From Periplaneta americana (taxonomy: Eukaryota; Arthropoda; Insecta; Blattodea; Blattidae), in assembly GCF_040183065.1 (NCBI RefSeq), contig NC_091132.1:161966602-162030601 (forward strand): a stretch of 64,000 nucleotides of DNA. Direction: 5' to 3'. Positions 1 to 64,000 of this stretch are shown here, piece by piece. Within the stretch, counting starts at the first letter, position 1; every line of letters begins with the position of its first letter. A program made the position numbers and the translations under genes. The notes under the pieces were generated by a model that made no database searches, was not told the origin of the DNA, and saw nothing but the letters and a program-made list of their open reading frames with translations.

Positions 1-1011
1 TTTGCCGGAGATTACACAGTTGGAATATGTAACAGCAAATCCCAACATTAGCTTCAGAGTTCCCTTGCCATTCTCCTCCACTCTGCAGTAGCAATCTGAC
101 ACTGTTACGTGTTGAGGACTATTTAATCGTTTCATCGAGTTCAAACTCCCACCTTAAACGAATAGAAAGGATTGGGAACAATAACATGGATAAAAATATG
201 AAGGCCGTAAGTCAAGTAAATGAACATAATAATACGTGGAATTGCCCCCTGAATATTCACTATTGAGAAAATTTCTTCCTTGTTGTGTACACTGTGCAAA
301 TTACTTTTCCTCCATTTTCAAATTATTTTAGAATTTTACTGACCTTCGTTCATTTAGTTTAGTAGTATGGTTGTTACAATTCTGGAGGTATCTGAAATAG
401 TTTAAAACCACCTTACCAAAAATTTCCATCACCAAATTTTCCGTAACAATTTTATCACTTGTCAACTAGATCTTCCTGAATCCTACTCACTTATGACCAT
501 CTCAGAACATGAATCAAGTATCATTCTTATTTACTCTTCCAATTGACTTATAGTTTACGAAATTGTTACTTAAAAAGGGACATTGTTCACAAAATGCGAT
601 AATGTTTTGTTTTTGTGTTTGTTAATTCATCTTCATTCTACACCAATAATACTTGAATTGTTTACTGGATCAAGTAGGATTTCCTCGACCTGGTTGGCGA
701 GTTGGTATAGCGCTGGCCTACTATGCCCAAGGTTGCGGGTTCGATGCCGACCCAGGTGGATGGCATTCAAGTGTGCTTAAGTGCGACAGGCTCATGTCCG
801 TAGATTTACTGGCATGTAAAAGTATTGCGGAACAAAATTCCGACACATCCGGCGACGCTGATATAAGCTCTGCAGTTGCAAGCATCGTTAAATAAAACAT
901 AACATAAAAAAAAAGTTGGATTTAAAATCTATTTTGCTGCATTTAAGTTACTATTCAGTGAGCCTTCAGCTACTATTTTTCTATAGTTTCTCTTCACAAA
1001 CACTTTTGCAG
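1..1011 (+). other. Intron of ZNF gene A, 5-prime part cut by the window
   Basis: No coding sequence is seen. This stretch aligns with 18.87-20.79 kb, the intron before the 83-nt exon of gene B (for example the shared blocks ctctgcagtagcaa and gattgggaacaa). A weaker match to 14.94-15.06 kb, which lies just downstream of a 138-nt IKTEC exon, suggests that the matching exon of gene A lies a few hundred bases left of the window. The last 25 bases form a pyrimidine-rich acceptor ending in ttttgcag. Confidence 0.7.
685..914 (+). repeat. tRNA-derived SINE, family 1, in intron of gene A
   Basis: A pol III A-box-like stretch (tggcgagttgg) and a B box (ggttcgatgcc) open the element. It closes with a catcgttaaataaaacataa tail and an A run. 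The flanks agtaggattt and agttggattt form an imperfect target duplication. The paralogous intron near 20.69 kb reads straight through (ggattaagtatgatttaaat), so that site is empty and this copy inserted after the A/B duplication. Same family as 13719 and 42622. Confidence 0.85.
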
Positions 1012-1094
1012 GACGAGGCATGTGAGATACATAAAGAGCAGGATGAGGTCGAACTACAAGTAACGGCAGAAGAGAATGAAGTATTTACCGAAGG
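1012..1094 (+). CDS. ZNF gene A, 83-nt linker exon (phase 0 in, phase 2 out)
   Basis: The exon lies between ttttgcag and gtgagtg and encodes an acidic segment starting DEACEIHKEQDEVELQ and ending EVFTEG, with no known domain. It is 83 nt, exactly as in gene B (20793-20875) and gene C (52239-52321), and leaves two bases (GG) that join the C at 2585 to give Gly. In this insect ZNF family such exons link the N-terminal psi-K-x-E region to the finger array. The 5-prime exons of this gene lie outside the window. Its protein matches the gene B exon closely (ELQVTAEENEVFT is shared), which supports recent duplication of the locus. Function beyond being a linker is not known. Confidence 0.85.
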
Positions 1095-2584
1095 GTGAGT
1101 GAAATGTGTGGGCCTTTACTTCTTTGTTGGTTTCATTGCTTTATTTAAATAGTAATGACGAAGAATAGAAATTACTAATTAGTTTCAACATGATTGTTGT
1201 TCCAATAAAGGATTCATTATCCTGAATTGCAATGTTCACTGTAAATCTGTCTGTATGTCTCTCTTTGTGTTTGTCTATCTGTATGTCTGTCTTTCCTTAT
1301 CTGTTTCTCTGCATCATTTTCTGTCTGTCAATCTATTCGTCCATTTATAGGTTAGTGTGATAGTCTGTCTGTGTATCCGTCCTTCCTCCTACCCATCCTT
1401 ATTAACTTCTTTGTAAACGATTTGTTCTCATTTTTCTATTTCTAGTCTCCAAACCTCAAAAGTGGATGACAATAATGCTATCCCCCCATATGTTAAGTGA
1501 AGTTTTCATAATTTTATATCATAAGTTGCTTGAGCAGTTGGAACTTGTCAGCTATTTCTCAGTGATTGTCATACTGGACAGTCAAGAATAAACTGTCAGG
1601 GAGAATTCCACGTAACAAAAGCAATTGCGTAAATTCTATTAATCGAAATATATGTTTACTGAAATAGTAGTTATGTGAGTTTAAGATATTTTCCGTGGTT
1701 TTCCTCTCAATCCATCAAGAGTAAATGCCGGGTAACTTTCGGTACTGCAATCTGGACCCATCTCGCTAATATTTACATCTTCATCTCATTTAGACGCTAG
1801 ACAACGAACGATAGTTGTTGATAAAGTGTCGTAAAGACCAACTATAAAGCACTTATGAGAATTAACTCGCGTACTTCCACATATTTACTAACAGTCTTAC
1901 TAATAAACCGTGTATAGTTTTTATACGAGACTTACGCAGAGTTGAGACAGAAAACGTTACTAATATACCGTGAATAAGCTATGGACATATAAACAGGCTG
2001 TAACTATACAATGGGAATTGCTTTGAAGTAGTTATATACACGAAACCCCTTGTTTAAGCGTTTTATATAGGGAGAAAATGGCCGCCCCTTTAACAGCTGT
2101 TCGTATCGACTGTTATTTTATGATGATGTTTACCTTGTAACCACAGAAGAACAAACCAAAGATCATAGAATTATTAAAATGATATTGCTGTAGCTTGTAC
2201 TCTTTGACCAAAATGTAGTGTGGTAATCGATTAGAGCCAGTTGTACTATCAATATTTAACACGCCACACTAGAGCGCTCTACCGGATCCAGTAGAGAACC
2301 TCAGATATTCTATTACCTTTCGTAACGATGTAATGACGAAACTATGACGTAGCTGTGTAACAGTTATACTGTTACACACGACGTATGTAGTGATTATTAG
2401 TAAGGAATTTACACACGACTTATAAACGAGCTACTCATTGTATAAGACAGTTAAACGTCTGTATATAAAGTTTTTATTAGTAAGACCGTAAGTATAATAT
2501 ATTTGTTTTGGATGTAGTCTTGCTCTTGGTGATATGTCTTTCTTTAGTCTTCTTGCTCGAATTAAGAGCACATTTTCTTCACAG
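1095..2584 (+). other. Intron of gene A before the finger exon
   Basis: No coding potential is seen. It opens with a degenerate gtctgt-rich tract (1235-1385) that is also present in the gene B intron at about 21.0-21.1 kb. It holds a SINE 3-prime fragment (1688-1860) and ends with a long pyrimidine-rich acceptor, cattttcttcacag, nearly identical to that of gene B. Confidence 0.7.
1688..1860 (+). repeat. SINE family 2 fragment (3-prime part)
   Basis: The block ggttttcctctcaatcca, atgccgggtaactttcggt and a gttgataaagtgtcgtaaa tail match the body and tail of the SINEs at 22071 (+) and 37592 (-). The tRNA-like head is missing, so this is a truncated or decayed copy. Confidence 0.6.
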
Positions 2585-3899
2585 CACTGGAGTTCCACCT
2601 TGCTGCCACAGTATTACAGAAGATGAATGCCTGGAAACATGTGAGAAGACCTTGAAATGTGATGTTTGTGGAAAGTGTTTTTTAGATTCGATAAAACTCA
2701 AGAAACATACTGTTCTACACAATCGCAAGAAACCGTTGATATCCGATGATTGTGGAAAGGACTGTTTGCAGGTGGATCTTCTCAAAACACACCCTTGCGT
2801 ACATACAGGCGACCAGACATGCAGTTGTGATATTTGTAGAAAGAAATTTTCGGCAAGTATTCATCACACAGGCAACAAATCTTTCAGTTGTGATGTATGT
2901 CCAAAGATATTTTTGAACTCTTATGCCTTGAAAAATCATGCCAGAGGACATTCAGGCGACAAGCCCTTCTGTTGTCATATATGTGAAAAGAAATTTTCGC
3001 GTATCTGTTATTTAAGAAAGCATACACGTGTACACACAAGAGAGAAGTCATTCAGTTGTGATATATGTGGAAGAAAATTTTTTGATTCCAGTATTCTAAA
3101 AAGGCATACACTCGTACACACAGGGGAGAAGGCATTCAGTTGTGATATATGTGGTAAGAAATTTTCACTTTCTTGCAATTTAAAAAAACATACTCGCTTA
3201 CACTCAGGGGAGAAGCCATTCGGTTGTGATATATGTGGAAGGAAATATTCGGTTTCTAGTTCTCTTAAGCAGCATGCACTTTTACATACGGAGTTGAAGG
3301 CATTCAGTTGTGATATATGTGGGAAGAAATTTTCGTTCCCCAGTGCACTGAAAAGGCATGCAATCGTACATACAGGACAGAAGGCATTCAGATGTGATAT
3401 ATGTGGAAAGACGTTTTTCCAATACGTTAATCTAAAAACGCATGCACTTTTTCATACAGGGGAGAAGGCATTTACTTGTAATTTATGCGGAAAGAAATTT
3501 ACCCACTTTTGTAATCTGAGGAAGCATGCACTGATACATACAGAGGATAAGGCATTCAGTTGTGATATATGTGGAAAGAAATTTTCCCAATCTTGTAATC
3601 TGAGGAGGCATGCACTGATACATACAGGGGATAAGGCATTCAGTTGTGATATATGTGGAAAGAAATTTACCCACTCTTGTAATCTGAGGAGGCATGATCT
3701 GATACATACAGGGGATAAGGCATTCAGTTGTGATATATGTGGAAAGAAATTTTCCCAATCTTGTAATCTGAAAACTCATGCGTTCGTACACACAGGGCAG
3801 AAGGCATTCAGTTGTGATATATGTGGAAAAAATTTTTCGAAATCTCGTAGCCTCAAAAGACATTGTCTTACACACAGGGGACAAGGCATTCAGTTGTGA
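2585..3899 (+). CDS. ZNF gene A terminal exon: C2H2 zinc-finger array
   Basis: This exon follows acceptor cttcacag; the split Gly codon is completed by the first base. A short acidic lead (GVPPCCHSITEDECLE) precedes about 15 C2H2 units of 28 residues. Thirteen keep all four ligands (C-x2-C-x12-H-x3-H) with TGEK-type linkers. The second unit has lost its first cysteine and the third is shortened to CDICRKKFSASIHH. Such arrays bind DNA as nuclear transcription regulators; targets cannot be read reliably. The frame ends as CLTHRGQGIQL after a 2-nt loss in the last linker, so the ancestral protein was longer. At least 465 aa are encoded in the window. Downstream fingers are decayed. Neighbouring gene B has the same architecture. 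Confidence 0.9.
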
Positions 3900-4070
3900 T
3901 ATTTGTGGACAAAAATGTTTGCTATCTAGAACTCTAAAGAAGCATACTATGGGGAGAAGCCGTTTAGTTGTCATATTGATGAAAAATCTTTTCAGTATCT
4001 GGTAGTCTAAAAGAGGATGTGCTCGTATACACGTCAGATGTTCAGTTGTGATGATTGTAAAATATACGAC
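3900..4070 (+). pseudogene. Decayed zinc fingers downstream of gene A stop
   Basis: Out-of-frame finger remnants continue past the stop: ttcagttgtgatatttgtgg at 3888, a finger-like piece with aagaagcatac near 3937, and further pieces at 3961-4050. Indels and missing ligands prevent translation as an array. This is the former C-terminal part of the gene A array, possibly now 3-prime UTR. A possible ATTAAA poly(A) signal lies at 4310. Confidence 0.7.
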
Positions 4071-5200
4071 TGTACTTTTATGTGATTCTTCCCTGTTAAT
4101 TCAGACATCTGTTTACAGATATATTTAATGGCCTTGTGGTAGAGTCAAATTTTCATTGGGAATGATAATTCAACTGCTTGCCGTTACTGTAATAATTTCA
4201 TTCTGGCGTTAATTTTTCTTTTAATTCTGAATGAGACTACTCCTTTTCAAAGATTTTTGTTAAGTGTACACGTTCCTGAATTAGATTTGTGAAGTCAGAA
4301 CTGTAAAGAATTAAATAACCATGGATTGGAGTCATACGTTGTAAGCAATGTCTGTTACATTTGTAACCTCAAAATAATATGGACTAACATGTATATATTA
4401 ATGTTAAATTTGTTACTTATTTGTGTTACATGTAATACTGTATTTATGTACTGAAAGAAGATGATACTGCATTGATTTCGTACTGAATGGAATTTCTACA
4501 TTGCAATGTGTAAAATGAGTAACAGTGCCTAAAGTGAATACTTAATTTTTTTAGGCACAAATGCTTTAAAGACTCACTTTAGTCACTGATAACAGTGGGA
4601 AAAACTGCCCTGGACTAAAGGTAATTGTAGTTTAAACAACATTATACATTCGTGCCTTAAAATTCTGTACTGGTATTAAGTCACAATTCAAAAGGACTAC
4701 CATTTTTTTTAAATTCCCATTAGATTACAGACATACATAATGCTAAAAATTGATATTTTCTGTCTGGCTTCAAGAGGATACAGGTAAAAAAAATTCTAAT
4801 GACGTATTTTGTCAACTCCTCTCTGACAGCCCAATGTACCCAATTTGAAAAAGCATGCTAGCAGCAGTATGCATAGAAGGATGTTGTCTACTAGTTTCTT
4901 GCCGAAAATCAAATATTGCGAAAGCATATTCCTCTTTTTTTCCACAGGGAAGAGGCCATTAGATTTAAAATTAGCTGTAAACATACACACTGCAAATCAT
5001 TCATTGGTTAGAACAAGTGATAACCTTTATGAGACGTCGTGATCTGCCTGGGAAGGAACACATTTTCAAGATTTTCAGGTACTTAGGACAAAGTGCTCAC
5101 GTTTAGTAGATAGTGTTATTTTCCCGTAAAGGCTTGAATCTGTAGTTAATTTGGTACGACGTTTATTTTATTCCGTAATATTGGACGAATGTGCTGATAT
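4071..5200. other. Intergenic sequence downstream of gene A
   Basis: AT-rich sequence with several short ORFs but no recognisable protein, repeat end or RNA gene. The first few hundred bases are probably the 3-prime UTR of gene A. Confidence 0.5.
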
Positions 5201-5271
5201 TTCTGATCATAAGTATATCTGTGTATTTGTACTAGATATTTTGATAAAATTGAATATAAGATTATAGCAGA

Positions 5272-5520
5272 TTACTTCAGAATAGTTTTCTGTTTTATAT
5301 TTATTACTATCATGTTGGCCAGTTCCTTATTTTTCAAAGGAAATCTGCAAGAAAAGACTATATTATGGCCGGCTTTGTTACACATGTACACTTGAAAAAA
5401 ATGCTGGTTATTTACAACTATGGACGTAACTTTATAAATCTTTCCTGAAATATTATATATATCATTTGTCCTTTTTTTTCTGCTATTGCAGTTATAAGCG
5501 ACACACATAAGAGGCTTTTT
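5272..5520 (-). pseudogene. THAP-like N-terminal exon remnant, copy 1
   Basis: On the - strand a frame reads CVAYNCNSRKK and, further on, RFPLKNKELANMIV, like the start (C-x-A-x-x-C-x-N) and the FPLKNxxL stretch of THAP zinc-binding domains. The two parts may be separate exons, because tcttttcttgcag stands just before the FPLKN segment. The start codon of the paralogous copy at 29935 is AAG here, and the second Cys/His pair is not recognisable. THAP domains bind DNA and occur in host genes and in P-element-type transposases; which one this was cannot be told. Confidence 0.45.
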
Positions 5521-5550
5521 TTTTTATGTCTTTAGCGCCATTCTCCGTAT

Positions 5551-7011
5551 TAGAGATGGGTAAAAAATAACACAACAGTTATTTTGGAACTGTTCCGGTC
5601 TCGGAACTATTGCAAAAATGAACAGTAGGTCGGAACCTCCTGTTCCGAAATAACAGTGTTCCGACTCCGAGCTGCTCACTTGTCAACTGTTGCGGGCTCG
5701 CAGTACCGCGTGGCACAAGGTATGTTCCGACTCCCTCGGAACTGTTGCAAAAATGAACAGTAGGTCGGAACCTCCTGTTCCGAAATAACAGTGTTCCGAC
5801 TCCGAGCTGCTCACTTGCCCAGCTGTTGCGGGCTCGCAGTACCGCGTTGCACAAGGTATGTTCCGACTCCGAGATAACAGTCGGAACGTCGGAGCTTGTT
5901 CCGATGAACCAACGACAGCTGCAGTTACACTGTACTTGAAACTCTCACGTGGTTGGAGGGGGGCGCATGGAAATTGAAATCCTTGCGGTGGCGCGAACTT
6001 TAATATCAACATTTGTAAGACTGGCCAATCATCTGTAATGTTATAGTAAGTATTCAATAATCTGTAATATTGATTCCCGCTTTATGGTTTATTTCACCAT
6101 TAGTTGACTAATTCTGTTTTATAAACATTCTACAAAGTCATAAAGTACGCATACTATTATTAATTCATTGATCAGCTGATTCTATACAAAGGTTAAAGTC
6201 GTAAATGGTAATGAGTGGTTTAGTTACAATGTCTGTATGTCGTTTGTTGAGGTTAAGTCTGACAAGCACAAGTTTTTGTGCTATCTTCTCTGTTATCAAA
6301 GAACGACAAAATGTTGTAGCATTATTTGTTGGAAACTACCCATATAAGTACTGATTTGGAGAGCGAGGTTTAATGCGAAGTTTAAATTACACTTTGGTAA
6401 AGATGCGATTCCAACATTTTACTAACCCACTGCGGGGTTTCCAGGTTTCAGTACTGCCAATATATATCTTTTTTATTTATGAAATTGTAATATTTATTAT
6501 TATTATTATTATTATAACTGTGCATTAAGAAAAGTAAAAATAAAAATTAATGATTTGTTTTTTTTATTATGTAATAGAGAGAACAGAAATTACATACCAT
6601 ATGTTTTAAATGTTATGTTATTTTTTTTTTAGTTGGCTACCATTTCTTTATAACTTTATGTACGAAAACAAAGTGTTGTATTCTGTCCTTGTAGTCAACA
6701 GCTGTGTAATTACTAACATTAAGCTTTTGAGTTCTGTCCGCATGCACAGCAATTTTCCAAAATCGATTCGAATGTGCATTGCAGTGCCATCTATAGATAA
6801 GAATGTGTACTATGTCATGCCTATGAGTGCTCCAGTGTGAGCTGCATGGTGTTATTTGTCTATGGTGTACCGTTCGTTTGAACGACTCAACGACTCCGAC
6901 TCATCACCACTGGTGACTGTTATTTCGGAACTGTTATTTGGAACATAGTATTTTTTCGGAACCGGAACCGTCGGAACTGTTCCGGGAAAAGAACAACTTC
7001 GCCCATCACTA
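5551..7011. mobile_element. Non-autonomous hAT-type element, TIR TAGAGATGGG
   Basis: The ends are tagagatggg and its imperfect complement cccatcacta, flanked by a perfect 8-bp duplication ctccgtat (5543-5550 and 7012-7019). The matching site in the duplicated segment at about 29.96 kb is empty. The inside is full of short ggaac/gttcc motifs and encodes no transposase. Part of it (about 6720-6830) resembles 34020-34110 inside the hAT element at 33436. An 8-bp duplication is the hAT hallmark; family placement is inferred. Confidence 0.85.
5602..5871. repeat. Two tandem 135-bp units inside hAT element
   Basis: The block beginning ggaactattgcaaaaatgaa recurs 135 bp later as ggaactgttgcaaaaatgaa and stays nearly identical through gcgggctcgcagtaccgcgt. 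It is a subterminal tandem duplication within the transposon. Confidence 0.85.
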
Positions 7012-8022
7012 CTCCGTATACACAACGTTGTAAGCAGAGGAATTTACACAACGCAACGTATCTTCCATTTCCTCCGCACTGCTAAGAGCGCTATACAAGG
7101 CAACTTGGCCATTTTATAATCTGTCCTCTAACTGGTTGGTTTATTTGGGTTGGAAAAATCTCAGTTATGTGGAAAAATCAAGTTGAATAGTCTCGCGACT
7201 ACACAGCTGCTGTCACGGCTTCCTTGATCACTGCATTCTGAACAAATTGTTTAAAATCAACGAGTTATAAAAAATGATCTCTCTCACTCTCTCTCTCTCT
7301 CTCTAAGTCGTTGGTTAAAATAATGAAGTTCTAACTATGCTGGTTGGTATGTGAAGGAGGGTCTAACTACGTTAATTTAACTCTCATACAGATAAGTTTG
7401 CTGTTAAATTGTATTGTAATCTATGTAAGTGTAAGTTATATCGTCGCCTGAATGCAAGAGCAAGGTAACTTCGTTGAGCGAAAAAACGCTTCAGCTTTTG
7501 AATTAAAAAGCATCCACACATTTTTCGTACCTGCATTCGAACCCTTCTGTCCTTTGTAGTGTCATTGTTTTCGTTTTTCGTCGAATTGTTAGTACAACAT
7601 ATATTATGTTGGCGGTTAATTTGTCTCACAGAACTTCAGTTTTCTATTTCCCCTCCGGCTTTGTATGTCAAATACTGTACAAGTGCATCTACACGGTTCA
7701 ATTTTTCCTTCTCCTTTAAGCATTCAAATAACGAATGCAAGAGTGCACACCTTTTTCGAGTAGAAATGATAGCGCATGCGGCAATTGAAAGCTACCCAAG
7801 CTGGTGGTTATCCTGTGCGTATTTCGTTCAATAGTAGTAGCTTGTAGCGAGCAGCTAATTGTTTTAGATGACCGAGAATAAACTGAAAATGCCTTTCTTT
7901 GGTGATGATGCACCTTTTATGCTGAAAATGAATGCACGTACGATTAGCCTTATTAAAGCTTATTGCAAATACGAGCGCGTACGGAGTGTTCAATGACGCA
8001 TTTGAGGATAAAGTAGGCCTAA
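7012..8022. other. Duplicated flank, paralogous to 29.96-30.53 kb
   Basis: The sequence from the hAT target site to about 7605 matches 29960-30526 (shared blocks gagcgctatacaag, acaacttggcca, gaattgttagtacaacatat). No protein is recognised. A (CT)n tract lies at 7277-7304. From 7605 to 8022 nothing further was recognised. Confidence 0.65.
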
Positions 8023-9327
8023 GGCCCGGTTGCAGAAACACCGATCAAAATATGATTGGCAATCAAGGAGGGTTTGATTGGCCATCAGTTCTATTTCTGT
8101 TGCAGAAAGAACAATCACTGTTTGATTGGAGATCAGTCTTCCATCAGATTTGATCAACAGATTTTTGCTGGTTAAGTCACTGATCATCGATTAAGTAGGC
8201 TATTTATGTTGTTCTGTTTATAATGCAGTTACTGTAATGTATATAGTAAATAGTTATAGCTAACAATATTGTTTTCGACAGAATGGATTCTTCTGATGAA
8301 GAATGAAAAAAATATTATTAAGAAGAAGGCGTTTCCGTGATAGACATGAATTGTTTTTATGTATAATAACAGAGAATTTGAGCAAAGATTTAGGTTAAGT
8401 AAGGATTCGTGTGTTTTGTTAGTTTCAAAAATTGAAACAAATATATGCAGACAGACAAATCGAAACCTTCACTTTCTCCAATGAACCAAGTTCTAATAAT
8501 GCTGATATTTTATGCTGTTGGAATTTTTCAGGCGGTCTCATAAATCCCCAAACTTCAAACAGGGAACGATTTGAAATCCAGAGAGAATTTTAAGCCATGT
8601 CAGGATTTCCAAGAGTAGCCTAATATTGGTTGTATAGACTGCTCACATCCCCATCCAATCACCTGGTTGAAATGATGCCGAACTTTATCGAAGTAGAAAA
8701 GGTTTCTTTTCTGTGAATATACAGGCAATATGTAGTCTACACCATCACTGCAATTCTGCAATGTTGTGGCCCATTGGCAGGGTTCTACACATGACAACAC
8801 AATACTGTATTTTTAATGAGTAGGTTACGAGCTCCATTTGTAAGCAGAGAGATGGGAAATGGAATTATTTTGGGTTATGGAGGCTATGCATATTCCAATT
8901 TCTTGTCGACTCTCCTAGCAAATCCCACAACAGAAGCCCCCTCACGTTTTTTTTTTTGTTTGCTTCATTTTTTATTTATATATTTATTTTTTCACTATAT
9001 TGTAATCTATATACAAATAGAATCCGCCTGTTTCCTTTCTACAAAAAGCAACGAAACAGCAAAACATTCACTTGAACATTCACTTGTTTTCCTAGTCACC
9101 GCCCACTTGATGCATTCGTTTCCCTACTTTTAAAGAGCATCAAATTGGCTGTGGTTGCTAAATAGCGCTGTTGTCAAATGTATTTCTTTCTCAAATCAGC
9201 AATTAGTAAATTGAGACAAGTTGATTGGAGATTCACGTTTGTGCAACGCAATGAACAATCAAATAAATCAGACATCAACTGATTGGCGATCAGGGACTGA
9301 TTTGATTTGCGTTTCTGCAACCGGGCC
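8023..9327 (+). mobile_element. PIF/Harbinger element with decayed transposase
   Basis: The termini are ggcccggttgcagaaac and its inverse, flanked by TAA (8020-8022, 9328-9330), a typical Harbinger TWA target. The + strand holds a broken nuclease: NREFEQRFRLSKDSCVLLVS (about 8370), IGCIDCSHPHPI (about 8625), then SRLRAPFVSREMGNG followed by GYGGYAYSNF (about 8819-8910). The usual GDSGY acidic residue has become Tyr. Frameshifts and stops separate the pieces, so it is inactive. Confidence 0.85.
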
Positions 9328-9339
9328 TAAGTATTGGAT

Positions 9340-10310
9340 TGATTTTGGATATTGGTAATATCCAAGATTCAGTCGCTGTTTATTCAGACCAATAGAAGAC
9401 AGATGATGCGGTATATGGCGTCATGTACCATGGTAATACTTGAAAACATGAATTTAGTCGGCGGCTGCAGTCCCCGACACCCCCACTGCCTCACATTTCT
9501 TTCTTATACTATGTCGCTGCTCTCCCCCCGATCACATACCCGACTAAATAGAAATACCTAATTTACCTATAAAAATGCCGGGATTCAATGATAGGATCGT
9601 TCATTTAGTGAACCACTACCGTAGCCATTACGCTACGAAATCGTTCACCAACAAACCCTTAAGAATTATAGCATACTTCACAGTCTAGTATGTACAGTCG
9701 CGAAGCTCAATACGTAGTAAATATGCAAACATTAGTAGTTGCTCACCACTAAGATCGCTAATATCACCTCATTACAGGCAATGCAAAATAGTACCGTCAC
9801 AGTCTATTGTTTCTAGCACCCTCAAAACTTAAGCTTCGTGACTGTATGTAGTAGACTGTGATACGAGCAATTAACACCAAATATTTCCCGAAGTTATTAA
9901 ACATATAACTGTATTATTGTATAATAGAACTGAATTCATTAGTTTGCCATTAAACTTATGTCAGTTAATATGACAAATAGATCTCGAATCAATTAACTTT
10001 ATATTGTGCAGGGAACTCATATGATATAGCTGCGTTACTACTCTTATCCACTATCAGTTGTGTTACTATGCGTATACAAAATCGAATCACTACTCTACTT
10101 CATTTAGTATTCAATTAATCTTATTTAGCTATGTTTTACTGTCACATTTTTATTAAGATAGTTGGAAATTTCAATGCAATGTGCGGACACTCGTGATGTT
10201 ATATAGGCCTATTACGTCACCCATCTTATTGATCGGGAAAACAGCGTCCCTTCCTTGGTTAGTACCTTAAGTGTCTATACATATATATACATGCACATAC
10301 ACACATTTAC
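9340..10310. repeat. Segment paralogous to gene B intron (15.1-17.8 kb)
   Basis: Blocks such as atccaagattcagt, aacccttaagaa, ctactatcaatt-type and a final gatcgg-aaacagcg stretch match 15.10-15.47 and 17.1-17.79 kb in the same order, with mobile-element insertions separating them in the latter. This looks like another copy of the intron module lying upstream of the first coding exon of gene B. No coding sequence is seen in it. Confidence 0.6.
9679..9859 (-). mobile_element. 181-bp MITE (CACAGTCTAG family), copy 1
   Basis: Inverted termini cacagtctagtatgtacagt and acttaagcttcgtgactg...gactgt bound a 181-bp element. The interior is reverse-oriented relative to the copies at 16257, 38454 and 45213. 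No coding capacity. Confidence 0.8.
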
Positions 10311-10313
10311 ATA

Positions 10314-11259
10314 TCTATACTAATAATAAATCTGTAGCTGAAATTTTTCTAGTAATTTTCGATTTTCCAAAAATAATTGGTCCTAACATATATAATTAAC
10401 CACCCTGAAACCGAAATCGCTTTTTTGACATTTTTGTTTGTATGTCTGTCTGTATGTTTGTTACCTTTTCACGCGATAATGGCTGAACAGATTTCGATGA
10501 AAATTGGAATATAAATTAAGTTCGTTGTAACTTAGATTTTAGGCTATATGGCATTCAAAATACATTATTTAAAAGGGGGCTTATAAGGGGGCCTGAATTA
10601 AATAAATCGAAATATCTCGCTTATTATTGATTTTTGTGAAAAATGTTACATAACAAAAGTTTCTTTAAACATAATTTGCGGTAAGTTTTATTCCTTGAAA
10701 AATTTTGATAGGACTGATATTTAATGAGATACATGAGTTTTAAAATTAAAAATAACTACCATCTAAGGCCGTATAATGAAATAAAAAACAAATGACTTCG
10801 CCTTAAGGGGCCTTGGACAGCAACAATCGAAAGCTATGAAAGATAGCCTACAGAGAATGTTTCTGTGTTTGTATGAAGTAATATCGGAAGCTAAATTAAC
10901 CGATTTGTATAATTAATTATTATTTCACCATTGGAAAGTGTAGTTTCTCTAGATGGACATAATGCTATAATGTTATTACAGTAACTTCTGATATAATAGA
11001 ATGTAATATAATATAATATAATGTAATATAATATAATTAAGAAACATTTTAAAGGAATTGTCATTGCACCAAATGTGTGGTCTCTGGACCAAAATGATCG
11101 CATTTTAATTATTTAAATACAATTTAAATTAATTAACATATTAAACGATTTATCCTTCTATTAAACACGAATGTTCCCTGGATCAAAGTCCTATTTTAAT
11201 TATGTAATTACTTTATATTTATTTCTAATGGGTGCAGTGGAGTGCACAGGTACGGCTAG
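10314..11259 (+). mobile_element. Non-autonomous Helitron
   Basis: It starts TCTATACTAATAATAAATC after an A and ends GGCTAG before a T, so insertion is between A and T without target duplication. A 5-bp hairpin GTGCA/TGCAC (11232-11236, 11243-11247) sits 12 bp before the CTAG end. These are the diagnostic Helitron ends. No Rep/helicase frame is present. The tract 10985-11036 is a local ATATA-type repeat. Confidence 0.85.
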
Positions 11260-11265
11260 TACATA

Positions 11266-12966
11266 CACTGGTGGCCATAATTCTGGAAACTTTTTGTGTT
11301 TGTACTGAATTATCATAACATCTATTTTTATTCACATATTATTACAATTTAAAATGTTACTCGTGACTGAAAGCATCAAACAAACATTGTCCATTCCATT
11401 TTTAAAGAAAATACATAACTTTATAGCATAATGTGTATGAGAAAACAGATATTTACACATTAAAACTTAGAAAAATTTTCGTGTTATTTTCTCATTCACT
11501 CTGTAAAAGTTAGTACTCTGTGGGATAACATTTATTTTTAATGACAGCATCAATTCTGCGGGGCATTGAGTCCACTAGACGTTGCAGTTCTTCCTTGCTG
11601 ATGATCCGAAACCAGCTGTGGATAATGGTTTCAATCAATTGAGTTTTGTTAGTGGGATTTTTTAGACACCAAACTTTTTAACATTGACCACAAGTTTTCA
11701 ATTAGATTAAGGTCAGGACTATTCCCAGGCAACTTTATCACCTTGATGTTTTTCTGTTGAAATCATTGCATAAACTCTTGGCAGTATGGCATGGAGCACC
11801 ATCCTGTTGAAATACAAAGTCATCACAATTTGGGTGTAAGTCGAAATTGGATGGGATCAATTTCGCTTCCAGAATATCTTTTATGTATTTTTCCGCATTG
11901 AAGTTCCCTTGAACAATCTGAAGTTTTCCTACTCCATTCTTGGACATGCATCCCCAGATAATGACAGCAACAGGATGTTTCATAATTGCGATGAGACACT
12001 CAGAATTCAAAGCTTCTCCATCTCGGTGACGAACGTATTTGACTCTGTCACTTCCAAATACAGAAATTCTTGTTTTATCACTCCATATCACGATCGCCCA
12101 GTTCATCGGTCCATGATTGATGATTTTTGCACCCATTTACACGATTTTCTCGTTGCCTTTTGTTGAGAAATGGTTTTTTTCTGGGTGCTCTTGCTTTCAA
12201 TCCATTGTCGAATAACTTCCTTCGAACAGTCCTCGCAGAAATACCAAGTCCACTGCAGTGTAGAACTTCCTGTATCTCTTTAGAAGATTTCTTTCGATCT
12301 TTCAATGCTAATCCACAAATCTGCCTCACATCTCTTGGACTTACTTTAGGTTTCCTACCTGTCCTAGACGTTCTTTTACAAGACTTTGTGGATTTGTACC
12401 TCTGCCATACCTTCTGGACGCCAGACACCATTACCAAGTTTTCTTGAAATTTCCTTGAATGTGTAGTCTTCTTCTCAAAGTGTGACTGCCCTACTTCTTT
12501 TAGAAGGTGTCCATTCCTTTCTTGGAGCAATTGTGATAAAATTATCAATAGAGTTTGTGGTAAAATAATCAGGTGTTAACCGAACGAAATCTTAAGTCAG
12601 ACTAATAATAGAAACACACTCATAATGTCCATATTTTATGCTAAAATTGCTCAAGATTGTTCCTACTGATCAACAATAATCTTAAAATCAACAATGGACC
12701 AATTTTTATTTCAGTAAATAATCAGAAATTATAATGAAATCTGAAATAAATATTTAGATCTTAAATGACAAGAACATAATTCCCCACATAGTAATGATTA
12801 TTTATTGTTAAATATTAAGGATTTAATATAATACCTTTATTATAACCCCATAATTAACGAATCAGTCACGAGTAACATTTTAAATTGTATAAATCTGTGA
12901 ATAAATACGGATGTTATAATAGTTCAGAACAAAAACAAAAAGTTTCCAGAATTATGGCCACCAGTG
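11266..12966 (-). mobile_element. Tc1-like transposon
   Basis: Both ends carry cactggtggccataattctg in inverted orientation, with similarity continuing about 110 bp inward (to about 11380 and from about 12855). TA dinucleotides flank it at 11264-11265 and 12967-12968. It encodes a broken transposase on the - strand. It lies 6 bp after the end of the Helitron. Confidence 0.93.
11510..12548 (-). pseudogene. Tc1-like (DD34E) transposase, frameshifted
   Basis: Read on the - strand from 12548, the first part has the paired helix-turn-helix region (QKVWQRYKSTKSCKRTSRTG, then GRKPKVSPRDVRQI), up to about 12078. A frameshift near 12110 moves to a second frame with WSDKTRISVF (first Asp) and FQQDGAPCHTAK (second Asp). 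A second shift near 11750 leads to NSPDLNLIENLW, holding the catalytic Glu, and a TAA at 11510-11512. The three acidic residues of the DDE triad are still recognisable, but the frame is broken at least twice, so the protein is not made. Confidence 0.85.
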
Positions 12967-13057
12967 TATATACGTAGTGAAGATGACGTTCAACCCAGCA
13001 AGTATATCCAAATGGCTGACATAGTCCTATTCACTGTAAATGTTTTTTTTTTTTCAG

Positions 13058-13149
13058 CCGTGATATACGTAATCAAGATGGAACGTGAGATCGACACTCT
13101 AGCATTAGAAGTAAGTAATAACATATATATAGAAGAGGACAAACTTCAG
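13058..13149 (+). CDS. ZNF gene B, first coding exon (start codon shifted)
   Basis: The exon lies between a tttttttcag acceptor and the donor gtatcc; coding probably starts at ATG 13078, giving MEREIDTLALEVSNNIYIEEDKLQ split as 24 codons, phase 0. The sequence before it, IYVIK, aligns with MDVIK of gene C, but the aligned start is ATA (13063-13065) rather than ATG. The region is the psi-K-x-E-bearing N-terminus of this insect ZNF family. An earlier donor at 13111 (gaagtaagtaa) would end the exon after LALE and also keep phase 0. The acceptor implies a 5-prime non-coding exon upstream. If ATG 13078 is not used, the gene has lost its normal start. Confidence 0.6.
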
Positions 13150-14326
13150 GTATCCCACATGAGAGTGACTACTACTTGCTATTTATTTTCTAAATAAGTC
13201 GTTTATGACAATATGGCATATCGTGTGGGCGAAAAAAATATCCTACAATGACTGGACGCGAGAGACAACATCTCAATGATAGTGCACTACCGTCTGACCA
13301 GTGCAGGGGTAGCTTATGGTTATGGTGATGTTCTTCCCTGCCATTTTAACTGGTCCTCAGAACCAGACTTCAACACTTGTTGTAGTTTCCCAGATTCATC
13401 AGAAAGATTCTGAGTGGACTGCGATATTATAAAATGATTACAGTTTTATGACAAAATTTCTACCTGGTGAAGACGCATCGGCTAATGCACCTGACAAATT
13501 CATTTCTTAAACTGGAAGAATAGTTTATTTGTGGTGCATTACTACTAGTTTCATCGGCTTTAAACATCTGTGGTCTTAGCGTTGAGGTACAGATTATATA
13601 GACTGCATTCTAATTTGTCTCGCTGTAGTAATATAATGAGAGACGTCGGTGTTCGCATATAATTGCACCTCGAACCAGCATTTAAGGGAACAACTCTGCT
13701 ATTTTCTGCTATTGATTAAGTCGACCTGGTTGGCGAGTTGGTATAGTGCTGGCCTTCTATGGCCCAAGGTTGCGGGTTCGATCCCGGGCCAGGTCGATGG
13801 CATTTAAGTGTGCTTAAATGCGACAGGCTCATGTCAGTAGATTTACTGGCATGTAAAAGAACTCCTGCGGGACAAAATTCCGGCACATCCGGCGACACTG
13901 ATATAACCTCTGCAGTTGCGAGCGTCGTTAAATAAAACATAACATTTAACATTTAGCTATTGATTACCATCAGAAGAAGTATCTAAAGCAATAAATAATT
14001 TTAAAAGAGGTTTCAAATTTTCCACGATACATTTTATAAATAAATTAAGTAATTCTGAAGTGAAATGTGTTTGTATGTGCAAATGTAAAAAGGTGTAATA
14101 ATGTACTGGAAAAAACAATCTAATAATATACAGCTATTATTTTAAATGCTGCGTTAACATGCTTTCCATACAAATTATATCACTACTGACTCTGATGTGT
14201 GTGCACGTGCTTTCGTTGACATCAGAATTTAATAATACAGTGGAGAGCCATTAAAGATGGTCACTGGTTTTTCGTGAACTACTACATATGGTACATTTCA
14301 TAATTATTATGTTTGGTGTGTTGCAG
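13150..14326 (+). other. Intron of gene B
   Basis: No coding sequence. It contains the SINE at 13719-13955. Just before the next exon the sequence ttgacatcag is shared with 17850-17860, upstream of the duplicated exon. Confidence 0.6.
13719..13955 (+). repeat. tRNA-derived SINE, family 1, with 11-bp target duplication
   Basis: A-box tggcgagttgg and B-box ggttcgatccc head, body shared with the copies at 685 and 42622, and tail gcgtcgttaaataaaacata. The perfect duplication gctattgatta flanks it (13708-13718 and 13956-13966), typical of LINE-mediated retroposition. Confidence 0.93.
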
Positions 14327-14464
14327 GAAGGAAATGTATTAGATGTGCAAATGACTGGAATAAAGACAGAATGTATGGACCACAGCTATGAAGTAAACTC
14401 TAAAATGACTTTTCATAAAACTCCTGTGCCAATTGAGTTGTCCTTCGTCAAAAGTGAAGTTGAG
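14327..14464 (+). CDS. ZNF gene B, 138-nt IKTEC exon, copy 1
   Basis: The exon runs from acceptor tgttgcag to donor gtgagtg: 46 codons, phase 0 at both ends. It begins EGNVLDVQMTGIKTECMDHS and ends SFVKSEVE, with psi-K-x-E (SUMO-type) motifs at IKTE and VKSE. No folded domain is recognisable. It is a paralogue of the exon at 17961 (26 of 46 residues identical by eye) with matching introns on both sides, so it arose by tandem duplication. Because both are in phase 0, the mRNA may include either or both; the sequence does not decide. Confidence 0.8.
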
Positions 14465-16256
14465 GTGAGTGCAGTTTATGAAGTGTGTTGGTCTCTCTGT
14501 TGTTCACTGGCTGATGTGGCTGCTACATTCGGGTGACCAGGGGATACGATTGATGCTTTCATGCTGTCCATTTCTTCATCCTACATATTTCGTGATTCTT
14601 TTCCACCTCTGTTTTGTCATAGAAACCGCAATACTGAATATTTACAAAATGATAATATATATGTTGATTTCTTCCTCAATAATTATTATTTTACCATGTC
14701 TGCTTTTAATTTATTTGACATTCCAGTATGGAATGCGGGCCACTTTCAGTTGATCCCATAGTAGGTGACTAAATTGTACTTTGCACCTGGTTTAGGAAAT
14801 AATTTTAATTGTGCTTTTCTTTTTTTATTTCCAATTCTTCCTTTTAAATTGCTCTTTAGCCAAACTGTTTTTATTTCTATTTTTTGGTACCATTTCTTTC
14901 TAATTACGCATTAAAGTCATATCACAAAGACTACTTTAGAGTTCCTTTCTCCATCCTCCTCCATTCAGCAGTACATAGCTTCCTCACACTGATTTACATG
15001 GGGAGGAAGAATTAATCGTGGCTTCACGTCCAACCCTTCAATAAAACAACAGAGAGATTTGTGAACACTAAAATCATTGTAGACAAGGCTTTTCGGTAAA
15101 ATCCAAGATTCAGTTGCTGTTCTTCCAGACGAATCGGAGATCGATGACGCAATATGTGACGCCACGCATGATGATAATATTTGAAAAAATGAATGAATTT
15201 GGGGGCTCAAGCCTCAAATCCCTCGCTACTTCCAGTTATCTTTCTTCTACCTTACATCTCTTCACTTCATACTCTTCCTCACAAATTTTTCTCTATTCAC
15301 CCTCTACTTACTTTATGCTATAAATTAATTCATCTTACTTTGGAATACATCACTTACCTTAGATATTCGATCCTAGGACCTTTCGATCAGTGAACCGCCA
15401 TCATAGTGATTATGCTACAAATTCATTGAAGTATAAACCCTTAAGAACTATACTTGGACACAATTAACGTGAAATACTCCCAAAGGCATTAAATATTTAA
15501 GGTCATATGTATATAGAGTGGAAGGTAACCTTTAACAATCCTTCTGGGGTATGATATCTTGAATTATGACGAGAAAGAAAGTCTAATAATATCTTGTTCC
15601 CAGAAGGATGGTTTTCGAAAAAAAATGGTATTTTGTAACTTGAAATTACGATTAAGTTTTTCATGAAACTTCTCAAAATTTGATTTTTATCTCATGTAGG
15701 ATGATAGAATAAGCTATGTATGGCCATGTTACACTCATATTTGCATGGAAAATAACAGATTTCGAATAAATCGCGTTAATACTCGAATACACATTGCATG
15801 GTAACAGGGCTGTGACACACTGGCAACAACTGTTTCTTTCAATGTGGCTGAGCTAAGTGTAGGGAGCAGACGATATGCTTACATTCACTTCATTAGTTGC
15901 AAGCTACGTTCAGTTCGAAGCAGTTGAAACACAACGAGATGCCACAGTTTTGTAATGTATCTGGACGTGTTATTAAGTTATGGCGAAACTGGTCACAATG
16001 CCATTGCAGCTGCTCGCTTATACCGTGACTGATAATTGGATCAGGAGTGTGAAAGTTGTAGACACGCAACTGGTGAACACTTTGAGCAATATCTTTAAAA
16101 AACACTGTAGAGAACGGTGTACATAATTTAATAGTGTACCTCACATTAATGCGTATCATTTTCATTCTGTTTCAAAGTTGTTTATCTCCTCCAGACATTG
16201 TATTGTAATTGAGTTGGAGTGACATCAACTGTGTGATCCTCAATGTAAAGTAATAC

Positions 16257-16435
16257 CACAGTCTAGTATATACAGTCACTAAGCTTGAGTTGTGAGGTTG
16301 CTAGGAACAAGAGACTGTGCCATTACTATTTCGCGTTGTCTGTAATGACGCGATAGTAGCGATCGTATTGGTTAGAAACTATCTAGGGATGCATATTTGC
16401 TACGTATTGAGGTTCGTGACTATATACTAGACTGT
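16257..16435 (+). mobile_element. 179-bp MITE (CACAGTCTAG family), copy 2
   Basis: Inverted termini cacagtctagtatatacagt and tatatactagactgt. The flanks agtaatac and gacaatac share five of eight bases, a decayed target duplication. Interior block tactatttcgcgttgtctgt is shared with the other copies. Confidence 0.85.
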
Positions 16436-16757
16436 GACAATACAATGATTAATTTTGTTTTATGCATAATTTTTCATTCTATTGTATTATTGATGAAATT
16501 GCCTTAAAATGTAACGGGAACCATGTGATTGTTCGTACTAAATTTACTGCTCAAACAATGCAGTAATGAACGTTTCATCATAGACAACTAATAACATAGT
16601 TCATGTAATGAACATGTTTCGATTACATAAATTTTGATTTGACTGTATTCTCAACATATGTTTTTGTTTACAATGGTATGTGTGTACATCCTCGCAAAAC
16701 CCCTTCCAAGTAGATGATTGGAGCGGCATTCAGTATGTAGTGATGCAATAATCTCAC

Positions 16758-16961
16758 CAGGGGCGTATACTGGTTAAAGGGTTTGGGCTACCACTGACCC
16801 TATTATTACACAAAATATATCTAACAATTACTTTAATTTTAATTACTATGGTCAAACTAATAATACAAAATTATTACATTATGTTATATTATAAACTTTT
16901 TCTTTTGTAATTTCCTTGGGCTACCGCCAGTAGCCCCGGTAGCCCGCAAAATACGCCCCTG
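16758..16961. mobile_element. 204-bp hAT-type MITE, TIR CAGGGGCGTAT
   Basis: Ends caggggcgtatactgg and aaatacgcccctg are inverted, with a perfect 8-bp duplication aatctcac (16750-16757, 16962-16969). The core gggctaccactg and ctaccgccagtag are imperfect inverted repeats. No coding sequence. Confidence 0.9.
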
Positions 16962-17960
16962 AATCTCACTAAGTAAACACTGCTATTGTCTACAAAGTTG
17001 CAACATTGCAACATTCGTTTTCTCGAAATATTACAAAAACTACTTGTCGTATAAAAAATATTATTTGACAAAACGTTCCCAAATGACATTATCTGTTACA
17101 TGTGTGAAGGATTGTAAAAGGTTACCTTTCATCCCGTATAACACAAGTGATTTAATTAATTTGCTATTAACCTAATTACATTTAAGTTCGCAAAAATAAA
17201 TTACAAATTAATTAACTTGTATTATATAAGCCAGTAAACTAATATGATAAATATCCAAAGGATGGCGTAAATCCACTTATCTACTATCAATTGCCTAATT
17301 TACGTATATTAAATCTATTCACTAGACCAGTCCATTTAGACTAAAGGCTTTAGTATTTTAGTAATCTTGCAATTGCTAGTACATCACGAAAGAACTTTAA
17401 CTTTTCCGAATTATATAAAGCCATGAACACAGACAATGAAAGTAATGAAAATTTAGGCATCGAACAAGGATAAAAACACATAAAACACCAAAAACCTTCG
17501 ATCTATATTATGTATATTTAAGTTCCTATTCCTTCATTCCGAAAGTGCAAACAGAAGAACACAAGCTCATCAAATGTTTATCGACTATATAAACAACATT
17601 AAAAAAAACATAAATGGTCTATGGACATACACCAACATGGAACAACAACTTTGAGGTAAGTTAAATTACAAGTATTGTATAAAATCAAATTTTTGTACTT
17701 ACAAATTAATGTGTATATATGCATGACGTCATATAAACCTCTTACGTCATCCATAGTATAGATCGGACAACAGCGACTCTTCATTGGATTCTACCGACTT
17801 TTCTGAAAAATTATTTCACTATTGACACTGGAATGGTACACGTGAAATCCTTGACATCAGGATTAATGAAAGAGTGAACACGCTTTTGAAACAGTCATTC
17901 GTCTTTTTTTATTGGAGACTTGTGTTGTATGACATTATTATTTTGTTTTATATTTTACAG

Positions 17961-18098
17961 GAAGAAAATATATTAGATCTGCACGTGACCGAAATAAAGA
18001 CGGAATGTATGGATCACAGCTATGATCTGAAATCAGAGATGACATTTGAGGAATCTCCTGTGCCAGTTGACTTTCCCATCATGAAAAGCGAGGGAGAG
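17961..18098 (+). CDS. ZNF gene B, 138-nt IKTEC exon, copy 2
   Basis: The exon follows tattttacag and stops at gtgagtg: 46 codons, phase 0 to phase 0. It starts EENILDLHVTEIKTECMDHS and ends PIMKSEGE. The IKTE psi-K-x-E motif is kept; the C-terminal VKSE of copy 1 is IMKSE here. Its length, phase and both splice sites equal those of 14327-14464. It joins in frame either to that exon or directly to 13149, and its downstream partner is 20793. It has slightly more of the usual family residues (LDLHVT) than copy 1. Confidence 0.85.
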
Positions 18099-20792
18099 GT
18101 GAGTGCAATTTATGAAACGTGTTGGTCGATGTTTCTCTATCTGTTACGTACTGGCTGGTATGGCTGCTAGATTCACGTCACCAGGGAAACAATTTTATCT
18201 CTCATGCTGTCCAATTCCTTGTCCTGTAGTCCTTCGTAAATTTTTTCCTCTCAATTTTTCTCCTACGGACTGATGCTGAAGGTTTACTAAATCATATTGG
18301 CTTTGAATTTTTAATTTCTATTGATACTTCTTACAATATCTACATCTAATTGAAGTGACAGGCAAATATAGAGTTACTCGGTAATCGGTGTGTAAACTTG
18401 GGTTTTGTGTCCGGTGTAGGCAATACAGTTATTTAGATTTCTTGTAATTTTTCTTTTTAAATTCTTTTGATATTAGAAATCCACATCATTCACGCCTATT
18501 TCTTGGGACGTCAGTAGTTGGCAGATCTGTATGAATGTCACATTTCAGGATGAATACTTCACAGTATTGGTGGGATCTGCTCTGAAGTCTTGCACGCCGT
18601 GCTAATCACTATTGTTCATGTAAAGCATGGCACTGGCATATCAGTTCAATTTGCAGGAGAATGATAAGCATAAACATCTTTCTGTTCATGGGAAACATGG
18701 ATATTCCTCGTGGTTTGTTCAGAGATACATCGATTACAAAGATATTGAGTTCTAGACAACTCGGAAATCTACAGATAGGAAACCAATGCTTCCTCCTTAC
18801 AATCGCCAAGAATCATCTGAAGACAAATATCTCACTGTGATATTGTCGCAATTATCTATCACAGCGGTTTTTCCGGAGCTTGCACAGTTCCGAGACGTAA
18901 TAGCAAAACCCCACATATACTTCAGAGTTCCTTTGCTCTTCCCCTCCACTCTGCAGTAGCAACCTCACACTGTTACACGGGGAGGATCATTTAATTATTA
19001 CATCGACTTCATACTCCCACAGTAAACCAACACACAGGATTGGGAACAATGACATAGAACTGGACTCTGGAAAAATTGAAAAGTGAAGGCCGTAAGGGAA
19101 GTAACTAAATATAATACTGTGAAACCTGTTCAAATCGGAACCTGAATAATCCAGAATCCTGTCTATTTCGGAACAATTTATTGGTCCCTGCGAAATTCAT
19201 ATGTATTAAGTGTAATTTTTCCTGAATAAAACGGAAACTGTCCAACGCGGAAACGGAAACTGTCTGCTACTGTTCAAAACGGAAATAATATTTTGGACAG
19301 ACTAGTTTAATGTAAACTATATTTTGAAACAGTATGTGCTTTCAAGGAATGTACGAAACATATAGGTCAATAAGATAAAAACAAGTTTTCTTTGTAAAAT
19401 TTTTCAGGGTGCGAGGGTGTGTTGGCCTGGTGGTCATAAATTTTATTACTCTATTGACTAGGCAGACGAGTCCCTTCAAAGATGTTCAATGCTTCACTCC
19501 TGTATACTGTCGCAGCTGGGTAGAAGGCAAGTGTAGTAGTGATTTCGTGATAAAAAAAAAAGTTGCGTAAAAATATTGCACTATCATTAATTGATGAAGT
19601 AGAAGTTATCGAGGGAAATGAGAAACGAAGATTATGAAAAATAATGTTATAATTTATGAATGGAAAACTCAGGTGTAACTTAACATTTAAAAAAATAAAG
19701 GCCGTATCATGAGTGAGTGGCTTGCAGTCAATAATGGTGACATAAAAGGAAATAGAAAACAACTGGTTACATAGAAATAAAGTAACTGTTGTCGGAGTGG
19801 ATTGTTCTTGCCCTTTCAAAGATCATGCAAATTTCTGGACCTGTTCTGCAAAGCAAACCTTGAACTGGCAAAGAAATTAGATAATCCAGAATTCAAGGCT
19901 TCTAGGCTCTTAGTCCAATTAAATAATGTGCTGTGATATACAGTGTAGTATTATAGTATAGTGTTAGATATTAAATGTAGTGTAATTAATAAACTTTATA
20001 GTGTTTAATGAGTGAGTTACGATACAATTTATACAGGAAAGATCATTTCCAGTTAAATAAGTGACAGGAAGCTGATTTAATGTCAGTAGTGTTAAACGGA
20101 ATATTTTGTAATTCCTACAATTTGCTGCATGCCATTTTGTTTTTCATTTATACAAATGATAAAATATTCCATTTTAACTTCACACCTTAATAACACGGAA
20201 ACTGTGTCCATAATGGAAAAAAAATTAGGACCATGTCACTTCCGTCTTGAACAGGTTTCACTGTAATAGGAGGAAGAGTCCTACTGAATGTTCACAATTG
20301 AAGTGATTTATTCTACTGCTGTTTACACTGTGCAAATTACTCTTCCTGCATGACTTTTACGAACCTTCGTTCATTTAGTTTAGTCGTATGGCTTTTATAA
20401 ATCCAGAGATATCTGAAATAGTTTCAAACTATCTTACTAAAAATTACCATCACCAATTTTACCGTAACAATTTGATCACTTGTTAACTAGTCTTCCTGAA
20501 TCCTACTCACATATGACCATCTCAGGAATATGATTGGATTGTCATTCTTATTTACTCTTCCTATTGATTTATAGTTTATGTAATTGTTACCTGAAATGGA
20601 ACATTTCTTACAAAATGCCATAATATTTTGTTTTTGTAGGTCTTAAATTTATCTCTCTGCTACAACAATAATGCTTGAATTGTTTACTGGATTAAGTATG
20701 ATTTAAATCCTAGTCTGTTGCATTTAAGCTACCATCCATTGAGCCTTCAACTATAATTTTTCTGTATCTTCTCTTCACATACTCTTTTGCAG
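18099..20792 (+). other. Intron of gene B, paralogous to the left window edge
   Basis: 18.87-19.11 and 20.27-20.79 kb align with 1-1011 of gene A, interrupted by the pogo/Tigger element at 19117-20263. No coding sequence apart from that remnant. Confidence 0.75.
19117..20263 (+). mobile_element. pogo/Tigger-like element with decayed CENP-B-type gene
   Basis: Inverted ends ctgtgaaacctgttcaaatc and gtcttgaacaggtttcactg are flanked by TA (19115-19116, 20264-20265). The paralogous gene A intron near position 228 has the empty site. On the + strand a broken frame reads ISGPVLQSK (about 19829) followed, after a shift, by LELAKKLDNPEFKAS (about 19858), the CENP-B/pogo DNA-binding motif. The catalytic DDE part is deleted. 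Non-functional. Confidence 0.88.
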
Positions 20793-20875
20793 GACAAGAT
20801 ATGTGAGATAAATAAAGTGGAACAGGAGGTCGAGCTGCAAGTAACAGCAGAAGAGAATGAAGTCTTTACTGATGG
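20793..20875 (+). CDS. ZNF gene B, 83-nt linker exon
   Basis: Lies between acceptor ctcttttgcag and donor gtgagtg. It encodes DKICEINKVEQEVELQ and ends AEENEVFTDG; the last two bases (GG) pair with the C at 23449 to form Gly. Size and phase are identical to the gene A and gene C exons. It is acidic, with no known fold, and acts as the connector between the N-terminal exons and the fingers. Intron sequence on both sides matches gene A. Confidence 0.88.
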
Positions 20876-21770
20876 GTGAGTGAAATGTGTGCGCCTGTAC
20901 TCCGTTGTTGATTTCACTGCTCTATTTAAGTAAAAAGGCAAAGAACAAAAATTAGTAAATACTTTCAACATGATTATTCAAATGAAGGACTCAGTATTCT
21001 GAATTGTGAAGTCCTTCTGTAGTCGTTATGTCTCTCTCTTTTCCTGTCTGTCCATCTATTCCTCTGTTTCTATGTGTGAGTTTCTCTACATATCCATGCG
21101 AGTTTGTCTGTGTATCCATCCTTCCCCATATCCATCCATCTGAATATGATATATTATTTCATGTCATCAATTACATCCATGTATAGTGAACCTCACAATT
21201 TTTTTTCCAGTGCCATTATTATATTCATTACAGATATGCTTTTTTGTTGACGTTCTTATAATTTAGATTCATACCCCGTACTATAGCTTAACTGGGAAAA
21301 CTCCGTTATGGGAAGTTACTTAACCTTACTGCTGCACTGGAGTCAGAGTTTACGAACCATTGTCGCTACTGATTGACAAGTCATCTGATGCATCACTGCT
21401 ATCAGTTAAACAAACATTCTCCTAATGAAATTATTCTGTCAGTTTCACCGTCTATTACATTAGCAATAGAAAAATATTGTTCTTTGTTCTTTTAACGTAA
21501 TCAACTCATTTCTTCCACATGTCTTTTCCATATTTTGCGAAAAGGCGTTGACACATTTGTTCTTTTAGGTTAAGTAGGGACCGAATTTCTGTTACAATAA
21601 TCCAATTGAAACGACTGGATACAACTGACTGATAATTTTAGTATTTCGCTTTAAGTAAATGAAACCAATCACAACAATAAATGCTTATTTTTAAAGCATG
21701 GTTGGGTTTTGATGGTAAATAATGTTTATGTACGCGCTACTTGATGGACCACGAACAGTCAGACATAAAC

Positions 21771-21771
<1 letters not shown>

Positions 21772-21810
<39 letters not shown>

Positions 21811-21811
21811 G
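21772..21811. repeat. (TAA)n microsatellite
   Basis: About 13 uninterrupted TAA units. Confidence 0.95.
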
Positions 21812-22070
21812 AAATGCGCTCAATATGCAACATTTATCGTGTAGGGACAAGACAGCTCGATTCAGTCTCAGTTGCAAAATTTTGTCAATGACAGCTCTGC
21901 GTTTGCAATTGTTTACATGATATTGGTCACACAATTCGCTGCAAAGTTCACACACACAGCTGGCATCTGGTTGGTGGAATTTCTTGTTCCGGCAAGTCAT
22001 GTAGTGGAAGCGTGTACTGCTAGCTGGGTCATTATATGACGCAGATCGTATCCTCCCTGCATCCATTCGT

Positions 22071-22245
22071 CCACACCTGTGGAGTAAAGGTCAGCGTGTT
22101 TGGCCGCGAAACCAGGTAGCCCGGGTTTGAATCCCGGTCGGGGCAAGTTACTTGGTTGAGGTTTTTCCGGGGTTTCCCTCAACCCAATACGAGCAAATGC
22201 TGGGTAACTTTCGGTGCTGGACCCCGGACTCATTTCACTGGCTTT
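22071..22245 (+). repeat. tRNA-derived SINE, family 2 (3-prime truncated)
   Basis: The head ccacacctgtggagtaaagg and B-box-like ggtttgaatcccggtcg is followed by gtttttccggggtttccctc and gggtaactttcggtgctgga. The -strand copy at 37592 has the same head. The taaata tail is absent. Confidence 0.8.
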
Positions 22246-22664
22246 ATTCTCTGTAGCTCCATAAGGTCCTGTTTTTTGAAATGCTCCCATATTATCTCTA
22301 TGCTATAAGTGGCGATGGGGGAGACATAAACTTAGGAAGTGATGACATCCTATTGACTCATTTATTTACATGGGGTTTCATTATTAAATTATTTATTTAT
22401 GTTGAACCATTCAAATGAGATGCCACATTATATTAGTACTTTAGAAAAAAATGTATATGTATTTGTAAATTTATGGGATACAATAATTATAATCGATTGA
22501 AAATAATAATTTACAACATAGTCACATGTTTAAGCCTCAATTTCATACCTCAGTGTTTTTTTTTTTTTTTTTTTTTTTGGCGTAATTGGAAGTCTACCTT
22601 TGTCCGTAGGAAGGATAGTAAATGTCGGAAAACGTGAAATATGAGAAAACAGACACTGGCGATG

Positions 22665-22990
22665 GCATAAGGGAGGTCCTTCACTGTAGTGTAATAGCAA
22701 ATCTGGCCATCAAACGGGCGGGCCCGGGTTCGAATACTCGTTGGTACAAGTTACCTGTTGGGTTTCTTTTTCTGGGGTTTTCACTTGACCAATTGAAGCA
22801 GAATAGATGGGTAACTTTCGGCGTTGGACCTCGGTCTCATTTCGCCATATTTAATTCACAAATCATCACCACCCATACAAAAGCCTGGGTTCACGTTGTA
22901 GTGTGCTGTACTTGTACAAGAGCATGGCTGTTCGGCTGACCGATCTTTCACAGAATAGGAGTGGTAAGCACAATAAGCCTCAGGCTGCAG
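22665..22990 (+). repeat. tRNA-derived SINE, family 2 variant
   Basis: B-box-like gggttcgaatactcg followed by the family body (tggggttttcac, gatgggtaactttcggcgtt, ctcatttcgcc). The end is diverged, so the 3-prime boundary is approximate. Confidence 0.65.
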
Positions 22991-23448
22991 TGTAAGCCTT
23001 TGACGTCCCCCCTCCGTACACGACAAATAAAAAAGAAAGTATAGAATTTATAGTACACTTATGTTGATGTTTTCTAATGCCAGGCGTTTGACAATAAAGT
23101 CATTTGACCTCTTGCACTCTAATATTTTTCAAAGATATTATCATGGCCAGCCACTGAAGCATAGATTTTGAATCCATTTCTTGGTTTCAGTTGCACAGTA
23201 GTACACTTATAAATGCTCAAATAATTATGAAATTATTGAGATAATGGGTACAAGTTATACATTTTTTTTAAAACTAGACGAAATGAGCTTCTAGGTGAGG
23301 CAAAACCATTATTTATCAAAATTTTGAATAAATCTGACACTTTTACAGTCGATGAACACCTAAACTTGAGTGAAACTCTCTAATTCGAAACATTTTTCGT
23401 CGTTACTTTTTCGATGTTGCTCGAACTAAGAGCATATTTTCTTCACAG

Positions 23449-24787
23449 CATTGGAGCTCCACATTCCTGCGACACTACTACAGAAGATGCTTCCCAACAG
23501 TCAGGGGAGATGACATTCAAATATGATGACAGTGGCAAGTGGTTTTGCGATTCGACAAGTCTCAAAAACCACGTTGATCTACACAAGCCCAAGAGACCGT
23601 TGAGTTGCGATGTTTGTGGAATGGATTGTTTGCACTTGGATCGACTCAAAAGACACGCACGCGTACACACAGGCGAGAACTCCTTCATTTGTGAAATGTG
23701 TGGAAAGAATTTCTCGCAATCTAGTAGCCTAGAAAAGCATCAACTCGTACACAAAGGCCAAACGCCGTTCTGTTGTCATATATGCGGAAAGACATTTTCG
23801 GGTTCTAGTACTCTGAAAAAGCATGCACTGCTACACAAAGGGGAGAAGGCATTCTGTTGTGACATATGTGGAAAAAAATTTTCGCTCTCTGGTACACTCA
23901 AAAGGCATGCAGTCGTACACACAGGGGAGAAGGCATTCAGTTGTGATGTATGCGGAAAGAAATTTACCCAATCTTATAGTCTAAAAAATCATGCAATCTT
24001 GCATTCAGGGCAGAAGCCATTCAGTTGTGATATATGTGGTAAGAAATTTTCGCAATCTATTTATCTAAAAGTGCATGAACTCGTACACACAGGGGAGAAG
24101 GCATTCACTTGTGATACATGTGGAAAGAAGTTTTCGGTATCTACTGGTCTTAAAAAGCATTCACTCATTCACACAGGGGTTAAGCCGTTCAGTTGTCATG
24201 TTTGTGGTAAGAAATTTTCCCAATCTGTTCATCTAAAAGTCCATGGACTTGTACACACAGGGGAGAAAGCATTCACTTGTGATACATGTGGAAAGAAGTT
24301 TTCGAAATCTAGTGCTTTTAAAACGCATTCACTCATGCACACAAGTGATAAGCCATTCAGGTGCCATATATGTGGTAAGAAATTTTCCCTATCAGGTTAT
24401 CTAAAAAAGCATAGACTCAGACACACAGGGCAGAAGGCATTCACTTGTGATACATGTGGAAAGAAGTTTTCGGAATCTAGTCATCTCAAAACGCATTCAG
24501 TTGTACACACTGGGGAGAAGGCATTCAGTTGTGATATATGTGGAAAAAAATTTTCGCAGTCTGGTTCTGTAAAAAAACATAGAATCGTGCACACTGGGGA
24601 GAAGACATTCAGTTGTGATATATGTGGAAAGAAGTTTTCGGAATCTAGTAATGCAAAAAAGCATAGAATCGTACACACTGGGGTGAAGGCATACAGTTGT
24701 GATATATGTGGAAAGAAGTTTTCGGGATCTAGTAATGCAAAAAAGCATAGAATCGTACACACACGGCGAGAAGGCATTCAGTTGTGA
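23449..24787 (+). CDS. ZNF gene B terminal exon: 14-15 C2H2 fingers
   Basis: After acceptor cttcacag, the lead GIGAPHSCDTTTEDASQQSG precedes fifteen finger units. The first has lost both cysteines (KYDDSGKWF); fourteen keep C-x2-C-x12-H-x3-H. Linkers are mostly HTGEKAF or HTGVKAF. The last three units have near-identical helices (SQSGSVKKH, SESSNAKKH, SGSSNAKKH). The frame ends HTRREGIQL at 24785-24787 because a one-base gain in the CACAC run of the linker (24757-24764) shifts it into a stop hidden in the next finger. With the upstream exons the protein would be about 589 aa if both 138-nt exons are used, a nuclear DNA-binding regulator by family. Expression is not shown by sequence. Confidence 0.9.
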
Positions 24788-26200
24788 TATAAATAGAAGG
24801 AAGTTTTCGGGATCTATTAATGCAAAAATGCATAGAATCGTACACACTGGAGTGAAGGCTTTCAATTGTGATATATGTGGAAAGAAGTTTTCGGAATCCA
24901 GCAATGCAAAAAATCATAGAATCGTACACACTGGGGTGAAGGCATTCATTTGTGATATATGTGGAAGGAAGTTTTCGGGATCTATTAATGCAAAAATGCA
25001 TAGAATCGTACACACTGGAGTGAAGGCATTCAGTTGTGATATATGTGGAAAGAAGTTTTCGGAATCTAGCAATGCAAAAAATCATAGAATCGTACACACT
25101 GGGGTGAAGGCATTCAGTTGTGATATATGTGGAAAGAAGTTTTCGGAATCTAGTATTCCAAAAAATCATAGAATCGTACACACGGGTGAAGGCATGCAGT
25201 TGAGATATATGTGGAAAGAAGTTTTCGGGATCTAGTAATGCAAAAAAGCATAGGATCGTACACACACGGGGAGAAGGCATTCAATTGTGATCTATGTGGA
25301 AAGAAGTTTTCGGAATCTAGTAATGCAAAAAAGCATAGAATCGTACACACTGGGGTGAAGGTATTTACTTGTGATATGTGTTGAAGGAAGTTTTCGGAAT
25401 CTAGTAGTGCAAAAAAACATAGAATCGTACACACTGGGGTGAAGGCATTCAATTGTGATATATGTGGAAAGAAGTTTCCGGAATCTAGTAATGCAAAAAA
25501 GCATGGAATCGTACACACACGGGGAAAAGGCATTCAGGTGTTATATATGTGGAAAGAAGTTGTCGGAATCTAGCAAGTCAAAAAAGCATAGAATCGTACA
25601 CACTGTGGTGAAGGCATTCACTTGTGATATATGTGGAAAGAAGTTTTCTGAATTCAGTATTGCAAAAAAAAAAAAACCATAGAATCGTACAGACCGTGGA
25701 GAAGAAATTCAGTTGTGATATATGTGGAAAGAAGTTTTCGGAATTCAGTAATGCAAAAACACATAGAATCGTACAGACTGGGGAGAAAACATTCAGTTGT
25801 GATACATGTGGAAAGAAGTTTTCGGAATCTAGTAATGCAAAAAAGCATAGAATCGTACACACTGGGGAGAAGAAATTCAGTTGTGATACAAGTGGAAAGA
25901 AGTTTTCGGAATCTAGTAATGCAAGAAACAGAATCGTACAGACTTGGGAGAAGGCCTTCAATTGTGATATATGTCGAAAGAAGTTTTCGGAGTTCAGTAA
26001 TGCAAAAAAACATAGAATCGTACACACACGGGGAGAAGGCATTCACTTGTGGTATAAGTTTAAAGGTATTTTCGGAATCTGGTAGTGTAAAAGTGTATGC
26101 ACTCTTAGACACAAGTGAGAGGATCAATTGCGATGTTTGTGGGATGTTTTATCTCGTTCTCGCAAGACCTGAAACAGCATCTAACGTGATACGTAAGTGA
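24788..26200 (+). pseudogene. Frameshifted extension of gene B finger array
   Basis: About sixteen further 84-bp finger units continue past the stop, very alike at the DNA level (recurrent gcatagaatcgtacacac and ggaaagaagttttcgg). They fall in different frames, broken at linker CACACAC runs (about 25258-25268, 25508-25516, 26020-26028), near 25188, by an in-frame TGA at 25382-25384, by a 13-A run at 25664-25676 and by a short deletion near 25922. One unit has lost a cysteine (GATACAAGTGG, 25883-25893). The last recognisable piece is near 26150. It is probably untranslated 3-prime UTR or dead sequence from recent finger amplification. Confidence 0.85.
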
Positions 26201-27797
26201 GAATCGGTGTGATTGGAATGTTTGTGGTAAACGTTTTTTACTTTTCGTGGGAACTGAAAGACATAAAGCCAGATATTTTGGCGAGTAGCCATTTATGTGC
26301 CGTTTGCGGTCTCCACGAAAGATATGCGCTCTTATGACTGGCACAAACAGTCATGCTTATCGATCATTTTGTTTGTGATTTCTGTAGTCTTAATCGAACA
26401 TTGGAACCCGACTGAAACCACAAACATTCTGTTCACGAGATCTCCGTATGGTCACTTTTGAGAAATAGTCATTTCTGTGGAACAGAAATTACGCTACTGC
26501 ATTGGTGTTCTAGCAATGAAAAAGAAAGGGAAGGAAATAATTAGAACAATTCTGAAAACCGTGGTAGTTGAAGGGAACAGTGTTAGTCACATTAAAATGC
26601 TGACTTGATGGTATGTGTCAGAGGAACCATAATTGTTTGTATACATCTCAAGTCTGATTAGTGTAATGTTTTACTAATGAGCGATGTATGCAATAGAGTT
26701 GGACCGGAAGTTGCCACTCTGCTTTGGGAAAGCAATGTGAAAGGTGTAAGTGAAGGATTTCGTGCGTGCGTGTGTGGTAAAAAGTGTCACAAAGGTAATC
26801 GAAGAAGGATGTGGTAACATTAGTGCAATTGCTGGAGAATTAATGCATACCGGCATGTGCTGCGAAACACCAAGTATCAGATGTACTGTGTAAATAATGT
26901 TAGACAAGTCTGATACAAGGCTATAAATGTTGAAAACAGAGATATCAATTTTAAGATAGACAGAAGAACGGAAGTGAATATATTTCTTTTTAGAATAGTT
27001 ACAATCAGTAGGTCTGAGTACAAGACAATAATTTGAAGAAAACTAGTAATGTCTCACGCATTTGTGGACGTTTCTAGCGCAATTCAGTTTGATTTGTAAG
27101 CTTAAATTTTGTAGTAATTAGTATGAGAAAAGGGTGAGAATTTGTATTTGTAAGAACTAAACACAGACGTTAGTGGTTTTTCTTTCAACAACTGAATTGC
27201 AGATGATACACAGAGTAGGTGGATTTTGTTATCAAGATGAAAAATCTCTTTCGGGTGAAGAGTAAAATTTTATTAGAACAACGACATATTATTAGGATTC
27301 AAAGCTAACGTAAAATTCATTTTGAAAGGACGTGCCATAGCCTACCAGTTGTAGGCAACCTAGAAGAGTTTCTTTACTAACTAGGGAAGAGCACACTAAG
27401 AGAAAAGTTGTGGGATGTAGAATGAGAAAAATAAAGGAAAAAATATTGACGATTCGTCAGATTGGGTAAATTTAAAAAAAAAAAAAAAAAAGCAGATAAA
27501 TTGCTGTCATACTGACGCCTGTACGATAGGCTTAACCTCGTATGTCGTGAACTGATGATCCAATATTACTAACAATGGTTGTGTCGTGTTTGTTAGTTCT
27601 TCTGTTACGTCACTGACATTTACATATCCTACAATATCTTCGTTTACTCTGTTACCTGGCATATCTAAATAACTAACGCACAGTCGCAATTGCTCACATT
27701 TAGGCTGGAAAATTTTCATCAGTACTCTTATTTGCTAGTATTATAAATTATTGATCACTTTTTACACGATGTACATTTTACTGAAGTATTAAATCTC
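26201..27797. other. Intergenic sequence downstream of gene B
   Basis: Weak finger-like traces persist to about 26300 (gtttgtggtaaacg). After that no protein, repeat end or RNA gene was recognised; it has a poly(A) run at 27474-27491. Confidence 0.5.
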
Positions 27798-27975
27798 AGT
27801 CCCGCACTGTGGCGTAGTGCTCTAAGGCACCTGCCTAGGACTTGCGTTATAGAATGCTCCTTGGTTCGAGTCCCCATGGGGGAAGAAATTTTCTCATTAA
27901 ATTTCGGCCAGTGTATCGGACCGGTGCCCACCCAGCATCGTGATGCTCTTGGGGAGCTATGTTAGATAGATTATT
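27798..27975 (+). repeat. tRNA-derived SINE, family 4
   Basis: Head cccgcactgtggcgtagtgc with B-box ggttcgagtcc, body ttcggccagtgtatcggacc and tail gctatgttagatag, ending in a (TTA)n tract. A diverged copy lies at 39490. Confidence 0.75.
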
Positions 27976-27978
27976 ATT

Positions 27979-27984
27979 GTTGTA

Positions 27985-28024
<40 letters not shown>
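27979..28024. repeat. (ATT)n microsatellite after SINE
   Basis: About 13 ATT units follow the SINE directly and probably grew from its tail. Confidence 0.95.
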
Positions 28025-28025
<1 letters not shown>

Positions 28026-28090
28026 ACTCACCAAAATGTATACAGCTGTACACAAAGTCCATTAATAATGTAACACAATTTATTTATTTA

Positions 28091-28335
28091 CTTGGTTATT
28101 TAATGACGCTATATCAACTTCGAGGTTATTTAGCGTCGATGGGATTGGTGATAATGATATGATATTTGGCGAGTAGAGGTCGATTCACTATAGCTTACCT
28201 GACATTTGCGTTACGATTAGGGAAAATATCGAAAAAACCCAACCAGGTAATCAGCTCAAGCGGGAATCGAACTGCGCCCGAGAGGAACTCCGAATTGGCA
28301 GGCAAACACCTTAGCCGACAGAGCTACGCCGGTTC
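28091..28335 (-). repeat. tRNA-derived SINE, family 3
   Basis: On the - strand: head gaaccggcgtagctctgtcg, B box gttcgattcccgc, then a body like 44667-44920 and tail gcgtcattaaataaccaag. Same orientation-independent features as the + copy at 44667. Confidence 0.88.
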
Positions 28336-29690
28336 TTCGTAACGTAATACTAGGAAGAGTTGAAACATCAGTTGTGTGGTAAACAATGATAGAAACATAG
28401 TCTGTAATCATTAGTTCGTTTTTATTTCTACATGGTACAATTTCAACATGCAGTCAAGCAACTCGTTTTGATTTATTTTAGAAGTACCCTTAAATGCTGT
28501 TGACTTGGTTAAGTCCTCTTTTAACTTTTTAAGTCTTTATCTAACTCAGACCTGAAGTGAACTAATTCATTAAATACGCCCCTGTATTCTAAGTCGCACC
28601 TTGTTAATACTAAATTTACTGCTGCTTAAAATTTTATACAATTTATTGTTAAATTTAGGACATATCTGTTTTTCTATAACTTGCTCCTTGTGTTTTGCAA
28701 TCGCGAATCTGTCATGTATGTTTAACTGAATTTCAGTATTTTCTTTAATCAGCACAGACAACCTGAAGACATTATTCTTAGGAGCTTTTGATTTTTTGTG
28801 TTTTAGTTTATCCCTCAGCCCTACGTGTAGAAATCTGTAAGACCCCGTTTGACTGTTTACGTTCATTTCGAAACAGAACACACAGGAAACAGAAGAACAC
28901 TTCTTCATATCTCATCCACACAACCAGTTGTTTTTTTTTATAATAAACATCCAAGTTGAATTTGCCAGATCTGTTAACTTTAGCACTTTGCTATTTTTGG
29001 TGAATATTTAAACGCCGTGTAAGTAAATTATTTAACAGGAATTTAGTTCTCATAATATGTTAATATTGAAAGCGGAAATTTTAATGAAGTGCTAAATGAC
29101 TTGATTTCTTCACAACTTACATAACAGGATAACACTTCACACGTTTACAGTTTCGCACTGCAGTTAGAAATATACTGAAATAAAAGCATTCTTAAATAGA
29201 GTATTTTAAGAAACTGGCAAGGATTTTATTACCTTATTTTTGCATCCTTCCCTCTAAGAAACTTATTCCGACAAGGCGGAAAAACAGACGAGAGTGCGAG
29301 GTAAGGGAGTGAGATAGTAAATGGGGTTGTATATACCCAAACATTTAAAAACTAAAGCGGTAAACTGTGCCTGGCACATTTTTAGATGCTGAAATGAACG
29401 GGAGGAGATCAAAATTGCGCGCGCATCCCATTATATTTCTTATGGAATGTAGTGCCTGGCTCAGTTCAATGCTGCAAACACTGGTTACAACGTGGTTGGC
29501 GCCAACGATAATATTGGCGGTAGAGTTTGCAAGCACAAGCGTAACTTGTTTTCCTCCGGTTTTGCGCGGAAAACATGAATTCTCCTTTTTTCTCTTGTGT
29601 TGTGGTAGTGCCATGGCACAAGGGCACTGGTATTTGTGTATGTGTATTAGATATTTTGTTAAAGTTGAATATAAGATTATTACAGAAGAA
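28336..29690. other. Intergenic sequence without recognised gene
   Basis: A 112-codon frame on the - strand (28570-28908) reads KKCSSVSCVFCFEMNVN near its start; it has no domain I recognise and may be chance or old LINE sequence. Nothing else is seen. Confidence 0.4.
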
Positions 29691-29699
29691 TTAAGGTTA

Positions 29700-29935
29700 G
29701 ATTCCTCTTCCATATTTATTACCCACTGTTTCACCTATTTAATTTTTTTTTCAAACAGAATCTGCAGGAAAGACGATATGGTATGCCCTGCTTTGTTGCA
29801 CATGTCTGCATGAAACAAAATACTGCTAATTAACAAAACTTTGGAATAACTCCATAAAATTTCCCTTAAGCATGATATATGATTTGTAATTTTTCTTCTG
29901 TTATTGCATTTATAAGCAGCACACACAAGAGGCAT
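29700..29935 (-). pseudogene. THAP-like N-terminal exon remnant, copy 2
   Basis: From ATG at 29935 on the - strand: MPLVCAAYKCNNRRKITNH, the canonical start of a THAP domain (M-P-x-x-C-x-A-x-x-C). After a candidate acceptor ctttcctgcag near 29762 the frame gives RFCLKKK, then a stop; another frame continues VKQWVINMEEESN, resembling the middle of a THAP domain. The C-x2-H pair is not found. It is the duplicate of 5272-5520 and shares the same surroundings, so it was part of the duplicated segment. It could be a host-gene exon or a P-element-type remnant. Confidence 0.45.
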
Positions 29936-30530
29936 TTTCTGTTTTGTCTTAGCGCCTATCACCATATACACAACGTTAAGCAGTCGAATTTATACACTGG
30001 AAGGTGCTTATTCCATTTCTGCCGTGTTTCACGGCGGCACCGCTATGAGCGCTATACAAGACAACTTGGCCACTTTCTTCTAACCCGTTGGTTTATTTAG
30101 GTTTTGGCAAAATTAAGTTGACGTTTCTGGCGACACTGCTGCTGTTTTGGCTTCCTTGATCAGTTCATCCTGAACGTGTAGTTAAAATAATAAAAGTTGT
30201 GACTATGCAGACTGACTACTGAAGTTGGGATATAACGACAGGCAAGTGTATTGTTAAATTTTATTATATTCTATATAAGTGTACTGTAAGTTATACTGTA
30301 TGATTGATCTTCACAAATGCAATTCGAGCGAAACAAGCTATTGGAGTAAAGAGCATCCCCACATTTTTCTACCTGCACTGGAAACCATTTCTCCTTTGTG
30401 GTGGACGTCTGCTCTTTCTACGCTCGTATGTAAAAATTGGACAACAGGAAGACTTTACATTTGGAACTTTTATGCTGTGCTTACTATTATTTTGCATTAT
30501 CGTTGAATTGTTAGTACAACATATCGTCGT
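29936..30530. repeat. Duplicated flank, paralogous to 5.5 and 7.0-7.6 kb
   Basis: It matches the sequence on either side of the hAT element at 5551 and keeps the empty target region (tagcgcctatcaccatatac). Shared blocks include gagcgctatacaag and gaattgttagtacaacatat. No coding sequence recognised. Confidence 0.75.
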
Positions 30531-30993
30531 TTAAGAACCAATACCGCGTAACTGACAAAATGTAAATTTTATAAGAGAAGGAAAAGACCGAATAAAAACG
30601 ATAAAGTAACACAATAATCTAGAAAAGTGGTGTATGGCTATGATATAGCTTAACTAATTTGTAACTAAGTGAAGATGAATGATCATGGCTGTAGACATTT
30701 GGCCATATCACTTCGCGGTATTGGAACTCAGCCGTTGATAACATTTTGTTAGTTACGCGGTATTGTGAGACAACTTTAGCATCTTCAAGACACATGTTGA
30801 CACGCGTTTTCTTTGCGTTAAAACTGCCTTCTTGAATTATTATTCGTGTTCTTGTATATGTCAATGTGTTATCTTATTGTTTCACAACCTGTGGGGGTTC
30901 ACAAAATATTTCAAGGGGTTCTCCAAAACTTTCCCGTAATGGCGGGTTTCGAGATTAGGCCTATTATTAGTTCCTTGATTTCTGCGGCATTGT

Positions 30994-31044
<51 letters not shown>

Positions 31045-31123
31045 TATTATTATTTTTTTTTATTAAATTAACCATATAATGTCCCTGGTTACATATGTGT
31101 AACATCGGTAATTTATCTGTAGT
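30531..31123. other. Intergenic sequence with (AAT)n tract
   Basis: Only an (AAT)n to (ATT)n microsatellite at 30994-31056 stands out. Confidence 0.6.
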
Positions 31124-31125
31124 AA

Positions 31126-31213
31126 TGTCACGAGAGGTCTGAGATCTGCCGATAAATCCACGAGCGAAGCGAGTGGATTTATCTGGGAAATCTCAGACCT
31201 CGAGTGACATTTA
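31126..31213. repeat. Long near-perfect hairpin
   Basis: The arms tgtcacgagaggtctgagat and atctcagacctcgagtgaca, continued inward by ataaatccac and gtggatttat, enclose the loop gagcgaagcgag. The stem is about 35 bp with few mismatches. It sits at the left of a stretch with weak inverted ends and is probably part of a foldback or MITE. Confidence 0.85.
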
Positions 31214-31217
31214 TTAG

Positions 31218-32338
31218 GACTATTTCGTGAATAAAATAAAAATTTAAATAATATATCACTAAAATTCGATACAAAGTGTTAATAATTGTATATTAACTAA
31301 TACTTAACCTATTCAGACATTGTGAAGTTGAAATACTCGTAGATGAATGTCGATTATTGCAATAAAGATATTCGATGTTATTATTCAGTAATGCCAATTG
31401 TGAAAAGCGAAATGCAGGTTTAACAATGTTAATTACATGTACTGCACTTTTCTCTTATTATTATAACAAATACATTTTCATTATCTGCTGAAATCATAAT
31501 TTAATTTAACAGTAACAGTGGGGACAGCTATATACCAATGCTTACGTATTCACAGCGAGACATGTTGCTACACAGTGAAGTCATCTCTGTATAGATAGGC
31601 CTAATTAAAACACGAATTTTATTACGCCATACGAAAGGCAGTTTGATCAAAGACATTATTACTATGCAAGGTCTTTGGGTTTGATATGCGATGATGTTAC
31701 ATAAATTTGAACGCCTATTAATTGTTTAATTTCAAAACAAATGTTATAGGCTACAATTTTATAGGTTACGTTAGGCCTACCTGTGGAAGCAGGACCAATG
31801 TCAGCTGTGCCTTGTTTCGACCGTTACTTACAATGATTGCTACACGAAAGCATTTTTTATAGCTCGACAAACGCATTCTCGCTATAGTGTGTAACGCAAC
31901 TAAAGCTTCATCTATACAGTTCAATATTCCAATCGCGTATGCGTGCAATCTGGGATGAATATTGAAAGAATCAAGTTTAAAAGGTACGTTCAATTACGAT
32001 GCATAAAGATTTTGTGTCTACATGGTGCACCGTTTTGAAAGTGGTCTTCACTGCGTAAATATATTAATTAATATTAAATATCAATCTTGCATTCATTGCT
32101 TTAAAGTTGAAAGAAATGTTTAACCGTGTAGTTGCATCTTAATGTATTCATGATCATCAATTTACGGGGAAACATTTGGCGACAACGACTAAACAAAAGA
32201 ACGACCATGCGATAAATTGATAGCGATAAATCTAGCTGCAGAAATTATCGCAGAGTCTAACTGTGATTGGTTGGAATTCAAAATGTCATTACACTTCATT
32301 GGTCGAAAATGGAATGACGTCATATAAACGAAATAGTC
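31218..32338. mobile_element. Possible TIR element (gactatttcgt ends)
   Basis: Eleven-base inverted ends gactatttcgt (31218) and acgaaatagtc (to 32338) enclose AT-rich sequence. No target duplication is visible and no transposase is recognised, so the call is weak. Confidence 0.3.
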
Positions 32339-32529
32339 ACATTATTTCCACAATAAATTAATATTTACTGCGAATGCCTGATTTACATTTATATAACACG
32401 TTAGGAATGCATTTGATTTCGCTACAATGGATATTTAATCTGCCATCTTCTTTGTGTTCTAACAATACTAACAACAGTACCGCGACCTGGCTAAGAAACG
32501 GTTACATGGCGGCCAGGCCTTTGAATTTA

Positions 32530-32812
32530 TAGTCCCGTGGCTGTAATTTCCGGCAGCCAATCGCGTTGCAGGTCGGCTACATTTAAACGTGTGCGTCTTG
32601 TGATTCGCTTATGAAGACGTTATTCATTTCTTAAGACTCGATAAATACTTAATATAATCGCCCGCCATTTTGGCTCTTTCGTTGGCGTTCGCAGAAAGCA
32701 CACGAAGACGTTATTTGCCGGTCAATTATTTGCTGAATTACAGTGCGTTTGATTTATTATCGTAAGAGCTACGACATCATAATGTTTAACGGTGTGCCAA
32801 ATAGATTCCTCT
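32530..32812 (+). repeat. Interspersed repeat with promoter-like motifs, copy 1
   Basis: Begins tagtcccgtggctgtaattt and contains a CCAAT box (cagccaatcgcg) and gccattttggc. It is nearly identical to 62566-62845. The right inverted end found in that copy is missing here, so this copy is truncated or belongs to a longer element. Confidence 0.85.
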
Positions 32813-33435
32813 TAAGGTAAGCGTTCACTACATCGTATCGCACTGTTTCGTAAGTTAAAGAATTTGTATTGGAATATTTGAAGTAAAGGAGATTGTTTGG
32901 AAGACAGCGTGAAATGAGAAGTGCGTGGTAATGGAAGTGCAAACGTTGCGGTTTCTAGTGAAGTAAAGGAACGTACTAATAAAACACACGATACGATGTC
33001 ATATGAAGAAATTAAACCTTGTATTAATTCAATAACCACTGAAAAACAGTGAAGTACAACAAATAATAATGAAATAAACACATTTTTAATAATATAACTT
33101 GTTTGTACGTTTGCCATTATACTGACGGTACTGACATCATTAAATAAAAATCATCAGGGTTTGAAAATCCTGCACAGATTCGTATATGCAAGGTATAACA
33201 AAAGCCTAAACTAACCTAATTTAACCTGTTACAGATTCGTATACGGTATTGTATGCAAGGCATAGCGTGAGTGAGCATTTGCGTGAAACTTTCGTAATGT
33301 CACCAAAGTTATGTAGGTGTAACTGGTAAGACAGTTGAAAATGCATAAGCCGAGTCGGAAGAGAACTACTTCAGCGGTAATGTAGCCGAAAGTAGAATCA
33401 TGGATTTATCCATGGTAGAATGTTTACGAGCGTTG
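32813..33435. other. Intergenic sequence with an inverted dispersed repeat
   Basis: 33148-33390 recurs in inverse orientation at 40775-41000 (blocks caaggcata, aatgtcaccaaagttatg). The rest shows nothing recognised. Confidence 0.6.
33148..33390 (+). repeat. Dispersed repeat, copy on + strand
   Basis: Shared with 40775-41000 (-): aatcatcagg-ttgaaaatcc, cagattcgtata, atgtcaccaaagttatg and gacagttgaa in the same order. Type is unknown. Confidence 0.75.
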
Positions 33436-34326
33436 TAGTGATGGGTCGCTCATGAGCGAGTCGTTTCGAATGAACGACTCCCGCTCTGGAGCGGCTCTCC
33501 GCTCGCTCCTTACAAAAGAGTGAGTCGTTCATTACATTTCGCTCCCTACTCTTGGGAGAGCAAAGCAACTTCACCTCGCTCTCTTGCTTCTGGCTCACTT
33601 CTAACGATCCGCTCCCTCTACAACAGGACAGCACTCCACAGCTCCATTACAGCTGTGACGATACGCAGCACGTCTGTCAGTGTGGTCATGCGCAATGACA
33701 AACAGTGAGACTTGCGATGTTTAAATTACGCTTCAATACAGATAAGTTTAAACGTTGCCTATTGTCATGTTTCTGTTCTCCTTATTGCAAATAGATCATG
33801 TTTGCACATTAGCCGTTTTTATGTATCATTGTACACTTTCATAATTGCTATTTACTTATTTATACTAATTTACCAACACTTTCAGAATTGTTTTTAATTG
33901 ATCTGTTTATAGTACGTACCGATACTTCACGATTGTTAATTGTTCGTAAAATATCGTAAGTAATGTAAATGGGCTCTCTCCCTCTGGGATGACATGGAAA
34001 CTTACCTTACTGCATGTGTACATGAAGCTTTTCTCCGCATTCACAGACCAATGCAAACCGATTCGAATGTGTGTTGCAATGGCATCTATTAAGAAGTATG
34101 TGTACTATATCATACAGTTAACACTCTCTCTGCAGTTATTGTAGAAGAGTCGGAGCGGTGGGGTGGTGATGCGTGGGGGAGTGATCACTAGGAGCGAGAT
34201 GGTTGAGAAAGAGGGAGGGCACTGTACCGCTCCGCTCTTTTGAACGATTCTCAATGAACGACTCCTCAAATGGAGCGGGAGTCAAAGAGCTAGCTCGCAT
34301 TAATGAACGACTCCGACCCATCTCTA
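33436..34326. mobile_element. Non-autonomous hAT-type element, TIR TAGNGATGGG
   Basis: Ends tagtgatgggtc and gacccatctcta, with a perfect 8-bp duplication gagcgttg (33428-33435, 34327-34334). Subterminal regions are full of gagcg/cgctc and gaacgactc motifs. Interior 34020-34110 resembles the element at 5551. No transposase frame. Confidence 0.9.
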
Positions 34327-34372
34327 GAGCGTTGCAAACAGTTTGCAATACTTATAAATTACAAACTCTTTG

Positions 34373-34632
34373 GAGGAGTGGATCAGGACAGCACGTTTGC
34401 ATTTTTTCCTTTTTATGTTAAGTTAGGTTCTTTTCAAACTGAAATGACGAGTGAAACGTACAGTTAAAATTACTCTAACCTAACCTAACCTATCCTAACC
34501 TAACTTAACATAAAAAGGTTAGGTTAGAGTAATTTTAACTGTCCTACGCTTCACTCGTCATTTCAGTTTGAAAAGAACCTAACCTAACATAAAAAGAAGA
34601 TGTGCAAACGTGCTGTCCTGGTCCACTCCTCT
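34373..34632. repeat. 260-bp foldback centred on telomere-like repeats
   Basis: Left arm gaggagtggatcaggacagc and right arm gctgtcctggtccactcctc, continuing through tcaaactgaaatgacgagtg and its complement, nearly meet at (CCTAA)n and (TTAGG)n-like sequence. The arms are over 100 bp and highly alike. Confidence 0.88.
34475..34504. repeat. Interstitial telomere-like (CCTAA)n tract
   Basis: Six CCTAA-type units with one variant (CCTAT). TTAGG is the standard insect telomere repeat, including cockroaches. Reverse-orientation units lie at 34518-34526. Confidence 0.8.
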
Positions 34633-34652
34633 CTTTGGAGCCTTGTATAATA

Positions 34653-35988
34653 CGATGGGGATCCAGGAAATAACGACCGTTCGCGCATACCCGCCGCGCA
34701 GCTGACTCCCCTTCCTTGTTTGAAGGTCAACTGGCTTCCTTAACATGTGTTCTCATAATGTTGTGAGTACTGGTTGCAACAAGTCGCCATTGTGCATTTT
34801 GTGTTACTTCAAAATGAACGACGTGACTGATAATCCCGTCGACTGTGAGGTGAGGAGTGTGATTCGATATTTGAATGCCCGACATTTGAAACCTGCAGAA
34901 ATTTACCGGCAATTGAAAGAAGTGTATAGTGATACTGTAATGAATGAAAGAAATGTGAGAAAATGGTGCGAAATGTTCAACGATGGGCGAACAAATGTCC
35001 ACGATGAAACTCGACCCGGACGCCCATCACTCATCACAGAAGACCTGAAGACTAAAGTGAACGACAGAATCTTGCAAGACAGGCGCACATCACTCGACGA
35101 ATTGCATATTGCCTTTCCTGACATTTCTCGTTCTTTGCTTGGTGAAATTGTGTCGCAACATCTTGGCTACCACAAAATCTGTGCACGATGGGTTCCACGG
35201 CAATTGAGTGACTAACACAAAACTCAGAGAATGGCCTCAGCATTGACATTCTTGATGCGATATCACACAGATGGAGACGCCTTTCTTGATCAAATTGTGA
35301 CTCGCGATGAGACCTGGGTGTCTCACAACATCCCAGAGACCATGCGCCAATCACGCCAGTGGCATCATCCCTCATCACCCAAGAAACCGAGAAAATTCAA
35401 ACAGACTCTCTCAACACAAAAAGTCATGGCTATTGTCTTTTGGGATCGCAAAGGTGTTCTTTTGCTGGATTTCATGCCAAAAGGCACTACGATCAATACA
35501 AATCGTTATTGTGAGACTCTACGAAAACTACGGCGAGCCATCCAAAACAAGAGGCGAGAAATGCTTTCGAGAGGAGTTGGGCTTCTTCACGACAACGCCA
35601 GCCCGCACACTGCTGCTTCAACTCGAGAATTGCTGGATCAATTCGGTTGGGAAATCTTTGATCATCCGCCAACTATAGTCCAGACCTTGCTCCTAGCAAT
35701 TTTCACCTTTTCACTAAGCTGAAAGACTTTCTGGGTGGTACGCGTTTTGGAAGTGATGAAGAGTTGAAGAAGACAGTGAACACCTGGCTTAATGAACTGG
35801 CGGCAGAGGAGTATAACACGGGAATTCTAAAGCTAGTGAACAGATACGCCAAATGTTTAAATGTAGGTGGTGATTATGTAGAGAAGTAAAGGAAGCTTCA
35901 GTTATGTAACAGACTTTGTTTTTTCAAATAATATATATATTTTTTAATTATTACAACAAAACGGTCGTTATTTCCTGGATCCCCCTCG
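34653..35988 (+). mobile_element. mariner transposon (DD34D type)
   Basis: Inverted ends cgatggggatccaggaaata and tatttcctggatccccctcg, with TA on both sides (34651-34652, 35989-35990). About 1.34 kb, a full-length size, with one transposase frame on the + strand. Confidence 0.95.
34814..35889 (+). pseudogene. mariner transposase, three defects
   Basis: From ATG 34814: MNDVTDNPVDCEVRSVIRYL starts the N-terminal helix-turn-helix domains, with WCEMFNDGRTNVHDETRPGR following. The first catalytic Asp is in VTRDETWVSH and the second in LLHDNASPHTA. An in-frame TAA stands at 35213-35215, where relatives read through to HKTQRM. A two-base loss near 35680 shifts the frame before SPDLAPSNFHLF, and there the third Asp is Asn. 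The end GGDYVEK with stop at 35887-35889 is still readable in the shifted frame. The protein cannot be active. Confidence 0.92.
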
Positions 35989-37591
35989 TAAAATGGAAAA
36001 ATCGAAATAAAAATGGAAGCAGTTTCTTAATTACGAAAATGGGAGACTAACATTCTCTTCAGCAAACCTCAGCTGTATTCATTCAATAATAGGGATTTTA
36101 TAACTTTACTGTCATTCAAATTTTAATTATCTTATTTTTCTAATTCTTTATTTCACAGTATGTACTTTCCAATTGCATTCCGTTGTCATGGCATACTTGA
36201 TCATAGTGGAAGCTGTTCATACCCTGAAACGGTGTATTGTTCATTGTGAATGGGAGAGCGAGGTTATCGCGAATAAAATTTTGGTTCATTTTCATTTTAT
36301 TACCTAATAGAGGTTGGTCTGCGTTTGTGTAATTGTTATTCAAGTTTTATTTGTTTATCTTATTGTACGGTTTTATGTATTCATTAATTTTTTTTTTCAT
36401 ACTACCTTGTTAGTTGGATATTATATTAAATTTATAGGTTATAGCTTGCACTACTTGAAGGCACTTGTTGAAATGACAAATTGAAAGTTTGTATATACTT
36501 GATAGGAATTAGTTTCTCAATGCATTGTGGCACTTCATATAAGCTACGCAAAATGTAGTCAATAAAAAATTATATTTTTGTGCTTGAACTAGTATACTGG
36601 TAAAATGGCCGCTAACAATGGTGGTATTGTTGACACAATGCTATCTATGTGTCAGACCAGGAACTTTTCAAAACGCACCTCGTATGTAAGCACTGAGCAT
36701 AAGATTCTTTCAGCCGCTTACTATCTGCAGATACAGTGAATGTAAAAAGTATCCGCAGGACGATTTTCTTACTGCAAATTAAGTCTTAGTTGAAGTACTA
36801 TTAACTCTTGGTATGAAATAAACTGTTCATGTATAATGAGGATGCATCACGTACCAAATACACAGAAGAAATTTTCATAATTTTGCGTGTAGATTCTGTC
36901 AAAGTTCAATAAATTTAATGCTTAACATAATTAGAGCGTAGAAAGTAATCGCACACTCAACTCTGTTGACGAATAGAAGCACTCATGCGAAACGCAGTAG
37001 GCACGTGGTAGTAAGGAAACGCTCGTAATGCATGTTTCAAGTCAGTTTGATACCAGAATCACAAAGAGTGTGTAGGCACGTATTAATTTGAAAGTTCAGG
37101 GAAAATTTCAGTATACGAATTCCTGTGACAATTATATCTTAAAATATTTCAGCAGCTTTTTCTGCTTTTGTCGAATGCGCATTATCATGCTTACGAAAAG
37201 ACACTTTTAAGTGCCAATAATTTGTGTGCACAAGGTTGGAATTTTTAAGTAAGGGGGGGAGGAAGGAATCCATGTTTGCTGAAACAAACCTATTATTTAA
37301 CCCATTGAGGCACAAATGTTACTTTTATGTTTTTCATATCATGGATCATAAGAGAGCTTCGATGAATTTTTTCAAAATTTTAATTGCACACAATTTTAAA
37401 CACAGATGGCACCTCTATATATCCTCAAGGGATGGCTGCATGGTGGAACATCTGTGCTATAATTGTAGAGAAAGAAAGAAAAACGGTGGTTCTATTGAAC
37501 AACCACTATGCTGCAAAGAGTTAAAGTATTAGAATCCAGGAGGGCGTGTACACAACAACGTCAAAGCCTGATACAGGTTTTAGCTTTTTCT
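35989..37591. other. Intergenic sequence without recognised gene
   Basis: AT-rich. A 102-codon frame at 37224-37532 has no recognised domain. No repeat ends were identified. Confidence 0.45.
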
Positions 37592-37840
37592 TAAGTAGGT
37601 TATTTTACGACGCTGTATCAACATCTCATGTTATTTAGCGTCTGAATAAAGTGAAGGTGATAATGCCGGTGAAATGAATCCAGCGTTCAGTACCAATAGT
37701 TACTCAGCATTTGTTCATATTGGGTTGAGGGAAAACCCCGGAAAAAACCTAAACCAGGTAACTTGCCACGACCGGGATTCCAACCCGGGCCACCTGATTT
37801 CGCGGCCAGATGCGCTAGCCGTTACTCCACGGGTGTGGAC
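37592..37840 (-). repeat. tRNA-derived SINE, family 2, full length
   Basis: On the - strand: head cgtccacacccgtggagtaa, B-box-like gggttggaatcccggtcg, then gtttttccggggttttccct and a tail with gcgtcgtaaaataacctac. Its left neighbour is a TA microsatellite. Confidence 0.88.
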
Positions 37841-37841
37841 G

Positions 37842-37876
<35 letters not shown>

Positions 37877-37903
37877 CGCAGGTGTACATTTTATGGTAAT
37901 CGT

Positions 37904-37959
<56 letters not shown>
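37842..37959. repeat. Two (TA)n tracts
   Basis: TA runs at 37842-37873 and 37908-37959 separated by 34 bp of unique sequence. Confidence 0.95.
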
Positions 37960-37962
<3 letters not shown>

Positions 37963-38154
37963 TTCAGTAGGTATAGTTGTATTACGCTGATATAATATAA
38001 CTAACGAATCATCACCAATAAACATTCAAACAATTGCGTAGGTTATAGGTACCTATAGTATTTCTGTAACAGTTATGACAGAAGGTACTATACGGTATAC
38101 AAGTCGGATAATCTTAGAATGTCTCGGTTGCAAGATTTCTGATTCGTATTAACG

Positions 38155-38765
38155 CTTGAATCCTCACTTTGAGAGAGGAACAGAATTTAAGGGTGTTTGA
38201 GAATAAGGTGCTTAGGAAAATATTTGGGCTGAGAGGGATGAAATTACAGGAGAATGCAGAAAGTTACACAATGCAGAAGTTGCACGCGATTGAATTCTTC
38301 ACCTGACATAATTAGGAACATTAAATACAGTTGTTTCAGATGGACAGGGCATGTAGCACGTATGGGCGAATCCAGAAATGCATATAGTGTTAGTTGGGAG
38401 GCCGGAGGAAAAATACATTTGAGGAGGCCGAGACGTAGATGGGAGGATAGTATCACAGTGTCGTAAGTTATATACAGTCACGAAGCTTGAGTTGAGAGTA
38501 CTAGGAACAATAGACTGTGCAGGTACTATTTCGCATTGTCTTTAGTGAGGCGATAGTAGCGATCCTAGTGGTTAGCAACTATCTATGGATGCATATTTAC
38601 TACGTATTGAGCTTCGTGACTGTATATACTAGACTGTGATAGTATTATAATGGATTTGAGGAAGGTGGGGTATGATAGTAGAGACTGGCTTAATCTTGCT
38701 CAGGATATTGACCGATGGCACGCTTACGTGAGGGCGGGAATGAACTTCCGGGTTCTTTAAAAGCC
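38155..38765 (+). repeat. LINE 3-prime fragment, split by a MITE
   Basis: Coding remnants match the LINE at 46405-47795: cctcactttgagagaggaac, then gaatccagaaatgcatatag, gaggccgagacgtagatggg and aatggatttgagg, ending gttctttaaaagcca. The MITE at 38454-38637 interrupts it. Strongly 5-prime truncated. Confidence 0.88.
38454..38637 (+). mobile_element. 184-bp MITE (CACAGTCTAG family), copy 3
   Basis: It sits inside a LINE fragment with the perfect 8-bp duplication gatagtat (38446-38453, 38638-38645). Removing it restores the LINE reading gggaggatagtattataatg, so the boundaries are certain. Ends are cacagtgtcgtaagttatat and atatactagactgt. Confidence 0.93.
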
Positions 38766-39289
38766 ATAAGTAACATTGCAGTAGAACCAACGTTTTATAT
38801 TCATTTTATACAGTACGCGTAGTTCTTTTTTGAAAACATTTGAATCCAATGAGATCTATCTTCCATCTTTGTTATGAGATGGGATATTGGTTATGGTTGA
38901 AGTGTGGTTTTTAAATATTGAAATCATAAGGAATAAGACATGTGAAATTATAATAAATTTATAAATTCCAATATTATGTGAATAACATGGTTATATTAGA
39001 AGAGGCATTTAATTTAGGCATCAAGAATAGTATAGTCATTTTTGTAGAAAGGTTTATGTACTTTAAGTACAGTATGTTGCCTGTAAATAAAGTAAATATG
39101 GTTGAGTTTTCGTCAAAATACTATACTTGTTTAAAACATGTTCATATTTCTGTGTAACATTATTACCACTTACCATTACTGGTATGCTTAGAAATGAAAC
39201 ATAAGACATCTTGTATCAAGTTGAAATAACTTTCTCTGCACAGCTCAGTTTGTGTCGATCACTGCCAATTACGCAACGTTTTCTTTCAG
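38766..39289. other. Upstream region or 5-prime intron of gene C
   Basis: No coding sequence; ends in the acceptor tttctttcag, so a non-coding 5-prime exon must lie further left, unidentified. Confidence 0.55.
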
Positions 39290-39294
39290 TTGTG

Positions 39295-39390
39295 ATGGAC
39301 GTGATCAAGCAGGAACCTGACGCTGATCCATTGGACTTACAACCACAGAGTGACCCATATGAAATAGGAGGGAACAGCATTTTATCAGAG
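39295..39390 (+). CDS. ZNF gene C, first coding exon
   Basis: ATG at 39295, five bases after acceptor tttctttcag, in ttgtgatgg. It encodes MDVIKQEPDADPLDLQPQSD and then PYEIGGNSILSE, 32 codons, ending at donor gtaaact in phase 0. VIKQE is a psi-K-x-E SUMO-type site. This is the classic N-terminus of the insect family. It joins the exon at 45621. The gene B counterpart (13058) has lost this ATG. Regulation is unknown; the 5-prime UTR exon is not found. Confidence 0.85.
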
Positions 39391-39489
39391 GTAAACTGAA
39401 ACTACTTACTATATATTATGTTTATTTGTTTATTTAACAGTGCAAGAAATATAATCCATTGTGCATTTTATATTCAGTAAACTAAATTA

Positions 39490-39662
39490 GAGTCCCACGC
39501 TGTATTTGTATGGTGTAAGGCATCATGGTTTTGACTGGTAATATGAAATGCACGTGGTTGGAGTCTCCACGTAGGAAGACATTATTTTTTTCTTACGAAG
39601 TTCGACTAGTCTGTGGTAACAGTCCTAACCTTGCATCATGATGAAGTGCAGAAACAGTTAAT
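39490..39662 (+). repeat. Diverged SINE family 4
   Basis: Same order of motifs as 27798-27975: gtcccacgctgt, ggttggagtctcc in place of the B box, gaagttcgac and cttgcatcatgatg. Confidence 0.6.
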
Positions 39663-40774
39663 AATAGAATTCGGTCTCGAAAACAATTTTGAACTTGACA
39701 GCAGATCAATTTGCTGACTATAGTCCGGGTCAGCTTACTTCATACCGTAAGGGTGAAACCTAACCATTTTTTCCCTATTACTACAGATGCTAGTGGATTT
39801 TGGTGATTTTCTAGTTTGCAGGTTGCATTTTCTTTTACCAACTTCGTTTACAATTTCGATACTGATAAATACTACAAATGGTAGTGATTTTGTAACTGGT
39901 ATGTTGGCAGATGAGACAAATGTTGTCAGTACTTGATTCCATGAAATTAAAATTGTAATGGATTTCTGATTCGGTTACTTGAAGCTAGTGAAATTTGAAC
40001 AAACTAATTAATTATTATTAATACATAATAGTTATTTTATGTGTTGCCTTGTGGTTATAATTCAAGACTATAGTCAGGTAAGTTTTCGGAGTTAGTACTA
40101 ACAATTTTATGTGGTCAAACAAAATACATTTTTAGGTTAAGTCTCGTAATTCAATTGTTTAGTCATATCAATGAATTTCATTTTGCCAGACAAAATACCT
40201 AACATGTTGATCCCTTTCTCGTATGGTTTGCCTACGAAAATATGTTACAAATTATTGAATTATTTAGAATAACCTTTCAACATTAAGGTAAAGTACGGTA
40301 TGTAAATAAGTCATTCAATACGTAGGATCGTGTGATATCTGGTAACAGTTGGCAACACTGACAAGACTGCAATATTTGCTGTTTAGGAACTGTTCTTACC
40401 TGATACTCACTATACACATTATCCTTAGTGCTTGTTATAGGATCTTCCAACTCTGCTGTAGGTAAGGTGGCATTAGACTAGTAGTTAACTCTTATGTGTT
40501 GGTATTATTAGAAATTTCTCGCCATGGATTATTGTTATAGTTACTGTGATTAGCCTGTGGAATTCCAGAGTTTCTAGTCTCGCACATCATCCTGTTGTTC
40601 TTATGTTTTATGGACCATAATAATTTTTTCCCAAGTCTTAACAAATGCAATTTATATTTTCAGAAGTAGATGATTATGTTGAGTATTGTTTTAAGTAGGT
40701 GTTATGAGTAAAGTATTGCAAGGTTGCTGTAGTTCCGTCTGTCACCTCTGTAGAAAATTTAGATCACTCTTGGG

Positions 40775-41000
40775 TTAAACGAGCGCTGACGTAGTTCCCG
40801 TCCCATTTCGCTTCCACACCTTCAACTGTCTTCTCTGTAATAGGAACATAACTTTGGTGACATTATGAAAGTTTCATGCTAGTGTACACTCGGGCTATGC
40901 CTTGCATATACGAATCTGTAACATGTTAGTTTAGGCTTTTATTATGCCTTGCATATACGGATCTCTACAGGATTTTCAAAACCTGATGATTTTTTAAGGA
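40775..41000 (-). repeat. Dispersed repeat, copy on - strand
   Basis: Inverse of 33148-33390, including cataactttggtgacatt and gccttgcatatacg. It abuts the foldback SINE pair. Confidence 0.75.
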
Positions 41001-41011
41001 TGGATGGAATG

Positions 41012-41406
41012 GAGAAAAATTCTCTCCAGCACCGGGATTTGAACCCAGGTTTTCAGCTTTACGTGCTGATGCTACACCGGATTCCCATTCCGATGCTGGA
41101 TTGAATCCTCTCAGTGTAAGTTCCACCCCTTAGGTTCCCTCTAGTGGCCAACCCTCATGCACTGCGTCACAGATGTGTGACAGTGGCACAATGTCCAACA
41201 CATAAATGTGCAGAGGTGCACTCATTAAGAATGACTAAGTGGACAGGATCTGTAATGCAGTGCATGAAGAATGGCCACTAGAGGGAACCTAAAAGGTGGT
41301 ACTTAAACGGAGAGGATTCAATCTGGTGTGACTAAGTGGATTGAGTTTCAGCATGTGGAGCTGAAAACCCGGGTTCAAATCCCGGTGCCAGAGAGAATTT
41401 TTCTCC
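41012..41406. repeat. Foldback made of two tRNA-like SINE heads (family 5)
   Basis: Left arm (41012-41160) has ctccagcaccgggatttgaa and ccggattcccattccg; right arm (about 41270-41406) has gggttcaaatcccggtgcc on the opposite strand, a B-box-like motif. Both include the stretch around gtggccaaccctcatg or its complement. A + strand tail catcataatgacgcagaatt follows. Confidence 0.8.
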
Positions 41407-42299
41407 AGACCATCCAACCTTCATCATAATGACGCAGAATTTCTGCATGGAAATACCATAATGTACTTCGGTACATCGTAATAATCTGACGATTTTTGTT
41501 AAGTGATATTGTCAGCATAAAGGACGATGTGGAAACGAATTTACAATATAAGAATTTTGTATCTGTTTCATTATTGTTTGTTGTGCTTCACTTTATACCA
41601 GTGGTTAATAAATTAATGTAAGTTTTACATTCTTCGCATTACATCATATTGTGTATTTTATGTTTTTACGTTTCTTTCTTTCGCTAGAAACTACAACGAT
41701 TGCACTTGTATTACGTCGTATGCCTCATTTTACACGTAATTTTCTACATTTCCGAACAATTTCCTTTTCTCGAAATATCTCTATATAAAATCCTTAATTT
41801 TTTTAATCCATCTCCTCAAGAAATCTTTTACATTCGACCACTTTTACTTCCAAAATCATTCCCAATCTTGAATATATTGTGAACGATAATTTGCTTTGTA
41901 CTTTGCTCACGCAAGCAGCACAAGATATAATTATAGTTACCGATGTGCTCTCTGATGTCCCACAACTGTAACCTCATTTCACTTTATTGATCAGCATCAA
42001 TGGAGTACGCACTGCCAATTATTGACAGGTAAAACAGTGACAATAATGAAACAGGCGGAAGAATTTAGAAGTATATTGGTTAGATATCTGAAAATGTTGT
42101 TGTAGTCCAGGTAATGATATGGATTAGCTTCTAATTGTGAACAAGAGACATGGATGAAAATTTAATTCAATTTGGCAGTCTTTTAGAGTAAGTTATTGAG
42201 AATGTTGTGGGATAAGAAAATAATGAAGTAGGATAAATGTAGATTTGAAATGATCACCAAGTTGAAGAGTGAGTATGCATTAATCAAATAATTATCAGT

Positions 42300-42610
42300 C
42301 ATGAGTTGAATTGTTACGAAACAAAGAACATATCACAGCCATAACCAAACTACACATCAATTTAACCTACCCAGAACACATTATAAACTCCAACCACAGC
42401 TACAGCAACATAGACAACGACATAAAAATATTACACATCAAGAGAAGAAACCAAAAACTTAACACCCTAGAACAATATGAAATTTATAAACATAATAAAA
42501 CACACCCATATCACATTTTGAACACTCAACTCAATTTCAAAACGCACACCTTTTCGACACAATCATGAATACACCCCATCACAACAGGGAACCAGAAGAT
42601 AGCGCGGGAT
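42300..42610 (+). repeat. Penelope-like element 3-prime remnant (GIY-YIG region)
   Basis: A frame reads EHITAITKLHINLTYPEHII, then NQKLNTLEQYEIYKHNKTHP, resembling the C-terminal part of the GIY-YIG domain in Penelope-like retroelements. The upstream RT is absent. The codon composition (A and C rich) differs from its surroundings. It is directly followed by a SINE. Confidence 0.55.
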
Positions 42611-42621
42611 CTCCACTAGGG

Positions 42622-42833
42622 TCGACCTCGGTAGTGTAGTCGGTATAGTGCTGGCCTTCTATTCTCGAGGTTGCGGGTTCGATCGATGGCATTTAGGTGT
42701 GTTCAAATGCGACAGGCTCATGTCAGTAGATTTACTGGCATGTAAAAGAACTCCTGCAGGACAAAATTCTGGCACGCCGGTGACACTGATATTACCTCTG
42801 CAGTTGCGAGCATCGTTAAGTAAACCATAATTT
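42622..42833 (+). repeat. tRNA-derived SINE, family 1
   Basis: Starts gtcgacctcggtagtgtagt with ggttcgatcgatgg where the B box should continue, so about 12 bases around the B box are missing compared with 13719. The tail gcatcgttaagtaaaccata is kept. Confidence 0.85.
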
Positions 42834-42846
42834 AAAAATTTCTCTA

Positions 42847-43880
42847 CTAAAGTGCATCCACTCTTAAAGTGATCCTAACATGAACAAACCCCAATTGTAT
42901 CCTTCCGCCATTTGCGCCGCAATTACTGTCACATTGACAGGGGGCATGTGTGAAGTACATAATTATGGCATGTGATATAAGTACAGTACGCAGTGTATTA
43001 GCGTAATAAACAAAGTAAAATACAAATACATGCTCTACATAGAATTACTTACTATTAATAGTGTTAATAAGTTAGTAAGTTTTAGCAGAGCAATTAGTAG
43101 TTTAAGCGTCAATTATACAGTATATTATATACACGGTGAGAGGGCATAACATTGAAAAAGTGCTATGATCGCATTGTGACACTGTTATTCAAAAACTGTC
43201 CTTTTTTCCGTTGGCAGACTGTTGATTAAATTTGAATTGATTATTGCCAATGTTATTCATATCCTTTTCATTGTGTGTTTAAGTTCATGTACTCTTTTAA
43301 ATAGTTAGGAATAAAATTTACTAGGAGTTACAACCTTATCAGTTTTTGTTTTTTCTATCTGAGCACTATTAATGCTTGTACACAACACACCGTTAAACTC
43401 AGACGTTAAATTCACTATCTCTTTTATCGGAAGTTCTGGATATTTTTCACCGAACTTGTGAAATACATTTAAAATAACTGTTTTTTGGCCAATAGTCAAA
43501 GGTTTGCCTGACTTTTTACAGATTTATTTGGCGACACAGCAACAGAAGACTCAGCACCTTCAGTCATTTCGTTGCTTCAGAAGCGACTGAAGTGTTGCCA
43601 CCCTCACGGCATGTGTAATGAAGCATTTTAAATTGTAATTATTGATCTCAGAGTGATTAGGTGCACTTTATAAACATTTCTATGTTTGGATATTATTATT
43701 TCAATTACGGAAGAATAACAAGTATATTCAGGGGACATATTTTTAATTCAATGAAGGGATCTACTTTTTCTCGCGCGATTATTGCTTATACATTGTGCTT
43801 CGGTGTCATAACCAATCAAACGCGAGCTGATCACATGTGTTCGTTTTGGCGCGGATCACTTTAAGAGTGGATACGGTATA
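42847..43880 (-). mobile_element. Tc1/mariner-superfamily deletion derivative
   Basis: Inverted ends share gtatccactcttaaagtgat (left copy has gcatcc), with TA near both ends. On the - strand 43305-43499 encodes MTIGQKTVILNVFHKFGEKY followed by ELPIKEIVNLTSEFNGV, a helix-turn-helix start of the type found in IS630/Tc1-superfamily transposases. No DDE part remains. Confidence 0.65.
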
Positions 43881-44242
43881 GTCAATGAATGAAACTAGTC
43901 ATCCGGTAAATTCTAAATATTAATACAGTAAAGAAGTTGGAAATTTAATCAGTGTTATTTATTAACGTTTACTTTGTAATGTTGACTGTTTTGATAGCGG
44001 AAAAAACTTAGAGTACCGGTATTACATTTGAAATTCATCGCAATATTAAAAGTATCTAAAGCTAAAACTATTGAATGTTGTATCAGCTACGAGGGTGGAT
44101 AATTTTAGTGCTTCGTTTTTTTTATTTGTTTTATAATTCCATTTTGGTATTGTCCTAAGTAATCAAATATCCTTCTCGAAAAATAATTACACAGATGGTG
44201 TAGATTATAAATCAGCTTCTGTTACACATATTAGAGTAATAT

Positions 44243-45206
44243 CTAGGACTAGGATTTTAATGACCTATAAATGATGAAAAGATGTCCTAAAAACAATGCA
44301 TTTATGACCTAAAAATCTTTCAAAAATGCCCTTAAAAATGCCCTAAATATTGTTCGTACATAATTGGCTTAGTAGGAAAAGAGGTTTTTTACTACTTAAT
44401 ATTTAGACTAGTAATTAAATTAAATTATAGTACCAATATTTCAGTCTATTTAATTTTATATAGTTCTTTCTAATTGTAAGTGGTACATTTTAATTAATTA
44501 TTTTATCTGATGTAGTTTCCATGTAGCCCACTACAACGCCAGTCTTATCTGGAATTAGCAGGTATAAAGGAGTCTATATTGAAGGGGTGGTTGCAGTGTT
44601 CTACATTAAAAGGGCAATATTTGTGTAGAAAAACGATGAAAATATTATACAAAATAATGGGTATTAGCCACCAGAGTAGCTTGGTCGGTTAAGGCACTTG
44701 CCTGCCAATCCGAAGTTGCGCTGTTCGCGGGTTCGATTCCCGCTTGGGCTGATTATTTGGGTGAGTTTTTCCGAGGTTTTTCCCAACTGTAAGACAAATA
44801 TCAGGTAATCTATGGCGAATCCTCGGCCTCATCTCGCCAAATATCATATCACTATCACCAATTCCATCGACGCTAAATAACCTCGTAGTTGATACACCGT
44901 CGTTAAATAACCAAGTAAAAAATAATGGATATTAATGGACAAAATATGTAAACAAAATATCAAAGGAAATAGTATTTTATATTAATAATGGGGTTTTATG
45001 GTCGAAATTAAATGAAAATGCCCAAGAAATGTCCGAATAATACAAAAGATGCTCTTATGAGTTGTTATAGGCAAAAAATGCAGAAAATTGCCCTAACAAA
45101 TATGTCTTAAAACACTCAGTTTATCACATAACATATAAATACTAAAGCAGCAATGTTTCTGGCTTACTAGAAAAAAGATGCATTTTCATCAAAATCCTAG
45201 CCCTAG
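44243..45206. mobile_element. TIR element with ctaggactaggatttt ends
   Basis: Ends ctaggactaggattttaatg and tcatcaaaatcctagcccta, flanked by a 6-bp repeat taatat (44237-44242, 45207-45212). Subterminal tgacctaaaa and atgcccta motifs recur. A SINE (44667-44920) is inserted. No transposase; superfamily not determined. Confidence 0.75.
44667..44920 (+). repeat. tRNA-derived SINE, family 3, with 14-bp duplication
   Basis: Head gccaccagagtagcttggtc, B box gggttcgattcccgc, tail accgtcgttaaataaccaag. Flanked by aataatgggtatta (44653-44666) and aataatggatatta (44921-44934). Nested in the TIR element. Confidence 0.93.
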
Positions 45207-45212
45207 TAATAT

Positions 45213-45395
45213 CACAGTCTAGTATATGCAATCACGAAGCTTGGGTTTTGAAGGTGCTGGAAACAATAGATTGTGCCAGTACTATTTCGCATTGTCTGTA
45301 ATGAGTGATAATAGCAATCCTTGTGATTAGCAACTATCAATGGATGCATATTTCCTACGTATTGTGCTTCGAGACTGTATATAGGCTACTAGACT
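45213..45395 (+). mobile_element. 183-bp MITE (CACAGTCTAG family), copy 4
   Basis: Ends cacagtctagtatatgcaat and ctactagact; flanks agtaatat and gataatat. It inserted directly beside the right end of the element at 44243. Confidence 0.85.
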
Positions 45396-45620
45396 GATAA
45401 TATGTAGTTTATTTTCGTATGGAACACCTGACCTATTAGACGTTACCTGTGCCTTTTATGATCTCGTTCCCATTCTGTCTTCAATATTCTTCTCTAATGT
45501 CTGTGTTGAAAGAGTTAGTCAATGACTGTCACGCAAAACCAGATTCAAGGTTGTTACACGTGAATTCAACTTTAAAATACGGTAACTCAATTTTATGCAA
45601 GATGTTTTTATGTTCTGTAG

Positions 45621-45734
45621 GAAGGGAACTTATCGCATCTGGAAGTGCCGGCCATGAAGATGGAATGCGTGTATATTAAATCAGAGATAAAAGTTGAAGA
45701 CAGTCCACCTCGTATGGTGAAGTCTGAAGTTGAT
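45621..45734 (+). CDS. ZNF gene C, second coding exon (114 nt)
   Basis: Between acceptor tgttctgtag and donor gtaagtg: 38 codons in phase 0. It reads EGNLSHLEVPAMKMECVYIK and ends RMVKSEVD. IKSE, IKVE and VKSE are psi-K-x-E motifs. It corresponds to the 138-nt IKTEC exons of gene B but is eight codons shorter, and IKTEC has become MKMEC. It joins 39390 upstream and 52239 downstream with matching phase. Confidence 0.85.
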
Positions 45735-46404
45735 GTAAGTGGTTTACTATCAATATGCAGATATATCAGTAGTACATTTTTAGGTATGTTAAAGCCATTA
45801 ACAGTCTGGGATAATATTAAATTAACTTGTTTTCTTTTTTCCAATATTTTCTAAATTTGACGGCTTTGATTGTTGGATTTTAAATAGAATAATAATTCAC
45901 AAATATATAATTGTGGTGATAACAGTGAATTATCTTTAATGCGCGAAGAAAGTTGCAGATTTTATTTGGACTTTGCTAAACTTTTCTTTTGTTCTACTGG
46001 TCTAGCAATTAGTATGTTAGACATTGAACGATAGGTTAGACTGATATACAGTGAGATTAGGTGGGGAAGATCGGGTTTTGCAGAAGCCGTTCCCCGCCAA
46101 GAGATGGCATGATCACCAGGAATAGTGCGTCCGCATTCTCAGTGCACAAACAATGAGTAGCACTGCAGTTTCGCTTTAGTTGTGTTGTTAGATGTAAGTT
46201 GGCAGTCAAAGCTGTAATCTTAACGGTTTAAGTTAAGTTTAAAGTGATCTGTGTAGGCTACTGTTGTAATGACTTATTCATTACGTGAACGGACTTATCT
46301 ATACAGTACATGTATATGGATACGAAAGTCTTGACTGTTAACAAAGACGCAAATTTCGGGAAATGTTTCCATAGAGACCTGTTCCAGCTGCCAGTACAAT
46401 AAGA

Positions 46405-47795
46405 CTTTATAAGAAGTTCTTGCGAACAGGTTTGGTAAGCGAAATAATCGTACCTATTTTTAAGAAGGGGGACAAGACTAACAGTAGTAACTTTCGAGGA
46501 ATATCACTTTTGTTGACGTCGTACAAAATTTTGTCGAATATCCTTTTGAGAAGATTAACTCCATATGTAGATAAAATTATTGGGGGTCATCATTGTGGTT
46601 TCAGGCGTAATAGATCGACTATTGATCAGATTTTTTGTATTCGACGATATTGGAGAAAAAAATGGGAGTATAAGGGTACAGTACATCAGTTATTCATAGA
46701 TTTCAAAAAGCCATATGACTCGGTTAAGAGAGAAGTTTTATATAATGTTCTTATTGAATTTGGTATTCCCAAGAAACTAGTTCGATTAATTAAAATGTGT
46801 CTTAGTGAAACTTACAGCAGAGTCCGTATAGGCCAGTTTCTATCTGATCCTTTTCCAATTCACTGCGGGCTAAAGCAGTGAGATGCACTATCACCTTTAC
46901 TTTTTAACTTCGCTCTAGAATATGCCATTAGGAAAGTTGAGGATAACACAGAGGGTTTGGAATTGAACGGGTTACATCAGCTTCTTGTCTATGCAGATGG
47001 CGTGAATATGTTAATAGAAAATCCACAAACGGTTAGGGAAAACGCGGACATTCTACTTGAAGCAAGTAAAGAGATAGGGTTGGAAGTAAATCCCGAAAAG
47101 ACAAAGTATATGATTATGTCTCGTGATCAGAATATTGTACGAAATGGAACTATAGAAGTTGGAGATTTATCCTTCGAAGAGGTGGAAAAATTCAAATAAC
47201 ACAGCAACAAATGAAAATGACACTCGGGAGGAAATTAAACGCAGAATAAATATGGGAAATGCCTGTTATTATTCGGTTGAGAAGCTTTTGTCATGCAGTC
47301 TGCTGTCAAAAAATCTGAAAGTTAGAATTTATAAAACAGTTATATTACCGGTTGTTCTGTATGGCTGTGAAACTTGGACCCTCACTTTGAGAGAGGAACA
47401 GAGATTGAGGGTTTTTGAGAATATGGTTCCTAGGAAAATATTTGGGGCTAAGAGGGATGAAGTTACAGGAGAATGGAGAAAGTTACAAACGCAGAGCTGC
47501 ACGCATTGTATCCTTCACCTGACATAATTAGGATCAGTAAATCCAGACGTTTGGGGATGTAGCATGTATGGGCGAATCCAAAAATGCATATAGAGTGTTA
47601 GTTGGGAGGCCAGAGGGGAAAAGACCTTTGGGAAGGCCGAGACGTAGATGGGAAAATAATATTAAAATGGATTTGAGGGAGGTGGGATATGATGGTAGGG
47701 ACTGGATTAATCTTGCTCAGGATAGGGACCAATGGCGGGCTTATGTGAGGGCGGCAGTGAAACTCCGGGTTCCTTGAAAGCCAGTAAGTAAGTAA
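46405..47795 (+). repeat. Non-LTR retrotransposon (RTE-like) RT and 3-prime end, degenerate
   Basis: The frame gives VPIFKKGDKTNSSNFRGISL, GFRRNRSTIDQIF, LFIDFKKPYDSVKREVLYNV and [16 protein letters not shown], the ordered RT blocks. The catalytic YADD is YADG (near 46993), a TGA stands in the GLKQG(D/E) region at 46879-46881, and frameshifts follow near 47200 and 47490. The C-terminal part has VILPVVLYGCETWTL and GRPRRRWENNIKMDL; it ends ccttgaaagccagtaagtaa. RTE-like placement is my inference. It cannot move by itself. Confidence 0.88.
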
Positions 47796-47799
47796 ATCA

Positions 47800-48810
47800 G
47801 CAATATTTGTTTATGAATTTGTTCTAGATTTGATACACCAAATTCCTGAAAAAATAATTCCGTTGGATAATCAAACGGTTTATATAGACAAATGTTGATA
47901 CTTGTTTTTTGGAGCATATTTAAAGGATGGAGAATCGATTTTGCCATTCCCGCCAACCTGATATACCATACTGAATTATTGATTGAAACAGAGCTAAGTA
48001 CACAGTACGCAGAACATAAATAGGTAAATAAGAACGTAGAATGCAAAATTCGAGGATTCTTTTACGCAATCTGTTACATAGGAAGGAGATAAGCTTTTCC
48101 CATTTTAAATGTTGGTCAATAATAATGTCTAAATATTTAACTTACGAGGATGTACTCAAAGCGTTACATGAGAAAGTAGGTAGGCTACAATCATGTATTG
48201 TTATACTTCTATTATTTATTTTTAGGTGTTCAAGGCCATGTAATGTTAATGAAAATGGTAATAATTTTGTTTTAGAAGTGTTCGAAGAAAGTAAGTGAGC
48301 ATCCAGCCATTCTTTAATAATGTTAATACCACTGTTAGAAATTTGATAAGTTTCATTCCAACTCGAACCGCTAAACATAACCACATTTTCATCAGCATGA
48401 GGATACGGAGTACCAGAATATTTCACAATGTCAATTTTAAGTAAATGTTTGATGTATATTGAAAACAAAACAGGACCTAAAATCGTCCCCTGAGGTACAC
48501 TTATACCAATATTACGTGATTCACTACGGTGATCATTTATTTTAGTTGATTGAGTACTGTTCTCTAAGATTTAAATAATTTTAAAGCCAATCCATTAATT
48601 CCAATCTATCCATTTTATTCAAAAATATATTGTGATTGACTGTATTGAAAGCTTTTTGTAAGTCTGGAAAAATTCATAGAAATTTATTTGGTACATGTAA
48701 TTGTTGAATTATTTTTAAAGTAACTGCCGTAATAACGTCATCAGTGCACAAATTCTTTTTGAAACCTAATTGATTATCATTTAGTAGTTTATTTTTTTCT
48801 AAAAATTGTA
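47800..48810 (-). repeat. Second LINE family (CR1/Jockey-like) remnant
   Basis: On the - strand in several frames: EKNKLLNDNQLGFKKNLCTD (about 48790), then a decayed DFQKAFDTVNH (near 48650), a HADEN in place of YADDT (about 48405), and a C-terminal stretch KPFDYPTELFFQEFGVSNLE (about 47850). Many stops. It ends head-on against the LINE at 46405. Confidence 0.75.
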
Positions 48811-49066
48811 ATGGAGGACATTTTGAACAACGAGTGTGAGGCTTGGTAAGTACTGTAACTTTTAAGCATTGTAAGAGTGGGATAGTAGGCCTAAAAGTGC
48901 CGGAGACGCGTGCATGTTCCCTGTGGTAACCAACACATTGAAAGCCAGGCCGGCTCTGGACGAAAACCCGGGCATCCCCAACTAAGCTCACTGTAGTAAG
49001 GTTTATTCTAAACTCACAAAAGATTTGTAAATCCTCTGACTTCGTTGAGAAATGAGTCTATAAGAA

Positions 49067-49128
<62 letters not shown>

Positions 49129-49449
49129 ATTATTTATTTATTTATTTGTTTCGAATATTCATGTGCAAAACAAGAGCACAAAGCCAATTACAGTTTAGCA
49201 CAAAATAAAAAACAAAACAGAACAAATGATTATGAGAATGAATGACAGAAAATGGCAGTGAGATGAAATACAATCAATATAATGGTCGGCATTAATCATT
49301 CATCAAATGCAGCAAAATAAACGGCAATATTTAACAAATAATAAAATATATTAAATAACAAGTAAGGATATATCATGCATAAGTAAAATCAAATCAGATC
49401 TTGCAAATTAGCACTTTTAATACACCTGGCTATTGGAGAAAGGGATTTA

Positions 49450-49498
<49 letters not shown>

Positions 49499-50019
49499 TA
49501 ATAGAAGAGCTTTGTTTATAAAATACTTGGTTTTTATTGTGTACTAAACAAATCAGTAAATATACGCCACACTGTTGAATAGGCCTAGACCATCTAATGT
49601 CCCCTCGCAGCTTCATTTACTCTGCATCCTTCATGATCTACATTCCAGTTATAAAATCAACATTAATATTATTTTCTACGGACGTTGAACTGCCATAACA
49701 TTCTTTATCTGCAGTGAAACAGATATCTTAATATTTTACAAGTTTCCACAAAATGACAAATGTCAAGTTCCATATCTCAATCGATTTCGAGTCATGAATC
49801 TTCTCAAGTCGTTGGATCAATCAGTGTTGCATATAATTTGATAGCAATATTTGGCTAAGACTCATTTGCATATGTGCAGGCAAAACCTTTATATTCTGCT
49901 AACTTATTTGATAAGAACAAGTCGCATTAGAGAGTCTGCATTTTTGAGGTTATGAAACTTTTAACAATGGTTTATACAGCGAAATATGTTTATGTGTCAA
50001 TATATAATCTTTTCCTGCT
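48811..50019. other. Repeat-derived intron sequence with (AAT)n tracts
   Basis: Microsatellites at 49067-49129 and 49449-49498. A 200-bp block after 48811 (ggaggacattttgaacaacg to accccggg-like end) is an unidentified repeat-like junction. No gene seen. Confidence 0.5.
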
Positions 50020-51133
50020 TAACTTACGTACTTACGGCTTTTAAGGAACCCGGAGGTTCATTGCCGCCCTCATGTAAGCCTGCTGTCGATCCCTATCCTG
50101 AGCAAGATTAATCCAGTCTCTACCATCATATTCCACCTCCCTCAAATCCATGTTAATATTATCCATCCATCTACGTCACGGTCTCCCCAAAGGTCTTTTC
50201 CCTTCGAGCCTTCCAAGTAACTCTATATGGGTTTCTGGATTTACCCATACATGCTACATGCACGACTGGATTTAATGTTCGTAATTATGTGAAGAACAAA
50301 ATGCGTGCAGTTCTGCGGTATGTACCTTTGTCCATTCTCCTGTAACTTCATGCCTCTTATGCCCAAATATTTTACTAAGCACCTTATTCTCAAACACCCT
50401 TAACCTCTGTTGTTCTCTGAAAGTGAGAGTCCAAGTTTCACAACCGTACAGAACAATAGGTAATATAGCCTAATTGTTTTATAAATTCTTTCAGCGTTTT
50501 TGAGAACAGACTGGATGATAAAAGCTTGTCAACTGAATAATAACACGCATTTCCCATATTTATTCTGCGTTTAATTTCCTCCCGAGTATCATTTATATAT
50601 GTTACTGTTGCTCCAAGATATTTGAATTTTTCCACCTCTTCAAAGGATAAATTTCCAATTTTCATATTTCCATTTCGTACAATATTCTGGTCACGAGACA
50701 TAATCATATACTTGTCTTTACGGGATTTACTTCCAAACCTATCTCTTTACTTGTTTCAAGTAAAATTCCATTGTTTTCCCTAATAATTAATTAGTGGATT
50801 TTCTCGTAACAAAGTCACGTCATCCGCATTAACAAGGAGCTGAAATAACCCGTTCAATTTCATACCTTTTCTGTTATCCAGGACTTTCCTGACGGCAAAT
50901 TCTAGAGCGAAGTTAAACAGTTAAGGTGATAGTGGATCTCCTTGATTTAGCCCGCAGTGAATTGGAAAAGTATCTGACAGAAACTGGGCTATGCGGACTC
51001 TGCTGTACTTTTCACTGAGACACACTAATTAATCAAAATAATTTCTTGGAAATACCAAATTCAATAAGAATATTATACAAAACTTTTCTCTTAACCGAGT
51101 CATATGCCGTTTTGAAATCTATGAATAACTGAT

Positions 51134-51491
51134 AAGACGATAATGGGTGGTCCTCCAGCTTGGGAGTTGGGCGAAGGGCTAATAATAACCCATGACCCTA
51201 AAAAACAGCTTGTTACGAAACCTTAAAATAAATTTCGGAATGGGAGGCATGTACCACTTATCAGCGAATCCAGAAATGCATATAGAATGTTAGTTGGGAG
51301 GCCAGAGGGAAAAAGACCGTTGGGGAGGCCGAGACGTAAATGGGAGGATAATATTAAAATGGATTTGAGGGAGATGGGATATGATGGTAGAGACTGGATT
51401 AATCTTGCACAGGATAGGGATCGATGATGGGCTTATGTGAGGGCAGCAATGTACCTGTGGGATACTTAAAAGCCATTTGTAAGTAAGTAAG
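51134..51491 (+). repeat. Internally deleted LINE copy nested in LINE
   Basis: A perfect 14-bp duplication tatgaataactgat (51120-51133 and 51492-51505) bounds the insert. Its last 250 bases are the LINE 3-prime end (gaatccagaaatgcatatag to aaagccatttgtaagtaagt). Its first 100 bases (ggtggtcctccagcttggga and on) are not from that part, and look like a 5-prime leader, so the middle is missing. Confidence 0.85.
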
Positions 51492-51599
51492 TATGAATAA
51501 CTGATGTACTGTAGCCTTATACTTCCATTTTTTCTCCAATATCTGTGGAATACAAAAAATCTGTCCAATAGTCGATCTATTATGTCTAAAACCACACTG

Positions 51600-51700
51600 T
51601 ACACGAGCCTGGCTCTTACAAGAGTAGCTAGAAACATTTTTGTTTTATAAATGTAATTTGTACTCACTAGCTAGCTAGTTAAATAAATAAAAAATAAATA
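51600..51700 (+). repeat. 101-bp retroposed insert of unknown type
   Basis: Flanked by the perfect 12-bp duplication aaaaccacactg (51588-51599, 51701-51712) and ending in an A-rich taaataaataaaaaataaat tail, so it is a retroposed fragment. The body (acacgagcctggctcttaca) was not recognised. Confidence 0.85.
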
Positions 51701-52238
51701 AAAACCACACTGATGATCCCCAATAATTTCATCTATGAGTATTGGACATAATTTTGTATGACGTCAACAAAAGTGATATTCCTCGAAAGTTACTACAGTT
51801 AGTCTTGTCCCCATTTTTAAGGATTAGTACAATTATGGACTCCTTCCATTGTTTCTGGTACAATTTCCTTTTCGCAAATAGTAAGTGCAAGCTAATCTTT
51901 TACTGTTATAAGCATCTAATATTGTTGTAACAAATTCTGTTTATGTATTTTGTAACATAGGCTTAGTTATAAATCACATGTACATATTTTCAAGGTAGAA
52001 ACTTCATTCCAATGGGTTTCAATACAGACAAATAGCCTTATTTTAATGAAGAATACATGAAGGATGTAACTCAAGGTAATAAGGGGAAAAGAATTCGATT
52101 TTCTATAAAAATCGTTACAACATTACTGAAATAATTTTATTAAATTCATTAGGTTTGAAAAATCAGGTCTCTGACATACGAAACTATTTATCCATATGGT
52201 AACCTAAAGCTCTCTTCATTATTTACTCACTTTTGCAG

Positions 52239-52321
52239 GAAGATTTTTTCGATGTGGACAGAGTTCAGCAGGAACAGAAAGTGGAAGTATCTTCATACAA
52301 GTGTGAAGCGTTCTCTGAGAG
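52239..52321 (+). CDS. ZNF gene C, 83-nt linker exon
   Basis: Acceptor acttttgcag and donor gtgagtg enclose 83 nt encoding EDFFDVDRVQQEQKVEVSSY and then KCEAFSE, with a split codon AG+G (Arg) completed at 57055. Same length and phase as in genes A and B, but closer to what I take as the family ancestral form (VQQEQKVEVSS). Acidic linker without a known fold. Confidence 0.88.
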
Positions 52322-53098
52322 GTGAGTGTAATGTGGAGTATAGTTTGAAATATACCATCCATTGCAACAATACACTTTCAGGCTGGCATCTGATTCGCAT
52401 ATTGTTAGGGTAACTGATTTTTACATCAATTTGTCCTTTATCTTACATGCAATACACGAGCATATCTCCTACTTCCTTAATAAAATTTGAACCCCATACT
52501 GTCAGTACTAGTGATTAGTATTTTAATCGGTTCATGATGCAATAAACGGAATTATTATTAGAATCTGCTACAACGGAGAAGTCTTTTTATAAGAATTTAA
52601 ATATTTACCTGCTCATATTATAATTTCGAATCACATATACATTTTTTTGGAATAAAATATTATAAAATCTATTTTTATGTGTAAAAAATTGTGTACGATT
52701 TGACATTGGTTGAAGTTTCATATAGGCCTATAAAAATAGATCTGAGGACTTTATTTGCAGTAAAATAATATATAACTGATTTTGAATACCGCAGAAACTG
52801 GTAATGCGTATAATGTATTCTTTAACAAAGGTCGAGGACAGCAAAGAACAGAGTTTTGTGGAAAGGATTAGGGAAGATCATTGTAAATAGCTAATAGAAT
52901 CAGTGTTAAGATAGGGTAAATAGTAAAGTCAGTATTAGTGGAAGTGTGACATAAATTTTGTAAATAGTAAAGTCAGTGTTGTGAAAGTGTTAGTTAAAAA
53001 GTGTAAATAGCAATCAGTGTTTGTCAAAGTGCTGGTGTTAGTATTATGTGGACAGTGCATAAAATGAACAAAACAAAGTGCTGAGACTAATTAAAATT

Positions 53099-53275
53099 TA
53101 ACAGGGTTAGTAACCATGTCACGAAAGTATTATACACGACAAGCTCGCCTGGATTGGCTCACCAAGCGAGTACACTTGAGCCATCCCTGTCGAGGGGGTT
53201 ACTAACCCCATCATAGTAGGCCTGTGCCCAACATGGGACATAATGGCTAGCATTCATTCATTCACTTCTTTGTTT
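53099..53275 (+). repeat. Possible LINE 3-prime end with CATT-type tail
   Basis: The stretch ggcctgtgcccaacatggga and attcattcattcac resembles 3-prime ends of insect non-LTR elements, which end in short tandem units. No coding part is present. Confidence 0.35.
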
Positions 53276-53824
53276 TTCAATTCATTATGGGGAAATCTCT
53301 CTGTTTTAATTCTTGATAGTTTCTACAGATTTTATGATTGCGTTGGGAATCAGGATTTTGTTTATTCCGCTATTCAAATCCCCTACCAGAAAGATCTACT
53401 CTAATACAGTACAAGGGACAGAAAGTGATTGATCAATTCCATCTCTTTGGATTAGGATTTTGAGTGGTGATGTACCATTATACCACCTCTCTGTTATGTT
53501 ATTCTGGTTGACTGCAAAAAGTTTTCTATCTACTCCGCTTAGGATTCATGTTCTTCCTTTACAGGCGTAATTAGTTTCATAACAGTTTCAAATATATTAT
53601 TTTCTTCCCAACTTTAAGGAACAGTGAGTTTGCCATTGAGACTTCGAAAGTATATAACAAATGTTCCAGAAATGGAAATAATTGCTGTCCCGTTCTAGGC
53701 GCCATATAGAGGTTCTTAATCCTCTACCTGGCTTCAGATACGTTTTACCCTTAAAACTAAAGAAAAAAGATATATTACTAAGAACTTCAAATTAGTGTAA
53801 CCCTAAAGATATTGAGATTAGGAC

Positions 53825-55127
53825 CAGTGGCGGCTCCTCGAGTGAGGGAAGGAAGGAACGTCTTCCTCACATTTTTCTTATTTTGAAAGTAAATACCAAA
53901 TAAAATACATGCCTTGGAATTCGAGGAAGATTCGATAATTTTTAAGTTCACAGCTATAAGAAAACCTCGGTTGATCCAGTTTTAAACGTCACGTGCTCAT
54001 GTGCTCCTAGAAAACTGTGAGAAAGATGCGAGATTGTTTGTGAGGAGGAAAGTCAATCCTTTTCTTCTTTACTGCAGTTAACACATACAGACAACAGCGC
54101 ACTAGCGGCCAGAGAAAGAAGCAGAGTTTTAAAGCAAGTAAATGAACGGGGAGAGAGGAGATCCTCCTCTGAATCAGTGCATGGGCGGCAAATAGTGTAG
54201 TAGACAGAAACTGACGGGTTGTGCAGAAAACTTGCTACCGCTGCCATCTATCGATGTTGCATTCAACCAGACTATAACACACCTAGGAGGAGGCACAATA
54301 AAAACAGTTTTAACGCAAAGCTATGAAAGACACCATATAGACTTTTTTAAAATTATAAATCCAAATATATTATTCATTGCACTTCGTATAGGCTACTATT
54401 CATGCTTTGAAACTCTCGAGGATATCTGAAAGTTGAAGTTGGATTTATATAAAACAAAGATGAAGTAGTTCTAAGTTAGTATCGCAGATCTTTTTGGCCC
54501 CTGAAATTCACTTCCATTCATTGTCTACTGACAGGGCAACAGCCAAGTTGTCAGTTTTGTACAAATATATTTGAAATTGAAAGTACTCCAAACTGCATTA
54601 TTTGCAACATAAAAAAATTACTCTGCCACCGGCAGCTTTGAACAGTAATGGTAGTATGATATTACAAGAACCAGCATTCTTCAAAAGCATGTGATACTGA
54701 ATTTGTAAAACGTACATATGGCAACAGATCATGTGTGTGGGTGCAGTGTTCTCGCTTTCCTGATAGATTATTGCCCATTCCAATTTCCGTAAAACGGTTC
54801 CGGTTACGTGTTAGTAGCTAATCTCTACCAACACGTGTGATGCTGTAGCGTGCGCGAAAAATGCTGCGAGATTGTGAATTTTCCTGTAATTGTTAATTTG
54901 TGTAATTATTCAACACTGAATGGAAGTGAAAACATATTATTTTTTGGACAATTTAGGAAACTCAGTTTACAAGAACAGATTACTGCTATAGAAAAGGGAA
55001 GGTCAATTCTACCTGGTCTTACATACATGCATGTATGCCAATTTGTAGCTTGTTTCATTCAAGAAGGTGTCATTTTATGCTGTTCACTTCTTTCCTCCTC
55101 TTAAGAAATATTCAGGAGCCGCCACTG
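53825..55127. mobile_element. hAT-type element, TIR CAGTGGCGGCTCC
   Basis: Ends cagtggcggctcc and ggagccgccactg with a perfect 8-bp duplication attaggac (53817-53824, 55128-55135). A frame at 54850-55104 contains NILFFGQFRKLSLQEQITAI, which might be a remnant of the N-terminal part of the transposase gene; no DDE part or BED finger was found. Confidence 0.92.
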
Positions 55128-56496
55128 ATTAGGACACATGTTTATATACCATTATTTGGTCTTAATGTCTTCGGAATTAAGCTCCTTAAGTGGCGGTAAA
55201 TCCTCGTGAATCACCCTGTATATACATACACATGTAATGCTTAATACAGGAACATCATTTTATTTTTACTAACATTTTTAATATTAACTTGCCTATACCT
55301 CTGGATCAACGGCGTTTGCTACCTCCTTCCACGACTGCAGTTCTTATGATACTGGCGTAATATACAAACAAATCACTTTACTAGGTGTAGGAGGGAAGAA
55401 ACGTAGTTTATCCATTTACGTAAACTAGGAAATATTGCGCTTTTGAGTTTCATAATTTCCATTAGGTTTTTGTTTAATCAAAATACAGTACAGTATTAAC
55501 AATGAGTGTTTTTACTCACGAACTGAGCTGTCCATGAGGACGTATTCATTATGCAGTGTATATTATACTGTCTACAGCACATTAGCGTACAATATAGAGA
55601 ATGCAGTTCAATTTAAAAATAATCATAATGTGATATTTAAACACATTTTTTAAAAATGGTGGACGTTTATTTCGATACAGTCTTCAGTTCTTTTGTGCAT
55701 ATTATCGCACTATTGACTATTGTACCTAATTTCAAGTACCAGTTTCGTCCTTCGTACTAGTAACTCATGTTCAAATAATGCTGTACCTGCTCTATAAAAG
55801 AGTACCTTATGTACTGTAAATTCAATCTTCACTTCTGCCCGATCCGAAAAGTTAAAATTACTTAGACATACTATCTACTGTCCGTCCAAGGGGTTTTGTC
55901 GTAGGGTCGTAAAAAGGGGGGAAATCACGTGACAGTTAATTACGTAACGAGGCCCTTTCATTTAAATTATTTTATGCCCGACCATGCCGAAATATAGTAA
56001 TTATACACCCGGTAGTAGCCCTTTAATGCACCTCATTAAAGTACACCTATTCATTAAAGTTCAGGTGTTCAGCCAATGACAAGTCACCTTTGTACCATTA
56101 TAAAACCGCAAGTATCGATTATTCTCGAATATGCAATCGAAAGACAATTAGCGAAAAGTCACGGAAGCTGGAACTCCAATACTGTCGCAGAAGGTTATGT
56201 TCTGTTACTATAATAATTAGCGTTAATTGTAAATAATATTCAAATAAATTCAATTTGTCATCTCGTTTTTCAATTCTAAATCAATTTCCAGGTTACATCA
56301 AATCTAATCTTCATCTTATTCTCTACGTTATATCAAGGTCAATGACATTCGGCCTCGGAAAAAATCAATACTTTCGCGTCTGCGCACATCTCACAATTCA
56401 TGTCAGTTTGCTACTCACTTACATAACCATAATATGAATATTTTAAAATAATTTCAAGTTTGAAATATGATTGAGCATAAAAAGTCGTATGAAACT

Positions 56497-56606
56497 TGCC
56501 TATAATGGTAATTAAGACGCTCGTATGAAAATTATGAAACTCGGTTGCGCTCGTTTCATAAAAAAACATACTTGCGTCTTAAATACTACCATTATAAGCT
56601 CGTTGC
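56497..56606. repeat. 110-bp foldback
   Basis: Outer arms cttgcctataatggtaatta and tactaccattataagctcgt, with aagacg and cgtctt inside, then atgaaactcg and ctcgtttcat around a short loop. Two nested inverted repeats share one centre. Confidence 0.8.
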
Positions 56607-57054
56607 ATAATGTACTATTAAATAGTTGTATAATATTATGTAGACGTTCAATTCCTAACAGAAATTAATGTTTTCAGAAATGAGCTAAGACAGCCCAGCC
56701 ACTAGCTGGCGATTAAAATATGGTGGGGGAAACCGGGATGCGATGTAGAGAAATGGACGGCAATACCTGTCCGAAAATGATTCAATATTGAAAGCTCTTT
56801 CGTCACTGGAAATCGCGAACATATTTTTGGAACGTACTGTTTACTGTGACCATAAGGCTACTATGACTGTATATGCGGTCTTGGATATGTGTGGAGGACG
56901 GTTGAACTTCATTAGTAGAAGGGGTGGGAGTGAAGTACATTAAAAAACTCAGGTACAATAAAAATTGAAGTAAAAATAAAATGATGTCCCTGTATATTTT
57001 GATCTCACAACGTTGATTATTGTGGAGAGTAATAAATTTTTATATTCATTTCAG

Positions 57055-57643
57055 GATTGTGAATAATGTTGAGAACATTGTGTCAGAAGAATGCGACGGC
57101 ATTGATCGTGAAGAAGACAAATTGACTCAGTGTTGTAGCAACAGATCAGACTATTCAAACAACAGCGACATGCATAATTCTATCAAGTGTAATATTTGTA
57201 GCGTGGTTTTTGTTACATTGCAATCCCTGAAATATCATTCCTGTATACACACCAAAAAAAACTCATTCAAATGTGATGTCTGTGGAAAGTGTTCTATGAA
57301 ACTGAGCGCTCTAAAGAGACATGCACTCCTACACACAGACGGGATGCCATTTCATTGCGAAGTATGTGGGGAGAATTTCAGATTGAAATCGGATTTGAGG
57401 ACACACGCACGGATACACATTGGAGAGAAGCCATTCAAATGTGAGGTGTGTGAAGAATGTTTCTCAGATATTGTAGTTTTAAATAGACACGTACGCATAC
57501 ACACCGACGAAACGCCATTTAAATGCGATTCATGTGGAAAGTGGTTTTCACGATTGGGAAACTTTAAGTTACATTTGCGCGTTCACACAGAAAGCCATTC
57601 AAATGCGAATTGTGTTGAAAGTGTTTCTCACAACTTACTTTAA
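57055..57643 (+). CDS. ZNF gene C terminal exon: five C2H2 fingers, truncated
   Basis: After acceptor ttcatttcag, the lead RIVNNVENIVSEECDGIDRE precedes five complete fingers: CNICSVVF, CDVCGKCS, CEVCGENF, CEVCEECF and CDSCGKWF, each with H-x3-H. A deletion of about four bases in the next linker (near 57590) ends the frame as HTESHSNANCVESVSHNLL. The total with upstream exons is 882 nt, about 293 aa. At least two more fingers follow out of frame, so the protein is shorter than its ancestor. Its finger cores (RHVRIHTDETPFKC) differ from the uniform CDICGKKF units of A and B, so it diverged earlier. A nuclear DNA-binding role follows from the family. Confidence 0.88.
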
Positions 57644-58175
57644 TCGACATGTACCCATTCATACCGGGGAAAGGCCATTCAAGTGCGAGATGTGCGATAA
57701 TTGTTTCTTAGAATCTGCAAATTTAAAGAAACATGTACGCATACACTGGCGAAAGGCCTTTCAAGTGCGAAATTTGTGGAAAGTTTTTCTCTCAATTGAC
57801 ACATTTAAACCGACATTTACGTGTTCACAAAGGCTAAAGGTATTCAAATGATGTGGAAATTGTTTTTGACAAGAGATACATCTCTACAATCACGTTCTTC
57901 TGCACACAGGCGAGAGAATTCAGATGCAGGTAATGTTTATCAAATTCTCATTAGTTCAGGATTAATGATCGCCTAGACTGGTGCCAGAATCATTTTGATG
58001 TAATGTATCTGGAAATATTTATCGCGGATCATATCAACAGTTACTCGTCTGATGTAAAAGTATAAAAATACGTAAGATCTTTCATACAGGCGAAATGCCT
58101 TTGAAATATGAAAATTACGAAATATGTTTCGTGTTTAAGGATAAGCTGAAAATGCATGTGTGTTTATACGTAGGC
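57592..58175 (+). pseudogene. Out-of-frame fingers downstream of gene C stop
   Basis: A second frame holds [20 protein letters not shown] and [13 protein letters not shown], ended by loss of two bases at atacactggcg (57739-57749). A third frame reads [17 protein letters not shown] and, corrected, a finger with AATTTGTGG at 57770. Poorer pieces lie at 57840-57930 and 58083-58175 (ggcgaaatgcctttgaaata). These are former fingers of gene C. Confidence 0.8.
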
Positions 58176-58190
58176 TAGTCTTAATATATA

Positions 58191-58836
58191 TAGAGCGATC
58201 CAAAAATCGCGCACATCTTAATAATACGTTCACATACAATAAGTTGTTTATAGATATTAATTTATTACATTTACTTGCATTAGTTTTCACATGAGTTACA
58301 TTATTTTTCACAACATATGCTGAAAATGGCAGCCTCGGTCAGTAATGCATGTACGAACTCTTTTTACCATGTTTGCTTTTTTGTGCACACGTATACTGAT
58401 GTTGTTAATTTCCGGTGTTATGTTCCTCTTTAGTTCCTCCGAAGTGTGCAGCTTTTTTTTATATCCTTTAAGATGAAATCTGAGGACGTCAAATCGGGGG
58501 AACGTGGGGACCATAATTCTTGAGAAATATGCTCACCTAAAAACTCGCACAAAAACCGCATGGTTTCTTTAGGTATGTGACATGTAGCACTGTCCTGCTG
58601 GAACTAAGAATCGCGGTCATTATTGTTAAGAAGTGCTGAATCACATTCCCTAAAACGGGCGATTAATCTGGTTATGGCCGAATTGTTATACACTGCCATA
58701 TCCGGATAATTCCTACGAAATTCGTCTACAACACATGCATGATGATGCTATCTAGGAGTAGCCGCTAGCACTTTCCAACTGCACTACTCAGTATAGACAC
58801 TATAATTTTAATGTGCGCGACTTTTGAATCGCTCTG
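58191..58836 (-). mobile_element. mariner-like deletion derivative with transposase remnant
   Basis: Inverted ends tagagcgatccaaaaatcgc and gcgacttttgaatcgctctg, both followed by TA. On the - strand a decayed frame reads FQQDSATCHIPKETMRFL (about 58550-58605) and SPRSPDLTSSDF (about 58480-58515), the second and third catalytic blocks, ending GYKKKLHTSEELKRNI. The N-terminal half is gone. Confidence 0.82.
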
Positions 58837-59284
58837 TATTTGTCTATGTACATTTCTCCTGGAAAATTGTGGATTTTAATACTCAAATACATTGAGAATA
58901 TGTGAGTTACGGGCCCCAGGATCGTGGCTGCTTATGGGAGAATGCAGGAACCACAACCGCAAAAATGGAGATTGGATCGTCTCTCGTAGTAAACTTAGTA
59001 TTTTTATTTAGCATTGATAGATTTGCTAGATTTGCTGAAAGGATTAACTGCTGCTCTATTTAAAACTGACAATAATAAGAAATTACCTTCGAATATGATC
59101 CCTGTCAGCGGCTATATATTCCTGTTGTGTATAGGAAAGCTCTTGTTAACTTTCGTAAGCGTCTCAGGTGGTAGTTTTAGTAATGTATTTTCTGTTATTT
59201 TCTAAAAAAAAAAAAAAAAAATAGCACGTAGTACACGAATGCACAGCCACATTCTGATAAAGCATCGCTGAAACTAAACTCAAG
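58837..59284. other. Sequence without recognised feature
   Basis: Contains an A run at 59205-59221 only. Confidence 0.5.
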
Positions 59285-60410
59285 GAGAAGAATGAGTAGA
59301 ACAGAGGAAAATTCTCTCAGGCACTGGGACTCGAATCCGGGTTTTCAGCTCTACGTGCTGACTCTTTATCCATTAAGTCATACTGGATTCTAGTTCCGAT
59401 ACTGGATTGAATCCTCAGTTCAAGTTCTACCTCTCTGTTCCACTTTAGTGGCTACCCTCATGTACCGTGTCACAGAATATGTGACAGTGGCACATTTTCC
59501 AACACTGTACAGTCATTACTAGTAGAGATGGGCTAAACTGTTCTTTTTAAGAAACAGTTTCGACTGTAACTGTTTCATGAACGAATCTGTTCCAAAATAA
59601 CAGTTTCAAAGAAACAGTTTCATAAGAATATGTTTACAACATCAGTGCCAACTGTTCCAACCTCTCACCTGCTTCGGGAACATGTTTCAAAGCCCTTGTA
59701 TCGTCTTTAAATCAGCTGTTCAGTTTATTATGACGACGAAAGTCATTTTTCATAGGTTAATGTTAAAGAGTGCAATAAATAACTGCTATCAAAATGAATC
59801 GATTTTAGTAAAAATAACGCATATAACCCTAGGAGAATTTAATAATGATGAGATTAGCCGATGATATTTTTCGCGGTATATTAATAATTAACACTATGTT
59901 AGGGCACCATGAACATATTCTCCATCAATGGACAGCTAATAATTAGGAGATTTATTAGGGAATTGATTCGCACAATTAAATTTCGCGATCCTAGATAGGC
60001 TACTGTTGCACGAAGGCCGTGTGGAACTTGGATAATATTATATCTACTTTCGATTGGAGGTCAGTGATAGCGCTACACGTGGCCTTTGCAGACAGCAAAG
60101 AAGAGGAAAACTGTTTAGAAATTGAACTGTTTATCTCTTGGAACGTTGAAGTGGTCACTGGAGCAGTAACTCTCTTTGGAACAGTTGGAACAGGTTATAT
60201 CATGAAACTTTTTCGTATCGAAACAGTTTCAAATAAACTGTTCCAGCTATTTTTACCCATCTCTAATTACTAGTGACTAAGTGGCCGGGGTCCGACGGAA
60301 CAAGGCGCAGTCTTGAATCACGAAGTGATTATTTACGCTTATCATATCATAATGTTGCACGGAAATATCATACGTATACTTCGGTACAACATTGTGATAT
60401 AACAACCAGG
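59285..60410 (-). repeat. SINE family 5 copy split by a hAT element
   Basis: The part 59285-59522 matches the left arm of the foldback at 41012 (ggttttcagctctacgtgct, atactggattgaatcctc, gtcacagaatatgtgacagt). 60274 onward continues it (tgactaagtggc) and ends in the tail catcataatg-like gcacggaaatatcatacgta. The hAT element 59523-60265 interrupts it. Confidence 0.75.
59523..60265. mobile_element. Non-autonomous hAT-type element, TIR TAGAGATGGG
   Basis: Ends tagagatgggctaaactgtt and tttttacccatctcta with the perfect 8-bp duplication attactag (59515-59522, 60266-60273). The interior has many gaaacag/ctgtttc motifs and no transposase. Third element in the window with this terminus. Confidence 0.92.
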
Positions 60411-60474
60411 AGCTACCTGCTACCTGCACTTGCAGTGCAGTACATAAGCTTGCCGATAGGGTTCTTCTAACACA

Positions 60475-60699
60475 ATGTTGTCACGCATAGCGCGTTTCCG
60501 TGACCTTGTGGGCGAGAAGCGCTCGGCTGCATTAAATGAAATACCTGTGTGGAAAATAGTTGAGGTTCTGTCTGTTGATGGAGTGAGGGAGCAGGAATAT
60601 GCAAACGTAAAAGACAAGGAACATTTTATTCGACGTAATAAACATTTTATTAATATAGAGGGAAGAATTGGATCGGTGTCGAGTAGAGTTCCCGGGTAG
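60475..60699 (+). other. Short open frame of unknown nature
   Basis: A 74-codon frame begins MLSRIARFRDLVGEKRSAAL and contains IPVWKIVEVLSVDGVREQEY. It runs into the tRNA-like repeat at 60690. No domain is recognised and no splice sites were established. It might be an old gene or element fragment. Confidence 0.25.
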
Positions 60700-61055
60700 C
60701 TCAGTTGGTAGAGCGTTGGTACGTTAAACCAAAGGTCCCGGGTTCGATGCCCGGCCCCAGAACAATTTTTCCCTCGAAATTATTCAAATCAACTTTACAG
60801 GGAGTTATACCTGAAATCTTGATTTGCATAATACACGTCACTGTTCGTTAACAGAGAACCACAATTTAAGTCACACGGAGTTAGTGTGCACTCGAAGTTG
60901 GTGGCTTGACGGTTGTCAGCCCACTTTGAGGTCTGTGGATATAGAAGGAAGAATTGGATCGGTGTTGGGTAGAGTTCCCGGGAAGCTCAGTTGGTAGAGC
61001 GTTGGTACGTTAAACCAAAGGTCCCGGGTTCAATTCCCGGCCCCGGAACAATTTT
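60658..61055 (+). repeat. Tandem pair of tRNA-like SINE units
   Basis: Two units 286 bp apart share agaattggatcggtgt and the tRNA-like bodies 60690-60762 and 60976-61048. Each has a D arm (gctcagttggtagagc), a perfect five-pair anticodon stem (ttggt/accaa) and B box gggttcgatgccc or gggttcaattccc. Position 33 is C, not T, and the acceptor stem has one or two mismatches, so these are SINE or tRNA-derived repeats rather than working tRNAs. Confidence 0.75.
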
Positions 61056-62565
61056 GCAACAGTTTGCAAATGCCTATAGTTTGAAGTTTCAGTAGGTACT
61101 TTGTTTCTTACAGGGAACAGCTAAAATGCATGTGTCCCACATCTCCTCTTATTTTCTCCTAATCCAGTAAAGCGAAACAGTGCTTGCAGTACTGTTGTGT
61201 CATTCATTTCACTCAGTTCTCTAGTTTTGGTCTTACAGTATAAAGTGCAAGTGAGTTTATCTACTGCTTTTAACTAACTAAAATAGCCCCTGTATATTCA
61301 AATCTAACGACAAAAATAAAATCATGGATTGCGATGAACGAAGCTTTCAGTACAGATGGAAATATATTAATATGTCAAGTGTGCAGTAAACAGTCGCCGG
61401 GTGCTCTATGAAATCACAACTGGAGAGTCTTACCTATCCTATACCTGCCAGATATTGATATTAAATATTTTCATGATTTTACCTATTTTGGTACATATTC
61501 AACTTATTTTTCTTACATAAATATGTACATATTTCACACCTTGATATTACATAAAAATTCGGTCCCTAGTAATAAACATGTTTTTAATTTTTTTTTTTTG
61601 TAATGCCATATCAATTGTTAATGTGAACATAAATGAAAATACTGAATGATTTATATAGAACTAACACATTTCTTTCTTTCTTTATTTCGAAACGAAAGAT
61701 GATAACCACAATTTGTTATACCTCAAATGTAAAGTATCTTTGGGACGTTAGTAACCTCCGCTATACTGGAGAATTTGCTAAAGTAGCTTTGAACCGTGCC
61801 ATTACGGTTACGACCAAATTTAACTAAACACACAATGTCGCCAACATAAGGACATGACGTTGATCTGCGGCGTCATTAGAAGGAGAATTTTTTTTGCTTT
61901 CTACGTCCTTCGTTCTGAAATTACTGAGAGGTAGCACCACTGTTAGCGACAAGATGTATTTCCGTAAATATTATAAGTAGATTACGTGTCTTAGATGAGA
62001 GGTTCACTACAGGAACAGTTTTGCTGTGGCGCATGCGCATATCTCATGCAGTGGCAGTGTGACCCTTACTTGAATATATTTCCGTATGTACATTGCACAT
62101 CAAATCAAGAAGATCCCTTCTTGCTCCGGTTACACGTCTTCCATGTACGAAAGTTAGGTTTGGTTAATTTAGGTTTTTATTAACAAAGTCCACGCATACA
62201 CAGACAGCCAAGATGATTCTGTCGGTCATGGCCCTTATGATAGTTTTTGTTTCCTAATATTCATAAACAATAATATGTTGAAAGCGGTGAATAATTTCAT
62301 GGCCGTTAAAAGTTTTCTTCATAAAAGACGAGATATTTTCTCTAGACCACAAATAAAACGGCAACGCGGTCATAATTACGTACTTAACGCTTTAGCGAAC
62401 ATTAACCGGTAATTTACTTTTCTTCATTTTAATGATATTCCCTAAAAGACACCTTTTCCTCCTTTATTTTGGTGTGATAATCTACTTTATGATATTACTA
62501 TATAATAAAGTAGAAACGCGCACGAAAGTGCAGAAGTTCGTTGGGTGAACTACGGTTCTTTACTA
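61056..62565. other. Intergenic sequence with a hAT-like finger remnant
   Basis: At 61322-61405 a short + frame reads KSWIAMNEAFSTDGNILICQ followed by VCSKQ, resembling the zinc-finger start of CGGBP1-type hAT proteins; it ends in a stop. No TIRs were paired with it. The rest shows nothing recognised. Confidence 0.45.
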
Positions 62566-62975
62566 TAGTCCCGTCGCTCTAATTTCCGGCAGCCAATCGT
62601 GTTGCAGGTCGGCTACATTTAAACGTGTGCGTCTTGTGATTCGCTGAGGAAGACGTTATTCATTTCTTAAGGCTCGATAAATACTTAATATAATCGCCCG
62701 CCATTTTGGCTCTTTCGTTGGCGTTAGCTGAAAACACGAAGACGTTATTTGCCGCTCAATTATTTGCTGAATTACAGTGCGTTTGATTTATTATCATAGG
62801 AGCTACGACATGATAATGTTTAACGGTGTGGCAAATAGATTCCTCGTATGGTAGCTCGGCAACGGAAGAACAAAAATGGCGAACGATACTACCTACCTAG
62901 ACTTTATAGAGCCTTCACTTCCTAAGACGTAAGCAAAGAGGGGGAGTCACGCCGGAAATAACAGCGTCGCGACTA
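62566..62975. mobile_element. 410-bp TIR element with promoter-like motifs, copy 2
   Basis: Ends tagtcccgtcgctctaattt and ggaaataacagcgtcgcgac-ta are imperfect inverted repeats between TA dinucleotides (62564-62565, 62976-62977). It includes a CCAAT box (cagccaatcgtg) and gccattttggc, shared with 32530-32812. No coding sequence. Confidence 0.75.
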
Positions 62976-62977
62976 TA

Positions 62978-64000
62978 CAGGGTGTTTAAAAAATACGGGG
63001 TATAATTTCAGGTATGTATTTCCCACATGTAGACAATCAAAATAGTTGATTACAACATGTGTCCGGAAATGCTTTATTTCCGAGTTATGGCCTTCACAAC
63101 ATTGAAATTCACCAGAACGTTTTTCTTTCCGCAGGTCGTTGCTGTCAAAGGAGACATTAAGAGGGCACTCTGACAGTTCATTCCGAGGCGAAGGTTACAT
63201 TCAGTGTTGTGTAGGCGTTAGACTGTGCGACATGTATTCAAATCAAGAGCTGGCAGAGATACACTTCATGTACGGTAAGGCAGACGGCAATGGTGCGCTG
63301 GCTCGTCGTTTGTACCAGGAGAGGTACCCACAGCGACAATGTCCAGATCGGAAGACATTTGTACGTCTCCATTACCGTCTGTGCGAGTATGGAAAATTTA
63401 ACTCTCCTGGTTTGGGAAGGGGACGACCAAGATCTACAACTCCAGAAGTACAGGAGGAGATTCTGGAGGCTGTGAACATGACTCCTTCTATCAGCACACG
63501 AAGGGTAGCGTTGCAAGTCTATGTTCCTCATACGACTGTCTGGAGACTGTTGAAAGAGTATCAATTGTATCCTTATCATTTGCAATGTGTACAGGCCCTG
63601 TCACCAGGAGATTACCCTGCACGAGTTAGGTTCTGTCAGTGGTTCTTGCAGCAGTGTGGTGTAAATCCGAACTTTCCTGCCTTAGTATTATTTACAGATG
63701 AAGCACAGTTCACACGAGATGGCATAACAAATTTCCACAATCAGCATGTATGGGCGTATGAAAACCCACGTGCAACTGTTCCATCTCATCACCAGGTGCG
63801 GTTCTCCCTCAACATGTGGGCCGGTATCATTGGTGATCGATTAGTTGGACCCCATGTACTTGTAAACAGACTTATGGGGCAGGCGTACACAAACTTCCTG
63901 GAAAACACCATACCTCATCTTTTAGAAGACACTCCACTGATCAATCGTCAATACATTCACTTCTTGCATGATGGCGCTCCTGCACATTTCAGTCGTACGG
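62978..64000 (+). mobile_element. Tc1/mariner-superfamily transposon, cut by window end
   Basis: Starts cagggtgtttaaaaaatacg directly after TA (62976-62977), then a 250-bp leader and a long open transposase frame. The right end lies outside the window. Confidence 0.85.
63232..64000 (+). CDS. Transposase of Tc1/mariner superfamily, intact to the window edge
   Basis: ATG at 63232 opens 256 codons without a stop, running off the window. Residues 1-50 (MYSNQELAEIHFMYGKADGN) match the DUF4817-type helix-turn-helix start seen in many arthropod transposases. LGRGRPRSTTPEV (about residue 63) leads to a second HTH (STRRVALQVYVPHTTVWRLL). Catalytic Asp 156 is in LFTDEAQFTRDG and Asp 247 in FLHDGAPAHF; the third acidic residue would lie about 35-40 residues further. 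HNQHVWAYENPRAT and WAGIIGDRLVGP are typical of the core. It is the only mobile-element gene here with no visible lesion, so it may be a recent insertion. It has nothing to do with the ZNF genes functionally. Confidence 0.88.
   Translation, partial: MYSNQELAEIHFMYGKADGNGALARRLYQERYPQRQCPDRKTFVRLHYRLCEYGKFNSPGLGRGRPRSTTPEVQEEILEAVNMTPSISTRRVALQVYVPHTTVWRLLKEYQLYPYHLQCVQALSPGDYPARVRFCQWFLQQCGVNPNFPALVLFTDEAQFTRDGITNFHNQHVWAYENPRATVPSHHQVRFSLNMWAGIIGDRLVGPHVLVNRLMGQAYTNFLENTIPHLLEDTPLINRQYIHFLHDGAPAHFSRT

Follow-up and report, generated by a model that had tools for sequence, protein, structure and literature searches.

Linker frameshifts and a decayed tail of stranded units in a C2H2 zinc finger array of Periplaneta americana

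Zinc fingers stranded behind the stop codon of a finger gene are already known. The human gene ZNF252, located in the KRAB-ZNF cluster at 8q24.3, has eleven finger motifs after its stop, and both complete and degenerate fingers are found there in the 3' untranslated region (PMC2865497). The cockroach array described here resembles this gene in that its open reading frame stops and is followed by further complete and degenerate fingers. ZNF252 differs in being a vertebrate gene, and the available part of that report describes neither an inherited stop caused by a frameshifted linker nor an inward copy of it. A second related system is the growth of C2H2 arrays by duplication of several domains (PMC1553488). 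In that work blocks of fingers are duplicated, often inside the array, which is also the pattern considered here, whereas the unit that looks to have been copied in the cockroach bears a frameshift and hence a stop. A third one is the ambush hypothesis, as outlined in PMC5909447 and PMC3700767, where stop codons in the shifted frames end translation quickly. This is also what happens at the present locus, but the total of hidden stops is below that of a synonymous shuffle in both frames.

Among the titles and abstract openings returned by the literature searches, none dealt with a frameshifted linker that serves as the inherited end of a finger gene. What this locus appears to add is a stop, common to a set of genes, that consists of an inherited linker frameshift, together with copies of it inside one array.

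Array B and its stranded units

Arrays of the C2H2 (Kruppel) type consist of tandem 28-residue CX2C...HX3H fingers joined by TGEK-like linkers. Three of them are contained in the window, which is the whole stretch of 64,000 nucleotides that was analysed, in a genome of 3.23 Gb in 91 contigs. They are the arrays of genes A, B and C, named winA, winB and winC, and L-numbers are used for other loci of the same genome. The open reading frames of all three genes were matched by the Pfam families zf-C2H2 and zf-H2C2_2. Two short open reading frames of the window, at 14255-14536 and 17826-18170, are similar to each other (...KTECMDHSY...) and are perhaps leader exons of finger genes; they gave no Pfam match.

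The region 23449-26200 is the finger array of gene B, in which a period of 84 bp was found, corresponding to units of one finger each. Its open reading frame in the list of reading frames, counted from stop to stop, extends over 23384..24787 on the plus strand, contains 15 finger units (zf-C2H2, E 5e-69, from 23450) and ends with ...HTRREGIQL-TGA. This frame is constrained, with a dN/dS of 0.40-0.58 in comparison with the paralogues L022, L037, L018 and L038 over the first 380 codons. In the 200 bases past the terminal stop the divergence from array B was 0.15 for L022, 0.16 for L037 and 0.19 for L018, which falls between the respective dN (0.09, 0.12, and 0.16) and dS (0.21, 0.31, and 0.27), a position that by itself does not demonstrate neutrality.

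Breaks of the frame were called with a profile of 84 positions, to which the sequence was aligned by a wraparound Viterbi procedure. Frame-breaking events in array B were located at 24764 (+1), 25184 (-2), 25267 (+1), 25520 (+1), 25671 (+7), and 26029 (+1). An earlier note on this DNA had placed the breaks of array B in the HTGEK linker, and the one-base gains at 24764, 25267, 25520 and 26029 are indeed found there, all four linkers having the one form CACACACGG(C/G)GA(G/A)AAG. That note had not listed the -2 at 25184, which lies in a CA/GG stretch of a linker within the tail (plus strand), the +7 at 25671, which has produced an A-run of 13 in the K-K codons at 25664..25676 (plus strand) as a second slippage site, an in-frame -3 near 25928, and the in-phase stops at 25201 and 25382. 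Two more indels are present in the degenerate end of the array.

Beyond the stop of array B about 16 similar 84-bp finger units are stranded at 24788..26129 on the plus strand (16.6 units were counted). All four zinc ligands are kept in 14 of the 15 units of the open reading frame and in 10 of the 15 scored units of the tail, and the two in-phase stops fall into two units of the tail. The tail of array B is decayed. It might be imagined that splicing across the linker, editing, or a programmed frameshift lets the shift be read productively, with the tail still being translated. Long quasi-open stretches downstream (182 and 157 amino acids) would be in line with this, but with five of 15 tail units lacking the full set of ligands, two in-phase stops, and further indels, a translated tail is very improbable.

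Run-unit indels, array ends and hidden stops

The comparison included 40 arrays, i.e., the three of the window and 37 loci of the same genome, with L044 left out and with L001, L003, L005, L006, and L008 counted in, which look like other finger families. From well-aligned context 135 frameshifting indels were obtained and merged to 114 events, the eleven terminal and array B +1 linkers being merged by hand to one. Each 84-bp unit carries a CACACA run in the linker and an AAAAAA run in the K-K codons, and in this sample each run shifts mostly by its own unit. Such agreement between step size and run unit is what characterises slippage. Among the 114 events, 19 of the 30 losses of two bases were located in the CA run at unit positions 57-66 (10 bases), where 3.6 were expected (p 4e-11). 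Gains of two bases were not prominent (2/10 in 56-66, 1.3 expected), losses of one base avoided the CA run (1/39), and gains of one base occurred there in 3 of 16 cases, with 1.9 expected. One-base shifts were found instead in the A-run of the K-K codons at positions 40-48, which took 9/16 of the +1 and 12/39 of the -1 events. The HTGEK segment as a whole (61-75) was not significantly enriched, with 23/114 events versus 20.4 expected.

With stricter merging and no cluster made by hand, 104 events remained, with 15/24 of the -2 events in the CA run and 8/18 of the +1 and 9/33 of the -1 events in the A-run. Gains of one base in the CA run then amounted to 5/18 versus 2.1 expected (p 0.054), and HTGEK to 24/104 versus 18.6 expected, which is short of significance. 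As a control of placement, 150 random indels of each size were planted, of which 144 were recovered for each size; 19 of the -2, 24 of the -1 and 15 of the +1 indels were placed in the CA run versus 17.1, i.e., with no bias for -2. The CA run of the linker is a true hot spot, with whole CA units as its step (-2). The HTGEK segment in its entirety was rejected as the hot spot; the CA run draws -2, and the A-run draws one-base shifts. The pattern of run-unit indels is statistically shown, and we infer replication slippage as its cause. Microsatellites in coding runs slip in the same manner, with a step equal to the unit, two bases for CA and one base for A; the +1 of array B is different in that it does not fit a CA-unit step.

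In locus L023, four tail units at 3711-3959 share one same -2 and three share one same +1 in the A-run, so that here a frameshift has apparently been multiplied by duplication of units.

The open reading frame of gene A extends over 2484..3899 on the plus strand and finishes with ...THRGQGIQL-TGA after a -2 at 3865..3880 (plus strand; CTTACACACAGGGG). This -2 fits the loss of one CA unit; it was placed at unit position 52, directly 5' of the CA run, and being outside 57-66 it is not among the 19. In gene C the Viterbi alignment revealed a -4 at 57591..57594 in the GGGGAAAA part of a linker and a -2 at 57743..57744 in the ACAC run of a linker, both on the plus strand. The suggestion that genes A and C break in the same linker run as gene B therefore applies to the -2 of gene C at 57743 and not to its -4 at 57591, and for gene A it has to be modified, as the break is a -2 and no +1, situated just 5' of the CA run at 3865 although explainable by one CA lost. 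Both A (2484-3899) and B (23384-24787) finish with GIQL-stop as had been noted. As the break is -2 in A and +1 in B, this common ending arises from different lesions.

Among the 40 arrays, 22 are ended by a frameshift (not always in a linker) and 13 by an in-finger nonsense codon, and five (L001, L003, L005, L006, and L008) end beyond the array. Of the 35 that end inside, by frameshift or in-finger stop, as in a truncated gene of the ZNF252 kind, 34 are followed past the stop by finger matches of one unit or more in length. An exact GIQL end was found in five of the 40 (winA, winB, L022, L029, and L037) and an end of the form ...QL-stop in eight. The idea that linker slippage trims arrays in a uniform way contains a true part, in that a -2 or +1 in the linker often ends the reading frame at the next Cys codon, as the eight ...QL-stop arrays illustrate. 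Linker shifts are one common route to the end of an array. They are neither the main nor the uniform one, in view of the 13 arrays ended by nonsense codons, the frameshifts outside linkers, and the A-run as a second hot spot. In the related arrays of L025, L026, L031, and L046 (also L020) the frame is in each case closed by a TGA at a finger's first Cys codon, which may be another inherited stop.

Hidden stops are frequent in these fingers. In the frame reached by +1 or -2 a stop is present in 449 of 480 intact units within reading frames, and for 347 of the 480 it is provided by the next Cys codon (TG-TGA); in the other off-frame a stop is present in 378 of the 480. The statement that every finger carries a hidden stop has to be qualified, as it is not all of them and the other frame is also rich in stops. 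In comparison with a shuffle of synonymous codons the totals of off-frame stops in the 480 units were below the null in both frames (969 versus 1242 in the +1 frame and 442 versus 516 in the other), so that an overall excess over codon usage, as the ambush hypothesis would predict, was not found. Counting units with at least one stop, there were fewer than in the shuffle in the +1 frame (449 versus 462, sd 3.7), and the other frame slightly exceeded it (378 versus 363, sd 7.3). Selection for hidden stops was rejected on the stop totals; these stops seem to arise incidentally, from codon usage and from TGT being followed by GA.

A one-base gain in the last linker of paralogous arrays

A linker with +1 was found in 12 of 777 linkers of the 40 arrays. 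Nine of these are the last well-formed linkers of their arrays (winB, L018, L021, L022, the second array of L032, L037, L038, L039, and L040), and the other three are internal and all belong to winB. The second array of L032 is a short one at 5247-5705 of this locus, 1.4 kb past the first, which ends in the +1 linker and at its 3' end is close in sequence to L040 and gene A. Thirteen termini could be aligned. Eight of them have the gain in one register (winB, L018, L022, L037, L039, L038, the second array of L032, and L040), four have the linker without the gain (L042, L034, the first array of L032, and L030), and in winA the linker is lost by a -10. L021, whose terminal unit is missing, has the +1 in its last linker, perhaps at the same position. 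The inserted base differs in L038 and L040 (A). Since in-frame CACACACGG linkers are present in L020, L027, L038, and L040, the inserted base is ambiguous, and the +1 may be a gain of G.

In array B this terminal linker lies at 26023..26038 on the plus strand, and the alignment and the tree of the termini give it the same position as the final well-formed linker in L018, L022, L037, and L039. It is followed at 26048..26200 (plus strand) by a degenerate terminal unit and 3' flank common to paralogues, for which nhmmer yielded 181-197 bits in winB, L018, L022, L037, and L039, which had all served as seeds for the profile. When the linker was excluded, a tree of the 13 termini grouped winB, L018, L022, L037, and L039 to one set with 100/100 support, which argues that the terminal +1 of array B is common by descent with at least four arrays, L018, L022, L037, and L039. 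A common origin with L038, the second array of L032, and L040 is less sure. In the same tree the second array of L032, L040, and winA formed a separate 100/100 set and L038 stood apart, and a tree of the 3' 150 bases had a supported branch which cuts the second array of L032, L040, and winA from all others. A tree of 31 arrays based on the 5' 900 bases, which leaves out L001, L002, L003, L004, L005, L006, L007, L008, and winC, united winB, L018, L021, L022, L037, L038, L039, and L040 in an 11-row group (89/86) that also includes winA, L027 (ending short of that linker), and L032 with its first array, in which the gain is absent. One gain behind all nine last-linker +1s was not upheld, given the two supported sets, with L038 besides, in the tree of the termini, and the first array of L032 without the gain; two or three separate gains are possible.

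The TGTGA after the terminal +1 linker is kept in L022, L037, L038, L039, the second array of L032, and L040. It is lost in L018, where a TAA in the same linker is the stop, and in array B at the linker at 26023, where the TGA has decayed to TGG (TGTGG). This loss in array B fits a stop that is out of use.

Errors of assembly or consensus in a near-identical repeat could also create such frameshifts, and a search for a second allele of array B, in which 40 of 761 candidates were scored, was negative (next best match 87% over the first 1210 bases). As the same change is present at separate loci, with the identical +1 at the same place in several paralogues, the +1 at 26029 is unlikely to be such an error. 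The tail units have decayed otherwise too, with ligands lost and stops acquired, and the published P. americana assembly was built with HiFi and Hi-C data (PMC12774602), which speaks against errors if that is the genome used here. Taken over all frameshifts, this explanation is very improbable.

The proposal that the CACACA run slips repeatedly, with four independent breaks in array B and arrays trimmed uniformly, can draw on the CA run as a true hot spot for -2, on the ends by -2 in or beside the CA run of winA, L002, L019, L029, and L030 (of which L019 and L030 are sisters among the 31 arrays of the tree, so that their two ends are perhaps one event), and on the tree of the termini, where the last-linker +1 may have arisen more than once. 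None of the four linker breaks of array B, however, is a CA-unit step. They are all +1, a change restricted among the 777 linkers to the 12 mentioned, and the fourth recurs at the same position in L018, L022, L037, and L039, so that slippage repeated four times is rejected for them; with nonsense codons ending 13 of 40 arrays in addition, the proposal as a whole is improbable.

Probable copies of the gain inside array B

The first +1 linker of array B, CACACACGGCGAGAAG, is located at 24758..24773 on the plus strand, and the shifted frame reads the TGA at 24785-24787. A second copy is found at 25261..25276 and a third one at 25514..25529, both on the plus strand; the second was seen in the alignment and matched the exact-flank +1 pattern, and the third has lost the TGA after the linker (TGTTA). 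A search of the whole genome for linkers between exact finger flanks, which does not reach diverged copies, revealed two places with a linker 1-2 bases too long, both +1 and both in array B (24743 and the 25261 copy), and two places with a linker 1-2 bases too short, both -2, in L029 and L020. Within the 40 arrays TGTGATATAA is confined to the terminal units of L022, L037, L038, and L039 and to the segment that follows the 24758 linker. As it is otherwise found only in terminal position, the 24758 copy seems to carry the terminal flank besides the linker. The copies at 25261 and 25514 have only the linker in common with the terminal form. When the linker was masked, a nearest-neighbour comparison paired the three internal +1 junctions mostly with ordinary units of array B, and identities at unit offsets yielded no clean higher-order block, so that boundaries of duplications in array B were revealed neither by the offsets nor by the comparison of junctions.

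These results may be put together as follows. The +1 at 26029 would be a single base gained long ago by the last well-formed linker, at a position common to L018, L022, L037, and L039, which would turn the TGTGAT of the next half-finger into a stop, giving GIQL-stop in L022 and L037. Duplications of finger blocks in array B would then have carried copies of this linker, with its stop, inward; the internal linkers look like inward copies from their common form, and for the one at 24758 also from the common flank. The most upstream copy now ends the reading frame at 24787; the units beyond it are unconstrained, and these decayed units have probably multiplied as a minisatellite. This explanation, which combines slippage of the CA and A-runs with an inherited terminal +1 of array B that was copied inward and a tail that decayed, is considered quite probable.

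A variant is that the tail was never translated, the stop having moved first and the fingers having been born by minisatellite expansion in untranslated DNA. It is compatible with the copying of the terminal +1, and both can hold. The tail is monotonous, its units having a single helix type, the internal +1 copies recur in the tail, and codon positions 2 and 3 of the tail units diverge alike (0.139 and 0.146, with 0.074 at position 1). The four zinc ligands kept by 10 of 15 tail units speak against it, though youth alone would explain them too. This variant is about as likely as not.

If the inward copying of the terminal +1 is true, arrays with a finger-like terminal unit hold their own stop inside a recombining repeat, and one unequal exchange shortens the translated array and leaves a fast-changing dead tail. 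Shared frameshifts in repeats may be copies, and counting them as independent hits is risky. It is tempting, if speculative, to regard the last linker together with the start of the terminal half-finger as a portable stop which by duplication sets a new gene end in one step. Array length would then be altered by recombination with the gene's own terminator and not by new mutation.

Several finger arrays occur on both of the contigs C16 and C17 with equal scores and lengths of their reading frames (e.g., C16:180886350 and C17:569473), which may be a true duplication or unresolved haplotypes. Besides finger genes the window contains remnants of mobile elements. A transposase of the Mariner type at 34724-35722 consists of two adjoining reading frame pieces (HTH_48 of the Mos1 type and Transposase_1) and, as a stop splits these pieces, it is probably a broken copy. 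Pieces of a Tc1/Tc3-like transposase are found on the minus strand at 11738-12575, with HTH_Tnp_Tc3_2 in the piece that was scanned (12081-12575), and pieces of a LINE-like reverse transcriptase at 46375-47777, with RVT_1 in the piece scanned (46375-46878).
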